DNA of 64,000 nucleotides, taken from NCBI RefSeq assembly GCF_902806695.1, contig NZ_CADCXN010000047.1, positions 1-64,000 of the forward strand. Direction: 5' to 3'. Numbering within the stretch: the stretch's first letter is position 1; every line of letters begins with the position of its first letter. This document shows positions 1 through 64,000 of this stretch, piece by piece. The notes beneath the pieces are model-generated. The model had not been told where the DNA came from, did not search any database, and worked only from the letters and a program-made list of their open reading frames with translations. The DNA is from Candidatus Methylobacter favarea (GTDB taxonomy: Bacteria > Pseudomonadota > Gammaproteobacteria > Methylococcales > Methylomonadaceae). The position numbers were made by a program, and so were the translations under genes.

Positions 1-2
1 AT

Positions 3-362
3 GAACTCAGCGTTCAAGACCTGGTAGCCGAAGCCAAACAGCACATTACCGAAGTCAATGCCGCTACAGCCAGGCAACTGCTGGAGGAAGGCAATATCGT
101 TGTTGTTGATGTCCGCGAAGAAAGCGAATACGCCAATGGACATATTGATAATGCCGTTCCGTTGCCGCGCGGGGTACTGGAATTTAAAGTGGGCGGCATT
201 CCCGAACTGGCCGATAAATCCAAAACGGTTTTGGCATATTGCCGCACCGGCGGCCGTTCAGCCTTGGCCGCGCAAACCTTGCAGCAATTAGGCTATAACA
301 ATGTCCTGTCTATGGCAGGCGGGTTTGAAGCATGGCAACAGGCATTTAACCAGAAGTCATAG
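3..362 (+). CDS. Rhodanese-domain protein, C-terminal part
   Basis: A reading frame open from the left edge ends in TAG at 360-362 and encodes a rhodanese (sulfurtransferase) domain. The VVDVREESEY segment and the active-site loop CRTGGRS, whose cysteine carries the persulfide, are both visible, as is the closing GGFEAW motif. The ATG at base 1 is in another frame and stops after eight codons, so the true start lies outside the window. Rhodaneses move sulfane sulfur between thiols, and the sulfide:quinone oxidoreductase gene just downstream suggests it accepts sulfur from sulfide oxidation. That link is inferred from position only. Confidence 0.85.
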   Translation, partial: ELSVQDLVAEAKQHITEVNAATARQLLEEGNIVVVDVREESEYANGHIDNAVPLPRGVLEFKVGGIPELADKSKTVLAYCRTGGRSALAAQTLQQLGYNNVLSMAGGFEAWQQAFNQKS

Positions 363-529
363 TTCAAAGATAAGTTGACTTAACACGCCTTTTAAGTCAA
401 AAGTAAACAGTTGAGAGATAGTCAATCGTCAATAGCTTTACCCGATATCAACCTATAACTATAAATGTGTTTGTTTAATGCGGCGTGCCGTGACCAATAC
501 ACAACAATAACAATAAAATGAGGAGAATT

Positions 530-1783
530 ATGTCAAATCAACACCATACTCTATTGATTGTCGGCGGCGGAGCGGCCGGCGTTTCCATCGCCAATAACAT
601 GCGCCGTCAGAATCCCGATATCAATATCGCCATTATTGAACCTTCTGAAAAGCATTATTACCAGCCGGGATTTACTATTGTCGGCGGCGGCGAATATACC
701 TTAAAGCAGACCCTGCGCAATGAGGCCGATTTAATTCATCCCAGCGTTACCTGGATAAAAGACTTCGCCGAAACCTTTCAGCCTGAGGATAATACCGTCA
801 CGCTACGCTCCGGCGATACGATTGGCTATGATTACCTGGTTGTCTGCCCAGGCCTGCAACTGGATTGGGATAAAATTGCCGGCTTGAAAGAAACCCTGGG
901 CCAAAATAATGTCTGCAGCAACTACTCGCCCGATACGGCCGAGTATACCTGGGAATGTATCAGAAATATCGAATCCGGCACAGCGCTGTTCACGCAGCCG
1001 CCAATGCCAATCAAATGCGCCGGCGCGCCGCAGAAAATCATGTATCTGGCCGCCGACCGCTTCCGCAAAAAAGGCATTCTCGACAAATTTACGATTGAGT
1101 TTCTAAATGCCGGCCCAGGCATGTTCGGCGTGCCTTTTTTCGCGAAAGCCCTGATGAAAGTCGTGACCCACTACGGGATTAAAACGTCCTTTAACCATAA
1201 TCTGGTGGCTATCGACGGCCCCGCCAAGACTGCCACCTTTGAAACCACGGACAGCGACGGCAATAAACAGCAAGTGGTCAGGCAGTTTGACATGATTCAT
1301 GTGACTCCGCCGCAAAGCGCGCCGGATTTTATTAAAAAAAGCCCCCTGGCGAATGCCGCCGGCTGGGTGGACGTGCATCCCAAAACCCTGCAGCACACTA
1401 AATATCCCAATGTTTTTGGCCTGGGCGATGCCGGTTCGACGCCGAATGCCAAAACCGCCGCAGCCGTGCGCAAGCAGGTTCCGGTAGTAGTCGATAATAT
1501 ACTTGGCCTGATAAACAGCCAACAGTTGGCAGAAGGTTATGACGGTTATGGCTCCTGTCCGTTAACTACGTCATTGAATACGGTCATGCTGGCTGAGTTT
1601 GCTTATGACGGCAAAGTCACGCCCTCTTTCCCGTTTCTGGATCCGCGCGAAAACCGCTATATCTGGTGGTGGGGCAAAACCACGGGCTTTCCGTGGCTGT
1701 ACTGGCACATCATGCTCAAAGGCTATCGCATTGATATTCCGCATAAGGAAAGCTACGCGAAAAAATTCATGACCGATAACTGA
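530..1783 (+). CDS. sqr: Sulfide:quinone oxidoreductase, type II
   Basis: A flavoprotein of the SQR family, which oxidises sulfide to persulfide/sulfane sulfur and reduces quinone at the inner membrane. The N-terminal Rossmann motif VGGGAAG binds FAD. Cys163 in KCAGAPQKIMYL and Cys343 in YGSCPLTTS match the redox cysteine pair of the mitochondrial-type (type II) enzymes. The HVTPPQSAPD and KTLQHTKYPNVFGLGD stretches are also typical of that group. An in-frame ATG lies at 518, but AGGAGA sits between it and the ATG at 530, so 530 is chosen (417 aa). The adjoining rhodanese and SulP transporter support a role in sulfide detoxification or oxidation. Confidence 0.93.
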   Translation: MSNQHHTLLIVGGGAAGVSIANNMRRQNPDINIAIIEPSEKHYYQPGFTIVGGGEYTLKQTLRNEADLIHPSVTWIKDFAETFQPEDNTVTLRSGDTIGYDYLVVCPGLQLDWDKIAGLKETLGQNNVCSNYSPDTAEYTWECIRNIESGTALFTQPPMPIKCAGAPQKIMYLAADRFRKKGILDKFTIEFLNAGPGMFGVPFFAKALMKVVTHYGIKTSFNHNLVAIDGPAKTATFETTDSDGNKQQVVRQFDMIHVTPPQSAPDFIKKSPLANAAGWVDVHPKTLQHTKYPNVFGLGDAGSTPNAKTAAAVRKQVPVVVDNILGLINSQQLAEGYDGYGSCPLTTSLNTVMLAEFAYDGKVTPSFPFLDPRENRYIWWWGKTTGFPWLYWHIMLKGYRIDIPHKESYAKKFMTDN

Positions 1784-1907
1784 TCCGCATCCGTCACTCA
1801 GGACAAGCACTAGCGCGCCCTGAGTGATGTTAAAGGTCAGGTAAATCACTATTTCGCACGCCCTTGACTGTAAGGCCGGCGATTTCCTTTACTTGAAACT
1901 AACTGAC

Positions 1908-3638
1908 ATGGCTAATTCGCATGACCACGCGTTGTGGTTAACTTCGTTATTTCCTCCTGCCGGTTGGCTAAAAACCTATAGTCGTCAGACTCTTAACGAT
2001 GACCTGTTTGCCGGCGTTATTACCGCCATTTTACTGGTGCCCCAGGGCATTGCCTATGCCCTGCTGGCGGGCTTGCCGCCGCAGATGGGTTTGTACGCCA
2101 GCATTCTGCCGCCGATGCTTTACGCTGTGCTCGGCACCAGCCGAACCTTATCCGTCGGACCGGTTTCAATCGCGGCCATCATGATTGCCGCCGCCTTGTC
2201 CACGCCGGCAGTTAGCGGTTTGGGCAACGCCGTGCAAAGCGCTCTGATTCTGTCGGCGGAAAGCGGCGCGGTCATGCTGCTGATGGCGGTTCTGCGCATG
2301 GGCGGACTTGTCAATTTTATCAGCCATCCTGTCCTTACGGGCTTTACCAGCGGCGCAGCCATTCTGATTATCTTCAGCCAGCTGCCTCACCTGGCAGGCT
2401 TGAAAAAAGCAGCTTGCGGAATGAATTTTGAATGTTATGGCGAATATCTTCAGACCTTTAATACCGCCGGGTTATCCATTGGACTTATGACCTTGAGCCT
2501 GCTGATGGTTTTTGGCAAGCCCCTCCCCGCTTTTCTTAAAAAAGCAGGCTGGCAATCTGCATCAGTGACTGCCGTCAGCAAAGCCGGACCTTTGCTGTCG
2601 GTTATTCTTGCCGCCTTCGCCGTCCGTTATTTTAAGCTGGCAGAGCTGCATGGCGTGGCTGTTGTGGGCCATATTCCCTCCGGCTTTGCCGGCTTTAGCC
2701 TGGATTTTTTCACGAATGCTGAAAAGTGGCGGCTGTTGTTGCCCTATGCGCTGTTCATTGCCCTGATTGCCTATGTGGAAAGCATTGCCATTGCCAAGGT
2801 GACTGCCCATTTTAGAGGCGAAAAAATCGCTCCGAATCAGGAACTGATTGCGCTGGGCCTGGCGAATATGGCGGCTGCCGTATCGGGCGGCATGCCGGTT
2901 GCAGGGGGATTTAGCCGTACCATGGTCAATTTTTACGCCGGCGCGCGCACGCAAATGGCTATGCTGATCGCGGCCGGTTTGCTTGCCCTGATCGTTATCT
3001 TCTTTAGTTCCTGGTTTGAAACCATCCCGAAAGCAGCGCTGGCGGCCATTATTCTGGTCGCCATCATACCGCTGGTGCGGCTGGACAATATTGTTCATAC
3101 CTGGCGTTATGATCGCGGCGATGGCATCGCTGAAATCATCACCTTGCTGGCGGTTCTGGCGGTGGGTATCGAGGAAGGCATTATGCTGGGTATTGTGCTG
3201 ACCATTCTCAGCCATTTACGAAAAACCAGCCAGCCGCATATTGCCGTAGTCGGCCGCATACCCGATACCGAGCATTACCGGAATATCAAACGGCATGCCG
3301 TGCAAACCTGGAACCATCTGCTCCTGCTGCGGATTGATGAAAGCATCACGTTTGCCAATATTAATTATATTGAAGAGTTCATTGAAGCCCAACTGCTGCG
3401 TCAACCGGCTGTTAAACATATCATTCTTATCTTTACCTCCGTCAGCGATATCGATACCACGGCGCTGGAAGTACTGGAAGAGCTTAATCGTGCCCTGCAG
3501 TCCGCCCGCATTACCCTGCATCTGTCGGAAGCCAAAGGGCCGGTGCTCGACAAACTGAAAAAAACCGATTTCCTCAATCACCTAGCGCCCGGCAAAGTAT
3601 TTTTTCGCACCGAGGATGCGATTAGAGAGCTGGGATGA
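1908..3638 (+). CDS. SulP-family anion (sulfate) transporter with STAS domain
   Basis: A SLC26/SulP-type permease. The N-terminal DLFAGVITAILLVPQGIAYA motif and the following hydrophobic helices form the transport domain. The C-terminal third, from about residue 440, reads as a cytoplasmic STAS domain with the FTSVSDIDTTALEVL core. Members carry sulfate, bicarbonate or other anions; next to SQR, export or import of sulfate is a reasonable inference but the substrate is not readable. A TTG start at 1893 would add five residues. Neither start has a strong ribosome binding site, and the ATG at 1908 is preferred. The gap to sqr is about 124 bases. Confidence 0.9.
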   Translation: MANSHDHALWLTSLFPPAGWLKTYSRQTLNDDLFAGVITAILLVPQGIAYALLAGLPPQMGLYASILPPMLYAVLGTSRTLSVGPVSIAAIMIAAALSTPAVSGLGNAVQSALILSAESGAVMLLMAVLRMGGLVNFISHPVLTGFTSGAAILIIFSQLPHLAGLKKAACGMNFECYGEYLQTFNTAGLSIGLMTLSLLMVFGKPLPAFLKKAGWQSASVTAVSKAGPLLSVILAAFAVRYFKLAELHGVAVVGHIPSGFAGFSLDFFTNAEKWRLLLPYALFIALIAYVESIAIAKVTAHFRGEKIAPNQELIALGLANMAAAVSGGMPVAGGFSRTMVNFYAGARTQMAMLIAAGLLALIVIFFSSWFETIPKAALAAIILVAIIPLVRLDNIVHTWRYDRGDGIAEIITLLAVLAVGIEEGIMLGIVLTILSHLRKTSQPHIAVVGRIPDTEHYRNIKRHAVQTWNHLLLLRIDESITFANINYIEEFIEAQLLRQPAVKHIILIFTSVSDIDTTALEVLEELNRALQSARITLHLSEAKGPVLDKLKKTDFLNHLAPGKVFFRTEDAIRELG

Positions 3639-4368
3639 AAAAGAAAAAGGCGTAACCTGAAAAAATTGCACGCTAAGGATTTATAAATCATTTGACACTC
3701 TGCTCTTTCGCTGCCTCGTCGGCTTGGCATGCCGTATGATGAGTTTATGTTCATTAATACCACATTCTGGACTTCCGCTTTCCTGCAAATAATCGATGAA
3801 AGGCCTGGTAAATTCTTATCGATTGCTTTCCCCGCTTCTTTCAATTCATCAGGCGCAGCCTTTTAAGCTACTGTTACATAGAGGATATTCATCGCTCGCG
3901 CTACAGATTAATTTTCACATTTGCATCATCAGGAAAAATAATGAAGCCACTGGTTCAGAACGCCCAGCCGGCTAGCGGCAGCCCGATTAGCGTTGTTATG
4001 GCAGGGGGAATAAGCGGGCGCCTTGCCATTTTCCGGCTTTTCTTCCGGACCAAGCGCATGCTCGGCAGACTGGCGAATAGGTGCAAGCGTAAGCCTGGAA
4101 AATATAGGTTAAAGACTTAAGCTCCTGCTATACCGGCAATTAGCAGGGACCCTGTCCTCTCGAGCCAGTTTTTTAACTATGCGTTAGATACCGTACGGAA
4201 GCATTCGCGTCTGCGGTTCATTGTATTTTTCATAGTACCTGAACGTAGGCCCTACGAGAGCTTGAAAAAGCTTCTTTTATTATTCCAGTTTCGAGCAGCA
4301 TTTCCGACCGGTTGATATTTGTCCGGCATAGAGCGGCTTTAATCCGAAGAAGCAGACAGGAGGCAAAA
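3639..4368. other. Long intergenic region before the SDR gene
   Basis: About 730 bases without a recognised gene. It holds one short open frame (3941-4120, listed separately) and the region leading to the well-formed AGGAGG ribosome binding site of the SDR gene. I see no RNA gene, insertion sequence or clear terminator in it. Confidence 0.5.
3941..4120 (+). CDS. Possible small basic protein, unknown
   Basis: A 59-codon frame starting at ATG 3941 with AGGAAA about eight bases upstream and ending in TAA. The product is strongly basic in its second half (many Arg and Lys after residue 35) and has a short moderately hydrophobic middle around residues 18-34. I do not recognise a family. It may be chance, since the surrounding 730 bases carry no other gene. 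No function is proposed. Confidence 0.22.
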   Translation: MKPLVQNAQPASGSPISVVMAGGISGRLAIFRLFFRTKRMLGRLANRCKRKPGKYRLKT

Positions 4369-5418
4369 ATGAATTTAAAACCTTTAGCAGAACAAACTCT
4401 TGTGATTACAGGCGTCACCTCGGGCATCGGCCTGACGACAGCGCGCATGGCGGCGCTTCAGGGCGCCAGGGTTATGCTGGTAGCCCGCAACGAAAACGCT
4501 TTGCAGTCCTTGGCGGACGAAATAAACGCGAGCGGCGGACAAGCCCTTTATACGATAGCCGATGTGGCCGATAAACCAGCTCTTCAGGCGGCCGCCGATA
4601 AAACCATCGCCGCATGGGGAGGCTTTGACACTTGGGTCAATAACGCAGGCGTTTCTGTTTACGGGCGGATAATGGAAGTACCCGAGGAAGACTTTCGCCG
4701 CCTGTTCGAAACCAATTTTTGGGGCGTGGTCAATGGCTCCAGAATCGCCGTCGATCATCTGCGCGGCAAGGGCGGAGCCCTCATCAATATGGGCAGCGAA
4801 GCCTCGGATGCGCCGATTCCGCTGCAAGGCGCCTATACCGCCTCGAAACAGGCTGTCAAGGGGTTCACGGACAGTTTACGCATGGAGCTTGAAGGCGACG
4901 GCGTGCCGGTCGCCGTGACGCTGATCAAGCCCACCGCCATTCATACCCCGTTTCCAGAGCATGCAAAAAACTATCTGCCCTATGAGCCGAAACTGCCGAC
5001 CCCGGTTTACGCACCGGAGCTTGTCGCCGAAGCCATCCTCTACTGCGCTGAACAGGCGCAGCGAGAATTCTTTGTCGGCGAAATGGCGAAACTTAATTCG
5101 GCCATGGCACGCACTATGCCGCGTCTTTATGAGAAGATGAATGAATCACTGCTTGACTCCAGACAGAATTCGGGTAAGAAGGCAGCGGCGCTGCGGCCTG
5201 ACAGTTTGTACGAAACCCATTCCCAACTGCAACAGCGCGGAGCCGGCGAGCGCGTCGTGCTTGAGACTAGCGTCTACCAGCAAGCCAAGCTTCACCCTTT
5301 TCTGACAGGCGCCCTGATGATGGTCGGCGGCGCTGCGCTGGCCGCCTGGTACGCCAGAGAAACCTATCCGTTCGCGCGGGCTAAACCGGCAAAGCGCCTG
5401 GCGGCAACCCTGAAATAA
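4369..5418 (+). CDS. SDR family oxidoreductase with C-terminal hydrophobic tail
   Basis: A classical short-chain dehydrogenase/reductase. The cofactor motif TGVTSGIG lies near residue 15, NNAG near residue 90 and the catalytic YTASK near residue 155, with the serine in the preceding MGSEAS segment. Residues ARNENA after the second strand suggest NADP(H) preference. At 349 aa it is longer than the usual 250 aa; the extra C-terminal part ends in a hydrophobic stretch (GALMMVGGAALAAWYA) that may anchor it to the membrane. An excellent AGGAGG site precedes the ATG at 4369, so the frame upstream of it is not used. The substrate cannot be inferred. Confidence 0.9.
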   Translation: MNLKPLAEQTLVITGVTSGIGLTTARMAALQGARVMLVARNENALQSLADEINASGGQALYTIADVADKPALQAAADKTIAAWGGFDTWVNNAGVSVYGRIMEVPEEDFRRLFETNFWGVVNGSRIAVDHLRGKGGALINMGSEASDAPIPLQGAYTASKQAVKGFTDSLRMELEGDGVPVAVTLIKPTAIHTPFPEHAKNYLPYEPKLPTPVYAPELVAEAILYCAEQAQREFFVGEMAKLNSAMARTMPRLYEKMNESLLDSRQNSGKKAAALRPDSLYETHSQLQQRGAGERVVLETSVYQQAKLHPFLTGALMMVGGAALAAWYARETYPFARAKPAKRLAATLK

Positions 5419-5713
5419 CCTGTTTTTATCAGCTCAAGCCTTTTCAAGCGCCTGTGCACAGGGAACAGGCATGCTTGGCTCAGGACAACAAGCGCACCGG
5501 ATTGCGATGAGCATGCTGATGCGCTTTCGGGGCGAGGCAGGATCATCCTGGTCCCGGAACGGGTAAAACGCATTTGCCCGGTTTGGCTCATCGCCGTCAA
5601 TCGCTAAAGGGAGGGCGGCGAATACTGTAAGCTTGCACCTGTTTCACCCTCGCCTTATGTCTTCTCAAATCGCGGCCGGTGAAACCACATTCCAAGCCTC
5701 TCCCTGTGCCGTT

Positions 5714-6274
5714 CTAGTCCGGAATCAGGGCGTAGCCGTCCAATTGGTAAATGGGCAGCACTGTCAGGGCCGAGAGCGCGAGCGTAATCGCCGGATTAAC
5801 CCCGGCGGGATCGAAGCCCTTTTCCGCCAGCGCCTGGCCGCAGATATACAGGGTAACGCCGGCGCGTTTGAGCAGCCCGATGAGTTCGGTGTTGGGATTG
5901 TCGCTCCCGTGGAGTTTCCGGTACCGCTCGTCGGCGAGCACGATGGGCGTCGCCGGCCCGTGAATCACCAGCGCGATCTTCAGGCTTTCGGCGGGAACCC
6001 CGGACAGGGCGAAAAGATTAAGAAGGCGCGCCACATGGTCGAGCCCCGGATTGACCTTGTCCGGCGTACCCGCCGCCTTGGTGATGTCGAACAGCACACG
6101 GTAGTCGCGGTCGGGCACTGGCCGCGCCGCGGCGTTGGGATAGGACCGGACTTTCCCGTAGGCCGGAATCGCCGGATACTGCCAGGCGTCCCGTTCCTGG
6201 ACCGCGGAGAGTGCGGGTTGGGCGCAGCCGGACAACGCCAACGTCAGAATACCGACACCGTAAGATAATCTCAT
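5714..6274 (-). CDS. DsrE-like sulfur-carrier-fold lipoprotein
   Basis: A predicted lipoprotein (lipobox LALSGC, mature cysteine near residue 17) followed by a DsrE/DsrF-like domain. The ALVIHGPA strand, the VTLYICGQALAEKGF loop with the conserved cysteine and the closing QLDGYALI are typical of the family. Cytoplasmic DsrE proteins relay sulfur on that cysteine; here the signal sequence places the domain in the periplasm. The start at 6274 follows AGGGGG on the minus strand and begins directly with the signal peptide. It is the last gene of the GC-rich minus-strand block, 92 bases after the MBL/rhodanese gene. Confidence 0.8.
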   Translation of the reverse strand: MRLSYGVGILTLALSGCAQPALSAVQERDAWQYPAIPAYGKVRSYPNAAARPVPDRDYRVLFDITKAAGTPDKVNPGLDHVARLLNLFALSGVPAESLKIALVIHGPATPIVLADERYRKLHGSDNPNTELIGLLKRAGVTLYICGQALAEKGFDPAGVNPAITLALSALTVLPIYQLDGYALIPD

Positions 6275-6365
6275 CAGACCCCCTGGTTTATTTAACTTTA
6301 ACGTTTTACCAAACATCCTCGCCCGCGAAGCTCTCTCGCGGAAAGCCTTCGCGCTATGAACGGCC

Positions 6366-7721
6366 TCATTGGCGCGGACCTTCCACGTCCGTCGTGGTCA
6401 CCGGGTAATCCGGCGTCGTCTCCCTGGAAAGCGCGAGCGCCGACCACGCGGTCATGCCGCCGAGAAGATTTTCGACCCGCGGAAAGCCCTGGCGCTGCAG
6501 GAGGCTTACGGCGAGGCTCGCGCGGTGGCCGACACTGCAGGTCACGGCGATGGGCCGGGACTTATCCAGCGGAGGCGTGATTCTGCCGAGATGCCGGTCG
6601 AGATAACCCACGTAAAGGTGAGCCGCATTCGGGATATGGCCTTCCTCCAGCTCGCTGTCTTCGCGGACGTCAATAACGCGGAACTGATCGAGCCGGGCCT
6701 CGAGCTCGCGGGGCGCGATAGTGCCGGACGTTTCAATAGGAAGGCCCGCATCGCGCCAGGCCTCGAAGCCTCCCGCGAGAATGCCTTGGACGCCGTCCAC
6801 GCCAATGCGGGCGAGGGCGAGCACTGCCTCGTCGAGTGCGCCCGGGCTCTCCAACAGCAGATACACCGGGGTATCCGGGCCTGCAACCCACCCCCCGAAG
6901 ACGGGCAGTCCCGTTGCCCAGATGCTTAAGGCGTTCGGAATATGGCCTCCTGAGAACGCTTCCGGGCTTCGCGTATCGATAACGATGCCGCGGCCCATTT
7001 CGCGCGAGAACGCCTCGGGCTGCAATACCGTGATCTCCTCGGGCCGCCTGGCGAGCGCAATGCTGCCGGCCGAGTTCAGTTTTTCCATGACCGCGAAGTA
7101 GGGCGGCCGCGGCAGGCGCTCTTTGACTTTCGCGGCCATGAATTCTTCGCGCGTCTTCGTGAACACCGGATTGTAAAGGCGCTCAAGCCCGAGCGTGGAT
7201 TCGTCCCGATCCGCCACGTTGCCGCCACAGACGGTGCCGGAACCGTGCGCGGGATAGAGCAGCGCCTGATCGCCGAGGGGCAGCAGCTTTTCATGCACGG
7301 CGTCGTAAAGACGCCCCGCGTTCTCGCCGGTCTTGCCGGGATCCGGAAGATCGGTGCGGCCGGTCTCGCCGATGAATAGGGCATCCCCGGTAAAGACGCC
7401 CCAAGCGCGCTCGGGCGAATCGGGAATGTACAGCGCGTAGCACAGGCTCTCGGGGGTATGGCCCGGCGTGTGAAGCGCGCGCAGCCGCAAGCCTCCGAAC
7501 GAGAGTTCTTCCCTGTCCTTCAGCCGGATGTCGCCGTGGCCGAAGCCTTCATGGGCGCCGTTGACGATCCTCGCACCCGTGATGCGGGCGAGCTCGGAGG
7601 AGCCCAGCACGAAATCCTCCTGCCGGTGGGTCTCTATGACATAGGTAATGGTGAGTTTCTGCGTGCCGGCGAGCCGGAGGTACTCATCGACATCGCGCCC
7701 GCGGGTCGATGACATAGGCAT
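6366..7721 (-). CDS. Metallo-beta-lactamase fold / tandem rhodanese protein, 5' end damaged
   Basis: An MBL-fold hydrolase domain (PGHTPES, FTGDALF and YPAHGSG metal-site loops) followed by two rhodanese domains, the second with active-site CSVGHRAS. This is the layout of persulfide dioxygenase/rhodanese-type proteins. The first metal motif is degenerate, THRQEDF instead of THxHxDH. Upstream of 7721 another frame encodes the expected N-terminus FFQRIKTPGIAHNAYVI, but it starts with ATA at about 7763-7765 behind AAAGGAG, appears to lack roughly nine codons, and joins the main frame only across a one-base shift near 7700. The present start at 7721 is the first ATG of the intact frame. The gene may be a pseudogene or carry sequence errors. 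Confidence 0.75.
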   Translation of the reverse strand: MPMSSTRGRDVDEYLRLAGTQKLTITYVIETHRQEDFVLGSSELARITGARIVNGAHEGFGHGDIRLKDREELSFGGLRLRALHTPGHTPESLCYALYIPDSPERAWGVFTGDALFIGETGRTDLPDPGKTGENAGRLYDAVHEKLLPLGDQALLYPAHGSGTVCGGNVADRDESTLGLERLYNPVFTKTREEFMAAKVKERLPRPPYFAVMEKLNSAGSIALARRPEEITVLQPEAFSREMGRGIVIDTRSPEAFSGGHIPNALSIWATGLPVFGGWVAGPDTPVYLLLESPGALDEAVLALARIGVDGVQGILAGGFEAWRDAGLPIETSGTIAPRELEARLDQFRVIDVREDSELEEGHIPNAAHLYVGYLDRHLGRITPPLDKSRPIAVTCSVGHRASLAVSLLQRQGFPRVENLLGGMTAWSALALSRETTPDYPVTTTDVEGPRQ

Positions 7722-7782
7722 TATGGGCGATGCCCGGCGTCTTGATGCGTTGGAAGAATATGGTAAGGCTCCTTTTTCCACG

Positions 7783-8580
<798 letters not shown>

Positions 8581-8622
8581 AGTTTTTCTCCTTTCGTTAA
8601 ATAAATTGGTTTTTGCTGTCCG

Positions 8623-10179
8623 TTATAACTGGCGCATAAAAGCGACCAGATCCTGCTTTTCCCGGGCATTCAGTTTCAATTCCAGGACAAGATTGAAAAA
8701 TTCCACCGTATCTTCAAGCGTAAGCGCCCGGCCATCATGCAGATAAGGCGGACTATCCTTGATGCCGCGCAAGGTAAAGGTCTTGATCGGGCCGTCGCCG
8801 GGCTCGTTCTTCAAAAAACGCTCAAGATGCAGATCGTGCATCTGCTGATCAAGATAAGTCGGCGGGATATGGCAGCTGCTGCACTGGCCCTTGCCGAAGA
8901 ACACCTGTTCGCCGCGCAGCTCACTCTCGGTCGCCTTGGCTGGGTCAAGGCGTTTGGTTATGGGATTAAGCTTGGGCGCAGGGGGGAAGTCGAGCATGTT
9001 CTGCAACTGCGCCATGTGGCTCACATGGATGCGGTCCAGAACGGGGAAGCCTTTTTTCATGGCATGTATCGGATCGCCGTTAAAATAGGCGGTGCGGAAC
9101 TCGAATTCAGTGAAGTCCTCGACTGAGCGCAGGCTCCGCTTGGAACCGTGGATCTGCTGGTTGAACATTCCCCTGAGGCTGGTGGTATCGAGCCGGAAAC
9201 GCCGCTCCTCCGGCCGGTCGTCAGGATTGAGATGAAACTGCCCGGTGGTATGGCCGTTGACATGGCAGTCAAAACAGGCCACTCCGAGACTTGCCTCGCG
9301 GCTTTTGCGATCATCGGTCGGGTTGAATTCCTCCTGCGGCAGAGGTGTCAACAGAAACTGCAAGCCATTGAGCTGAACTGGCGTCAGGATATCCTTGAAC
9401 AATTTGTAGAAGTTATTGATTGAGACGACTTCGCCACGAGAGACATCGCCGAGCTCGGGGCGGTTCTGCAGGAAAATGGCCGGCGGAAACTCAGGCAGGA
9501 ATTCCTCTGGCAGGTCGAAGTCCACATCAAAACGCTCGAGCCTGGGAAACATCTTGATCTGCATTTTGGGGAAAACCTGACCGCCATTAGACTGCAACGG
9601 ATGCGGCAGTGAAGGGTAAGGGAAAATGCCGCGATCTTTGATCTGTTCAGGCGTGAGCGAAGCAAGCTCATCCCAGCTCGTGTCGTCGGCCAGTTTGACA
9701 GTAGGCCCTACAAGCACGGGTTTGCCGCGCGACATTTTGACCTCCGGGTCAAATTTCGGCTTGAGGTTATAGCGTCGCTCCAGCAACTCGCGCTGAGCCG
9801 ACATCACCGCAGGTTTATTAGCGATCTCCTTTTCCATGATAGCGGCCGGCTCCTGGAAAGGCTTGTCAGCGTTCAGCGGATCCCTATAGAAATCAAAGCC
9901 CGAGATTTTGCCTTGCTTCGGTTGATCTTCAAAGACCGGCGATGAAGGTTTGGCTTCGCGTACATCGAAGAGGTTAGAGCGATCATGCAGGGTTTTCCTC
10001 TGCTCGGGCCGCTCTATAGGAACTGACTGCGGGGTTTGCGCATCAGCCACAGCATCAGCGCGCGTCCTCGTTGGGGGCTCATCCTGAGCCAGGGCGAGCG
10101 TGAAGCTGCCACTGCCCAAAAACACTCCAAGCAATGCCAGCGCCGCGGCGGGTGTAGCCGATAATGGGTTCAGTGTCAT
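8623..10179 (-). CDS. Di-haem cytochrome c peroxidase-like protein
   Basis: An exported protein with signal peptide (hydrophobic residues about 10-32) and two CxxCH haem c sites: CFDCH at about residue 302 and CSSCH at about 433. The closing region TFTLRGIKDSPPYLHDGRALTLEDTVEFF is the signature of the bacterial di-haem peroxidase/MauG superfamily. At 518 aa it is longer than classical peroxidases because of a roughly 250-residue N-terminal part that I do not recognise. AAGGAG precedes ATG 10179, so the 26 upstream in-frame codons are discarded. Within this cluster it could pass electrons during oxidation of a sulfur or other substrate in the periplasm; the substrate is unknown. Confidence 0.85.
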   Translation of the reverse strand: MTLNPLSATPAAALALLGVFLGSGSFTLALAQDEPPTRTRADAVADAQTPQSVPIERPEQRKTLHDRSNLFDVREAKPSSPVFEDQPKQGKISGFDFYRDPLNADKPFQEPAAIMEKEIANKPAVMSAQRELLERRYNLKPKFDPEVKMSRGKPVLVGPTVKLADDTSWDELASLTPEQIKDRGIFPYPSLPHPLQSNGGQVFPKMQIKMFPRLERFDVDFDLPEEFLPEFPPAIFLQNRPELGDVSRGEVVSINNFYKLFKDILTPVQLNGLQFLLTPLPQEEFNPTDDRKSREASLGVACFDCHVNGHTTGQFHLNPDDRPEERRFRLDTTSLRGMFNQQIHGSKRSLRSVEDFTEFEFRTAYFNGDPIHAMKKGFPVLDRIHVSHMAQLQNMLDFPPAPKLNPITKRLDPAKATESELRGEQVFFGKGQCSSCHIPPTYLDQQMHDLHLERFLKNEPGDGPIKTFTLRGIKDSPPYLHDGRALTLEDTVEFFNLVLELKLNAREKQDLVAFMRQL

Positions 10180-10372
10180 GTTCGTCTCCTTATTTCTGTT
10201 ATAGTTATGGTTTATCCGGCCAACACCAGATCGTTGACCTCTTACAGGAACCGGCATCGCCCGATGTCATGGAGCAGAACCCTGCCCCGAGTCTCGCCAT
10301 TTTCCTGCTTTCCTTCATCGACGCGCAATCAGCCTCTATTCCTTTCAGGACTTACGAATTTAATTACTCCCC

Positions 10373-11383
10373 TTAACGAGGAGCCGCCATGCCATAGCTC
10401 TCGATAATGCGGCGGGCGATGTCGGAGCGCAGGAACCGAAGCCAGGCCTTCGCCGTTTCGGAGTGCCTCGCTCTCCTGACCAGCGCCGCCGCCTCAATGC
10501 CGTCCTGGTTATATTCCGGCGCTATGGAAATCAGGCCGATGGGATGCCCGATTTTTTGCTGGAATACAACTTCGCTGAGCCAGGTCACGCCCGCATCGAC
10601 CTGGCCTTTCAGGATCCACAGCGGCGTCTGGCGGTGATGGATCTGGGTCCAAAGCGCTTCGCCGCCTTGGATCTTGTTTTCCAGCACCTCATGGGCCAGT
10701 CTCTCGCCGCCCGCCTGCTGGAGCGCAATCCTGATCTTTTTGGCTATGCCCTCGGTTTCTGGATTGGGAAGGGCGAGCCGGAGGCCGGGTCGTGCGAGGT
10801 CATTGAGGGATTCGATATGCCTGGGATTGCCGTCCTTGACCATGATGGCCAGCCGGTTCTCGATAAAGCTCACCGGAGGCCCCTCCAGCAGGTTCCGCGC
10901 AATTAGTTCCTCGACCTGTTCCCGCCCCGCCTGAACCACGTCGGGCCGAACGGACAGCGTCAGGTTGCCCACGGTGATTGCGTTGCCGCTCTGGAGCTGC
11001 TTCGCCACAACGCCCGGCGGAATCGTCTCGTAGAATACCTTGCCCTTGAGTCCCGGCTGCTCGTTCTCGAAGGCGGCGATAAGTTCGCCCAGGGCGAAGA
11101 AATAATTGCCCCCCGCGAAGATAACGAAGCGCGCCTCGACCGGGTTGCCGTGGAAGTCGGGCATATTATCAACATCCGGCGCCGTAAAGATAACGCCCTT
11201 GCGCGGCGAGGAGGGATCTTCCCCTTCCCAGGGAGGATCGAAATTTTTCGCTTCGATACGAGTCATTGCGGTCGCTTCCAAAAGAAGAATGGTCAGAATC
11301 AGACGCCAAATACTCCCGCGTGCCCGCGCCGAGTGCCATGCGACGTGCTGGGGCTTTGTTTCAATGCCGTTGCGTGCGTCCAT
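10373..11383 (-). CDS. ModA-like periplasmic substrate-binding protein
   Basis: A type 2 periplasmic binding protein resembling the molybdate/sulfate-binding (ModA) group, with an N-terminal hydrophobic export segment (about residues 28-40). The FVIFAGGNYFFALGEL segment, the GNLTLSVRPD loop, and the alternating strand-helix pattern ending in AKAWLRFLRSD all fit. No ABC permease or ATPase gene lies nearby, so it may serve a distant transporter, act as a sensor, or deliver a ligand within this envelope cluster. The ATG overlaps a short upstream frame region with only a weak ribosome binding site; an internal start is possible. Confidence 0.72.
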   Translation of the reverse strand: MDARNGIETKPQHVAWHSARARGSIWRLILTILLLEATAMTRIEAKNFDPPWEGEDPSSPRKGVIFTAPDVDNMPDFHGNPVEARFVIFAGGNYFFALGELIAAFENEQPGLKGKVFYETIPPGVVAKQLQSGNAITVGNLTLSVRPDVVQAGREQVEELIARNLLEGPPVSFIENRLAIMVKDGNPRHIESLNDLARPGLRLALPNPETEGIAKKIRIALQQAGGERLAHEVLENKIQGGEALWTQIHHRQTPLWILKGQVDAGVTWLSEVVFQQKIGHPIGLISIAPEYNQDGIEAAALVRRARHSETAKAWLRFLRSDIARRIIESYGMAAPR

Positions 11384-11400
11384 CAGGCTCTAACCCGGAA

Positions 11401-11607
11401 TCAAGGCGATGGCGTGCAAGCGGCTATGGACACGGCGAGCAAGCACGAAGCCAGCGCTGCAGCTCCGCTAATGGCCCGTATTTGCTGCATGCCGGCCGGT
11501 GACTTTGCCTGCTGACAGCCTGCGGAAGGGAGAGCGTTCGTGAGAAAGCGTTCCGGTTCTAGATGCATCCTGGATGTCTCCTTTTCATAAGGTTGGCTTG
11601 CGGTCAT
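11401..11607 (-). CDS. Possible small lipoprotein, unknown
   Basis: A 68-codon frame with a good AAAGGAG eight bases before ATG 11607; a second possible start (MHLEPERF, 11568) also has AAAAGGAG upstream. The C-terminal part (residues about 40-65) is a hydrophobic helix ending in a lipobox-like AVSIAAC, yet only four residues follow the cysteine before the stop. It could be a tiny entericidin-like lipoprotein, or the signal region of a longer gene cut by a frameshift. It lies 17 bases upstream of the ModA-like gene on the same strand. Confidence 0.35.
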   Translation of the reverse strand: MTASQPYEKETSRMHLEPERFLTNALPSAGCQQAKSPAGMQQIRAISGAAALASCLLAVSIAACTPSP

Positions 11608-11649
11608 GTTCGAACTCCTTTCCGAAAATTCCGGTTCGAGCTTGGAAGA

Positions 11650-11841
11650 TCAGGCCTTGGACAAACCTTCCACTCGATCCTTCACCCTCACCTTTAAAGC
11701 TCCTGGACGAACGGCTTTTACTTCATTTTTAAGGGTTATTTTCAAAATAACCCAGCCATCAGGGCTGTCTGTACGATAACAAACATAGCTGCCGGCTTCC
11801 TTATCGCGCAAAACCATGAAGCCGGGCTCCCATTCTGCCAT
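11650..11841 (-). CDS. Possible short protein next to a large hairpin, unknown
   Basis: A 63-codon frame beginning at MAEWEPGFMV, whose ATG lies inside the near-perfect hairpin at 11822-11873. The product has alternating hydrophobic and charged residues (WVILKITLKNEV) that look like beta strands. The frame is also open further upstream to 11907, through the whole hairpin. No family recognised. It may be a relic of a gene interrupted by insertion of the hairpin element. Confidence 0.25.
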   Translation of the reverse strand: MAEWEPGFMVLRDKEAGSYVCYRTDSPDGWVILKITLKNEVKAVRPGALKVRVKDRVEGLSKA

Positions 11842-11873
11842 TGCCGCTTTGCAATGACAGAATGGGAGCCCGG
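11822..11873. repeat. Near-perfect 22-bp stem hairpin
   Basis: The arms CCGGGCTCCCATTCTG (11822-11837) and its exact complement (11858-11873) are extended by CATTGC/GCAATG across one mismatch, leaving a six-base loop CGCTTT. It lies 30 bases beyond the stop of the DUF2490 gene and could terminate it, but there is no T-run on either side, so a REP-like palindromic repeat is equally possible. Confidence 0.7.
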
Positions 11874-11903
11874 AATGGCATCGGCACTTTGCGGCGCCGC
11901 GTT

Positions 11904-12614
11904 TCAATAATCGAGCTGGAGGTTGAGGGACAGAATATGACTCATCAAATCCTCCCGCTCCGCCCTGCGGATATACTGATTCATATAACCGATTTCCATC
12001 TCGATATTTTCGTCGAAATGATAGCCGATTCCGGCAAATGCCCGGTTTTGATCGAACCCGGAATCTATCATGCCCGTGGTATTGACATTGACGAAATACT
12101 CGTCCGAACCGACCAGCCTGAAATCCGGCGCAAAATCCAAAGGATAGGACAGCTTCAACAGCTGCCGGAAGCGGTAGGCGACATCCGGTTGATCGGTGAA
12201 GCGTTCCTCGAACCGGCTGCGGCTGGTGAACTTGCCCAAGGAAGTCTTGCCGGTCCAGAGGAACTGCTGCCAGATACGATTCTCGTTGTAGGAAGCGTCG
12301 GTAAACGGTTCTATCGTCGGAACAAAGGCATACCCCAGCCAGATGCTCGCATGCTCATTCAGGGAATAACCCAAACCCGGACGCAATATACCCTGGGATA
12401 ATGACGAGGTATCGTTGCCGAACCGCCCCTGTCCTTCCAGCCAGTAGCGAAAATCCTTTAAATCGGGGTGGATTACTTCGAGGCTCCCTTTCGCCTCAAT
12501 GGCAGACCAGGTCTGGAAGTCTTCTGCGGTTGAAGCTGCCTGGACGGAGCCCAGGAATGCCATTCCCAGAATGCTGAAGCGACCGGCGATTGAGGTTGAG
12601 GTTGAATGTCTCAT
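11904..12614 (-). CDS. DUF2490 outer-membrane beta-barrel protein
   Basis: An exported protein with a signal peptide ending near VQAA (about residue 28) and repeated amphipathic strands typical of the DUF2490 family of outer-membrane barrels. The LGYSLNEHASIWLGYAFVP and RSRFEERF segments and the aromatic C-terminal residue (LDY) fit an outer-membrane protein. GGAGG lies seven bases before ATG 12614, which excludes 18 upstream in-frame codons. It is the first gene of the minus-strand GC-rich block and may act as its outer-membrane component. Ligand unknown. Confidence 0.82.
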   Translation of the reverse strand: MRHSTSTSIAGRFSILGMAFLGSVQAASTAEDFQTWSAIEAKGSLEVIHPDLKDFRYWLEGQGRFGNDTSSLSQGILRPGLGYSLNEHASIWLGYAFVPTIEPFTDASYNENRIWQQFLWTGKTSLGKFTSRSRFEERFTDQPDVAYRFRQLLKLSYPLDFAPDFRLVGSDEYFVNVNTTGMIDSGFDQNRAFAGIGYHFDENIEMEIGYMNQYIRRAEREDLMSHILSLNLQLDY

Positions 12615-12980
12615 GGGCTTGTCCTCCGGGGTGGAATGAGTAGATCGGCATCTTCTTTTCGTGGGCATGAACTTATTCTGCGTATCTTAACCCCAGCTTA
12701 AAACTCCAGCCGCCTGGAATGACAGGAGCTTTATAAAAATCAAAAGCGAGGCTGCGGCATAAAAGCACAGACGCATCGTCAAGCATTTGTATCGGGAGTA
12801 AATTAATTGTCCGGTTTCGAAGTGCCTAAGGAGGCGCCGAATGATACGGACAGAATGGCTACAGGAGACCCGCAAGATGAGGTTCGAAGAAGGCTGGAGT
12901 GATTGGCAGCAAGGGCGTTTCGAAGCGGCAAATGTTGAGGTTCGCACACACAACCTGCCGTATTTTCGCTGCCGTCACTT
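12615..12980. other. Intergenic region at the edge of the GC-rich block
   Basis: About 365 bases between the DUF2490 gene and recD. It holds the transposase fragment listed at 12841-12930 and the probable promoter region of the minus-strand block. No other gene is evident. Confidence 0.55.
12841..12930 (+). pseudogene. Transposase N-terminal fragment (IS1202/ISNCY-like)
   Basis: ATG 12841 follows a good AGGAGG and begins MIRTEWLQETRKMRFEE, then WQQGRF. This matches the usual opening of IS1202/ISNCY-type transposases (MRFEE, a W and GRL, followed by a helix-turn-helix). After about 28 codons the similarity stops: the expected EEAARLLG helix-turn-helix is absent and the frame ends at 13026 inside recD. 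It is read as the stump of a lost element at the boundary between the GC-rich block and the recBD region. The family assignment is from memory of the motif. Confidence 0.5.
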
Positions 12981-14627
12981 TCAATCCGGATTAGAAAACT
13001 TATCAACCAGGCCGGTAAAGCGCTGAACCCTTTGTTTCAAGCTTGCTGCAAAAACGGCTTCATCTGCGACCAGCTTGAGCGTTTTTTTTGCCCGCGTGAT
13101 GGCCGTGTAAAGCAGTTCCTTGGTCAACACAGGATTGACGGTGTCGGGAAGGGCGATTAACACTTCCTCAAATTCAGAGCCCTGGCTTTTATGTATGGTC
13201 ATCGCAAACACAGTCTCGCAATGCGGCAGGCGCGTGGGCAAGTATTTTTTAACAGCGCCGTCCGCGCTCTGGAAAAACACCATGAGTTTTCCATCCTGCT
13301 CTTTATCGGGCATGCAGATGCCGATATCGCCATTATAAAGCTGCATGGCGGCGTTATTTTGCGTCACCAGAACAGGACGGCCTGAATACCAGGCGCCGGA
13401 CAAATTGATCAGCTTTTGCACAGCCAGCTTCTGCTCAACTTGGTAATTAATATCGGCGACGCTGTTTTTTCCGTGGCGATTGGAGCACAACACCTGAAAA
13501 CGGCTGAAGGCCCGGTAAATTTCATCAAATTCCGCCTGGGCTTTAATCAATTGCAGATATTCTGCTTGTTGTCCGGCCACATAATCGATCAGATTCGGCT
13601 CCTGTACAGCATAATCTTTATTATGCTTTCGTAAAATCTGCCAGGCCGTATCGTGCTGTTGGCAATTCACAGCATCGGCCAAGTGTTTTATGTTTTCATC
13701 AAAGCGGTGCGATTTTTTTAATTCAACCGTATGATCCGGTAACGCCATTGTCAAATCAGCCAGTGCCGCGCCGGATTCTACTGAAGCCAGCTGATCCTTA
13801 TCCCCCAGCAAAATCAACCGCGCTCCGGGCTTTAAGGCATCGACCAGTTTGCTCATTAAGGCCAGATCGACCATGGATGCCTCATCCATCACAACCAGCT
13901 CATACATTAACGGCTTTTCGGCATCATGGTTAAAATACGGAGACGGCGGCTTTGCCCCTAACAGGCGATGCAGCGTAGTCGCCGTTGCCGGAATATGTTC
14001 TTTTACCTGTTCCGGACACGGCAGCGCGGCCTTGTTAAAGGCTATGGATTCCTGAAGACGCATGGCGGCCTTGCCGGTGGGCGCGGCCAAGGCGATATGC
14101 AAAAATTTTTCTGCCGCCAATTCCTGTAATAAAGCCAGAATCTTGACCACGGTGGTCGTTTTACCGGTTCCCGGCCCGCCGGTAATAATACTGAAACCCT
14201 GCCGGACTGCCATTTTCGCAGCCTCGCGCTGCCAGTCCGTTTCATCCCCCCTGTCCTCAAAATAACGCTCAAGCATCGGGTCAAGGTTTTCAACAGGAAA
14301 GTTTATCTTTGTCAGCATCTTAATCTGCATCGCGAGACGGTTTTCATAAAACCAGTAGCGGTGCAGATACAGGCGATTCTGATCGACCACCAGCGGCAAA
14401 CACCCTGTCGGCTGCGCCGGCACCGCAGCAAGGCCGGAGGCAAGCATCAGCGCCCTGCTTTTATCATCCAGTTGAATGCAGCTATGACCCTGGTTTTGCT
14501 CATGCGATACCCGCATGACGATATGTTCAAATTCCTGTTTCCGGTTTTCATCAAATTTTGTCCTCTGGCTGAGAAAGCGGGCAAAAGCGATATCCAGGCG
14601 GCTAAAGGCGTTAGCATCAACTTGCAT
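12981..14627 (-). CDS. recD: Exodeoxyribonuclease V alpha subunit
   Basis: The 5'-3' helicase subunit of RecBCD. The Walker A motif GGPGTGKTT lies at about residues 150-158, followed by APTGKAAMRL, the Walker B VMDEASMVD and the C-terminal MTIHKSQGSEFEEV and LLYTAITRAK motifs of superfamily 1 helicases. At 548 aa it is slightly shorter than the E. coli protein. The ATG at 14627 overlaps the last codons of recB by 11 bases and has GGAG upstream, indicating translational coupling. An upstream in-frame extension to 14768 lies inside recB and is rejected. Confidence 0.95.
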   Translation of the reverse strand: MQVDANAFSRLDIAFARFLSQRTKFDENRKQEFEHIVMRVSHEQNQGHSCIQLDDKSRALMLASGLAAVPAQPTGCLPLVVDQNRLYLHRYWFYENRLAMQIKMLTKINFPVENLDPMLERYFEDRGDETDWQREAAKMAVRQGFSIITGGPGTGKTTTVVKILALLQELAAEKFLHIALAAPTGKAAMRLQESIAFNKAALPCPEQVKEHIPATATTLHRLLGAKPPSPYFNHDAEKPLMYELVVMDEASMVDLALMSKLVDALKPGARLILLGDKDQLASVESGAALADLTMALPDHTVELKKSHRFDENIKHLADAVNCQQHDTAWQILRKHNKDYAVQEPNLIDYVAGQQAEYLQLIKAQAEFDEIYRAFSRFQVLCSNRHGKNSVADINYQVEQKLAVQKLINLSGAWYSGRPVLVTQNNAAMQLYNGDIGICMPDKEQDGKLMVFFQSADGAVKKYLPTRLPHCETVFAMTIHKSQGSEFEEVLIALPDTVNPVLTKELLYTAITRAKKTLKLVADEAVFAASLKQRVQRFTGLVDKFSNPD

Positions 14628-17600
14628 TCCGATCTCCAAACAATGCCGCCATCGCCTCGATTTTCTCCAAAGCCGGCCGGTCCTGATAAACGCCGCGCAT
14701 CGCCGTCTCCGGCTGCATGCCGCGGACAAACAAATAGCGCACGCCGCCAAAATGCCTTTCATAGTCATACCGAGGCAAGCGCATTTGCAGATAGCGGTGC
14801 AGCACTACGGTGTAAAGCCAGAACTGCAAGCCGTAATTATGCTCGCGCATGGCGTGTAATAAGGATTCGCGGCTGTAGCCGGTCAGTCCGTTGGTCTTGT
14901 AGTCCATGACATAGTAGCGGCCGTTATATTCGCAAATCAGATCAATAAAGCCGGTGAGATAACCGCACATCTGCTTGCCGGTCAGGGGCTGAAAAACAGG
15001 AGTGTTCTGCAGGATGCGATTGATCTGGCTGGTGTCCATAGTCTGCATGGATAAATAAAACGGCATTTCCTTTAAACAGGTGCGTTCGGGCAGATTTTTC
15101 AGGCAGAAAGCGTGGTCTGTTTCAGACAGAGGCGTTGAAACGACAGCCTGCAATAGCTCGTCAATTACAGCCGGCTGTTCCAGCTTCAAGCCATAACGCC
15201 GGCAAGCCTTATCGCGCTGCTTCGAAATATCCATGCGTTCGGACAGATCGGCAAAAGCGCAATTTTCCAAAAGCTCATGCACGACATTACCGGTATGACT
15301 GCCTCTGGGCAACTGCTCCCAGCGCGGCTCTATCTCCCTCTTTCCGGTGATTACTGCCGATGCCGGCTGATCGATCTCATCCTGTTGCTGCTCTCCAGCC
15401 TTATCGACGGGGATTTCCGGCGCATCAGGCAAGCTTAATGCCGATAATGCCGTATAGCTGCTCATTTGCCAGCTGGTAAATAAATATCTTTTCCGCCGCC
15501 TGGCGCAGAAATCTGCTGAAGCAGCCGGCATCTGATACAGTCTGTTTATGACGCCCGGCGCCTCCAGCAGTTGATAATTAAAGGCTTGTGCAGCTTTATC
15601 CCGGAAAGCTTGCAATAGTGTCTGCTGTCTGGAAAAATCAGCTTCGGCAAAATCAAGCAGCCAGGCCATAGCCGACTCGTTTGCGGCCTTCTCGTAACGA
15701 ACATCGGCCCAGGCAATATAACACCGGTATTTGGCTCGGGTAACGGCCACATAAGCAAGCCGCAAGTCTTCCGCCAATTCTTCCTTTACAGCCAGAGCGC
15801 GATGCTCCTCAAAATCGTCCGAACCTATATCCATTATCATCCGGCCATTTTTATGACAGGTAACCCACAGCTTTTCGCTGCTTGAATGACTATTGCGCTG
15901 CCAGAGACAGGGGCAAAATACAATCGCATACTCCAAGCCTTTGGAGCGATGCATGGTAACTATCTTCACTGCATTCTGATCGCTTTCAAGACGCAGTTGC
16001 TGATCTTCGGCACTGCTTTTATCCTGATGCGCTCTGCTAATGGCTATGCGCAGCCAGTTCAGCGTTTTATTGATGCCCAGCCGTTCATCCACGACAGCCT
16101 GCTGCAACAGTTCGATCAGATGATGCAAATTGGTCAACTGCCGTTCAGCCGCGAGCGTTTTTGACAAGTGCAGCCTGACTTTTTCCTGCGCCAGCAAACG
16201 CTGCATCATGGCCATAAGACCTGTTTGCCGCCACTCCTGATAATAGGATAAAAATCGCGACATCCAGACATCCAGCGCCGTGTCGTTATTGATAATCTGG
16301 CAAAGCGCCTGGCCATCCAGACCGAACCAGTTTAAGGCCAAGGCCTGTTTGAGCAATATGCTGTCTGCGGGATTAGCTACAGCCTGCAATAAAAAATACA
16401 AATCCGCCGCCTCCTGCGAAGCAAAAACAGACTCGGTGCTGTTTAATACGGAAGGCACGCCTGCCGCGCGCAATAACTGCTGATATTCTCTTGCCTGGGT
16501 ATTTGTTCTTACCAGAATCGCAATATCTTCAGGCTGAAGGGCTCTGTTGCCAGGCTCTATGGCATAAGCCTTTGAAAGTAAATTCACTATTTCATTAATA
16601 ACAGCGGCTCTGATTGCTTCTGCTGCCTTGCCGGCTGTCCAATAGCCGGTTTTGCTCCGGCTTTCCGGCAGCTGCCACAGCATCAGCGGCGCTATTGCCT
16701 GCCCTGCCGATTGCAATACGCCATTATCAGCCGTCAAAGCCGGCTTGACTGCTTTAAACGCCAAGTCCTTGAGCAAAAACGCCTGCTCTCTTTGAAACAA
16801 GCTGTTTACGGCATCCACCAGTTGCGGCTGGGAACGCCAGTTTTTTCCCAGCGTAAAGTGATGTTGAGCCTGTTTTTGCGCAGCCAGATAAGAATAAATA
16901 TCGGCCCCGCGAAATTTATAAATCGCCTGCTTGGGATCGCCAATCAGATATAAATAATGGCTGGGCGCTGCAAACAGCGTAGAAAAAATAAACCACTGGC
17001 TCTCATCGGTATCCTGAAATTCATCGATCAGGGCAACTCTAAAGCGCTGCTGCAGTTCAGTCGTCAGCAATGCGCCTTTTTTACCTTGCAGGGCCTCGGC
17101 CAGGCGGCTGATTAAATGATCGAACGACAGCGCATTCTGTTGCAGCAAGCGACTGTTCAAATCCTTACGCAAGGTTTCCAGCAGAGTTCTGCGAAATACC
17201 ACCGTGATGTGTTTAAGCGCCTTAGCCAGGCTATCGAAAGGCTCAGTGGTTAACGCCAGCTCAGCCAGATAATCGGCTTTGCGCTGCTCGCAGGTCCGGG
17301 TTTTATCAGCTTTGAATTTGCTGCCATGCAGCGCCTCCATCAGCCCGTTTAGGGTCAACAAGGCCAAGGCCTCTGCGCACGGCGGCAGTGCGCTATGGCC
17401 ATGCAGCCAATTCCTTAAGGAACAATAGTGCAGATCAAACGAGCGGCTATAGCCGGGCTTGAATTTCTGATCGGCAAAACCGGCCAGTAAAGCTCCGGCA
17501 CAATCGTCCAGGGCATTTTTTGCCAACTCTGTCAGTTGCTGCAGCTGTTTTAATTCCTCATCCAGACTTTTACAATCAGGATACACGCTGACGGGAGCGC

Positions 17601-18180
17601 CAATACAGTCAATGCTGGCCAGCAAGTCCCCGGGGGTTTTATAGTCCGCCGTTAATACCGCCGCTTCCCGAAGCGGACGGTTATAAACCTGCTGCCGCCA
17701 GAAATCATCGGCACAGGCCTGCTTGACAAGGGACAGATCTCCGGTCAATTCCATATCAAATAGCTGCCCGCTTTCCAGCGCATGCTCTCTTAAAACGCGC
17801 TGGCAAAAACCGTGTATGGTAAAAATGCCAGCCTGATCTATTGTCAATAGCGCCGACTTTAAACGGTGCCTGACCAATTGCGTGTCTATATCCAGATGGG
17901 CCAGCCAATCGATAATAGCGCTGTCTACCCTTGCTGTATGGCCTTGCAACGCCATTCCAGCTTCAGTCAGTTTGCTCCGCACCCGCTCTTTAAGTTCTTC
18001 CATTGCCGCTTTGGTAAAAGTAACTATCAGCAGCTTATCTATCGCCAAATCCTGCTCGACTACAAAACGCAGAACCAGCATGGCTATGGTATGGGTTTTT
18101 CCCGTTCCGGCGCTGGCCTCGAGCAGATTTATGCCTTTCAGCAGTTCGGTTTGCAGCGGATCAAAATAGTTGGATGGCAT
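14617..18180 (-). CDS. recB: Exodeoxyribonuclease V beta subunit
   Basis: The 3'-5' helicase/nuclease subunit (1187 aa, the family's usual size). The N-terminal Walker A (ASAGTGKT, about residues 18-25), IDEFQDTD in motif II, the TMHRSKGLEY motif and the C-terminal RecB nuclease motif (GFIDLICEYNG then VMDYKTN, near residue 1090) are all present, so both activities should be intact. It precedes recD with an 11-base overlap. recC, which often lies immediately upstream, is not in the window; the next gene upstream is the rimB-like gene. Confidence 0.95.
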   Translation of the reverse strand: MPSNYFDPLQTELLKGINLLEASAGTGKTHTIAMLVLRFVVEQDLAIDKLLIVTFTKAAMEELKERVRSKLTEAGMALQGHTARVDSAIIDWLAHLDIDTQLVRHRLKSALLTIDQAGIFTIHGFCQRVLREHALESGQLFDMELTGDLSLVKQACADDFWRQQVYNRPLREAAVLTADYKTPGDLLASIDCIGAPVSVYPDCKSLDEELKQLQQLTELAKNALDDCAGALLAGFADQKFKPGYSRSFDLHYCSLRNWLHGHSALPPCAEALALLTLNGLMEALHGSKFKADKTRTCEQRKADYLAELALTTEPFDSLAKALKHITVVFRRTLLETLRKDLNSRLLQQNALSFDHLISRLAEALQGKKGALLTTELQQRFRVALIDEFQDTDESQWFIFSTLFAAPSHYLYLIGDPKQAIYKFRGADIYSYLAAQKQAQHHFTLGKNWRSQPQLVDAVNSLFQREQAFLLKDLAFKAVKPALTADNGVLQSAGQAIAPLMLWQLPESRSKTGYWTAGKAAEAIRAAVINEIVNLLSKAYAIEPGNRALQPEDIAILVRTNTQAREYQQLLRAAGVPSVLNSTESVFASQEAADLYFLLQAVANPADSILLKQALALNWFGLDGQALCQIINNDTALDVWMSRFLSYYQEWRQTGLMAMMQRLLAQEKVRLHLSKTLAAERQLTNLHHLIELLQQAVVDERLGINKTLNWLRIAISRAHQDKSSAEDQQLRLESDQNAVKIVTMHRSKGLEYAIVFCPCLWQRNSHSSSEKLWVTCHKNGRMIMDIGSDDFEEHRALAVKEELAEDLRLAYVAVTRAKYRCYIAWADVRYEKAANESAMAWLLDFAEADFSRQQTLLQAFRDKAAQAFNYQLLEAPGVINRLYQMPAASADFCARRRKRYLFTSWQMSSYTALSALSLPDAPEIPVDKAGEQQQDEIDQPASAVITGKREIEPRWEQLPRGSHTGNVVHELLENCAFADLSERMDISKQRDKACRRYGLKLEQPAVIDELLQAVVSTPLSETDHAFCLKNLPERTCLKEMPFYLSMQTMDTSQINRILQNTPVFQPLTGKQMCGYLTGFIDLICEYNGRYYVMDYKTNGLTGYSRESLLHAMREHNYGLQFWLYTVVLHRYLQMRLPRYDYERHFGGVRYLFVRGMQPETAMRGVYQDRPALEKIEAMAALFGDRNAS

Positions 18181-18259
18181 CAGGAATCAGCCGTTAAGTT
18201 AAGCTTATAAACACACTCTACCGGGGATCTGCAGACTTACACTTCGAATTAATGATCTA

Positions 18260-18733
18260 TTAGCTGGCGGCAGTTTCCTGAAAACGGTCAGGAGTGTAAA
18301 TAGCCGGCTTCCCCTGCAAATAGGAAGCGCTGGGATCAATAATAAAGCGGGTATTTATCAACGTCCGGCCTATCAACATACGAAACAGCATGCTGTCCCT
18401 GTTAGTCAGCGTCATCTCGGTTCTGATATTGGTATCCCCCAGAATCAGCCGGGTTTCTATAACATAGCGACGCTGTTTATGCCCGCCCGAATCTGAAACC
18501 AGACGCCGATCCTTAACCGGCGCATGACATTCAATATAGCCATCGCTATGTTTCTGTTTGGGGTGAATGGCAAACATCACCCAGCGCTGGCCGCCTTTTC
18601 GATAGGGATCGATGGCGAAGGCATGCAGGGCGGATGAACGGGCGCCGGTATCGATTTTAGCCTTAATCTGATTAATATCAAATTCAGGCAAGGCAACCCA
18701 TTCCCGCCAGCCTAATAGTGGTAATTGTGTCAT
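18260..18733 (-). CDS. Retropepsin-like protease, RimB / ATP-dependent zinc protease family
   Basis: A small protein with the aspartic protease-like motif KIDTGARSSALHA near residue 26 and the family segments GRTLINTRFIIDP and YLQGKPA at the C-terminus. Relatives (often called ATP-dependent zinc proteases, DUF785) include RimB, found beside rimK-type ligases and implicated in trimming glutamate tails from ribosomal protein S6; no rimK gene is visible here. At 157 aa it has the family's normal length. The start at 18733 is the only good one. Confidence 0.82.
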   Translation of the reverse strand: MTQLPLLGWREWVALPEFDINQIKAKIDTGARSSALHAFAIDPYRKGGQRWVMFAIHPKQKHSDGYIECHAPVKDRRLVSDSGGHKQRRYVIETRLILGDTNIRTEMTLTNRDSMLFRMLIGRTLINTRFIIDPSASYLQGKPAIYTPDRFQETAAS

Positions 18734-18814
18734 GATTAAAGCCTTAATCCAGTAAACTTCTTGGCAAGAGTTTCATATCTCAACAGCTTTCCGGTCCTTG
18801 TAGAAAAATTTATT

Positions 18815-19450
18815 ATGCTTGAATATACCGATTATATAAAAATTTTTATTGCCTTACTGGCTGTGGTTGATCCTTTAGGCAGCATGCCTATTATTGTCGC
18901 CCTAACTTCACGCTCCAAAGCATCAGAAATTAAATCAATCGAAAGAATAGTTGTGCTTTCGGTAACGACGATTCTTCTGGTCGCGCTTTTTTTTGGCGAA
19001 GCGCTTCTGGTTTTTTTTGGCATCAGCATTAACTCATTCCGGGTCAGCGGCGGCATTTTGCTGATGCTGATGGCGATTTCGATGTTGCAAGCCAAAATCA
19101 GTGAAACCGTACACACGAAAGAAGAAGGACTTGAAGGAGAAGGCAAACAATCCATTGCCGTGGTTCCGCTAGCCATGCCCTTACTGGCGGGCCCTGGAGC
19201 TATCAGCACGGTAATTTTATATGCAAATCGCGGATACGATATCAGCCATTACCTAATAATGAGTGCTGATATTATCGCTGTGGCAATTATCCTCTGGGTA
19301 ACATTGCGCTGTATTCCGTGGTTGACCCGACATCTAAGCCAGACCGGTATTAATATATTTACCCGGCTGATGGGCTTGATTCTTTCCGCCCTGGCTGTCG
19401 AATTTATTGCCAGCGGTTTAAAAGGTTTGTTCCCTGTGTTAGCCAGTTAG
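18815..19450 (+). CDS. MarC family integral membrane protein
   Basis: A MarC-family inner-membrane protein of about 211 aa with six hydrophobic segments. The DPLGSMPI motif near residue 18, the SGGILLMLMAISML helix and the PLAMPLLAGPGAI motif are family signatures. Function is not established; the former link to multiple antibiotic resistance is not supported for the family. The ATG at 18815 begins the first membrane segment; a TTG at 18761 upstream in frame is less likely. It diverges from the rimB-like gene, with the promoter region of both in 18734-18814. Confidence 0.88.
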   Translation: MLEYTDYIKIFIALLAVVDPLGSMPIIVALTSRSKASEIKSIERIVVLSVTTILLVALFFGEALLVFFGISINSFRVSGGILLMLMAISMLQAKISETVHTKEEGLEGEGKQSIAVVPLAMPLLAGPGAISTVILYANRGYDISHYLIMSADIIAVAIILWVTLRCIPWLTRHLSQTGINIFTRLMGLILSALAVEFIASGLKGLFPVLAS

Positions 19451-19926
19451 TTATTGAGCATAAAGCGGGCAATGCAGAGGTACCGTAAAAGCAATGGCAA
19501 GGGATTTAGATTGGATTCCTGAACACTTCTCCCTTTCAGCTACTTAAAAGTCACCTCTGCAGACAGCCTGATTAAGCAAAAATACCTGTATTGATCAGGC
19601 TGCTTCTCTTGACCAAAAGCTTTTTGCCTCCTGTCTGCAAGGGCCCGACGAGTTTAGAAATAGACAACATTTTCAGTAAGTTAAAGTAGACCTATTTACT
19701 GAACCGGCCAACATTGAAGTATATAGCCAACAACATTCACTATTATTAGCGCAATTTTTATCTTTTTTTTGCTTATAGTTTTGACACAACCCCTTGGATC
19801 ATGATAAAAATTACCCCGTTGTTTAAACAATACGACAACCAGCTCACAAGATGTATTTTTTGAGTTGCTCCTTTGAGGAGAGGGGAAACAAACTTATAAC
19901 TATTATTAACTATAGAGGATTTTAAA
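19451..19926. other. Intergenic region with nested inverted repeats
   Basis: About 475 bases. Two inverted repeats nest inside each other near 19557-19637 (listed separately). A TTGACA with ATAAAA 17 bases later around 19792-19820 could be a promoter for the small membrane protein at 19927. Nothing else recognised. Confidence 0.45.
19557..19637. repeat. Nested inverted repeats, possible structured RNA or terminator
   Basis: The outer arms TGCAGACAG and CTGTCTGCA enclose inner arms CAGCCTGAT (19564-19572) and ATCAGGCTG (19594-19602). Inner and outer arms overlap by a few bases on the left, so they may be alternative rather than simultaneous stems. The inner stem could terminate marC, lying about 115 bases after its stop. 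No T-run follows closely. Confidence 0.4.
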
Positions 19927-20130
19927 ATGGCTGAAGAAGCACAAGAAAAAGATAACACGTGGATAATTGTTGGAGTTGCTATCGCATCGATTATTCTTTT
20001 GGTTGTATTGTTAAAGAAAGATGAAACAAGGCATTTACAAAGCGGTGCTGTTCAACAACTTCAAAATGAAACATTTTCTAAAATAGAAAAAAGACATACC
20101 AGCAACGTTACTGGAACTGAAGGAAATTAA
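19927..20130 (+). CDS. Small single-span membrane protein, unknown
   Basis: A 67-aa protein with one clear membrane helix (IIVGVAIASIILLVVLL, about residues 14-30), an acidic N-terminus and a polar, Q/T-rich C-terminal tail. GAGG precedes the ATG and a textbook rho-independent terminator follows the stop within ten bases, so it is probably a single-gene transcript. I do not recognise a family. The strong terminator and isolated position are the best evidence that it is real. Confidence 0.6.
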   Translation: MAEEAQEKDNTWIIVGVAIASIILLVVLLKKDETRHLQSGAVQQLQNETFSKIEKRHTSNVTGTEGN

Positions 20131-20134
20131 TATA

Positions 20135-20168
20135 CTTCCCCCCCGTAGTTTCATCGGGGGGGAGTTTT
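20135..20168 (+). terminator. Rho-independent terminator of the small membrane protein gene
   Basis: TCCCCCCCG (20137-20145) pairs perfectly with CGGGGGGGA (20155-20163), loop nine bases, followed by GTTTT. It starts seven bases after the stop codon at 20130. Confidence 0.88.
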
Positions 20169-20169
20169 C

Positions 20170-21003
20170 CATGATAAGACCTCATTATTTCTTTTGGGTT
20201 TATCCTGATTCATGCCCGCTTTTAGAATCTTTTAATACCGGAATCGGCAGTTTCAGTGCGCCATTCTTTAGCTGCAATATATCCAAGGAATTGTCTTAAT
20301 GACTGATATATTCCTTAAGAAATGAAAATTTCCGTTTTTTGATTAGAAATTTTTCCCGGTTCTAATCAATATCTTCAATACGGCAATAATTTTTTCGAAT
20401 TAATAAAAATTCAATGCTTTCGGTTCAATGTCTTTGCTGTCTATAGACGAGTAAATTGCTCAACCGATTTATCCCTCGCCTTTATTCCGTTAAACAATGT
20501 CCCACTAACCAGTCGGGTCAATTTTCGCACTAAATCTCAATTTTTCACTTAAACTCAAGCCATTTGAAATTAATGCCTGAGCCATCTGCAACTTAAGTGG
20601 ACAAGGGAGCCTGACGAAGGTAAATTTAGGTAGAGAGCCTTATCTTTCAGTTGATTTTCTGTAAAGAAGTTATCACGGCGGATGCAATTCATGAGCGGAT
20701 AAGCCTCGGAGACAATTCCAGCGCCGCCACGGCGAATTATGTACTCAGCCTCTTCCCGACCGCTGGCCTTTGCCGCGGGCGCTGGAACTGATGCGATTTT
20801 TCGCATGAGCAAGATTTAATTTGGCATTGCTACTTCAGGTAGACAGCCGGAAATTAATGCGTCCCTGGAGAGATTGTGAAAATCTTCCTTCTCGATATCA
20901 CTCGCTTTAAGGTGTACCGGTCAGTCAACGAAGCCGATGCACCCGGCTTTTTTATGCTCTTCACGCAAAGTAAATTTTTTAGAACCTGAACCTTGGAGGA
21001 CTT
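20170..21003. other. Gene-poor region, possibly containing decayed element ends
   Basis: About 830 bases with no convincing gene. The stretch around 20505-20560 (GGGTCAATTTTCGCAC and the following repeated TCAATTTTTC-like words) recalls the ends of IS21-type elements, but no transposase remnant is readable beside it. An 80-codon minus-strand frame at 20570-20812 has no recognisable features and is not called. Confidence 0.35.
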
Positions 21004-21324
21004 ATGTCAAAGAAAAAACTACCCGGCCATTATTTATTTCAGAAAAAGCAGCATGAGGAATTTATTGAGGCAGTGGAAGCCCTGGGTAAAATAGTCAAAA
21101 AACAGGGCCCACTGGATGCCAAAACGGCGCATCTTATTCAGCTTGCCGCCGCTATCGCCATACATTCGGAAGGCGCTGTTCACAGTCATGTAAGAAGAGC
21201 TCTCGAAAGCGGAGCGACGCCTGAAGAGATTTATCACGCCATTATCCTGCTCACGAATACCATCGGCTTTCCCACGGTTTCGGCAGCGGTGAGCTGGGCT
21301 CAGGACGTTTTGTCCAGGGAGTAA
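21004..21324 (+). CDS. Carboxymuconolactone decarboxylase / AhpD-like protein lacking the CxxC pair
   Basis: A 106-aa all-helical protein of the CMD/AhpD family. The segment EGAVHSHVRRALESGATPEEI aligns with the family core, where AhpD-type members have a redox CxxC; here those positions are A and H, so peroxidase-type thiol chemistry is unlikely. Many family members of this cysteine-free kind are known only by sequence. TTGGAGG precedes the ATG by four bases. It stands alone between gene-poor stretches, so context says little about function. Confidence 0.82.
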   Translation: MSKKKLPGHYLFQKKQHEEFIEAVEALGKIVKKQGPLDAKTAHLIQLAAAIAIHSEGAVHSHVRRALESGATPEEIYHAIILLTNTIGFPTVSAAVSWAQDVLSRE

Positions 21325-22153
21325 GTGTTTTTCTTTGATATTACAAAATATTTCTACCCAGAGATCATTGCTGGTACTGATCAGCAAGAATCTTCAGTCA
21401 AGTCGTAACAATAATTCTCTTCCCTCGCGCCGGCGTGGAGTGCCTGCCTGCTAGTTGGCAGGCCGGAACCTAAGTAGCCAGGGATGGCTTGCCTCACTCA
21501 CCTCCTGTAGCCCCGATACTACCGGTACCCCTCTATCTGAAACGGATTTTTATTAATCCGAATGGCGGCGGACAGGCAGGATAGCCGGACGTGAAGCCAT
21601 GCCGGAAACGGGGGTGTCTTCCCATAGCTGACGCTCCTGGCTATCCAGGATTTATATTGACCGTTCGAAAATTGGTTGTATAGTAAAATTCCTATATATT
21701 TGAAAGATACCTTGATCCGGTAATAAATTAGAAAACAGGCAGTGTGCTCAATAACAAACGGAAGCACCCAGGATGACCTTTAAGTTTGTTCGCTCCGCAA
21801 AAGAGTGCGTTAGCAACTTTTTCACTGAACGGCTGAGTCCGTGGCTTCAGGCCGGAGGCGGATAGCGGCAGCGGTTGATATCGCGTCCTTTCTGTTTGCG
21901 GCAGGAGTACCGGAACATTCGTTTGACTTATGCCTTGGCGTGTCGCGCGACGATACAGTGTCGAGACTGAATAGCGAGTTAGCTTAACCGGTCTTTACCC
22001 AACGGCGGCCACCACCAGTCAGTTAGGGCTGATTGGATAAAAATCGACCAAAAAAGTCCGCTTCGTCCAATGAATATCGGCCCGCTTAATACTAACTGAT
22101 TTTTAATCGCACGCTGAAATAGTGGGCGAATCGTAAAACGGACAGGAGGAATT
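21325..22153. other. Gene-poor region with a REP-like repeat
   Basis: About 830 bases. Around 21578-21612 (GGATAGCC then CCATGCCGGAA) is a diverged, inverted relative of the repeat core found at 28573-28606 and 46940-46973. The palindromic CCTGCCTGCTAGTTGGCAGG near 21443 can fold. No gene recognised. The last 100 bases hold the upstream region of the YagU-like gene with its AGGAGG site. Confidence 0.4.
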
Positions 22154-22738
22154 ATGAATTTTAATAAACCAGACAAACTGCAAGATAGGGATATTTTGAA
22201 AGGATTAGTAGCGGGTGCGGTTGGCGGAATGGTTGCCTCGGTAGCGATGAATCAGTTTCAATCGATGTGGCAAAAATTGAAAGAAGGCCAAGAAAGAGCG
22301 CACGGCGCACAATCTATGCAACAGGGTTTGCCGCAACGCGGCGCGGGACGGATTTTACAGGAGAAAGGTAAAGACGACCCGGATGACGACGCAACCGAAC
22401 GGCTTTCCAACTTTATTTCTGAAGAAGTTTTTGACCACGATTTGACGGAGGGAGAAAAGGATTTAGCCGGCACTGCGTTTCATTATGGATTTGGTTTAAC
22501 AGTCGGTGGGGTTTACGGTATGGCGGCTGAACTTTTACCCGAAGTAGCCATCGGCGCGGGTTTGCCGTATGGCGCGTTAATCTGGGTAACGGCGGACGAA
22601 GGCGTTGTGCCTTTGCTCGGTCTTTCAAAATCGCCGTCGGAATTACCCTTTTCAAAACTCGCTTACAGTTTCAGTTCGCATCTGGTTTATGGCTTGACTG
22701 CTGAAATAGTGCGGAGGGCGTTACGCCGTAAACTATAA
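22154..22738 (+). CDS. YagU-like (DUF1440) membrane protein
   Basis: A 194-aa protein resembling the DUF1440/YagU family of inner-membrane proteins. The N-terminal GLVAGAVGGMVASVAMNQF, the middle FHYGFGLTVGGVYGMAAE and the C-terminal SHLVYGLTAEIVRR are hydrophobic glycine-rich segments likely to span the membrane, separated by a charged region (residues about 45-100). E. coli YagU has been linked to acid resistance; that role is not shown here. AGGAGGAATT precedes the ATG. Confidence 0.75.
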   Translation: MNFNKPDKLQDRDILKGLVAGAVGGMVASVAMNQFQSMWQKLKEGQERAHGAQSMQQGLPQRGAGRILQEKGKDDPDDDATERLSNFISEEVFDHDLTEGEKDLAGTAFHYGFGLTVGGVYGMAAELLPEVAIGAGLPYGALIWVTADEGVVPLLGLSKSPSELPFSKLAYSFSSHLVYGLTAEIVRRALRRKL

Positions 22739-23435
22739 AAAGCGAAATAAAACTATTTCTGCACGAAGTTTCGATTGCCGTCAGTAGGGTCCATAGGTCG
22801 GTGGAAAAATATTTGCATCGCGGCGCTACCCAGATAAATGCAAGTTATCTCAAGTTGGGAAGCATGGTCGGGGCTGATCAAAGACATTCGGCTTTTTTTC
22901 TTACAACGTGGTTTTGCCAAGCAACATCTTTGCGCGAGAACTCTTGCATGGCGGCGCTCGCCGCCAATTTGGCGACGGCGAATGACGCGGCGCAGCTGGC
23001 ATCTTCCGAAGCTCCTTCAAACAAATGGTTACGGGAAACATCGGTCATCTTGAAACTTAAATTGCTTTAAATGCGCTTGAAGAGGGGATTTGGACGAACT
23101 CGACTGTTCATTTATCGAAAATGCCGGAATTTCGTCTGTCCTTCGAGATACGGTTTGGCGAAGCGTGACGCATCGTGCTGATGCCGCCGCTGACGGCCAT
23201 AAATCAGTCTCTCAAATACTCGACGATTTTTAATACGACTGATGTCGCCGTGATTACAAAAATGGAGTAGGCGGAAGCGGTTGAGTTTGATTGCAAGCCG
23301 CGCAATAAACCGGATGTGAAAGAAGCATTATTGGCGTAATCAGGCGCCGTGCAAAAACCTGAACCTCAGGATCGTGCTTACTTTAGTGTTAAACTTTTCA
23401 GCCATCCAAACCAAAAAATTACCGCCCTGGCCATC
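22739..23435. other. Gene-poor region before mutM, possibly degraded coding DNA
   Basis: About 700 bases. Short frames exist on the plus strand (22801-23070 and overlapping alternatives) but none has a good ribosome binding site or recognisable motifs. Several stretches read like coding sequence interrupted by stops, for example around 23170-23270 and 23275-23340. A decayed gene is possible but I cannot name it. Confidence 0.35.
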
Positions 23436-24251
23436 ATGCCTGAATTACCTGAAGTTGAAACAACCCGGCGCGGCATCGCGCCCTATATTGAAGGGCAAAC
23501 CATCAAACAGGTCATTATCCGCCAGCCGAAACTGCGCTGGCCTGTGCCTGAACTTCTCGGCCAGATTTTAACAGGCGCCAGCATTAGGTCGGTCTCTAGG
23601 CGGGCCAAATATCTATTATTCAATACTGACCGGGGTACGTTGCTGCTGCATTTGGGCATGTCGGGCAGCTTAAGGATTATGTCCCCCGCGCAAACTGCCG
23701 GTAAGCATGATCATATTGATTTTATTTTTGAAGACGATACCGTGCTGCGTTTTAATGATCAGCGGCGATTCGGGGCCGTGTTATGGACAACAGCGCCTGC
23801 ATCAGACCATCAACTGCTCAAGGATTTAGGCCCCGAACCCTTATTAGCGGATTTTGACGGCGACCTGCTTTACTCGTTATCCAGACACCGGAAAATGCCG
23901 GTAAAGTCTTTTATTATGGATAGCCATATCGTTGTCGGGGTCGGCAATATTTATGCCAATGAAGCCTTGTTTATGGCCGGCATACAGCCGTCGCGTCAGG
24001 CTGGAAGAATTTCCCTGCAACGCTATCAAAAACTGGCTGACTCTATCCGTATCATTCTGGAGCATGCCATCCGGCAAGGCGGCACAACGCTGCGCAATTT
24101 TGTTAATGAAAAGGGGAAACCCGGCTATTTCAAGCAGCAGCTCAGTGTCTACGGCCGCGCCGGACTGCCCTGTATTTATTGCCGACAGCCCTTAACAGAA
24201 ATAAGGCTGGCTAACCGCTCGACGGTATTCTGCAGTGATTGTCAGCGATAA
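23436..24251 (+). CDS. mutM: Formamidopyrimidine-DNA glycosylase
   Basis: A DNA glycosylase/AP lyase that removes 8-oxoguanine and formamidopyrimidines. After the initiator Met the catalytic Pro and Glu (PELPEVE) are exposed, which fixes the start at 23436; the in-frame extension to 23349 would bury the catalytic proline and is rejected. The GVGNIYANEALF helix-two-turn-helix region and the C-terminal zinc finger (CIYC and CSDC separated by 16 residues) are intact. At 271 aa it has the standard length. A palindromic repeat element follows immediately. Confidence 0.96.
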   Translation: MPELPEVETTRRGIAPYIEGQTIKQVIIRQPKLRWPVPELLGQILTGASIRSVSRRAKYLLFNTDRGTLLLHLGMSGSLRIMSPAQTAGKHDHIDFIFEDDTVLRFNDQRRFGAVLWTTAPASDHQLLKDLGPEPLLADFDGDLLYSLSRHRKMPVKSFIMDSHIVVGVGNIYANEALFMAGIQPSRQAGRISLQRYQKLADSIRIILEHAIRQGGTTLRNFVNEKGKPGYFKQQLSVYGRAGLPCIYCRQPLTEIRLANRSTVFCSDCQR

Positions 24252-24254
24252 CTA

Positions 24255-24349
24255 ATACCAATTCCAATAAGTTACTGTTTGAATCTCCTCAACCTAACCT
24301 TCTCCCGCTGGAGAAGGGATAGCATGTGTGAACTTATTGGAATGGGTAT
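24255..24349. repeat. 95-bp palindromic (MITE-like) element
   Basis: The ends ATACCAATTCCAATAAGTT (24255-24273) and the complement at 24331-24349 form 19-bp terminal inverted repeats with one mismatch. A smaller hairpin, CCTTCTCCCGCTGGAGAAGG, lies in the centre. The element fills the gap between mutM and ureG, which converge, and could serve both as terminator. It has the look of a miniature non-coding mobile element. Confidence 0.6.
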
Positions 24350-24357
24350 AAAATGCT

Positions 24358-24978
24358 TCAGGCGTACTCCAGCATGCCTTTATTCATTATAAAATTAATG
24401 ACTTCATTCAACCCTTGCCCTGTTTTTAGATTAGTAAAGACAAAGGGGCGGTCGCCGCGCATTTTAAGGGAATCATTTTCCATCACTGCAAGCGAAGCGC
24501 CGACATAAGGAGCCAGGTCAATTTTATTGATGACCAGTAAATCCGATTTGGTAATGCCGGGCCCGCCTTTACGCGGAATTTTTTCACCGGCGGCGACATC
24601 GATGACATAAATCGTTAAATCGGCCAATTCGGGGCTAAACGATGCGCTCAAATTATCGCCGCCGCTCTCGATTAGCACAAAATCAAGATCGCCGAATTTT
24701 TCTATCATTTTTTCCACGGCCACCAGATTCATAGAAGCGTCTTCCCGGATTGCCGTATGCGCACAGCCGCCGGTTTCCACGCCTATAATATGGTCTTCCG
24801 GCAAGGCATTACTGCGGCACAGGAACTTGGCGTCTTCCTGGGTATAAATATCATTAGTCACCACGGCAATATTAAAGCGGCCGCGCAACTGCTTGCACAA
24901 GACATCCAGCAAGGCTGTTTTTCCCGAGCCCACAGGTCCTCCGACTCCGATTCTGAGCACATCACGATTTTTTTTCAT
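24358..24978 (-). CDS. ureG: Urease accessory GTPase UreG
   Basis: The SIMIBI GTPase that delivers nickel to urease with UreD and UreF. The P-loop GPVGSGKT lies near residue 15, and [10 protein letters not shown] is the guanine-specificity region. The nickel-binding motif, normally GGCPHTAIRE, reads [10 protein letters not shown] here: Cys72 and His74 are kept but Pro73 is Ala. A GTG at 24990 overlaps the ureF stop (GTGA), but AGAAG lies ideally before ATG 24978, which is chosen. Last gene of the minus-strand urease operon. Confidence 0.95.
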
Positions 24979-24986
24979 AATTCTTC

Positions 24987-25664
24987 TCACGAGCGAAATA
25001 ATCTTGAATATTGGGTTTCATGCCGGCTGCTGGCGATAGCCAGCAGCGGCAGTGAACCGCCGATTTCATGGTCTTGCAGCCGGACTATTTTTTCTATGTA
25101 GGCAGGAATGGGTTTGGCCAGTTCAAATAACATGCGTTGTCCCGCACGCTGTCCCAACGGCATCAACTTCATGGCGGTCAACACTTGATTTTCCAGCCTT
25201 CCCCAAAGATAGCCGCTTAACATCATATCTATGGATAAGCGCCATTCGACCGCCGCAAGGCTGTAGGGCGCTGCAAAAGAACATTCCGCCATGCCCCAGC
25301 GCCGCGTCCAGTCAATTTCAAGCCCTTCCAGAACTTTACCCAGCGCCATGCCCAGATGCTGGTCTTCTGCTTGTAACTCCCTGGTTTCGCGGCAGGCTAA
25401 AATAAAATCGTTCCAATATCGTACTGACTTTAAATTTCCCGCTTGCCAGCCTTCATGCATTCTTACCAGAATGGGGCCGTCCAATTTAGCCGTTGCCTGC
25501 CTGAGGCTAGCCGAAATCCATCGCTGCACGGTTATTTCATCCGTCACCAGGCCATCTTCAACCGCCCATTCCAGTCCCTGGGAATAACTGTATGCGCCCA
25601 CCGGCAGGGAAGGGCTTGCCAGCTGAAGCAAACGCAATAACGGCAATATTGGGTTAATGGTCAT
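24987..25664 (-). CDS. ureF: Urease accessory protein UreF
   Basis: An all-helical accessory protein that joins the UreD-UreF-UreG complex on apo-urease and regulates UreG GTPase activity. The N-terminal [21 protein letters not shown] and the middle [10 protein letters not shown] stretch are family signatures. The start at 25664 (MTINPIL) overlaps the ureE stop by 11 bases, so the two are probably coupled; 26 further in-frame codons upstream lie inside ureE and are rejected. Length 225 aa is normal. Confidence 0.95.
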
Positions 25665-26118
25665 GACTGTGGCTTTGATGATGGCCGCCGTGATTATGGG
25701 AATGATAGGCGCCGGATTCCGGTTCAAAAGGCGCCAGCTCATGCTTAACCTTCAAACCAAAGGCGGCTATCATGTCATTGAGCACATGATCATGCTGATA
25801 ACGCACAAAATTTTCCCCTATTTGCACAGGGATATGACGATTGCCCAGATGATAGCAGGCTTTCATAAGCAGCAACGGATCGCTGGAATAAGCAGTAGAG
25901 GTGGATTCCGCAGCGGCTTTGACTAAAATGACGCGGCCGTCTTCGGCAAGCAAACAATCGCCGCCGCGCAGCAATGTTCCGCGAGGCAAAAAAAGACCCG
26001 CTTCTTCGCCATTATCCAGCATGACGCGTAACCGGCTTTTTTGTCTGCTTTCGAAAGGCAATGTCAAAGATGCCGCAGGTTTTTTAGTAGGCCATGTTCT
26101 TTCATTAATGTTAATCAT
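25654..26118 (-). CDS. ureE: Urease nickel metallochaperone UreE
   Basis: The nickel-binding chaperone of urease maturation. The CYHLGNRHIPVQIG and RYQHDHVLNDM segments, with the interface histidine, are typical, and the protein ends in a histidine-rich tail (seven His within the last 17 residues) that stores or hands over nickel. Length 154 aa is normal. It lies 54 bases after ureC and overlaps ureF at its 3' end. Confidence 0.95.
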   Translation of the reverse strand: MININERTWPTKKPAASLTLPFESRQKSRLRVMLDNGEEAGLFLPRGTLLRGGDCLLAEDGRVILVKAAAESTSTAYSSDPLLLMKACYHLGNRHIPVQIGENFVRYQHDHVLNDMIAAFGLKVKHELAPFEPESGAYHSHNHGGHHQSHSHDH

Positions 26119-26172
26119 GGACTGTTCCCGTAAGAATATGCCGTGTTGTTTAAATATTTTTAGGAGCGGCTT

Positions 26173-27876
26173 TTAAAACAGAAAATACCGTTGCGCCAGG
26201 GGTAATACCGACATAGGCTCACAAATCAGTAACTGGCCGTCTGCCCGCACTTCATAGGTTTGCGGATCCACTTCAATTTTTGGCAGATAAGTGTTATGAA
26301 TCAAATCCGCCTTGCCGATAGTGCGGGTATTAAAGACGGGACTGATCATGTTGCTTAGCTTCAGCAAATCCGCCACGCCGTTATCGTAAGCCGCTTTGGA
26401 AAGAAAGGTTATGCAGCTGGCCGAACGCGCCTTGCCGAAAGCTGCAAACATGGGCCGGTAATGAACCGGCTGCGGCGTTGGAATGGAGGCGTTGGGATCT
26501 CCCATAGGCGCAGCAGCAATAAAACCGGCTTTAATAATTAAACTGGGCTTGGCCCCAAAAAAAGCCGGTTTCCATAAGACCAGATCGGCCAGTTTACCGA
26601 CTTCAATCGAGCCTACCTGAGCGCTGATGCCATGCGTGATCGCCGGATTGATCGTATATTTCGCGATATAACGTTTAACCCTGAAATTATCATTCCGGGA
26701 GGTATCTTCCTTTAAACTGCCGCGCTGCACTTTCATTTTGTGCGCGGTTTGCCAGGTCCGGCAAATCACTTCGCCCACTCTGCCCATCGCCTGCGAATCC
26801 GATGCAATCATCGAGAAAGCGCCCAAATCATGCAGAATATCTTCCGCAGCAATGGTTCCCCGGCGAATCCTGCTTTCGGCAAAAGCCACGTCTTCGGCGA
26901 TTTTAGGATCCAAATGATGGCAAACCATCAGCATATCCAGATGCTCGTCTATGGTGTTGACGGTAAAAGGCCGCATCGGATTGGTCGAAGACGGCAGTAT
27001 ATTGGCCTCGCCGCAGGCCTTTATGATGTCCGGCGAATGACCGCCGCCCGCCCCTTCGGTATGATAAGTATGTATGGCCCGTCCTTTCATAGCCGCCAGG
27101 GTGTCTTCGACAAAACCGGACTCATTCAAGGTATCGGTAGGAATGGCGACCTGCACGTCATAGTGATCGGCCACATTCAGGCAGTTGTCGATGGCGGCAG
27201 GCGTCGTTCCCCAGTCCTCATGCAGTTTCAAACCGATTGCCCCGGCTTTAACCTGCTCTTCAAGCGCCAGCGGCAAACTGGCATTGCCTTTACCTAGAAA
27301 GCCCAGGTTCATCGGAAAGGAATCGGCCGCCTGCAGCATACGCTGGATATTCCAAACGCCGGGAGTGCAGGTTGTCGCATTGGTTCCCGTTGCAGGGCCT
27401 GTACCGCCCCCTAACATGGTTGTCACGCCCGACATCAAGGCTTCTTCAATCTGTTGAGGACAAACGAAATGGATATGCGAGCCCACGCCGCCGGCCGTGA
27501 CTATCTGCCCTTCTCCCGCGATAACTTCCGTACCGGGCCCGATAATAATGGTTACATTGGCCTGGGTATCGGGATTGCCCGCTTTGCCGATAGCGGCAAT
27601 GCGCCCATCCTTGATGCCGATGTCGGCTTTGACGATCCCCCAGTTATCGACAATCAGCGCATTGCTAATGACGGTGTCGACAGATTCGCCGCAGCCGCAT
27701 TGGCTTTGACCCATACCGTCGCGTATCACCTTGCCGCCGCCAAATTTGACCTCGTCACCGTAAACCGTATGGTCCGCTTCAACTTCAATAATAAGGCCGG
27801 TATCGGCCAATCGCAGCCTGTCGCCCGTGGTAGGCCCATACATTTCAGCGTAACCGCGGCGATCCAGACGGCTCAT
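26173..27876 (-). CDS. ureC: Urease alpha (catalytic) subunit with altered active-site residues
   Basis: The 567-aa catalytic subunit is full length and colinear with Klebsiella UreC. Lys217 in GLKLHEDW (to be carbamylated), His134/His136 in SHIHF, His272 in TYHTEG, the CHHLD flap with His320 and Asp360 in SDSQAMG are all present. However, residue 246, a nickel-1 ligand histidine in known ureases ([12 protein letters not shown]), is proline here (codon CCT, 27139-27141). Asp132 before the HxH motif is Gly. Further non-consensus changes include CTPGVW, STNPMRP and RRGTIAAED. As written the dinuclear site would lose a ligand, so activity is doubtful unless these are sequence errors. Start and neighbours (ureB overlaps by four bases) are normal. 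Confidence 0.93.
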
Positions 27877-28181
27877 GGCAATGCTCCCATTACTTTCTGG
27901 TTAAACCCGTAGATTTCCCGCTTTCCGGCAAAACTTACCAGCGTCACCTTACGCGCCTGGCCCGGTTCAAAACGGGCGGCTGTGCCTGCCGGAATATCCA
28001 GGCGGAAGCCTTTGGCGGCTTCGCGGTCAAACAGCAATGCGGAATTGACTTCATAAAAATGGTAATGCGAGCCTATCTGCACAGGCCGGTCTCCGCTGTT
28101 GGAGACGCTCAGCTCAAGCACATCGCGCCCCTGATTCAGTTCAATATCCCCGTCCTCGGGAAATAATTCGCCTGGAATCAT
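27873..28181 (-). CDS. ureB: Urease beta subunit
   Basis: The small structural beta subunit (102 aa) of the three-subunit bacterial urease. [16 protein letters not shown] at the start, [11 protein letters not shown] in the middle and GKREIYGFN near the end are canonical. The ATGA overlap with ureC at 27873-27876 indicates coupling. Unlike ureC it shows no unusual substitutions at the positions I can judge. Confidence 0.96.
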
Positions 28182-28190
28182 TACTCTCTC

Positions 28191-28493
28191 CTACACAATG
28201 GGGTTATGAACGGTCACCAATTTGGTGCCGTCGGGAAAAGTAGCTTCGACCTGCACATCATGAATCATTTCGGCACTGCCTTCCATGACCTCATCGCGCG
28301 TCAGCAAGGTGCGGCCGTAATTCATTAATTCCGCCACACTGCGCCCATCGCGCGCGCCTTCCACAATAGCCGCGCTGATGAAGGCGACCGCTTCCGGATA
28401 ATTCAGTTTTACGCCTCGGGCTTTGCGCCGCTCGGCCACCACAGCAGCGGTAAAAAGCATAAGCTTGTCTTTTTCTCGGGGTGTTAATTCCAT
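28191..28493 (-). CDS. ureA: Urease gamma subunit
   Basis: The 100-aa gamma subunit that packs against UreC in the trimer of trimers. It opens with [17 protein letters not shown] and ends with [14 protein letters not shown], both canonical. It is nine bases upstream of ureB. A 188-bp inverted-repeat element separates it from ureD upstream, so ureA may have its own promoter or rely on read-through from ureD. Confidence 0.96.
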
Positions 28494-28529
28494 ATCTGTT
28501 TAGAGGTAATTTAAGAAATATTCAATGGC

Positions 28530-28717
28530 TTAATTCTACTTTGTAGATGACATGATGACTATTCTCCAAGATCGTCATTCCGGCATGGAGTCACTCCGGG
28601 CTATCCTTCCCGGAATTCACACTACAGGGACGTATTGAGCTTACCATCCCTGGCACTGGATACCCGCTTCCCGGCGGGTATGACGAGCTTACGCATAATC
28701 TGACAAAGTAGAATTAA
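28530..28717. repeat. 188-bp MITE-like element with perfect 15-bp terminal inverted repeats
   Basis: The ends TTAATTCTACTTTGT (28530-28544) and ACAAAGTAGAATTAA (28703-28717) are exact complements. The interior carries a repeat core (28573-28606) present identically over 34 bases at 46940-46973, and a second palindromic part (CCCGCTTCCCGGCGGG). No coding capacity. It sits between ureD and ureA and may have split the urease operon. Confidence 0.7.
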
Positions 28718-28761
28718 CGCACGATAATTTAATGGTGGTGCATCGCCGTGGTAAATCCGCG

Positions 28762-29613
28762 TCAGGTCGCCCAGATCCTGGGCTTGCAGGCGCGGCGATT
28801 ATTAAACCCGGGCCTGAGCGCTTCCCATATTAATGTGAATACTTTCCGTACCGGTTCGGCCTGTTCTCCCAGCATTCGGCCTACCAATACGCCATTGATT
28901 AATGTGGCGCCAAAAAAACGATATTGATCAGCAATGGCGCAGGCTTTTTCCAATTCGGCCCGGCCGGCCGGATAGGCGAGTAATGAAGCCATTAAGGCGT
29001 GTCCGCCCAGGCCGCAAAGCGAATCAAGCATGGCGCTCTCCACGGTGATTTGTTCAATCAGCCGTGGCTTGCCGTTGCTGTATATTCCAATCGTTATCTG
29101 CGCGGCGTCGGCGGAAAAAATTTCATCACAGGCCGGACGTCCGAAGCTGACCATTTCCCAGCCAAAAAAACGGGCATTTTCCGCCAATTCTATCCGCAAT
29201 GAACTTGCAACCTTTGCGCCCTTGAATAACAGGGTTTCCTGCGGCAACCATTCAAGCACGGCATTGCCGGCTACTTTTAAAAGCACATCCTGATAAGCTG
29301 TTTTACCATTGCTGCGATAAAATTTAGCCGCTGAGGGCGTCGTGATTAATACTTCAGAATCTTCCCGGCAGTCAATTTTAATTTCCAGTTCATCCCCGCC
29401 AATCACGCCGCCTGGAGGATGAATCAGATACACATGGCAAACCGGACCTTCAGGGTAAAAAGGACGCTGAACCAGCAACGGGCCATAATGGCTGCGATCG
29501 GTTAAATAGGTTGTTGCTTGCCGGTTTTCAAATCCCAAGGATAGTTTAGCGTGCCACGCATTAAATTTTTGTTCCTTATCTGATAAAACAGTTAGCGATG
29601 ACGGAACCGGCAT
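28762..29613 (-). CDS. ureD: Urease accessory protein UreD
   Basis: The accessory protein (UreH in some species) that binds apo-urease first and carries nickel from UreG to the active site. The VQRPFYPEGPVCHVYLIHPPGG segment, TTPSAAKFYRS and LEWLPQETLLFKGA are family signatures. Length 283 aa is normal. It is transcribed in the same direction as ureABCEFG but is separated from ureA by the MITE-like element. The HupE/UreJ gene lies four bases upstream. Confidence 0.95.
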   Translation of the reverse strand: MPVPSSLTVLSDKEQKFNAWHAKLSLGFENRQATTYLTDRSHYGPLLVQRPFYPEGPVCHVYLIHPPGGVIGGDELEIKIDCREDSEVLITTPSAAKFYRSNGKTAYQDVLLKVAGNAVLEWLPQETLLFKGAKVASSLRIELAENARFFGWEMVSFGRPACDEIFSADAAQITIGIYSNGKPRLIEQITVESAMLDSLCGLGGHALMASLLAYPAGRAELEKACAIADQYRFFGATLINGVLVGRMLGEQAEPVRKVFTLIWEALRPGFNNRRACKPRIWAT

Positions 29614-29617
29614 TGAT

Positions 29618-30184
29618 TTAACCGGCCGCTAAAAAATATAAGCCGCTACTCAAACAAGTCAATGAAAATAGGTAATTAGCGCGTTTACCTGTACTTAGGC
29701 CCAAGAGGATGCCGCTCATACAAATCATTAAACTCATCAGCAATAATGCAGAAAAATAGCTAATGACAGGGGCGCCTTGCGGAATTTCCGCAGCATGCGC
29801 ATAGCCATGGAAAACGGCAAAAAATGCTGTAGCAGAAAAAAATAATCCTGAAAGTTGTTTCTGATTGACGCTGGCCAGCAAGCCAAACACCATTACCGAT
29901 ACAGTAATAAGTAGTTCAATAAAAGGGATGTGTACAGCATAAGAACGCATCAGTGCTCCGGCTGACATCAGCGCCAGAAATATGCCTGGAAACAAAATGA
30001 TGGCTTTACCGCCCTGTTTAGCTGCACAAATCCCAACTGCTATCAAGACCAGTAAATGATCGGCTCCGGTTAAAGGATGCAATAAGCCGCTCAAAAAACC
30101 ATTATCACTCATTTCTCCGGAATGCGCATAGAGTGCGGGTGACGCTAAACACAAGACCATACTTGACCAATATTTAAAACGCAT
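29618..30184 (-). CDS. HupE/UreJ family nickel permease
   Basis: A 188-aa membrane protein with a signal peptide ending in ALYAHSG and about six hydrophobic segments. The HPLTGADHLL motif and FHGYAHAAE carry the conserved His/Asp residues that bind nickel in HupE and UreJ proteins. In a urease cluster it is expected to import nickel for the enzyme. GAGAGG precedes ATG 30184; 15 upstream in-frame codons are rejected. Four bases separate it from ureD, so they are probably one transcript. Confidence 0.88.
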   Translation of the reverse strand: MRFKYWSSMVLCLASPALYAHSGEMSDNGFLSGLLHPLTGADHLLVLIAVGICAAKQGGKAIILFPGIFLALMSAGALMRSYAVHIPFIELLITVSVMVFGLLASVNQKQLSGLFFSATAFFAVFHGYAHAAEIPQGAPVISYFSALLLMSLMICMSGILLGLSTGKRANYLFSLTCLSSGLYFLAAG

Positions 30185-30310
30185 AGTTGTACCTCTCAAA
30201 GTAAATATTTTTGTAATTATCCAGCACATCTGTAAATAAGTCGGCGGAATCAGGCTCGTGTGCGCTCAATAGTTAGCTGTTTACTATAAATGCTAAAGCT
30301 CCCAGGCGAA

Positions 30311-31006
30311 TTACACTGTTAAATAGCGCTGGACAACATCCTCATTAAGCGCTTCTATTTTTCCGGCTGCGACTATCCGGCCTTTTTCCATAATGCTGAA
30401 ACTGTCGGTCACTCGCCTGGCGAAATGCAGTTTTTGCTCAACCAAAAGCACAGTCAGGCCATGCTCTTTATTCAGGCGGATAATAATATCGCCGATTTCC
30501 TTGACGATATTAGGCTGAATGCCTTCCGTGGGTTCATCAAGAATTAACAGGGTCGGTTCAATAACCAGCGCCCGCCCTATCGCCAGCTGCTGCTGCTGGC
30601 CGCCCGACAAGTCTCCGCCGCGCCGGTGCAGCATCTGTTTCAGCACCGGAAAAAATTTAAATACCCGCTCGGGTATTTCCTTTAAGCCATCCTTGCGGGC
30701 GCTCAAACCGGTTTTCAAATTTTCTTCAACGGTCAGCAGGGAAAAAATTTCCCGCCCCTGCGGAACAAACCCGACGCCTATGGACGCGCGCGCTTCCGCC
30801 GGAAGTTTTGTTATATCCTGCCAGTTCAGCAATATGGAGCCCGATGCCGACGGCAGAAGTCCCATCAGGCATTGCAGCAGCGTCGTTTTACCGACGCCGT
30901 TGCGGCCCATCAGACAAACGCATGCGCCTTCGGGAATATCCAGGCTGATGTCCCATAGGGTATGGCTTTGTTTATAAAACTGGTTTAACCCCTGTATTTT
31001 AAGCAT
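30311..31006 (-). CDS. urtE: Urea ABC transporter ATP-binding protein UrtE
   Basis: One of two ATPases of the high-affinity urea importer, related to branched-chain amino-acid LivF. Walker A GRNGVGKTT, the signature LSGGQQQQLA, Walker B LLILDEPTEGIQP and the H-loop region are all present. At 231 aa it has normal length. It is the last gene of urtABCDE and begins three bases after urtD ends. Confidence 0.94.
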   Translation of the reverse strand: MLKIQGLNQFYKQSHTLWDISLDIPEGACVCLMGRNGVGKTTLLQCLMGLLPSASGSILLNWQDITKLPAEARASIGVGFVPQGREIFSLLTVEENLKTGLSARKDGLKEIPERVFKFFPVLKQMLHRRGGDLSGGQQQQLAIGRALVIEPTLLILDEPTEGIQPNIVKEIGDIIIRLNKEHGLTVLLVEQKLHFARRVTDSFSIMEKGRIVAAGKIEALNEDVVQRYLTV

Positions 31007-31009
31007 TCC

Positions 31010-31846
31010 CTAGCTTCCCAGATAAACTTCAATAACCCGCGCATTATTCTGCACTTCGTTCATACTGCCCTCGGCAAGCACCGAGCCTTCATGCAAAACC
31101 GTCACTTTTCTGGCGATGGAGCGCACAAATTCCATATCATGTTCGACCACCACGACCGAATGCTTGCCTTCCAGCGCCAATAACAGTTCAGCCGTGCGTT
31201 CGGTTTCCTGATGCGTCATTCCCGCTACCGGCTCGTCAACCAGCAATACCTTCGGCTGCTGCATTAACAGCATGCCGATTTCCAGCCATTGCTTCTGCCC
31301 GTGCGATAATGATCCGGCTTCCTGATGGCTCAGCTCTTTTAAACCGATGGTTTCCAGCGTCTCATCAATGAAATCATTTTGTTCGCCGCTTAATTTTGCA
31401 AACAGGGTGGACCAGACCCGTTTATCGGTTCGCATAGCCAGCTCCAGGTTGTTAAATACCGGCAATTGCTCGAACACAGTGGGTTTTTGAAATTTTCGGC
31501 AGATGCCGGCCTGAGCAATGGCCGGTTCATCCAGCTTCAGCAGATCAATATTTTGACCAAAAAATACCGATCCGGTATCCGGTTTGGTCTTGCCGGTAAT
31601 GAGATCCATCATGGTTGTTTTACCGGCGCCATTTGGCCCAATAATACAGCGCAATTCGCCCTCATCAATATAAAGATTCAGCTTGTTCAGCGCGCGAAAA
31701 CCATCAAAACTGACGCTGATATCTTCCAGATATAGTATGGGGCCGTGCGTTGTGTCCAGTGCGGAGTCCTGAACCGGCTCAGGAATAAGAAAATCAAACA
31801 CTTTACCGCGCCGCATCAATTGCCGCGTTATTGTCAACAGCTCCAT
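31010..31846 (-). CDS. urtD: Urea ABC transporter ATP-binding protein UrtD
   Basis: The second ATPase of the urea importer (LivG-like). GPNGAGKTTMMDL (Walker A), SLSHGQKQWLEIG (UrtD-type signature), VLLVDEPVAGMTHQE (Walker B) and VVVEHDMEFV (H-loop) are visible. The first 40 residues are an N-terminal extension typical of UrtD. Its ATG shares one base with the urtC stop, showing translational coupling. Confidence 0.94.
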   Translation of the reverse strand: MELLTITRQLMRRGKVFDFLIPEPVQDSALDTTHGPILYLEDISVSFDGFRALNKLNLYIDEGELRCIIGPNGAGKTTMMDLITGKTKPDTGSVFFGQNIDLLKLDEPAIAQAGICRKFQKPTVFEQLPVFNNLELAMRTDKRVWSTLFAKLSGEQNDFIDETLETIGLKELSHQEAGSLSHGQKQWLEIGMLLMQQPKVLLVDEPVAGMTHQETERTAELLLALEGKHSVVVVEHDMEFVRSIARKVTVLHEGSVLAEGSMNEVQNNARVIEVYLGS

Positions 31847-32934
31847 TAGACGGACCTCCTTTTCGGGCGCAGTAAGCCGACCAGTCCATACGGCAGAAAC
31901 AGGGTGACCAGAATAAATAAGGCGCCCAGGGCAAACAGCCAGACTTCCGGCAATGCGGCGGTGAAAAATGATTTGCCGAAATTGACCAGAACAGCACCGA
32001 CAACAGCGCCATATAAAGTACAGCGCCCTCCTACCGCAACCCAGATCACCAGTTCGATTGAATTTAAAGGTGAAAACTCGCCCGGATTAATAATGCCAAC
32101 CTGGGGCACATAAAGCGCCCCTGCTATGCCCGCCATAACGGCTGAAAAAACAAAGATCCACAGTTTGAACAGCTCCACTTTATAACCGATAAAGCGGGTT
32201 CTGCTTTCGGTATCGCGAAGCGCAATAACGACCCGGCCCAGTTTTGAGCTTACCACAACCCGGCAGGCCAGATATCCGCCCGCTAAGGCGAATGCAGTCA
32301 TCATGAAAATAATGACCCGGACATTATCAGATTGCAAATTAAAACCCAGTATATCTTTAAAATCAGTCAAGCCGTTATTGCCGCCAAAGCCCATTTCATT
32401 ACGGAAAAACGCCAATAACAAGGCATAAGTCATGGCCTGGGTGATAATGGACAGATAAACGCCGGTGACCCTGGACCTAAAGGCCAACCAGCCAAAAACA
32501 TAAGCTAAAAGCCCCGGCGCCAGCACCACCATTATGATGGCAAACCAGAATTGATCGAAACCGTGCCAATACCAGGGCAGTTCCTGCCAGTCCAGAAACA
32601 ACATAAAATCGGGTAAGACAGGATTACCGTAAACACCGCGGTCGCCAATCTGGCGCATCAGGTACATGCCCATGGCGTAACCGCCAAGTGCAAAAAAAGC
32701 GCCGTGTCCCAGAGTCAATATTCCGCAATACCCCCAAACCATATCCACGGCGAGCGCCAGTAAAGCATAACTTAAATATTTGCCGAATAATGTCACGGTA
32801 TAAGTAGGCAGATGAAACAGGGATGATGCCGGGACCAGCAGATTAAACAACGGAACCAGCATAATAACAGCAGCCAGCACGGCTAGAAAAATTTTCCCGC
32901 TCAAGTCATCCTGAAGGATTTTAGTAATAAACAC
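31846..32934 (-). CDS. urtC: Urea ABC transporter permease UrtC
   Basis: A LivM-type permease of 362 aa with about ten hydrophobic segments. The WGYCGILTLGHGAFFALGGY motif, SRVTGVYLSIITQAMTYAL and the VALRDTESRTRFIGY loop that contacts the ATPases are diagnostic of UrtC. It lies two bases after urtB and shares its stop with the urtD start. Confidence 0.94.
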   Translation of the reverse strand: MFITKILQDDLSGKIFLAVLAAVIMLVPLFNLLVPASSLFHLPTYTVTLFGKYLSYALLALAVDMVWGYCGILTLGHGAFFALGGYAMGMYLMRQIGDRGVYGNPVLPDFMLFLDWQELPWYWHGFDQFWFAIIMVVLAPGLLAYVFGWLAFRSRVTGVYLSIITQAMTYALLLAFFRNEMGFGGNNGLTDFKDILGFNLQSDNVRVIIFMMTAFALAGGYLACRVVVSSKLGRVVIALRDTESRTRFIGYKVELFKLWIFVFSAVMAGIAGALYVPQVGIINPGEFSPLNSIELVIWVAVGGRCTLYGAVVGAVLVNFGKSFFTAALPEVWLFALGALFILVTLFLPYGLVGLLRPKRRSV

Positions 32935-32936
32935 TG

Positions 32937-34637
32937 TTAGCCCTCCGCCGCCCGCCCTTTCTGCGGAAATAACCCGCGCGGCCTTTTTTGGATGAACAAA
33001 ATAATGAATAGCAATACCAGGATTTTTGCCAATACTGCGCCCGCATAAGGTTCCAGGAATTTATTTGCCAGGCCCAATGACAGTCCGCTGATCATCGCCC
33101 CCCAAAGATTTCCTACACCTCCGAAAACAACGACCATGAAGGAATCGATAATATAGGCCTGACCCAGATTCGGGCCGACATTCGTGAGCTGGCTTAAGGC
33201 CACGCCGGCCACGCCGGCGATGCCTGAACCCAGGCCAAAGGTCATCGCGTCAACCCATTCGGTTTTGATGCCCATCGCCTTGGCCATGGAACGATTTTGT
33301 GCAACAGCCCTGACTTCCAGACCAAGACGGGTTTTTTTCAATACTGCAAGCAGCATCAAAAATACCAGTAAAGTGAAGCCGATAATGTATAGCCTGTTAA
33401 GCGTCAAGGTTAAAACGCTGTTAATTTCCAGCGAGCCGCTCATCCATGAGGGCGTGGTTACCGAACGATTTAAAGGCGAGAATACCGTCCTCACCAACTG
33501 CTGAAGCAGCAGACTGATGCCGAAAGTCGCCAGCAAGGTTTCCAGGGGGCGTCCATATAAAAAGCGGATCACTCCACGCTCAATAAGAATTCCAAAGAGC
33601 CCGGACACCGCAAATGCCGCAGGAATGGCTATAAACAAGAAAATATCGATATGATTGGGCATTAGCAGTTGCACGACATAGGTGGTATAGGCGCCCAGCA
33701 TGATCAATTCACCGTGCGCCATGTTAATGACGCCCATCACGCCAAAGGTAATGGCCAAGCCGATAGCCGCCAAAACCAGCACAGAGCCCAGGCTCAAGCC
33801 GAAAAACAGGGTTTGCAGATGTTCATAAAAGCTGACTCTTGATTCAATTTTTTTAATGGCGTTTGTTGCAGCCTCAATAATTTGAGGATCCTGTTCCAGG
33901 TAATTGCCGGCGCTGTCCTTCTCAAGCAGTTCTTTTAATTCGGTGTTAAATTCCGGGTCCAAGGTCACTGACAGACTTTTTATTGCCTCAAGGCGAACAT
34001 TCAGGTCATCAGCATGCAAATCGACCATTGCCAGCGAGGCTTTGATGGCGGTTCTGACGTCATAATCGGTTTCTGTCGGCAAAATGGTTCTCAGAAATTT
34101 CACGGTATCTTCATTCAAAACGTTGCCAATGCTTTTAACCGCCTTAAGGCGGATGTCAGGGTCTTTCACAGACATATCCAACTGCGCTAGGCTGGTTCTG
34201 AGCGTTTTTCTCAGTCGATTATTGATTTTTATCTTGGCCACGCTGCCCTGGCTGACTTCGCCAATGTTCTGGCCGCTAATAACATCAGTCAGCCGGTAGC
34301 CGCCAGGAGTAGTCTCTGCTGAATAAATACGCTGAGTTGCATCTTTGGCATAAAACAGACGATCATGCACCAGGCGCTCGAACACCAGCCGGGTCCGTTT
34401 ATCATTGAGCCGGGTTATTTGCTTTATTACCGCTATCTTTTGACTAAAATCACCTTCCTTAAACTGATTAAGCAAATTTTCAAAGACGGAAGCGGCTTTT
34501 TCATGCGCTGCTGCCTCGCTTCGGGTTTTAACCTCCGGGCTTATCTGATTATCGGCGAAAGTTAAAGATGAAATAAAAATAATCAAACTGAACAGCTTAA
34601 CAAGATAGCTGCTCCAAACAGACCGCTTTTTCTTCAT
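32937..34637 (-). CDS. urtB: Urea ABC transporter permease UrtB
   Basis: A LivH-type permease (566 aa). A signal-like hydrophobic start is followed by a helical, HEAT-like soluble region (about residues 30-270, with repeated DxDVRTAIKASLA-type units) as usual for UrtB. The membrane permease domain follows, with LAITFGVMGVINMAHGELIMLGAY and MAKAMGIKTEWVDAMTFGLGSGIAG. It is separated from urtA by 110 bases that hold a hairpin. Confidence 0.93.
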   Translation of the reverse strand: MKKKRSVWSSYLVKLFSLIIFISSLTFADNQISPEVKTRSEAAAHEKAASVFENLLNQFKEGDFSQKIAVIKQITRLNDKRTRLVFERLVHDRLFYAKDATQRIYSAETTPGGYRLTDVISGQNIGEVSQGSVAKIKINNRLRKTLRTSLAQLDMSVKDPDIRLKAVKSIGNVLNEDTVKFLRTILPTETDYDVRTAIKASLAMVDLHADDLNVRLEAIKSLSVTLDPEFNTELKELLEKDSAGNYLEQDPQIIEAATNAIKKIESRVSFYEHLQTLFFGLSLGSVLVLAAIGLAITFGVMGVINMAHGELIMLGAYTTYVVQLLMPNHIDIFLFIAIPAAFAVSGLFGILIERGVIRFLYGRPLETLLATFGISLLLQQLVRTVFSPLNRSVTTPSWMSGSLEINSVLTLTLNRLYIIGFTLLVFLMLLAVLKKTRLGLEVRAVAQNRSMAKAMGIKTEWVDAMTFGLGSGIAGVAGVALSQLTNVGPNLGQAYIIDSFMVVVFGGVGNLWGAMISGLSLGLANKFLEPYAGAVLAKILVLLFIILFIQKRPRGLFPQKGRAAEG

Positions 34638-34671
34638 AGTATTAGCTTAATAAAATGTACAGGCCGGGATT

Positions 34672-34702
34672 CCGATTCCCATGCTTCCCGCATGGGAATC
34701 GG
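34672..34702 (-). promoter_or_regulatory. Perfect hairpin between urtA and urtB
   Basis: CCGATTCCCATGC (34672-34684) and GCATGGGAATCGG (34690-34702) pair over 13 bp with a five-base loop. No T-run follows on the minus strand, so it is more likely a partial terminator or mRNA-stabilising element. It would allow more binding protein (UrtA) than membrane parts to be made. Confidence 0.65.
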
Positions 34703-34747
34703 ATAAATACGCATTCTGTTGCTATCCCTGTTATTTCTTAATTAACC

Positions 34748-35983
34748 TCAGAAATTTTGACCAGAACATTTTTTAGTCTTTTTGTTGTAATTGCCGCAGC
34801 GTAACTCCTTACTCCAGTTAGCCAGGATAATCTTGCTTTCCGGCAGGAAATCCGTCCAGGCATCGCCATCAACCAGATCCTTGGTTTTCCATACGGTTTC
34901 AAACTGGCCATTTTCCTGAATTTCGCCGATCAACACGGGTTTTGATAAATGATGATTGACAATCATTTTGGCTGTGCCTCCAGTCAAGTTGGGAAAAGTC
35001 ATGCCCAGCATGGCCTGCTCAACCTTGTCAGTATCGGTTGTCCCTGCCTTTTCAACGGCCTTCACCCACATATTAAAACCAATATAATGCGCTTCCATGG
35101 GATCATTGGTCACGCGCTTCGGATCTTTAATAAACTCATGCCACTGTTTGATAAATGCCGTGTTTTCAGGCGTATCGATACTCATAAAATAGTTCCAGGC
35201 TGCCAGATGCCCAACCAGCGGCTTGGTGTCTATGCCGGAAAGTTCTTCTTCACCCACAGATAAGGCTACCACCGGAATGTTTTCTGCGGATATGCCCTGA
35301 TTGCCCAGTTCCTTGTAAAAAGGCACATTGGCATCGCCGTTAATGGTGGAGACGACTGCCGTTTTCTTTCCGGTAGAGCCGAATTTCTTGAGGTCTGCAA
35401 CTATGCTTTGCCAATCCGAGTGGCCGAACGGCGTATAGTTGATCATGATATCCTTCTCGGAAACGCCTTTCATTTTGAGGTAGGATTCAAGAATTTTATT
35501 GGTTGTCCTTGGGTAAACATAATCCGTGCCGGCCAGCACCCAGCGTTTTACTCCCAGATCCTTCATCAGGTAATCAACCGCCGGAATAGCTTGCTGATTC
35601 GGCGCAGCGCCCGTATAAAATACGTTTTTGGACGATTCCTCGCCTTCATATTGAACAGGATAGAACAGCAATCCGTTCAGTTCTTCAAATACCGGTAAAA
35701 CCGATTTACGCGATACCGAAGTCCAGCATCCGAACACGGCGGCTACTTTATCCTTTTGCAATAATTCCCTGGCTTTTTCAGCAAACAGCGGCCAGTTGGA
35801 TGCAGGATCAACGACGACAGCTTCAAGCTTTTTGCCCAGCAAACCGCCTTTTTTGTTCTGCGCGTCAACCAGCATTAGCATAGTGTCTTTTAACGTCGTT
35901 TCACTGATCGCCATAGTGCCGGATAAAGAATGCAGGACGCCGACCTTGATCGTATCTTCCGCTCTGGCAGAGGCAGTAAACAC
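34748..35983 (-). CDS. urtA: Urea ABC transporter substrate-binding protein UrtA, signal peptide frameshifted
   Basis: The periplasmic urea-binding protein. TIKVGVLHSLSGTMAISE, GCWTSVSRKSVLPVFE and YPVQYEGEESSKNVFYTGA are typical, and the C-terminus (LRCGNYNKKTKKCSGQNF) is that of UrtA. The open frame can start only at GTG 35983, in the middle of the signal peptide. Upstream in the same frame the codons LLVIAGF continue the hydrophobic core but no start exists. ATG 36048 in the neighbouring frame (MNKNSFLK) supplies the missing n-region, and a single missing base, or a -1 slip on T-TTT-TTA at about 36028-36034, would join them. Otherwise the gene looks intact. Confidence 0.9.
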   Translation of the reverse strand: MFTASARAEDTIKVGVLHSLSGTMAISETTLKDTMLMLVDAQNKKGGLLGKKLEAVVVDPASNWPLFAEKARELLQKDKVAAVFGCWTSVSRKSVLPVFEELNGLLFYPVQYEGEESSKNVFYTGAAPNQQAIPAVDYLMKDLGVKRWVLAGTDYVYPRTTNKILESYLKMKGVSEKDIMINYTPFGHSDWQSIVADLKKFGSTGKKTAVVSTINGDANVPFYKELGNQGISAENIPVVALSVGEEELSGIDTKPLVGHLAAWNYFMSIDTPENTAFIKQWHEFIKDPKRVTNDPMEAHYIGFNMWVKAVEKAGTTDTDKVEQAMLGMTFPNLTGGTAKMIVNHHLSKPVLIGEIQENGQFETVWKTKDLVDGDAWTDFLPESKIILANWSKELRCGNYNKKTKKCSGQNF

Positions 35984-36020
35984 AAATCCTGCAATTACTA
36001 GCAGAGTGGTAAAAGATCTG

Positions 36021-36344
36021 ATGGTTTTAAAAAAGAATTTTTATTCATTTCATAATCTGCTAAGCCGGCTAAAAATAAAACCCAAAGCAACAAAAAAAGC
36101 GGAACAAACTGAACAGACTGAAACCTTCACGCCCGCCGTTCGAGTAAAAACCCAGTCCAAGCCAACTATAATTAAGCCACAACAACAGATACCGTTAGCC
36201 GGCCCCCTCACAGCAAAACACGCTCAGCAGCCGCCTGCTGCCCATATTGAGCAAAACACTGAAAAAGACTGGCAAAACAGGGAAATAACCATTTTTAACC
36301 AGGGCGACACTGTCATTCTGGAGTTTGGCAATAACCGGCGTTGA
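36021..36344 (+). CDS. Possible small Q/T/P-rich protein, unknown
   Basis: A 107-codon plus-strand frame whose first nine codons overlap the frameshifted 5' end of urtA on the other strand. The middle is rich in Thr, Gln, Lys and Pro; the end (REITIFNQGDTVILEFGNN) looks like a small beta structure. No clear ribosome binding site precedes ATG 36021 and the start could be later. The cobalamin riboswitch begins about 40 bases after its stop. No family recognised. Confidence 0.35.
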   Translation: MVLKKNFYSFHNLLSRLKIKPKATKKAEQTEQTETFTPAVRVKTQSKPTIIKPQQQIPLAGPLTAKHAQQPPAAHIEQNTEKDWQNREITIFNQGDTVILEFGNNRR

Positions 36345-36384
36345 CAGTTGATTAAATTTGATTAACGCCTGCAATATCTTATAA

Positions 36385-36580
36385 TGCCTGTTACTTTCAG
36401 GTTCCAGAGGGTTTTTACACCTAATGGTTAAACGGGAAGTCGGTAAGGTTACGGCCAAATCCGACGCTGCCCCCGCAACGGTATATTAAGTAAAGAGTCA
36501 TCTTATGCCACTGTGTTATCAGCATGGGAAGGTGATGATTCAGGCCCACGCCGCTTATAAGCCCGGAGACCGGCCCGAAA
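36385..36580 (+). promoter_or_regulatory. Cobalamin (AdoCbl-type) riboswitch
   Basis: The conserved elements appear in order: GGTTCCAGAGGG (36400-36411), TAAACGGGAAG, GACGCTGCCCCCGCAACGG (36463-36481), GAAGGTGATGATT, and the B12 box AAGCCCGGAGACCGGCC (36559-36575). Downstream, CTGTCTGCGAAAAAGACAG and a CGGAGG/CCTCCG pair could form the expression platform before btuB. Cobalamin binding would repress btuB and btuM. Confidence 0.93.
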
Positions 36581-36699
36581 GTATAATTCGGTACAGCGGA
36601 GGGCTGTCTGCGAAAAAGACAGTGCTTCTTGGTATCCCACTTCTTCTTTTGTCCTCCGTTGTGTAAACAACTATTTGCGCGGGCGGCGCCGAGGACAAC

Positions 36700-38547
36700 A
36701 TGCAAAAAATACTATTCAGCTCGTTATTGATTGCGGGCTTTAATTCGCAGTTGCAAGCACAGCAACGCAACGATACTGATTCATTAACGCTTCCCGATAT
36801 GGTAGTGACGGCCACCAGAACCGAAGCTGCCAAAAATCAGCTGGCATCGGCTGCCACTGTGTATACCCGAAAAGATATTGAGCGTTTACAGGTTAATACT
36901 TTACCGGATCTTTTAAGAGGTACGAATGGACTTGACGTGGTGCAAACGGGCGGATATGGCAAAATCACCAGTGTTTTCATGCGAGGAACCAATTCTGATC
37001 ATGTATTGGTGCTGATTGACGGCATTAAAGCCGGGTCTGTTACAGCAGGAACATCACCCTTTGAATTTATTCCCCTTGACCAAATTGAGCGGGTAGAAAT
37101 TATCCGCGGCCCGCAATCGAGCTTATACGGTTCAGAAGCAGTTGGCGGTGTTATTCAGATTTTTACCCGTAAAGGCGCCCAGCGTGAAACACCCACGGTC
37201 ACTCTCGATGCGGGCGGCGGTTCCTACGATACTCTCCGGGCGGCGGGAACTGTCAGCGGCAAATGGAAAAATAACTGGTACTCCCTGGGCACTTCTCATT
37301 TCAACAGCCAGGGCTTTAATGCGCAACAGCCCACGCCCGGGCCGTTCGGCATTAATCAGCCCGACCGGGATGGTTATTACAATACGGCGTTAAATGCGCG
37401 GTTGGGGCATCGGTTTGATAATAATAATGCCGAAATGGAAGCGTTTTTCATGCGCGCCGAAGGAAGAACGGAATATGACGGCGCTTTTCAAAATAAAACG
37501 GAATTTGTTGAGCAGGTGGTCGGAGCGTCAGGAAGCATGGATATTGTCGATAACTGGCATTCAACCCTGCGTTTTGGACAAAGCCGCGATGACGGGGATA
37601 ATTTTGCGCCCGACGGCTCGTTTTCCACTCGCTTTAACAGCACCCGCTGGAATGCCAGCTGGCTGAACCAGTTCGCTTTATCTGATAATCATCAATTGGT
37701 TTTAGGCGCCGACTACCGGCTGGATGAAGTGGACAGCTCGGAAACATTCAATGAAAGCTCCCGTTATGATGCAGGCGTATTCACAGAACTGCAAAGCCGG
37801 ATTCTGGATGACCTTTTTGTTAACGCCTCGGTGCGTTGGGATGAAAATGAAGCATTCGGCGATTATGTAACCGGCAATGTGGGCTTGCGCTATAACTGGA
37901 ATTACGGCATCAGCCTGCTGGCAAGCTTTGGCAATGCTTTTAAAGCGCCCTCCTTCAATGATCTTTATTTTCCTAATTTCGGCAACGCCAGTTTGGATCC
38001 GGAAGAATCCAAGTCTTTTGAAGCAGGACTGGCAGGCGCTCATGATTGGGGGCAATGGGAAGTACGCGCCTACCATACCAATATTGACAACTTGATTACG
38101 CCGGTAATGGATCCTGTTACCTTCAATTTTAGTGCCGAAAATATTGGCAAATCCCAAATTGACGGTATTGAGGCGGAAATCGGAACACAACTGATGGGCT
38201 GGAACAGCAAGCTGAGCCTTAACCTGTTAAGTCCTAAAAACAGGGAAACCAATGCGCGCTTGCCGCGCCGCGCTGAAAAAACCTTGTCATTTGATTTATC
38301 CAGATCATTTGGACAGATTGATCTTGGCGCTAATGTACTGGCCCAGGGCGATCGTTTTGATGATTCTAAAAATACAATTAAAGTGGCGGGATTTGTAACT
38401 GTCGATTTACGATCAGCCTACCATTTCAATAAAAACTGGATGGTGAGCGCAAAGCTGAGCAATCTGCTGGACAAAAATTATCAGACCGTGAATACTTTCA
38501 ATACAGCAGGCCGAAACTTCTTTATTTCAGTGCATTATAATAACTAA
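36700..38547 (+). CDS. btuB: TonB-dependent cobalamin receptor BtuB
   Basis: An outer-membrane TonB-dependent receptor of 615 aa. A signal peptide ends near LQAQ. The TonB-box/plug start DMVVTATRTEAA follows, and the plug contains VFMRGTNSDHVLVLIDGIKAG and VEIIRGPQSSLYGSEAVGGVIQIFT. The barrel ends with an aromatic-rich NFFISVHYNN strand. The preceding cobalamin riboswitch and following btuM identify the substrate as vitamin B12 or related corrinoids. Start chosen at ATG 36700 with GAGGA upstream. Confidence 0.92.
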   Translation: MQKILFSSLLIAGFNSQLQAQQRNDTDSLTLPDMVVTATRTEAAKNQLASAATVYTRKDIERLQVNTLPDLLRGTNGLDVVQTGGYGKITSVFMRGTNSDHVLVLIDGIKAGSVTAGTSPFEFIPLDQIERVEIIRGPQSSLYGSEAVGGVIQIFTRKGAQRETPTVTLDAGGGSYDTLRAAGTVSGKWKNNWYSLGTSHFNSQGFNAQQPTPGPFGINQPDRDGYYNTALNARLGHRFDNNNAEMEAFFMRAEGRTEYDGAFQNKTEFVEQVVGASGSMDIVDNWHSTLRFGQSRDDGDNFAPDGSFSTRFNSTRWNASWLNQFALSDNHQLVLGADYRLDEVDSSETFNESSRYDAGVFTELQSRILDDLFVNASVRWDENEAFGDYVTGNVGLRYNWNYGISLLASFGNAFKAPSFNDLYFPNFGNASLDPEESKSFEAGLAGAHDWGQWEVRAYHTNIDNLITPVMDPVTFNFSAENIGKSQIDGIEAEIGTQLMGWNSKLSLNLLSPKNRETNARLPRRAEKTLSFDLSRSFGQIDLGANVLAQGDRFDDSKNTIKVAGFVTVDLRSAYHFNKNWMVSAKLSNLLDKNYQTVNTFNTAGRNFFISVHYNN

Positions 38548-38599
38548 CTACCACAGGCAATGGCTTTACTTTAATCAACCCTACAGCAGAGATAACAAG

Positions 38600-39169
38600 A
38601 TGAACATAAAACAATGGCTGCAAGTCGAGTATTTACCCCTGCCGCTGATCGCCTTGATGGCGCTGACGCGCTTTCATCATTTTGGCGACGTGTTACACCT
38701 GCCGGATGCATCGCTGGCGGTTTTTTTCCTTGCCGGCTTTTACCGGAAAAAGTTCTTTTTCGTGTTTTTACTGGCTATGGCGGCTTTAATTGATTATATC
38801 GCCATCAAAAACGGCGTCAGCGACTGGTGCGTATCACCGGCCTATGTTTTTCTGATTCCGACCTATGCGGTAATGTGGTCAGCCGGCCGCTACTGCTCAA
38901 CCTTCAAAGCCCTGAAAATTTCGGAACTGGCAACCTCGATGAGCCTGATCATGCTGGCGACAACGGCCGCTTTTATTATTTCAAACATCAGTTTCTATCT
39001 GTTTTCCGGCCGTTTTGATGACTTATCCCTGCTCGAATATCTTGCAAGGGTAGCCCTCTATTATCCGTCTTACCTGAGCGCCGCCTTGATTTATGCAGGC
39101 GCAGGTCTTGCTGTCATTAAGATTATTTATGCATTACCCGCTTTAACAAGACGGCATAAAGCCGGTTAA
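38600..39169 (+). CDS. btuM: BtuM-type vitamin B12 inner-membrane transporter
   Basis: A 189-aa protein with about six membrane segments, 52 bases downstream of btuB. The LPDASLAVFFLAGFY motif and SDWCVSPAYVFLIPTYAVMW, with Cys77 in the position of the cobalt-binding cysteine (Cys80 in the Thiobacillus denitrificans protein), match BtuM. That family is a solitary S-component-like transporter of gammaproteobacteria and betaproteobacteria shown to take up and decyanate cobalamin. No BtuCD genes are in the window, fitting a BtuM-based route. The assignment rests on motif recall and context. Confidence 0.78.
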   Translation: MNIKQWLQVEYLPLPLIALMALTRFHHFGDVLHLPDASLAVFFLAGFYRKKFFFVFLLAMAALIDYIAIKNGVSDWCVSPAYVFLIPTYAVMWSAGRYCSTFKALKISELATSMSLIMLATTAAFIISNISFYLFSGRFDDLSLLEYLARVALYYPSYLSAALIYAGAGLAVIKIIYALPALTRRHKAG

Positions 39170-39199
39170 TGCAAAGCTGAACCAGCCTATGCGGCTGAC

Positions 39200-39228
39200 C
39201 GTAAGGGCGCAATTATCGCGTCCTTACG
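39200..39228. terminator. Hairpin between converging btuM and rsfS
   Basis: CGTAAGGGCGC (39200-39210) pairs with GCGTCCTTACG (39218-39228) through 11 positions including one G-T. It lies between the stops of two converging genes and probably ends transcription from both sides, although T-runs are lacking. Confidence 0.55.
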
Positions 39229-39243
39229 ATCTAACCCAACGAT

Positions 39244-39597
39244 TTAAGCCGTTGCCTGCTCGATTTCTTTAGGCCGATCAACCGACCATAATTTCTCAAG
39301 CTGGTAAAACTCCCGCGCTTGCGCTGTCATCGCATGCACGATGACATCACCCAAGTCCAGCAATATCCAGTCTGAACCCAGATCGCCTTCACGACCCAAC
39401 GGTTTAAAGCCGCTTTCCTTGACTTTTTCCGATACATAATCGCATAACGATTTAAGGTGACGATCGGACGTGCCTGTTACCAGCACCATATAATCGGTAA
39501 AGCTGGTTTTGCCCTGAACATCCAGTGTTGTTATACGTTGTCCTTTGCGTTCTTCCAGAACATCCTGAACAATTTTCACTAAATTTTCTGCTTGCAT
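39244..39597 (-). CDS. rsfS: Ribosome silencing factor RsfS (Iojap)
   Basis: A 117-aa protein that binds L14 on the 50S subunit and blocks subunit joining in starved cells. TDYMVLVTGTSDRHLKSLCDYV and the DWILLDLGDVIVHAM segment are the family core. It follows nadD by 26 bases, the usual order in gammaproteobacteria. Confidence 0.94.
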   Translation of the reverse strand: MQAENLVKIVQDVLEERKGQRITTLDVQGKTSFTDYMVLVTGTSDRHLKSLCDYVSEKVKESGFKPLGREGDLGSDWILLDLGDVIVHAMTAQAREFYQLEKLWSVDRPKEIEQATA

Positions 39598-39623
39598 TCA
39601 AACTCCTGTGCTTTGTAGTAAGA

Positions 39624-40247
39624 TCAATGTCTCTCGTAAAGTTTGTGTTGTTTAATATATTCTATGACAGCATCCGGCAATAAAAACGCCGGATTCTTTT
39701 TTTCTGCAATCATAGTTCTGATTGCTGTTGCCGAAATATCAAGCTGGGTTATGCGCTGAAAAAATAATTTCCCTGCTGCATTTTGCGCCAACTCTTTTAT
39801 TTCCTTGGCTTGCGTGACTTTAAAAAGCTCATCAAGTTCCTGTCTCCTGCAGCCGGGCCTTGTCATTACTACTACATGCGCATAATCAAATAGCTGCCGC
39901 CATTGGTGCCAGGCGGTTAAATTATTGTACGCATCACTGCCTATAAACAACAGCAATGGTAGGCGTGGAAATTCCCGGCGTAAAGATTTCAGGGTATCGA
40001 CGGTATACGAGTAGCCTTCTCTGTCCAGCTCTCTGGCATCCGCTATTAACCCCGGCCGATTTTTTATTGCCAGCTCCAGCATCTGCATGCGCTGCGCGGC
40101 AAGCGCCACGGGCTGTTCACGATGAGGGGGATTGGCGCCGGGAATAAAGCGGATTTCGGTCAGGCCGAAAATATCCTCGACTTCGACTGCAGAACGCAAA
40201 TGCCCGTAATGAATAGGATCAAAGGTGCCGCCAAAAATGCCAATCAT
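39624..40247 (-). CDS. nadD: Nicotinate-nucleotide adenylyltransferase
   Basis: Makes deamido-NAD from nicotinate mononucleotide and ATP. The nucleotidyltransferase motif GGTFDPIHYGHLR is at the start and DISATAIR (the ISxxxIR motif) near the end. Length 207 aa is normal. Its ATG abuts the proA stop, so proA-nadD-rsfS form one minus-strand operon. Confidence 0.95.
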   Translation of the reverse strand: MIGIFGGTFDPIHYGHLRSAVEVEDIFGLTEIRFIPGANPPHREQPVALAAQRMQMLELAIKNRPGLIADARELDREGYSYTVDTLKSLRREFPRLPLLLFIGSDAYNNLTAWHQWRQLFDYAHVVVMTRPGCRRQELDELFKVTQAKEIKELAQNAAGKLFFQRITQLDISATAIRTMIAEKKNPAFLLPDAVIEYIKQHKLYERH

Positions 40248-41504
40248 TTATTGCCGGATATGGCCATCGCCGAGGACGATATATTTTAATGAAGTGAGAC
40301 CTTTTAAGCCCACGGGGCCGCGCGCATGCAGCTTATCGGTGCTGATGCCGATCTCGGCGCCCAGACCATATTCAAAACCATCGGCAAAACGGGTTGAGGC
40401 ATTTACCATAACCGAACTGGAATCAACTTCGCGCAGAAAACGTCGGGCCCGCGCGTAATCCTCAGTCACAATAGTATCGGTATGCGCAGAGCCGTAGCAG
40501 TGGATATGCTCCATCGCTTCATCGATACCGCTAACTACTCTGATGGATAAAATCGGCGCCAGGTATTCAGTATGCCAGTCTTCTTCAGTCGCCCTTATAC
40601 AGCCTGGGATCAGCGAGCAGGCTTTAAGGCAGCCGCGCAGTTCAACGCCTTTTTGCCTGTATATTTCAGCCAGTAGCGGCAATACCTGGCGGGCAATGCC
40701 TTCAGCCGCCAGCAAAGTTTCCATGGCGTTGCAGACGCCGTAACGCTGGGTTTTGGCATTGACGGCAATCCTGACCGCCTTGTCGATATCGGCTTTATCA
40801 TCAATATAGACATGGCAAATTCCGTGCAGATGCTTGATTACCGGAATCGTGGCTTGTTGGGAAACGCGCTCAATCAAGCCTTTGCCGCCGCGCGGTACGA
40901 TAACATCCACATAGTGATTCATCGTAATTAATTCACCTACGGCAGCCCGATCCGCCGTTGCCACAATCTGCACGATTTCCCTTGGCAAATCCGCCGCTTC
41001 CAGACCCTTGGCAATGCAGGAGGCAATCGCCTGGTTGGAATGGATGGCTTCCGAGCCGCCTCTTAAAATACAGGCATTACCGGATTTAAGACACAGCGCC
41101 GCGGCATCGACCGTGACATTCGGGCGGGATTCATAAATAATGCCGATAACGCCCAAAGGCACCCGCATCTGTCCGACCTGTATGCCGCTGGGCCGGTAAC
41201 TTAAATCAATGATTTCACCGACCGGATCGGGCAAAGCTGCAACCTGCTCCAAACCTTCAACCATAGCCTGAATAGCTTTCGGATTTAAGGCCAGCCTGTC
41301 CAGTAAAGCCGCATCCAGACCATTTTTTCTGCCGGCATCCAGATCCTTCCGGTTTTCAGCTACCAGCATTTCCCGGCTGCTTTCAATGGCTTCTGCAATT
41401 TTCAGCAAAGCCGTATCTTTTTTACCGGATTCAGTCCGGCTTATTTCCCGGCCGGCTTTTCTGGCCTGCCGGCCCAGGCTCGTCATATATGCTTTAATAT
41501 CCAT
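40248..41504 (-). CDS. proA: Gamma-glutamyl phosphate reductase
   Basis: The second enzyme of proline synthesis, reducing gamma-glutamyl phosphate to the semialdehyde with NADPH. The catalytic cysteine lies in [31 protein letters not shown] and VPRGGKGLI are typical. Start at 41504 (MDIKAYM, 418 aa) matches the family N-terminus; the 16 in-frame codons upstream are unlikely. proB is not in the window. Confidence 0.95.
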
Positions 41505-41810
41505 GGTATGCTCACTGACTGGATTTATAATCCGGATTATATCGGTTAACAAAGTTTTTCAACAGGCAAAGAATTCTTAAACCAGGCAAACAGATTTCCG
41601 GCGAATTACGATAGTTGCCATAATTTTACCGCGACAATGGCGACTACGCCGCTAATAGCGGAATATAGCTAACAGATTCATAGCTAAGAAATTCAGGAAC
41701 ACAAAATACCTCATTAAAAAAAATACCATGACAGAAATTTGTTTCCCTTGTAATCATGTCAATAAACCGGTAAAAAGAAAGCGAGTTGGCTGATTCCTGA
41801 AGGAGGCTTT
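41505..41810. other. Divergent intergenic region between proA and the deacetylase gene
   Basis: About 300 bases holding the upstream regions of both divergent genes. A GGAGG site lies directly before the deacetylase ATG. No RNA gene or repeat seen. Confidence 0.5.
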
Positions 41811-42737
41811 ATGACGACTCTTTATTACAGCCATCCTGATTTTCTTTTTCATGACACCGGTGCAGGCCATCCTGAATGTGCAAACAGACTCACAAGCATT
41901 GCCAAAGCGCTTGAGGCGCCAGAGTTCTCGCGTCTAGTCCGGGAAGCTGCGCCTCCAGGCGCCGAGGAGCAAATCCGCCTGATTCATTCCCAATCTCATA
42001 TTGATACTATCCTTAACGCCCTCCCCGAACAAGGCCATCATTATCTGGATAATGATACCGTGCTGTCGCCAGGATCACAAAAGGCCGCATTTCGCGCGGT
42101 CGGGGCGGTCTGTAATGCTGTAGACAAGATTCTGGCCGGTGAAGCCGATAATGCCTTTTGCGCAGTACGTCCTCCGGGGCATCATGCCAAACCCGATCTG
42201 GCGATGGGTTTCTGCGTATTTAATAATATAGCGATTGCAGCGCAATACGCACGCCGTCATTATCAGCTGGCACGCGTTGCCATTGTTGATTTTGATGTGC
42301 ATCACGGCAATGGCACGCAAGCGGCTTTTTATAATGAAGCCGATGTGCTGTATGCGTCCAGCCATGAGATGCCGAATTACCCCGGCACCGGCTATCCCAC
42401 AGAAACGGGACTCGGCAATATTATTAATGTACCGCTGGCAGCCGGTGAATCAGGCCTGGCTTTCCGGAAAAAATACCGCGCCATTATTTTACCTGCGCTG
42501 AAAAAATTCAAACCCGAACTACTGCTCATTTCAGCCGGCTTTGACGCTCATAAGGATGATCCGTTAGCCTCGATAAGGCTGGTCGAGGAGGATTATCAAT
42601 GGCTCACTCAGGAACTGATGGATATTGCCGGCAGATACTGCAAGGGTAGGATTATTTCAATTCTGGAAGGCGGCTATAATCTCCGCGCCCTCGCAGCCAG
42701 CGTCGCCATTCATGTTAAAACCCTGCTGGGAAATTAA
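41811..42737 (+). CDS. Histone deacetylase-family (acetoin utilisation-like) deacetylase
   Basis: A zinc-dependent deacetylase of the arginase/HDAC fold, 308 aa. RPPGHHA (tandem active-site histidines), DFDVHHGNGTQ (zinc-binding Asp and His) and SAGFDAHKDDPL (second zinc Asp) are all intact, and the closing EGGYN loop carries the family's conserved Gly-Gly-Tyr. Bacterial members act on acetylpolyamines, acetylated proteins or unknown substrates. It stands alone; GGAGG precedes the ATG. Confidence 0.92.
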   Translation: MTTLYYSHPDFLFHDTGAGHPECANRLTSIAKALEAPEFSRLVREAAPPGAEEQIRLIHSQSHIDTILNALPEQGHHYLDNDTVLSPGSQKAAFRAVGAVCNAVDKILAGEADNAFCAVRPPGHHAKPDLAMGFCVFNNIAIAAQYARRHYQLARVAIVDFDVHHGNGTQAAFYNEADVLYASSHEMPNYPGTGYPTETGLGNIINVPLAAGESGLAFRKKYRAIILPALKKFKPELLLISAGFDAHKDDPLASIRLVEEDYQWLTQELMDIAGRYCKGRIISILEGGYNLRALAASVAIHVKTLLGN

Positions 42738-42983
42738 CACGAGCAAGGAAACAGGAAAGCTCAAACGAGAGCCTGGATTTAGACGCTCTGTTTATAGAGA
42801 GGATGGCTAGCCAATCCCCCTACAGACCTATCGTTATAAGAATACCTAAACCATGCGGAACGCGCAGCGGCAGTCTACATTTTTGCGCCATCAAATCAAA
42901 AACGCTGGGCTTCGCTCAGCGATACCGCCTCCCTGCCGTATTTTCCCGTATCCCTGCAATCGCCAAACTCACTCACTCTATTT

Positions 42984-44078
42984 TTAAAGACAATCCAGAA
43001 TTACCTTCTTGACCGCATTCAATTCAGCTTCTACCGTGACCGGATGGGTAGCTATGCATTGTTTTATGGCGGTGTCGGGATCTTTCAGGCCGTTGCCGGT
43101 TAAGGTGCAGACAATTTTGCTGCCTTCGGGGATCTTGCCGGTGCTGATATCGTGCAATGCCCCGGCCAGGGAAGCAGCCGATGCGGGCTCGCAAAATATG
43201 CCTTCATGTTGAGACAGCAGTCTTTGCGCGGCTAGAATCTGCTCGTCTGAAAACATGTCGAACCAGCCGCCGGATTCTTTTTGTGCCGCCCAGGCCAAAT
43301 CCCAGGATTGGGGATGGCCGATGCGTATGGCGGTGGCGACCGTTTCGGGGTTATCAATCATTTTTCCAGCCAGGAACGGCGCGGCGCCTGCGGCCTGGTA
43401 GCCGCACATGACCGGGCGTTTATCGGTGACGGCTTTATGCGTTTCGGAAGCGGTTGAATATTCCTTGTAACCTTTCCAGTAAGCGCTAATATTACCGGCA
43501 TTGCCGACAGGCAGGCAGTGATAGTCAGGCGCGTCACCGAGTTCATCGACAATTTCAAAGGCGGCGGTTTTTTGCCCGTCAATTCTGAACGGATTGATGG
43601 AGTTGACAATGGTAACCGGCGCATGATTAACGATTTCTTTAACAAGCGCCATGCCTTTATCAAAATTACCGTTAATCTGGATAATTTCAGCGCCGTACAT
43701 TAAGGTCTGGGCCAGTTTGCCCAGGGCGATCTTGCCTTCGGGGATCAGCACGAAGGCCTTGATTCCCGCGCGTACGGCATAGGCGGCGGCAGAAGCCGAC
43801 GTATTGCCGGTTGAGGCGCAGATAATCGCCCTGCTGCCCGCTTCCACGGCTTTGGTGACAGCCATTGTCATGCCGCGATCTTTAAATGATCCGGTGGGGT
43901 TCAAGCCTTCAAACTTGACATAGATATCGACTTCCTTACCCGTCAGTCGCGGGATATTCTGAAGCTGGATTAATGGCGTATTGCCTTCTCCCAGGCTGAT
44001 CAAGCGGGTAGTTTCACTGACCGGCAGACGGTTTCGGTAATGTTCAATTATTCCGGTGTAGCGTTTATGCGTAAACAT
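42984..44078 (-). CDS. thrC: Threonine synthase
   Basis: A PLP enzyme converting O-phosphohomoserine to threonine. The PLP lysine lies in PTGSFKDRGM, phosphate is bound by PVGNAGNISAYWKG, and SLGEGNTPLI opens the fold. At 364 aa it belongs to the shorter (plant/Bacillus-like) class. It starts eight bases after hom ends, giving the pathway order alaC-hom-thrC. Confidence 0.94.
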   Translation of the reverse strand: MFTHKRYTGIIEHYRNRLPVSETTRLISLGEGNTPLIQLQNIPRLTGKEVDIYVKFEGLNPTGSFKDRGMTMAVTKAVEAGSRAIICASTGNTSASAAAYAVRAGIKAFVLIPEGKIALGKLAQTLMYGAEIIQINGNFDKGMALVKEIVNHAPVTIVNSINPFRIDGQKTAAFEIVDELGDAPDYHCLPVGNAGNISAYWKGYKEYSTASETHKAVTDKRPVMCGYQAAGAAPFLAGKMIDNPETVATAIRIGHPQSWDLAWAAQKESGGWFDMFSDEQILAAQRLLSQHEGIFCEPASAASLAGALHDISTGKIPEGSKIVCTLTGNGLKDPDTAIKQCIATHPVTVEAELNAVKKVILDCL

Positions 44079-44086
44079 GTTTTTAT

Positions 44087-45397
44087 TTATCCCAAAGTTT
44101 CGAGTCGGATTCGGTTGACTTTTCCGGCAACGGTAAGCAAGGCTTCGATTTCAGCAATGGCTGCATTCATTTCCTTTTCCAGCGTGGTATGCGTCAGCAT
44201 GATAATCGGCACAGCTGTTTCATTTTCCAGCGGTTCCTTTTGAATAATTGCTTCTATGCTGATCTGGTGAGCCGCAAGAATTCTGGTGACATCTGCCAGA
44301 ACGCCCGGTCTATCTTCAGCATTAAGGCGCAGATAGTATGAGGTTTTGAACCGGTCTGAAGACAATACCGGGATGTCGGCCAGGAAAGCGGCCTGGAAAG
44401 CCAGATGCGGCACCCGGTTTTCCGGATCACTGGTCAGCGCTCTGACCACATCGATGACGTCAGCGACTACGGCTGACGCCGTAGCATCGGCGCCCGCTCC
44501 GGCCCCATAGTACAGGGTAGCGCCGACCGCATCGCCTTTAACCAGCACGGCATTCATGACGCCGTCAACATTGGCAATCAGCCGGCGGTCGGGGATTAAT
44601 GTCGGATGAACTCTTAATTCAATGCCTTCGGGCGTTTTTCGGGCAATGCCCAGATGCTTGATCCGGTAGCCCAGCTGCTCGGCATACTCAACATCGATGG
44701 GGGTGATCCGGGTAATGCCTTCCATAAATACCTTGTCAAACTGTAGCGGAATGCCGAAAGCGATTGAGGCCAAAATGGTCAGTTTGTGGCCGACATCAAT
44801 GCCTTCAACGTCAAAAGACGGATCGGCTTCGGCATAGCCCAATGCTTGCGCTTCGGCTAATGCATCGGAAAAATCCCGGCCTTTATCGCGCATTTCAGTC
44901 AGTATGAAATTCCCCGTGCCGTTAATAATGCCGGCCAGCCATTGAATCTGATTACCGCTCAAACCTTCGCGTATGGCTTTGATAATCGGAATTCCGCCGG
45001 CAACAGCGGCTTCAAAGGCAACAATTACGCCTTTTTCACTTGCTTTGGCAAAAATCTCGTTGCCGTGCAGGGCGATCAGCGCTTTGTTAGCCGTTACCAC
45101 ATGCTTGTTGTTGGCGATGGCTTTCAGGACCAGCTCCTTGGCAAAAACATCGCCGCCTATCAATTCGACAATAATGTCAATTTCCGGGTCATTAATGAGA
45201 ATTAAAGGGTCTGCCGTTAAAATAATGCCTTCAGTAGAGCAAATGCGCTCCCGGCTTAAATCCCTTGCCGACGCATGGGTAATAATAATGTCCCGGCCCG
45301 CCCTGCGGGCTATTTCTGCCGCATTGCGTTTCAGTACATTAACGGTGCCGCCGCCGACCGTACCTAATCCTAAAACCCCCACTTTTACCGGTTTCAA
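44087..45397 (-). CDS. hom: Homoserine dehydrogenase
   Basis: Reduces aspartate semialdehyde to homoserine. VGVLGLGTVGGG binds NAD(P), VVTANKALIALHG is the catalytic core, and the C-terminal part (RLNAEDRPGVLADV) is a regulatory ACT domain. The TTG at 45397 follows GGGAG and matches the family start (KPVKVGVLGLG). An ATG at 45439 overlapping the alaC stop as ATGA would add 14 residues and is the alternative. No lysC fusion. Confidence 0.94.
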   Translation of the reverse strand: MKPVKVGVLGLGTVGGGTVNVLKRNAAEIARRAGRDIIITHASARDLSRERICSTEGIILTADPLILINDPEIDIIVELIGGDVFAKELVLKAIANNKHVVTANKALIALHGNEIFAKASEKGVIVAFEAAVAGGIPIIKAIREGLSGNQIQWLAGIINGTGNFILTEMRDKGRDFSDALAEAQALGYAEADPSFDVEGIDVGHKLTILASIAFGIPLQFDKVFMEGITRITPIDVEYAEQLGYRIKHLGIARKTPEGIELRVHPTLIPDRRLIANVDGVMNAVLVKGDAVGATLYYGAGAGADATASAVVADVIDVVRALTSDPENRVPHLAFQAAFLADIPVLSSDRFKTSYYLRLNAEDRPGVLADVTRILAAHQISIEAIIQKEPLENETAVPIIMLTHTTLEKEMNAAIAEIEALLTVAGKVNRIRLETLG

Positions 45398-45435
45398 AGC
45401 CCACTCCCGCCCAGTATTTTGCTGGATAAATCCAA

Positions 45436-46623
45436 TCATTTTACAATGTTGTCTTTTTTCATCATATTGCGGATGCCGCGAATGGCCTGCCGCGTTCTGT
45501 GTTCATTTTCAATCAGGCCGAATCTGACATGATCATCGCCGTACTGGCCGAAGCCGATACCCGGCGAGACTGCCACTTTCGCTTCCGCCAGCAGTTTTTT
45601 GGAAAACTCAAGCGAGCCCATGGCTTTATAGGCCTCAGGAATTGGCGCCCAGACAAACATGGTCGCTTTCGGTTTTTCAACCGGCCAGCCTGCTGCCGTT
45701 AAGCCCTCGCACAATACATCGCGTCTTCTTCTGTATCTATCGGCAATTACGGCCACGCAGTCCTGCGGGCCTTCCAGGGCGGTAATTGCAGCAATCTGGA
45801 TAGGCGTAAACGTACCGTAATCCAGATAGGATTTAATCCGCGCCAGAGCCGCAACCAGTTGCTTGTTGCCGCACATAAAGCCTATCCGCCAGCCGGGCAT
45901 ATTGTAGCTCTTGGATAAGGAGAAAAATTCTACCGCTATATCCTTAGCCCCTTCTACCTGGAGAATGGAAGGCGCTTGGTAGCCGTCAAAAACAATATCT
46001 GCATAGGCGATGTCATGCACTACCCAGATCTTGTGTTCCTTGGCCACGTCAACAATTTTTTCAAAAAAATCCAGTTCCACGCATTGACAGGTGGGATTGC
46101 CCGGAAAATTAAGAATGAGCATCTTCGGTTTAGGCCAGGAATCGATAATGGCTTTATGCAGTTCCTCGAAAAAATCAACCCCCGGCACCAGCGGCACATG
46201 CCTTAGGTCGGCTCCGGCAATGACCACGCCATAAGGATGTATCGGATAAGCAGGATTGGGCACTAGCACGATATCGCCTGGGCCCAAGGTCGCCAGCGCC
46301 AGATGCGCCAGACCCTCTTTTGAACCAATAGTGACAATGGCTTCGGTTTCCGGGTCCAGATCAACATTGAACCGTTTTTTATACCAGTTGCAGATAGCCT
46401 TTCTTAATCTCGGGATACCCTTGGAAACAGAATAGCGATGCGTATCCTCCCTGCTGGTCGCTTCAAGCATTTTATTGACGATATGGGTCGGCGTCGGCTG
46501 GTCAGGATTGCCCATGCCAAAATCAATAATATCTTCGCCCGCTGCACGGGCTTCGGCTTTAAGCTCGTTGACAATATTAAAAACGTAAGGGGGCAGACGG
46601 CTTATTCTGTGAAATTGTTCCAT
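45436..46623 (-). CDS. alaC: Alanine transaminase AlaC
   Basis: A class I PLP aminotransferase of 395 aa that interconverts pyruvate and glutamate with alanine and 2-oxoglutarate. [25 protein letters not shown] and the PLP-lysine motif [15 protein letters not shown] fit AlaC (YfdZ) closely. It is first in a three-gene minus-strand operon with hom and thrC, a common arrangement in gammaproteobacteria. Confidence 0.92.
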
Positions 46624-46895
46624 TACAGCTTTTGATAAACCAAAATATAAGTGAAGTTAAAAAGCAATCTAAAGTAATGGTGTTAATTGAATGTGTCAAA
46701 TAATAGTAGAGTGGAAGACTGCGTCATTGTCTGCTCTGGAAAGCTGTCGAGGGGTTAACACTAAACTCGCGCTTTTGCTAAATTTTAATTTGCCGAAGCT
46801 CTATGGCTACTCTCTGCAAGCGCTGCATTGCCAAAAAGCAGGGTGATCTTTTTGGAAAAGAGGTTTTCAAAGATAATTTTTTGACACCGGGGTTA

Positions 46896-46973
46896 TTATT
46901 ACTACTTTTGCAGATTACATGATCCATCTTTTCCAAGTTCGTCATTCCGGCATGGAGTCACTCCGGGCTATCC
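46896..46973. repeat. Partial copy of the ureD-ureA MITE-like element
   Basis: Bases 46940-46973 are identical to 28573-28606 over 34 positions, and the preceding 44 bases are recognisably similar to the left end of that element (ATTACTACTTTTG against ATTCTACTTTG). The right half with its terminal repeat is missing or too diverged. Confidence 0.65.
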
Positions 46974-47108
46974 TGCGTGGAGCTCTTCGGGTAAATGCCA
47001 ATCTGCTCCAGATAGATTGGTAAGGCTTATGATTTTACTGACAGGCTCTAATGGCTTGGCAGGAAAAGCTGAGAGAAAAAGCGAATCCAGTATCCGGCAT
47101 TAGGAAGT

Positions 47109-47130
47109 GCCGGACAAATGTCGGTCCGGC
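47109..47130 (-). terminator. Hairpin downstream of htpX
   Basis: GCCGGAC (47109-47115) and GTCCGGC (47124-47130) form a 7-bp stem 14 bases beyond the htpX stop. There is no T-run, so termination may be weak. Confidence 0.45.
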
Positions 47131-47143
47131 AGGATGAAATTAA

Positions 47144-48016
47144 TTAGCCGTTGTTCTGCAATGCCGCAATACGCTCTTCCAAAGGCGGATGGCTCATGAA
47201 CAGCTTTCGCACGCCGCCGCCGTTTATGCCAAAGGCAGCAAATTGGCCCGGCAGCTCTTGTGGCTGCTCCCGTTGCAGAGCACGTAACGCGCCAATCATT
47301 TTTTCGCGACCGGCTAAAATCGCTCCGCCTGCATCCGCCCTGAACTCCCGCCGACGGGAAAACCACATGACCAGCATGGATGCCAGAAAAGCCAAAGCAA
47401 TTTGCGCCACTATCTGCACAATGTAATAAGCCGGGCCATAGCCGCGCTCGGTTTTAAACACAGCACGGTCAACCACATGGCCGATAAGCGTGGCAAAAAA
47501 GTACACAAAGGTGTTCAATACGCCCTGCAATAAGGCCATTGTCACCATATCGCCGTTGGCGACATGGCTTATTTCATGGCCCACAACCGCCTCTACTTCA
47601 TTGCTGTCCATGCTGTGCAAAAGCCCGGTGCTGACCGCAACGAGGGCGCTGTTTTTATTCATGCCGGTAGCAAAGGCATTAGGTTGAGACATATCGAAAA
47701 TACCCACTTCAGGCATGCCGATTCCCGCCTTTTCGGCGTGTTTGGCGACGATATTGACCAGCCACTGTTCAGTCTGATTTTGCGGCTGTTCAATTACCTG
47801 CACGCCCATCGCATTTTTTGCAGACCATTTTGACATTACCAGGGAAATAAAGGAGCCGGTCATGCCAATCACGGCGGACATAATCAACAGCGCATTAAGA
47901 TCGAGGTTCACGCCCTGGGCATCCAAAGTTCCGCTCAAGCCTAGAAGATTAAAGACAATACTGATCACTACCAGTATTGCCGCATTGGTAGCCAGGAAAA
48001 GTAATATACGCATCAT
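47144..48016 (-). CDS. htpX: Membrane zinc metalloprotease HtpX
   Basis: An inner-membrane M48 protease that degrades misfolded membrane proteins. Two N-terminal membrane helices (about residues 4-26 and 43-60), the zinc motif HEISH at residues 147-151, two further helices (about 160-215) and the third zinc ligand region FRADAGG are present. Length 290 aa is normal. A second Met follows the first, so the start could be 48013. Confidence 0.95.
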   Translation of the reverse strand: MMRILLFLATNAAILVVISIVFNLLGLSGTLDAQGVNLDLNALLIMSAVIGMTGSFISLVMSKWSAKNAMGVQVIEQPQNQTEQWLVNIVAKHAEKAGIGMPEVGIFDMSQPNAFATGMNKNSALVAVSTGLLHSMDSNEVEAVVGHEISHVANGDMVTMALLQGVLNTFVYFFATLIGHVVDRAVFKTERGYGPAYYIVQIVAQIALAFLASMLVMWFSRRREFRADAGGAILAGREKMIGALRALQREQPQELPGQFAAFGINGGGVRKLFMSHPPLEERIAALQNNG

Positions 48017-48129
48017 GATAAAACCCTTGTATGGTAAGAAATTTCAAATATATGGGGATTAAATTAATTAATTCAATCTGATTTTCAGAGTGATAATATA
48101 GCGAAAAGTTTACTGGCGGGGGCATTCCC

Positions 48130-49245
48130 ATGTATTTTCTAAAAGTCACAGTTTTTTGCGTTTTTTTATTTAACTCAAGTCTGGCTTTTTCACAACAGAG
48201 TCACCAGGACGTTCTAAAACAACTGCATTTACCTCGCGGCTTTACAATATCCATTTTTGCCGATAATGTGCCTAATGCCCGTTCCATGGCATTAGGCGAT
48301 AACCGCACTGTATTTGTAGGCACTGTATCCCAAGGCAAAGTTTATGCCGTCCAAGATGCCAATAATGACGGTAAAGCTGATAAACATTACGTTATTGCTA
48401 CGGATTTATATACGCCTAATGGCGTTGCTTATAAAGACGGTTCGCTTTATGTTGCGGAAATAAATCGCATTCTTCGTTTCGACAATATCATTAACCGTCT
48501 GATTACACCCCCCAAACCCGTTGTGGTCTATGACAAATTGCCGTCAGATCAGCATCACGGCTGGAAATATCTGCGTTTTGGCCCCGATGATAAGCTCTAC
48601 ACCGGCATCGGCGCCCCGTGTAATATTTGTAAGCCTGAAAAAGCTATTTATGCCTCGCTGGTCCGCTTAAAGCCCGATGGCAGCGACTTTGAAATTATTG
48701 CCCACGGCATCCGAAATACGGTCGGTTTTGATTGGCGGCCTGATACGGGAACGTTATTTTTTACCGATAATGGCCGGGATTATTTAGGCGATGACCAGCC
48801 GCATGATGAACTGAACAGGTGGTCCGCCAAAGGAGAACATTTCGGTTATCCTTATTGTCATGGCGGAGAAATTGTCGATCCCGAGTTCGGCTTCCATAAA
48901 AATTGCCGCCAATTTACGGCGCCGGTATGGAAATTTAAAGCGCACGTTGCGGTATTGGGAGCGCGCTTCTATCAGGGCAAACAGTTTCCGGCCGAATTTA
49001 AAAATCAGTTATTTGTTGCCCAGCATGGCTCCTGGAACCGCACCGAGCCGGATGGTTACCGCGTCGTGCTAGTAAAATTCAAACAGGATGACCCGGTGTC
49101 AGAACAGGTTTTTATCAGCGGCTGGCTAACACCTGAAAAACAGGTTCTGGGACAGCCGGTTGATATCCTGGAACTGCCGGACGGCAGCCTGCTGATCTCG
49201 GATGACAAACTCGGGGTAATCTATAAAGTTGAATACAAAGGCTAG
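48130..49245 (+). CDS. PQQ-dependent sugar dehydrogenase-like (sorbosone dehydrogenase family) secreted protein
   Basis: An exported beta-propeller protein of 371 aa with signal peptide ending near AFSQ. Segments LPRGFTISIFADNVPNARSM, DQHHGWKYLRFGPDDKLY, RNTVGFDWRPDTGTLFFTDNGRD and GEHFGYPYCHGG are typical of soluble glucose/sorbosone dehydrogenase relatives that bind PQQ and calcium. The real substrate is unknown; many family members have not been shown to oxidise sugars. It overlaps no gene and is directly followed by nudF. Confidence 0.87.
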   Translation: MYFLKVTVFCVFLFNSSLAFSQQSHQDVLKQLHLPRGFTISIFADNVPNARSMALGDNRTVFVGTVSQGKVYAVQDANNDGKADKHYVIATDLYTPNGVAYKDGSLYVAEINRILRFDNIINRLITPPKPVVVYDKLPSDQHHGWKYLRFGPDDKLYTGIGAPCNICKPEKAIYASLVRLKPDGSDFEIIAHGIRNTVGFDWRPDTGTLFFTDNGRDYLGDDQPHDELNRWSAKGEHFGYPYCHGGEIVDPEFGFHKNCRQFTAPVWKFKAHVAVLGARFYQGKQFPAEFKNQLFVAQHGSWNRTEPDGYRVVLVKFKQDDPVSEQVFISGWLTPEKQVLGQPVDILELPDGSLLISDDKLGVIYKVEYKG

Positions 49246-49246
49246 C

Positions 49247-49852
49247 ATGAAAAAACAATTTGAAATTCTTCATAAAGACATCGTTTATCCGGGCTTTTTT
49301 CGCATGGAAAAGTACCGGTTGAAACATACGCTGTTCGCGGGCGGCTGGAGTGCGGAAATAAGCCGCGAGCTGTTCATGCGGGGCAATTGCGTTGCCGTGC
49401 TTTTATATGATCCGCATACCGATGAAGTCGTTCTGATCGAGCAGTTCCGGATTGGCGCGATTGCACAGCCTGATAAAGCCTGGATGCTGGAAATTGTTGC
49501 CGGCGCCACGGAGGAAGGGGAAACAGCTGAGCATGTCGCCTATCGGGAATCCCTGGAAGAAGCCGGTTGTGAAATTCAAGAATTAATGAAGATCAATGAG
49601 TTTTACACGACGCCCGGCGGATCATCTGAAAAAATTACTCTTTTTTGCGGCCGGGTTGATTCTACGCTAGTGGGGGGTATTCATGGCCTGGACGATGAAG
49701 ATGAGGATATATTAGTACGCACCGTACATTTTGATGAGGCCTATAAAATGCTGGAAAACCGTGAAATAGAATCAGCGATTCCTATCATCGCGATTCAATG
49801 GCTGGCATTAAACAGACAGCAACTCAAGCACAAATGGATGAATACGGGATAA
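49247..49852 (+). CDS. nudF: ADP-ribose pyrophosphatase (Nudix)
   Basis: Hydrolyses ADP-ribose to AMP and ribose 5-phosphate. The Nudix box reads GATEEGETAEHVAYRES followed by LEEAG, and the upstream MLEIVAG and downstream FYTTPGGSSE motifs identify the ADP-ribose-specific group. It starts one base after the stop of the dehydrogenase gene at ATG 49247, 201 aa. Confidence 0.92.
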   Translation: MKKQFEILHKDIVYPGFFRMEKYRLKHTLFAGGWSAEISRELFMRGNCVAVLLYDPHTDEVVLIEQFRIGAIAQPDKAWMLEIVAGATEEGETAEHVAYRESLEEAGCEIQELMKINEFYTTPGGSSEKITLFCGRVDSTLVGGIHGLDDEDEDILVRTVHFDEAYKMLENREIESAIPIIAIQWLALNRQQLKHKWMNTG

Positions 49853-50192
49853 TTTAAAGCAAGCCGTATTCGGGCTTTCTGAAGGCGCAGGCAAGATGGA
49901 AGCGCTACCGGTAAAAGGACAAAAAGAACCTGTATAAGGCAATAGGCCAATGCCTCCGGGATTGGCTTTCAATCCCCTCTCAGGACGTGGCTTGATCGCC
50001 AGCGTCAGGTTTCCTTATTGCTTTTGCGCTTTTAATTTGCCGGCTTCTCCTTCACTTGCGGAACCGCCGCTCATTCCTGGCAGGCCTCTTAATATAAAAG
50101 AGGCCTGGACCATCCTGAATTTATTTAGAATTAATTGCTGAACTTCTATAAAATTGATTTTTTACTGGCTTATTTCATAAGATCATGTCTAC
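49853..50192. other. Intergenic region before accA
   Basis: About 340 bases. A 63-codon frame at 49950-50141 has no ribosome binding site or recognisable features and is not called. No RNA gene, repeat or clear terminator seen. Confidence 0.45.
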
Positions 50193-51161
50193 ATGGACCT
50201 AAAATTTCTCGATTTCGAACAACCCATCGCTGACCTGGAGGCGAAAATTGAAGAACTGCGCAATGTGGAGTTTGATAATAACATTAATATTTCCGACGCC
50301 ATCCGACAACTGGAAGATAGAAGCAGGGCTTTAACCGAGTCGATTTTCGCCAATCTTTCCGACTGGCAGATATCCCAGTTGTCAAGACATCCGGGGCGAC
50401 CTTATACGCTCGATTATATCCAGCATATGTTTACCGATTTCCATGAACTGCACGGAGACCGCACTTATGCGGATGATCCTGCCATTGTTTGCGGCCTCGC
50501 GCGTCTGGAAGGACAGCCGATTATACTGATCGGCCATCAAAAGGGACGCGACACCAGGGAGAAGATTTACCGCAACTTTGGCATGCCCCGACCTGAAGGC
50601 TATCGTAAGGCCTTACGGGTCATGAAAATGGCGGAACGGTTTAAACTGCCGCTAATTTGCCTGATCGATACGCCGGGCGCCTATCCGGGCATCGAAGCCG
50701 AAGAGCGAGGACAAAGCGAGGCCATCGCCAGAAACCTGTTTGAAATGACCAGGCTTAAAACTCCGATTATCTGTACTATTATCGGTGAAGGCGGCTCAGG
50801 CGGAGCTTTGGCGATCGGCGTGGGCGACCGTCTCATCATGCTCGAATACAGCACGTATTCGGTTATTTCCCCGGAAGGCTGTGCCTCAATCCTCTGGAAA
50901 AGTGCAGATAAATCCCAATTAGCGGCGGAATCCATGGGGATTACTTCCGACCGCATCCGTGAACAGGGCTTGCTGGATGAAGTAGTCAGAGAACCGGTAG
51001 GGGGCGGTCACAGGGACTTTCAGGCTATAGCTTTAAATTTAAGGGAAACATTGATTCGCCATATGGAAGACCTGAAACGGCAAGCCATCGATGAACTGCT
51101 GGAAAGGCGCTACCAGAGGATTATGAGTTTTGGAGCGTTTAGCGAGGAAGGGGGTAAATAA
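50193..51161 (+). CDS. accA: Acetyl-CoA carboxylase carboxyltransferase alpha subunit
   Basis: With AccD transfers the carboxyl group from biotin to acetyl-CoA. The start [22 protein letters not shown], then [18 protein letters not shown] and [15 protein letters not shown] (oxyanion loop), are canonical. Length 322 aa is normal. A likely terminator follows the stop. Confidence 0.96.
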
Positions 51162-51208
51162 GCCGGTTAAGGTGCTCACATAATCTTCTGACCGGCCTTT
51201 TATTTTTA
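51161..51208 (+). terminator. Probable terminator of accA
   Basis: GCCGGT (51162-51167) can pair with ACCGGC (51191-51196), directly followed by CTTTTATTTTTAT. The loop is long (23 bases), so strength is uncertain. Confidence 0.5.
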
Positions 51209-51213
51209 TCAGC

Positions 51214-52560
51214 TTGACGACGGCTAATACAGATATCATCGTGCGCCTTTCCTCCCAAACGATAGCATCAGCGTTAACGCCATTTAATCCGGTAAAGCAC
51301 TGTTTTATCGCTTACAGCGGCGGTGCGGACTCGCATGCTTTGCTGCATGTCTGCGCTTCAGTAGAACAGCTCAAAGATAAGATTACAGCAGTTTATGTGC
51401 ATCATGGCTTGCAGGCAGAAGCTGAAGCGTGGGCCCGGCATTGTCGAAAAACGGCTGAAGATTTAGGCGTTGACTTTTTAATGTGCCGGGTCAAGGCTAT
51501 TGCCCTGCCCGGGGAAAGCCCCGAAGAAGCTGCCAGAAATGCCCGCTATAGGGCTTTAAAACCGCTGCTTGGCATTAACGATATTTTAATGACTGCGCAG
51601 CACCGCGAAGATCAGATGGAAACGGTACTGCTGCAATTGTTTCGGGGCAGCGGCTTGCGCGGGCTTTCCGCAATGCCTGAAAGGATGCCTTTCGGCCAGG
51701 GCATGCTGCTAAGACCGTTATTGAATGTTTCCAAACAGGCGATAAATGATTATGCCCGCGCACAGGCATTACATTGGGTTGAAGATCCCAGCAATCAACG
51801 CAATGAGTATGACCGCAATTTCCTTCGCAATGAAGTTGTGCCGCTGTTAAAGCAGCGCTGGCCAGCCCTTGAAAAAACGGTAGCGCGTTCGGCTAACCAT
51901 TGCGCCGAAGCACAAAATTTACTCTCGGCGCTTGCTGATAAATTATTCGCTCAGGTTTTTAACAAAAACGACCGGACGCTTTGCATCAGCAAGCTGCAGG
52001 AACACACGCCTGCCAGGCAGCAACTTGTCATAAGGCATTGGTTTCAGAGCCTGGGGCTGAAAATGCCGGCCCGGGCTTTTATCGGAAGCATACTCACTGA
52101 GGTGCTGGCGACAAGACAGGATAGCGATCCCGTGTTGGCCGGTCAGGGCTATTGCATTCGCCGTTATCGCGATAAACTCTATTGTCTGAATCAATCCGCA
52201 GACTCCAGGCAAGCTATTATCTGGCCTGCCGGGCAGTCATATTTACAACTCGCTGACGATGAAGTATTGTCCTGTGCGCCCTCTTCGGCAGGCATACTTG
52301 GCGAATATTGGCGCAGTTCGGCGATCGTGGTCAGATTTCGAAGGGGGGGCGAAAAAATCTGTTTGCCGGGACGTAAAGGTCGTCATACCCTGAAAAACCT
52401 GTTTCAGGAAGCAGGAATTCCGCCGTGGGAAAGAGAAATTATGCCGCTGGTCTACCTTGATGATGAGCTCGCCGCTGTCGGTGACAAATGGATAAGCGCG
52501 GCGTTTTACCGCGAAAAAAAAGAGGCCTGTATCAGTTTGTCCAGGCGAAGACAACAGTAA
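51214..52560 (+). CDS. tilS: tRNA(Ile)-lysidine synthetase
   Basis: Modifies C34 of the CAU-anticodon isoleucine tRNA to lysidine so it reads AUA. The PP-loop SGGADSHALL lies near residue 35, and the N-type ATPase core (TAQHREDQMETVLLQLFRGSGLRGL) and C-terminal RRGGEKICLPGRKGRHTLKNLF domain are present. The frame has no ATG at its start; TTG 51214 is used, with GTG 51241 as alternative, and neither has a good ribosome binding site. accA-tilS-pyrG is a common order. Confidence 0.93.
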   Translation: MTTANTDIIVRLSSQTIASALTPFNPVKHCFIAYSGGADSHALLHVCASVEQLKDKITAVYVHHGLQAEAEAWARHCRKTAEDLGVDFLMCRVKAIALPGESPEEAARNARYRALKPLLGINDILMTAQHREDQMETVLLQLFRGSGLRGLSAMPERMPFGQGMLLRPLLNVSKQAINDYARAQALHWVEDPSNQRNEYDRNFLRNEVVPLLKQRWPALEKTVARSANHCAEAQNLLSALADKLFAQVFNKNDRTLCISKLQEHTPARQQLVIRHWFQSLGLKMPARAFIGSILTEVLATRQDSDPVLAGQGYCIRRYRDKLYCLNQSADSRQAIIWPAGQSYLQLADDEVLSCAPSSAGILGEYWRSSAIVVRFRRGGEKICLPGRKGRHTLKNLFQEAGIPPWEREIMPLVYLDDELAAVGDKWISAAFYREKKEACISLSRRRQQ

Positions 52561-52633
52561 ATCCCGAAAGACGATGACGGCACACGCCTGGTCGATTAAA
52601 ATGTCTGTGTTTACTCTAATTTGTTATCTGTAG

Positions 52634-56402
<3,769 letters not shown>

Positions 56403-56408
56403 ATTAGA

Positions 56409-56445
56409 ATTGGCAAGGGCGGCCGGTCAGTCCGCCCTTGCCAAT
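56409..56445 (+). promoter_or_regulatory. Perfect 14-bp hairpin between eno and ftsB
   Basis: ATTGGCAAGGGCGG (56409-56422) and CCGCCCTTGCCAAT (56432-56445) pair without mismatch around a nine-base loop. It begins seven bases after the eno stop and ends five bases before the ftsB ribosome binding site. There is no T-run, so it is more likely an mRNA 3'-end stabiliser or attenuator than a full terminator. Confidence 0.7.
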
Positions 56446-56453
56446 ACATTGAG

Positions 56454-56738
56454 GTGGAACCCATAAAAATTCTAATTGCAATCATTATCCTGTTGATTGT
56501 TCATCTTCAATACCGCTTATGGTTTGGCGATGGCGGCATTGCGCAGATTAATGCCTATCAACAACGGCTTGATGACCTCAGGCAACAGGCCCAGGAAAAA
56601 AGAGAACGCAACGACGCTCTTTATGCGGAAGTGCTGGACTTAAGAAAAGGCGCGGAAGCAATTGATGAGCGAGCCAGAGAAGAATTAGGGATGATTAGGG
56701 AAGATGAAACATTTTTTCAGATTCTTGAGTCCAAATAA
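56454..56738 (+). CDS. ftsB: Cell division protein FtsB
   Basis: A bitopic septal protein that forms the FtsQLB complex. One membrane helix (residues about 5-20), then LQYRLWFGDGGI and a coiled coil (about residues 30-70) ending in ERAREELGMIREDETFF, as in E. coli FtsB. The only standard start in frame is GTG 56454, which has no ribosome binding site of its own. A GAGGTGG site lies ideally before the ATA codon at 56466, where family members begin (ATA then KILIAII); the true start is uncertain. Confidence 0.9.
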   Translation: MEPIKILIAIIILLIVHLQYRLWFGDGGIAQINAYQQRLDDLRQQAQEKRERNDALYAEVLDLRKGAEAIDERAREELGMIREDETFFQILESK

Positions 56739-56780
56739 GGCTAAAAGTGAATAAACACTTTTAGCCTTGCCTTGTTATTT
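56737..56780 (+). terminator. Rho-independent terminator of ftsB
   Basis: AAGGCTAAAAGTG (56737-56749) pairs perfectly with CACTTTTAGCCTT (56756-56768) around AATAAA; GTTATTTTT follows. It overlaps the ftsB stop codon. Confidence 0.8.
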
Positions 56781-56989
56781 TTAGAGTTCCCAGGTTGGGC
56801 TAAGCAACGCGCCGCCTAATGTTTGTGGCTGAATAAAACCGTCCATCAGGCGACATCCATTTTTAGTCCGGGAATCTGCGACATAGCAATGCATTGAAAG
56901 TCGGCAAGCTAATAAACTTGGTATAAATCCGTTTTTTTAAGTTATATCTCAAGCCTTGCCAATTGCCTGAATCATGAAGGAGAAAGCCC

Positions 56990-57529
56990 ATGTCTACAAG
57001 TAATAAGTTTTTGTTTGTATTAATGATGTTGGCGATAATTCCGGCCGCTGTTTTTATGATGTCTAAAACAGCCGCCGCAACTACCTGGCCTAAGGAAGAG
57101 TCTTTGGAGTTGGTTAAGGCTGCTCGCACTTCCGGATCAACACGCTATCCGGAGCTTGTTCGCTTGCGCGATGAAATATCAAAAGCAGGCAGTGTCAATG
57201 AGGCCCGTGTTCTGGCCCTAGCACCGACAAACGGTGCAATTGGCGCCCTCAAAAATGCCCGTTCCATTATGCCTTTTAGCGAAGACCTGCGCTTGGCCGA
57301 AACCCGGCTCAGCGACGCACGCTCGCGCATCGAAGATGCCGGTATGCCACGCCAGGTTGCGGATGAGTTTTCCGGTATGATGCTTGCCGGGCTCGACGAT
57401 GACCGGGCAGCGAATGTAAACGTGGGCAAGGCCGGATGCAGCTACTCAACAGGAGAGGTAATCGCCATCGTGGTCGGCTTGATCCTGGGCATTATCCCGG
57501 GACTGATCTTGCTTGTCGTGCTCTGCTGA
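56990..57529 (+). CDS. Secreted/membrane protein with Cys-flanked C-terminal helix, unknown
   Basis: A 179-aa protein with a clear signal peptide (hydrophobic residues about 8-24, cleavage near TAAA), a charged helical middle (residues 30-145) and a C-terminal hydrophobic helix flanked by cysteines (AGCSYSTGEV through IIPGLILLVVLC). GGAG precedes the ATG. The final cysteine is the last residue. I do not recognise a characterised family. The helix and its cysteines suggest an anchored or processed envelope protein, possibly with a sorting-type tail. It is a single gene between terminator and ispD. Confidence 0.7.
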   Translation: MSTSNKFLFVLMMLAIIPAAVFMMSKTAAATTWPKEESLELVKAARTSGSTRYPELVRLRDEISKAGSVNEARVLALAPTNGAIGALKNARSIMPFSEDLRLAETRLSDARSRIEDAGMPRQVADEFSGMMLAGLDDDRAANVNVGKAGCSYSTGEVIAIVVGLILGIIPGLILLVVLC

Positions 57530-57793
57530 GGGGCGCAGAAGAAGCGAGCCTGCATATTGCATTAAGATGACTATAGACATTATTTTGTAATATGAACACC
57601 TGACATTTTCATCCTTTAACTATATAACCCCTCAATTTAAAACTACTCTGTAGCGGGCAAGGATAAGTGATGTTTGCATACGGTTCCAGCTCCCAGCCTG
57701 GCGAATACGAATGCCGGAGATTAGCAACCCGCATAATAAACAGCCCATAAAAATGGTAAACATACTTTTTCACATGACGCCTTTATTTTATCG

Positions 57794-58486
57794 ATGACCA
57801 ATTCAATAAATTTCTGGGCTGTTGTGCCTGCCGCCGGTGTTGGCAAACGCATGAACGCAGACCGGCCCAAACAATACCTGGAACTTGCCGGTAAAACAGT
57901 CATCGAGCATACGTTATTGCGTTTGCTCGATGCTGATGCTTTTACGGCTATCGCGGTTGCAATTTCAGCAGAAGATCCTTACTGGCCTGGCCTTGAAGTA
58001 GCTGCTCATAAAAAGATAATAATCGCGCCGGGCGGCAAGGAGCGCGCGGATTCCGTGCTGTCTGGCCTGCACTCGATACGGGCAATAGCCTCGGATAATG
58101 ACTGGGTTTTGGTCCATGATGCCGCCAGGCCCTGCATCACGACGGCGGATATAGGTCATCTCATTGACTCGCTGGTAAACGATGAGGTAGGCGGCATTCT
58201 TGCCCTATCGTCACATGACACCTTAAAAAATGTCCAGGATAATTGCATACTCGGCACATTGGACAGGCGTCATATCTGGCGGGCTTTAACGCCGCAAATG
58301 TTCCGTTATGGGCTGTTAAAAACCGCGCTGGAAGCGGCGCAAGGCAATCCGGCCATAACCGATGAAGCCAGCGCTTTGGAATTACAAGGCCTGCAGCCGA
58401 AAATCGTCGAAGGCCGTGCTGATAATATAAAAATTACCAGTCCCCAAGATTTGGCATTGGCACAATTTTATCTGGAGCAACAATGA
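57794..58486 (+). CDS. ispD: 2-C-methyl-D-erythritol 4-phosphate cytidylyltransferase
   Basis: Third step of the MEP isoprenoid pathway. The CTP-binding [22 protein letters not shown] and [13 protein letters not shown] are diagnostic, and the [15 protein letters not shown] tail is usual. Length 230 aa is normal. Its stop overlaps the ispF start (ATGA at 58483-58486). Confidence 0.96.
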
Positions 58487-58956
58487 TCAGAATAGGTCAG
58501 GGTTATGATGTGCATCGTTTTAACGAAGGCCGCTCAATCATTTTAGGCGGTGTAAAAATAGACTATGAAAAGGGCCTGGAAGCCCATTCCGATGGCGATG
58601 TCGTTCTGCATGCGCTGTGCGATGCATTATTGGGCGCCGCTGCATTAGGTGATATCGGCAAGCATTTCCCCGATACCGATCCTGAATTCAAAGGCGCTGA
58701 CAGCCGGGTCCTATTGCGTCATGTCTATGGCATCGTGCAGGAAAAAGGTTATAGCCTGGTTAATGCCGACATCACTATCATTGCGCAAGCTCCGAAAATG
58801 TCGCCGCATACAGCAACCATGTGCCGTAATATTGCAGCTGACCTGAAAGTGAATAGTGACTGCATCAATGTTAAAGCGACAACGACGGAAATGCTTGGCT
58901 TTGAAGGCCGCAAAGAAGGGATTGCGGTACAGGCAATTGCCCTGCTTGAAAAATAG
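58483..58956 (+). CDS. ispF: 2-C-methyl-D-erythritol 2,4-cyclodiphosphate synthase
   Basis: Fifth step of the MEP pathway. GQGYDVHRF carries zinc-binding Asp and His; [27 protein letters not shown] and [17 protein letters not shown] complete the active site. Length 157 aa is normal. It overlaps ispD by four bases, so the pair is coupled. Confidence 0.97.
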
Positions 58957-59003
58957 TTCTTCGACAAGGAATATAAATAACCACCTTCCCGCCCTCTTCC
59001 CTA

Positions 59004-60023
59004 ATGCAGAATATTGAAATCCCTGTGTGGCCTTATGTCTACGGCCAACCTTCCGGCCAAGGCAAAATCCGCACTTTTCCAGAAGACTTTATCGTTAAGG
59101 AAAATCTGTCTTTCGAGCCCTCAGGCGCGGGCGAACACGTCTTTTTACGGATAGAAAAAACCGGCGAAAATACCGAATTTGTTGCCCGGCAATTGGCCAG
59201 ATTTGCCAAGGTCAGGCAGCGCGATGTAAGCTTCGCAGGGCTAAAAGACCGGCATGCCGTCACTACGCAATGGTTCAGCGCCTGGTTGCCCGGCAAACAG
59301 GAGCCTGACTGGAGGCAGTTTGAAACAGATAACATCAAAGTGCTCCATGCCATCCGCCATGACAGAAAACTCAAGCGCGGCGTGTTGTCCGGCAATAGCT
59401 TCAGGATGATTATTCGGGAATGGCAAGGCGATAGAGAAAAAACCATTCGACAGATGGAATTGATCAAAGCCAATGGCATAGCCAATTACTTTGGCCCTCA
59501 GCGCTTTGGCACTGAAGGCGAAAATGTCAGCAAAGCGTTAGGATTGTTTCAAGGCATGAAAGTTAAACGCGAGCAGCGAAGCATCTATTTATCAGCGGCC
59601 CGCTCTTTTCTGTTTAACCGGATTTTAGCTGCACGCGTAACACAGCATTTGTGGAACCAGCCTGTTCCGGGTGATACCTATGTATTTGATTTGTCGCATA
59701 GCGTTTTTAAATCAGGCTATCCCGATCAGGACATTATCCGGCGAGTTGATGCAAAAGAAATACACCCAACCGGCGCATTATGGGGCAAAGGCAATGACGG
59801 TGTCTCAGCCGATGCACTGGCTATTGAGACAAATATTATCGAAGACCATCCCGAGCTGGCCCAAGGCTTGATTGATTGCGCAGTTGATAGGGATCGCCGG
59901 GCGTTAAGGGTGAATGTGCAGGATTTACAATGGCGGTTTGTCAATGACGACATTATTGAAATTGGTTTTGCGCTGCCGTCAGGAAGTTATGCCACTTCCC
60001 TGGTGCGGGAGATTATTGAGTAA
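59004..60023 (+). CDS. truD: tRNA pseudouridine(13) synthase
   Basis: Makes pseudouridine 13 in tRNA(Glu). DFIVKENLSF, the catalytic aspartate in FAGLKDRHAVTTQWFS, and NYFGPQRFG are the TruD signatures. At 339 aa it is of normal length. It follows ispF by 47 bases in the usual ispD-ispF-truD order. Confidence 0.94.
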   Translation: MQNIEIPVWPYVYGQPSGQGKIRTFPEDFIVKENLSFEPSGAGEHVFLRIEKTGENTEFVARQLARFAKVRQRDVSFAGLKDRHAVTTQWFSAWLPGKQEPDWRQFETDNIKVLHAIRHDRKLKRGVLSGNSFRMIIREWQGDREKTIRQMELIKANGIANYFGPQRFGTEGENVSKALGLFQGMKVKREQRSIYLSAARSFLFNRILAARVTQHLWNQPVPGDTYVFDLSHSVFKSGYPDQDIIRRVDAKEIHPTGALWGKGNDGVSADALAIETNIIEDHPELAQGLIDCAVDRDRRALRVNVQDLQWRFVNDDIIEIGFALPSGSYATSLVREIIE

Positions 60024-60442
60024 GCTGCAGCTGCTCAACACTTATTGCTTACCTAGATTCTGATCCCGTTGCTCGTAATCCTTATCCTTTGCAGGTCCCT
60101 CTCAAGGAAAATTTAATTTTCCTGACATTGTTGCAAAATCAAGTTTTCTGCTTTTAAATCAGGCATATATCCTGTCTGATAGCCCGAAAGCGTGGCTTCC
60201 ATATGATCAGATCACGAGAATCATGGATTGATCAGCTAATAAACTGCATCCTTTTTTATTTCAGGCATGCAATAAAGTTTATGTTTTAAGGTCACATTCA
60301 TGTGGTTTAATCTGGACCTTAATAAAAAATAAAGAAAAGCAGTCGTACAATCATCATTAGTTTTTTGCTTGAAATAATTTGATTCACCAACGGCTCTTAT
60401 TATTTATGTGGCAATTAATATCATTGAGAGGTTTATAAGATT
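60024..60442. other. Intergenic region before the small exported protein
   Basis: About 420 AT-rich bases with no gene or repeat that I can recognise. GAGAGG lies 10 bases before the ATG at 60443. An A/T-rich stretch around 60300-60420 could hold its promoter. Confidence 0.45.
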
Positions 60443-60838
60443 ATGAATACTATAAAAAAAATCTTGGCGGCAAGCTTTTTAATGCTGTCTTTATCGGCAA
60501 TCACTCATACCAACTTTGTGGCTGTTGCCCAAGCAGCTGCCCCGCAACCTATTAACGCTACTATCACCCACCTGGAAGCGGCTCTGGAAGCAGTCAATGC
60601 GAGCGATTTGGGCACGGCTCAAGAACACATGAAAGCCGCGCGTCAATCCGCTAAAGATATCATTGGCGGCAGTCTTGAAGTGAAAACACAGCGGGGCACT
60701 AACGCCATTACAAATGCCCGCCGTCAAGCTCAAAAAGGCGATGCCGAAGGTGCTTCAGCGTCATTAAAACAAGCCCTTGATATTTTCAAATCCTTGCACA
60801 GTTCCTCAGCAACCGGTAGCAGAGGCGGTTTAAAATAA
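60443..60838 (+). CDS. Small exported helical protein, unknown
   Basis: A 131-aa protein with signal peptide (cleavage near AQAAA, residue 32) and a mature part of three or four amphipathic helices rich in Ala, Lys and Gln. The repeat-like HLEAALEAVNASDLGTAQEHMKAARQSA and QAQKGDAEGASASLKQALDI segments recall small periplasmic SmbP-like helical proteins, though histidines are few. No function is assigned. GAGAGG precedes the ATG. Confidence 0.6.
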   Translation: MNTIKKILAASFLMLSLSAITHTNFVAVAQAAAPQPINATITHLEAALEAVNASDLGTAQEHMKAARQSAKDIIGGSLEVKTQRGTNAITNARRQAQKGDAEGASASLKQALDIFKSLHSSSATGSRGGLK

Positions 60839-60924
60839 AGCGTTGGAAAACCGGGTAATTATCCGCTTTTTGCGGAAAACGAATAATTATAGTTTCAGAT
60901 AGTGTCGGCAAAAGCATGAGTTAT

Positions 60925-62268
60925 TTATTCACTCCCGCTGCGTCTGGGATCAAACGCATCCTGCACGGTATCGGCGAATAAATTAGCCGCCAGCACCAGG
61001 GCGAACATGAAGATAAAAGCGGCGGACAGAGACCACCAGACGATGGGTTCGCGGGCCATTTCCAGGCGTGCGCCGTTAATCATGTTGCCCCAGCTGTAGG
61101 TGGTCGGGTCGACGCCGATATTGATATAGGATAAAACCGCTTCGGCCAGCACCAGCGAGCTGAAATCCAGCACCACAGAGATCAGCACAATGTGCATGAC
61201 GTTGGGCAGGATATGGCGCAATAAAATCATCCGGCGTTTAACGCCCAGGGCCTGCGCCGCCAGAACATATTCCATTTCCCTGAGCTTCAGGGTTTCCGCC
61301 CTGAGCAGCCGGCATAAACCGGTCCAGCTGGTCACGCCCAGAATCATGCAGAGAAACAGCAGCCGCATATCGGCGCGCACGATAACGCTCGTAAACGCCT
61401 CTTCATGATTGGCCATATATACCTGCACCATCAAAATCGACGCGGCTATCAGCAATACGCCGGGAATGGAGTTGAGCGTGGTGTATATATACTGAATGAC
61501 ATCGTCTATCCAGCCGCGGAAAAAACCGGCCAGGATGCCGAAAATTATGGCTAGAGGCAGCATGATCAGGGTAGTCAAGGTGCCGATCACCAAACCGGTG
61601 CGAATGCTTTTTACCGCCTGGTAAAACACATCCTCGCCTACTTTATCGGTGCCGAAAACATGATAATAGGCCGATAAATGGATTAATGTGTAAGTCAGTG
61701 AAACGATAAAAAATACTACAATCCAAACCGCTTTAGCTGTTGAGCTTTTCATTAAGCGTTTATGCTGCTCTTTCAAAAAACTCCACAATAGAATCATAAA
61801 AAAAGTTAACAATCCTGCGCCTTGAGCAAAACCATAGAAGGTTTTTTGCAATATATCGGGAATTTTTTCCATCTCGGGATTATTTAAATGGGCGCCGCCA
61901 AATTGCAGACGCGGATAAGCCCATTGGGAAGCGCCATCGGCCGAGGTCATTATTTCCTTACTGTAAAGCGTCGCTGCAAAAGGCGCTGAATAGGTTTTCT
62001 CGCCATGTTTACGAAGCGGCGTTGCCCAGTAATCCACCAGGCTGATAATTTCATTGCCTTTATCGGCACCAGGTTTGAAATGCACAGAATCGAGGAGGCC
62101 GATCAATATAAAAAATATCAACACTACCAATGAAACCATGCCCACTTTACTGCGGCTTATTTTTTGCAGCGGACGTTTAATATGGTCTTTGCCGCGCAGA
62201 TAAAATGCCAGCAGCAAAATGACCAGAATCAGGATAAATATCAACGCGTCAGTCCACAGTATAACCAT
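60925..62268 (-). CDS. Peptide-type ABC transporter permease (DppC/YejE-like)
   Basis: A 447-aa permease. Two N-terminal membrane helices precede a long periplasmic loop (about residues 70-150), then the binding-protein-dependent permease domain with the EAA-type loop (EMEYVLAAQALGVKRRMILLRHILPN). The C-terminal helices contain VLAEAVLSYINIGVDP. Large size and the loop resemble YejE-type permeases. Its ATG shares one base with the stop of the upstream permease gene, showing coupling. Confidence 0.9.
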   Translation of the reverse strand: MVILWTDALIFILILVILLLAFYLRGKDHIKRPLQKISRSKVGMVSLVVLIFFILIGLLDSVHFKPGADKGNEIISLVDYWATPLRKHGEKTYSAPFAATLYSKEIMTSADGASQWAYPRLQFGGAHLNNPEMEKIPDILQKTFYGFAQGAGLLTFFMILLWSFLKEQHKRLMKSSTAKAVWIVVFFIVSLTYTLIHLSAYYHVFGTDKVGEDVFYQAVKSIRTGLVIGTLTTLIMLPLAIIFGILAGFFRGWIDDVIQYIYTTLNSIPGVLLIAASILMVQVYMANHEEAFTSVIVRADMRLLFLCMILGVTSWTGLCRLLRAETLKLREMEYVLAAQALGVKRRMILLRHILPNVMHIVLISVVLDFSSLVLAEAVLSYINIGVDPTTYSWGNMINGARLEMAREPIVWWSLSAAFIFMFALVLAANLFADTVQDAFDPRRSGSE

Positions 62269-63245
62269 CAGGACAGTCTCACTCGCGGATCCACCAGCGT
62301 GTAGGAAATATCCGTCAGCAATAGGCCGATGACATATAACACCGATCCCAAAAACACCATTGCCCTCACGATGGCGAAATCCTGGCTATTAATAGCATCA
62401 ATCGTGTAGCTGCCAAGCCCTGGAATACTGAAAAAAGACTCCATGATCAGACTGCCCATAAACAGCAGCGGCAAAATTACCACTACGCCGGTCAGAATCG
62501 GAATCATGGCATTTTGCAATACATGCCGAAACATGGTTTGCGTTTCAGTCAGCCCTTTTGCCCGTGCGGTCCGCACATAATCTTTTTCGACTTCTTCCAG
62601 AAACAAGGTTCTATACCATCTGGCTCCTGAACCAATGCCCGAAAACACGCCGATCAGCACAGGCAATATGAGGAACTTCAACGCCGCGAAACCGCCGTCA
62701 TAACCGGAAATAGGCACTAGCTTTAATAATTTGCCGATCAAAAACTGGCCGCCGATAATATAAAACAATGAGGAAACAGACATTAAAATAACGCACAGGA
62801 CTATGCCCCCGTGCTCCAGGTAACTGTTGCGGAACAACACCATCATCAAGGCAAAACTGATATCAACCAGTAGCCCGACAAGCAAAGTGGGCAAGGCTAC
62901 GGCAAGGCTTGGCCACATGCGCTCTTTAATATCCGCGCCGATATTTCGGCCGCTATCCGAAACGCCAAAACGAAACAGAAATAATCCAACGGATTTCTGG
63001 TAAAAAATGGTTTTGGTGAGTTTTTCCTGGTGCTGCGCCTCAGAATTCCATAATAACGGTAAATCATAGCCGTGCTGCTGTTTCCAGTTTGCCACCGCTT
63101 CTTCGGTCACATGCTTTTGGCCCAGCTGCATGCGCGCCATATCATCGGGGCTGTTGATGATGAAAAACAGCACAAAGGTTAAAATATTTACGCCCATTAG
63201 CAAGGGGAAGGCATATAGAATTCGGCGGATGATATAGCGGCTCAT
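62268..63245 (-). CDS. Peptide-type ABC transporter permease (DppB/YejB-like)
   Basis: The partner permease, 325 aa, starting MSRYIIRRILYAFPLLMGVN, the standard DppB-like first helix. The EAA loop (DYVRTARAKGLTETQTMFRHVLQNAMIP) and SIPGLGSYTIDAI are present. The ATG at 63245 overlaps the stop of the binding-protein gene as ATGA; the further upstream in-frame sequence lies inside that gene and is rejected. Confidence 0.92.
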   Translation of the reverse strand: MSRYIIRRILYAFPLLMGVNILTFVLFFIINSPDDMARMQLGQKHVTEEAVANWKQQHGYDLPLLWNSEAQHQEKLTKTIFYQKSVGLFLFRFGVSDSGRNIGADIKERMWPSLAVALPTLLVGLLVDISFALMMVLFRNSYLEHGGIVLCVILMSVSSLFYIIGGQFLIGKLLKLVPISGYDGGFAALKFLILPVLIGVFSGIGSGARWYRTLFLEEVEKDYVRTARAKGLTETQTMFRHVLQNAMIPILTGVVVILPLLFMGSLIMESFFSIPGLGSYTIDAINSQDFAIVRAMVFLGSVLYVIGLLLTDISYTLVDPRVRLS

Positions 63246-64000
63246 TGCAGCGTTTCCCTGGCCCGACGGCGGTAAGCATTCACCGCCGGCATTAGCATCA
63301 GCACAAACAAACCGGAAGCCAAACCCAACGGCCAAATCACCGGTTGGTTCCATTCTCGTCTTTTTTCTGCTCTGACAGCAGTATTAATGCGGGTATATTT
63401 AAGCCGATTATTGGCCATTAGATTGGGCTTAAGATTATTATACCAGCCATGATAGAGCCCGAAATCTTTCGGATGAAAGCCAAAAACCCAGGGCGCATCA
63501 TGCCGAACGATTTCCTGCAGTTGCTGGATAATCTGAAAACGCTGTGGGCTGTTGTCCATATTGCGCATTTGTTCGAATAGCCGGTCAAACTCAGGGTTCT
63601 GATAATTGCCGGCATTCTCTCCGCCGTGCCTGCTTTTTGAATTAGGGCCATACAACAGGAAAAAGAAATTCTCCGGATCAGGATAATCGGCATTCCAGCC
63701 CCAGACGAATAACTGGGCATTGCCGGTGCGCATTTTCTGTTGAAAGCGGTTGTAATCGGTCGCCCGAATAACCAGCTTGATACCCAGTTTCTCAAACTGT
63801 TTACGATACCAGTTCATGCTGGGGCGGTCGTCAATACTGACTGAAGTCGTATCAAAATGCAGAATTAGCGGCTCTTTCGTTTTGGGATCAATGCCATTGG
63901 CATAGCCTGCTTCCGCCATCAACTGCTGCGCTGTAGCGATTTTTTTACGCTGCGCCGTGCCATTCGCCAGGTCGTGCGTATAGGGATTAATGCCGGCTTT
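63242..64000 (-). CDS. Extracellular solute-binding protein family 5, C-terminal part
   Basis: The C-terminal 252 codons of a peptide/nickel-type binding protein; the frame is open to the right edge. MAEAGYANGIDPKTKEPL, WNADYPDPENFFFLLYGPNS and FEQMRNMDNSPQRFQIIQQL are typical of the family. It ends in a hydrophobic helix (WPLGLASGLFVLMLMP, about 15 residues from the end), so the protein appears anchored to the membrane at its C-terminus. It is first of three coupled genes of the importer; ATPases are not in the window. Confidence 0.88.
   Translation of the reverse strand, partial: KAGINPYTHDLANGTAQRKKIATAQQLMAEAGYANGIDPKTKEPLILHFDTTSVSIDDRPSMNWYRKQFEKLGIKLVIRATDYNRFQQKMRTGNAQLFVWGWNADYPDPENFFFLLYGPNSKSRHGGENAGNYQNPEFDRLFEQMRNMDNSPQRFQIIQQLQEIVRHDAPWVFGFHPKDFGLYHGWYNNLKPNLMANNRLKYTRINTAVRAEKRREWNQPVIWPLGLASGLFVLMLMPAVNAYRRRARETLQ

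What the first reader, a model, noticed from the sequence alone, without database searches (positions are those of the whole stretch)
5714..12614. GC-rich envelope cluster for sulfur or redox chemistry
Six co-oriented genes encode a DsrE-like lipoprotein, an MBL/rhodanese protein, a DUF1264 lipoprotein, a di-haem peroxidase-like cytochrome, a ModA-like binding protein and a DUF2490 outer-membrane protein. Most products are exported and several are linked to sulfane-sulfur handling. The block is richer in G+C than its neighbours and sits beside SQR, rhodanese and SulP genes. I know of no described system with this composition; it could bind and oxidise a sulfur compound in the periplasm.
Basis: partly seen in the sequence, partly recalled or inferred. 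Interest (0 to 1): 0.65.

Follow-up and report, generated by a model that had tools for sequence, protein, structure and literature searches.

The report
Mosaic sulfur island with peroxidase–DUF1264 pair
A methane-eating bacterium carries a patchwork of sulfur-handling envelope genes, and comparing it with relatives shows that an unstudied protein family (DUF1264) recurs beside haem peroxidases, which suggests a testable enzyme–partner pair.

Summary
The six co-oriented genes are there and GC-rich (GC3 z 3 to 7 against other ORFs of the window), but not as one conserved system: no other locus examined has the whole set. The block looks like a mosaic and is not beside recD in the sister species. 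DsrE and SBP recur together in sulfur clusters of alpha-, beta- and gammaproteobacteria, near DoxDA-type thiosulfate:quinone oxidoreductase or c-type cytochromes. The MBL–rhodanese gene resembles those of YeeE/YedE clusters; its MBL site is degenerate and its 5' end is broken here. DUF2490 is probably outside the unit. The surprising part is DUF1264 with a di-haem c-type peroxidase. In the methanotroph family two divergent DUF1264 types each pair with a different peroxidase: all 18 type-b loci that I fetched have an MbnH/MauG-like gene downstream on the same strand; type-a DUF1264 was found only in genomes with the long peroxidase (11 of 12 such genomes, of 151). This resembles CorA/CorB and MbnP/MbnH, with DUF1264 as a new partner. 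Outside the family the pairing was seen in one of seven class loci. Some of these loci contain SQR, persulfide dioxygenase or YeeE genes, so a sulfur role is favoured but not shown.

The parts
5714..6274 (-). Exported DsrE-like lipoprotein (LSGC lipobox and YICGQ Cys read by eye)
   Evidence: Pfam DsrE 40.5 bits; homologues up to 48% identical in class genomes and about 40-46% in the plasmid rows listed, several directly next to the SBP gene
6366..7721 (-). MBL-fold + two rhodanese domains, MBL motif degenerate (HRQEDF), second rhodanese has a CxxGxR loop; 5' end broken, so perhaps a pseudogene or N-terminally truncated
   Evidence: 54% identical to a plasmid homologue next to YeeE/YedE
7690..7762 (-). 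Remnant of the MBL N-terminal peptide in another reading frame (approximate ends)
   Evidence: three-frame translation, compared with relatives
7783..8580 (-). DUF1264 (OBAP family) lipoprotein, type a
   Evidence: Pfam 218.7 bits, cut-off 25; alignment A2
8623..10182 (-). Exported 519-residue di-haem c-type cytochrome, peroxidase-like (named 'cytochrome B6' or 'cytochrome c peroxidase' in plasmid records)
   Evidence: two CXXCH motifs invariant in 30 sequences; C-terminal similarity to MauG/MbnH models, far below cut-offs, and to PDB di-haem peroxidases; names
10373..11383 (-). Orphan solute-binding protein (SBP_bac_11), weakly nearest to sulfate/thiosulfate binders
   Evidence: context
11822..11873 (.). 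Hairpin with 23-bp arms that separates DUF2490 from the rest
   Evidence: the repeat finder
11904..12614 (-). DUF2490 outer-membrane protein; probably not part of the unit
   Evidence: Pfam 189.4 bits; DNA matches to it in many family genomes that show no match to the other genes
3..362 (+). Rhodanese, cut by the contig start; with SQR and SulP the neighbouring sulfide genes
   Evidence: a similar trio surrounds DUF1264-peroxidase in G306
518..1783 (+). Sulfide:quinone oxidoreductase-like (type III-like)
   Evidence: NCBIfam NF049943 237.5 bits, below its cut-off of 525
1893..3638 (+). SulP sulfate permease
   Evidence: TIGR00815 407 bits, cut-off 380.45

Best explanation
It is a horizontally assembled envelope island beside a rhodanese-SQR-SulP sulfide locus in a Methylobacter-like methanotroph. 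It joins three older pieces. (A) DUF1264 lipoprotein + di-haem c-type peroxidase: DUF1264 is most likely the dedicated partner of the peroxidase, which modifies it or keeps its metal/redox site active, in the manner of CorA/CorB and MbnP/MbnH. (B) Exported DsrE-like sulfur carrier + orphan sulfate/thiosulfate-type binding protein that, in relatives, sits near DoxDA-type TQO or c-type cytochromes, with no ABC permease listed beside it. (C) An MBL-rhodanese sulfurtransferase of YeeE/YedE clusters, damaged here. The likely joint role is to bind, carry and oxidise or detoxify sulfane sulfur (thiosulfate, polysulfide) in the periplasm. Shown by sequence comparison: composition, mosaic make-up, recurrence of A and B, sulfur neighbours of some relatives. 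Inferred: horizontal origin, that A and B work together here, the substrate, the chemistry, and any function of C.
For: Pair A, type b: of 21 methanotroph-family DUF1264 loci (20 fetched + own C87), all 18 with type-b DUF1264 (62-77% identical to the own copy) have a CCP_MauG gene downstream on the same strand, 16 with gaps of 19-272 nt and 2 at 1160-1171 nt with a probable outer-membrane protein between. The 22 genomes searched hold 2-11 CCP_MauG matches each, so adjacency by chance is about 1% or less per locus (my reckoning). Type a: DUF1264 in 11 genomes, all among the 12 with the long cytochrome, of 151 (Fisher 7e-16); adjacent in 5 of 8 that can be judged, in both orders. Class: 6 of 8 DUF1264 genomes have the full-length cytochrome against 14 of 274 overall (p 1.4e-7). 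Relatives are not independent and one search scored two places per genome, so the p-values are only indicative. Module B: DsrE directly beside SBP in 4 of 8 SBP stretches, a DoxD+DoxA protein in 3 of 8, c-type cytochromes within 2 kb downstream in 4 of 8. Sulfur context of DUF1264: G306 has rhodanese-DUF1264-peroxidase-SQR-SulP in a row; also own C87, G276, G356, G028, P. fluorescens pG69, Azospirillum p1. Mosaic: other genes beside recD in sister G276; GC3 highest in DsrE, MBL and SBP, for which no family relative showed up.
Against: Most cytochrome homologues show no DUF1264 in the stretch held: 76 of 80. Outside the methanotroph family a full-length peroxidase lies near DUF1264 in 1 (G028) of 7 class loci opened, in 0 of 4 plasmid stretches and in 0 of 5 phylum loci by longest-ORF calls. 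Sulfur genes are absent from 2 of those 4 plasmid stretches. In G361, G324 and G345 type-a DUF1264 and cytochrome lie far apart on one contig. Of 18 type-b loci only 3 have clear sulfur genes in the stretch and one more (L314) has YeeE/TauE-like genes about 5 kb away by my reading; two MBL hits there look like GloB. One of the 6 class genomes (G036) rests on a weak DUF1264 match with stops and one (G236) on a DUF1264 in two pieces. The MBL gene is broken. No DoxD in this genome. The SBP scores as well with ModA (28.0 bits) as with CysP (30.0), both below cut-off. AlphaFold models were too poor to use.
Confidence: 0.5

Rival explanations
1. Chance landing strip: unrelated horizontally acquired genes accumulated next to recD, with no shared function; part of it is decaying. 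(The rivals are not mutually exclusive.)
For: Whole set found nowhere else in the loci examined; GC3 differs from gene to gene; broken MBL 5' end; stray lipoprotein-like ORF fragment upstream of the SBP gene, read by eye.
Against: Five genes co-oriented with gaps of 42-190 bp (coordinates); four of the six separately have homologues in sulfur clusters; DUF1264-peroxidase pair recurs.
Confidence: 0.3
2. The DUF1264-peroxidase pair serves copper handling as CorA/CorB and MopE/SACCP do in methanotrophs, and the sulfur genes are only neighbours.
For: Gene arrangement as in CorA/CorB (PMC3912023, passages); invariant His, Cys and W-H-x-H in both DUF1264 types; own C87 peroxidase closest to MbnH (272.7 bits).
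Against: No sequence similarity of DUF1264 to PDB chains at E up to 1, nor by profile except one unrelated chain at E 0.75, although CorA and MopE have solved structures; neighbours in several loci are SQR, PDO-like or YeeE genes.
Confidence: 0.2
3. General oxidative-stress defence: the cytochrome removes peroxide and DUF1264 is a stress lipoprotein.
For: Cytochrome spread over several phyla with 65-85% identity in the best 80 of 106 relatives; sometimes near stress-type genes by my reading or by annotation.
Against: Does not explain the pairing of two different DUF1264 types with two different peroxidases.
Confidence: 0.2

Closest known systems
CorA/CorB and MopE/SACCP (methanotroph copper protein + di-haem peroxidase)
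   Same: Exported small protein encoded with a di-haem peroxidase in gammaproteobacterial methanotrophs; both small proteins have a conserved Trp and His residues (W-H-x-H in DUF1264).
   Different: DUF1264 shows no detectable sequence similarity to PDB chains; copper and kynurenine not tested; sulfur genes in several neighbourhoods. CorA/CorB and MopE from passages of PMC3912023.
MbnP/MbnH pair (TIGR04052/TIGR04039)
   Same: Peroxidase of the type-b pair is closest to MbnH (272.7 bits) and sits beside a partner gene.
   Different: Below the MbnH cut-off of 362.85; the partner is DUF1264; the window's 519-aa cytochrome scores only 25.7 bits. Pair description from passages of PMC3621798.
SBP with DoxDA-type thiosulfate:quinone oxidoreductase, and DsrE-SBP sulfur clusters on plasmids
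   Same: Same DsrE and SBP families, adjacent in 4 of 8 stretches.
   Different: Here DsrE and SBP are separated by three genes and no DoxD was found in the genome.
CstB/Blh-type persulfide dioxygenase-rhodanese proteins (CstB recalled; Blh from NCBIfam NF040641)
   Same: MBL + rhodanese architecture; best PDB matches 3tp9 and 3r2u.
   Different: HxHxDH ligands replaced (HRQEDF) and 5' end broken; Blh score 29.8, cut-off 625; dioxygenase activity not expected.

Membership tests
DUF1264 (PF06884, OBAP) | Pfam score above cut-off over most of the model | tested here: met
   218.7 bits, cut-off 25, positions 2-170 of 171
Di-haem peroxidase (bCCP/MauG) | two CXXCH haem motifs in an exported protein | tested here: met
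   C303xxCH and C434xxCH invariant in 30 sequences; signal peptide judged by eye
Di-haem peroxidase (bCCP/MauG) | Pfam CCP_MauG (PF03150) match | tested here: not met
   no Pfam family for the window cytochrome; the own C87 peroxidase does match, 190 bits
MbnH (TIGR04039) | score above 362.85 | tested here: not met
   window cytochrome 25.7, own C87 peroxidase 272.7
CorA/MopE | sequence similarity of the partner protein | tested here: not met
   no PDB match for DUF1264 at E up to 1; profile search gave only an unrelated chain at E 0.75; indirect, since CorA/MopE sequences were not compared one to one
CorA/MopE | copper site with kynurenine from Trp | not testable with these tools
   needs protein
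ModA (TIGR01256) | score above 62.5 | tested here: not met
   28.0 bits
CysP/sulfate-binding protein (NF008106, TIGR00971) | score above 308 / 155.5 | tested here: not met
   30.0 and 27.5 bits
DsrE (PF02635) | Pfam score above cut-off | tested here: met
   40.5 bits, cut-off 22.7
Persulfide dioxygenase (ETHE1/CstB) | HxHxDH metal-binding motif | tested here: not met
   THRQEDF
Rhodanese sulfurtransferase | CxxGxR active loop | tested here: met
   CSVGHR in the second rhodanese domain
Thiosulfate:quinone oxidoreductase system | DoxD in the genome | tested here: not met
   0 matches to PF04173 in the own genome, 134 contigs

The most novel reading that the evidence does not exclude
DUF1264 (OBAP) lipoproteins are protein substrates of MauG/MbnH-type di-haem enzymes: the peroxidase oxidises the invariant Trp of the W-H-x-H motif, building a new kind of metal site that is used for sulfane-sulfur or copper chemistry in the methanotroph envelope. 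This would give a biochemical function to a family that, as I recall, also holds plant seed oil-body-associated proteins.
Probability: 0.2. Interest if true: 0.8.

Novelty: new variant of a known kind. Interest (0 to 1): 0.5.

Why it matters
Di-haem peroxidases that modify a partner protein are few and chemically unusual (MauG; CorB suspected; MbnH recalled). A further partner family without detectable similarity to them, recurring with two different di-haem peroxidases, would widen that enzyme class, give a functional handle on bacterial DUF1264/OBAP proteins, and point to how methanotrophs handle sulfide at oxic-anoxic interfaces. The island itself shows how sulfur modules are shuffled between proteobacteria.

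Tried and rejected
Rejected: the six genes as one conserved system. Rejected: SBP filed as ModA. Rejected: MBL as an active persulfide dioxygenase. Rejected: L304 and L314 as persulfide dioxygenase neighbours, their MBL proteins look like GloB by my reading. Led nowhere: AlphaFold of the cytochrome (mean pLDDT 46) and of DUF1264 (40, from only 4 sequences), so no fold search was run; PDB profile search with DUF1264; clustering of cytochrome neighbourhoods showed mostly lineage-specific synteny; Rfam and tRNA scans showed nothing in the block. Caveats kept: W-H-x-H also occurs in a DUF1264 with no peroxidase in the opened stretch (L328), so it is not specific to the pair. Plasmid gene tables are incomplete. 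Dropped before counting: short hits in the cytochrome's region in G381 and G302; the C-terminal-only cytochrome matches among the 77 of 274 genomes with any match; L282 and L283, fetched and clustered but neighbours not read; L272, which has no annotation. Literature: 13 papers hold 'DUF1264' (one seen in passages), 'OBAP family protein' in none; the listings, and passages of PMC3912023 and PMC3621798, showed no report of this pair. The library is not all of print.
Full report
What is there. The window is the start of contig C47 of a 4.07-Mb genome whose closest named cytochrome relatives are Methylobacter marinus and M. luteus. Mean GC3 of 20 long reference ORFs at 20-64 kb is 0.54; it is 0.79, 0.77, 0.73, 0.69, 0.66 and 0.65 for DsrE, MBL, SBP, DUF1264, cytochrome and DUF2490; the SDR gene to the left is raised too, 0.64. 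To the left are a rhodanese cut by the contig start, an SQR-like gene and SulP.

Corrections. The MBL-rhodanese reading frame opens inside the end of DUF1264; the expected N-terminal peptide lies in another frame and is shorter than in relatives. Whether this is a pseudogene, a truncated protein or an assembly error is open. Its MBL motif is THRQEDF; the 6 relatives aligned have HRQEDF, HRNEDY (2), HRNEDL, HCHEDL and HIHADY, so loss of HxHxDH is typical of the subfamily. DUF2490 is followed by a strong hairpin and matches many family genomes that show no match to the other genes; I leave it out of the unit.

The set as a whole was not found elsewhere. Among 80 loci with the cytochrome (the best 80 of 106), 4 have DUF1264 in the stretch held and none has DsrE or SBP; one has a 28% MBL-rhodanese match (some stretches are only 3-6 kb). 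In a DNA search of 151 family genomes no genome other than the own one showed a match to the DsrE or SBP part; the MBL part had one 52-bp hit in G289. Only two places per genome were scored there, so this is weak; G276, G301 and G345, searched with 34-40 places each, showed none. In the sister species G276 the neighbour of recD on that side is a sensor/regulator pair by my reading, not these genes.

Module B. DsrE-like and SBP genes are neighbours in Komagataeibacter pGX3, Paraburkholderia pBIL and the unnamed gammaproteobacteria G118 and G040 (positions), that is 4 of 8 SBP stretches that I could read (L263, L264, L265, L266, L271, L273, L274, L281). A DoxD+DoxA protein follows SBP in 3 of the 8 (Gluconobacter pGOX1, G118, G007, Pfam), c-type cytochromes lie within 2 kb downstream in 4. 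None of the five annotated stretches lists an ABC permease (plasmid tables are incomplete). The SBP is nearest to sulfate and thiosulfate binders only weakly.

Module A, type b. The own genome has a second DUF1264 at C87 with a di-haem peroxidase 19 nt downstream, then a small ORF, a SoxB-like protein (154.9 bits, cut-off 550) and an MBL protein with HxHxDH. Of the 55 family genomes with a DUF1264 match, 20 further loci were fetched; 17 carry the same type b and all 17 have the peroxidase downstream on the same strand; the other three (L318-L320, one genus) have another DUF1264 and no match to the peroxidase. The 18 loci come from ten genera. In L303 and L307 a gene lies between; the L307 product matches OMP_b-brl above cut-off, the L303 product below. 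The two peroxidases scanned, own and G306, are CCP_MauG; the own one is closest to MbnH, below its cut-off. The 22 genomes checked carry 2-11 CCP_MauG matches.

Module A, type a. The window's type behaves alike with a different peroxidase. The long cytochrome is in 12 of 151 family genomes, the type-a DUF1264 in 11, all 11 among the 12 (counts by score from the tables). They are adjacent or nearly so in the window, G276, G295, G336 and G415, far apart on one contig in G361, G324 and G345, and on different contigs, so unknown, in G323, G301 and G400. Order is cytochrome-DUF1264 in the window and G276 and the reverse, with a small ORF between, in G295 and G336, so adjacency is not just inherited order. 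In 274 class genomes the full-length cytochrome is in 14 and DUF1264 in 8, 6 shared; G036 is a weak match with stops and G236 is in two pieces. In G028, another family, cytochrome, a ferritin-like gene, an MBL gene with HVHADH and DUF1264 follow each other. In the other six class loci opened (L338-L343) neither peroxidase query matched.

Sulfur context of DUF1264. G306 has rhodanese-DUF1264-peroxidase-SQR-SulP in a row; a like rhodanese-SQR-SulP trio flanks the window's island. G356 has SQR, MBL-rhodanese with HVHADH, a YeeE/YedE-like ORF (by clustering), peroxidase and DUF1264. G276 has DUF1264-cytochrome beside an MBL-rhodanese gene on the other strand, cytochrome bd and YeeE/YedE-like genes. 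P. fluorescens pG69 and Azospirillum p1 have DUF1264 (67% and 62% identical) among rhodanese or sulfurtransferase, MBL, TauE, YeeE/YedE and ArsR genes; G171 has it near two cytochromes and a TauE-like gene by my reading. Against: the Skermanella and Mycetohabitans stretches, four class loci (L338, L339, L340, L342; no hit with my query set) and the five phylum loci (ORF lists only) show no such genes.

Mechanism. In methanotrophs CorA and MopE are encoded with di-haem peroxidases and carry a Trp oxidised to kynurenine beside a copper site (PMC3912023, passages); MbnP/MbnH is a related pair whose role was unknown in 2013 (PMC3621798, passages; later work on MbnH as a Trp-oxidising enzyme is recalled, not read). 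DUF1264 types a and b share invariant His and Cys residues and a W-H-x-H motif. I therefore think that DUF1264 is the peroxidase's partner (likely), and that the Trp is modified (possible). DsrE, SBP and rhodanese would carry and hand on sulfane sulfur produced by SQR (inferred). A Methylobacter strain is reported, by its title, to consume more methane with sulfide (PMC12211021, search listing only).

Verdict. Observation mostly right, interpretation partly supported: a mosaic of sulfur-linked modules rather than a new six-gene system, with a recurrent DUF1264-di-haem peroxidase pair as the part worth pursuing.

Noticed in passing
window 36382-36592 (+): Cobalamin riboswitch, 100.2 bits.
   Followed up: no
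window 27441-27726 (+): Rfam 5_ureB_sRNA match, 91 bits; may reflect a conserved urease gene rather than a real sRNA (not checked).
   Followed up: no
window 11401-11569 (-): Short lipoprotein-like ORF (lipobox read by eye) just upstream of the SBP gene; may be a gene remnant.
   Followed up: no
L033-L112: The 519-aa di-haem cytochrome is found in records named Methylobacter, Nitrosospira, Nitrospira, Geomonas, Verrucomicrobia and Planctomycetes at 65-85% identity; the window copy has no Pfam match: wide horizontal spread of an unnamed peroxidase family is likely (some MAG labels may be contamination).
   Followed up: partly
L294 (own genome C87): Locus with cytochrome bd-like genes, PAS regulator, DUF1264, MbnH-like peroxidase, SoxB-like protein and MBL with HxHxDH.
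   Followed up: partly
L303 9087-10094, L307 7576-8577: A probable outer-membrane beta-barrel gene lies between DUF1264 and the peroxidase in two genera.
   Followed up: partly
L291 10252-10692: YgaP-like transmembrane protein (PF11127, 28.3 bits) between DUF1264 and the cytochrome in G295.
   Followed up: no
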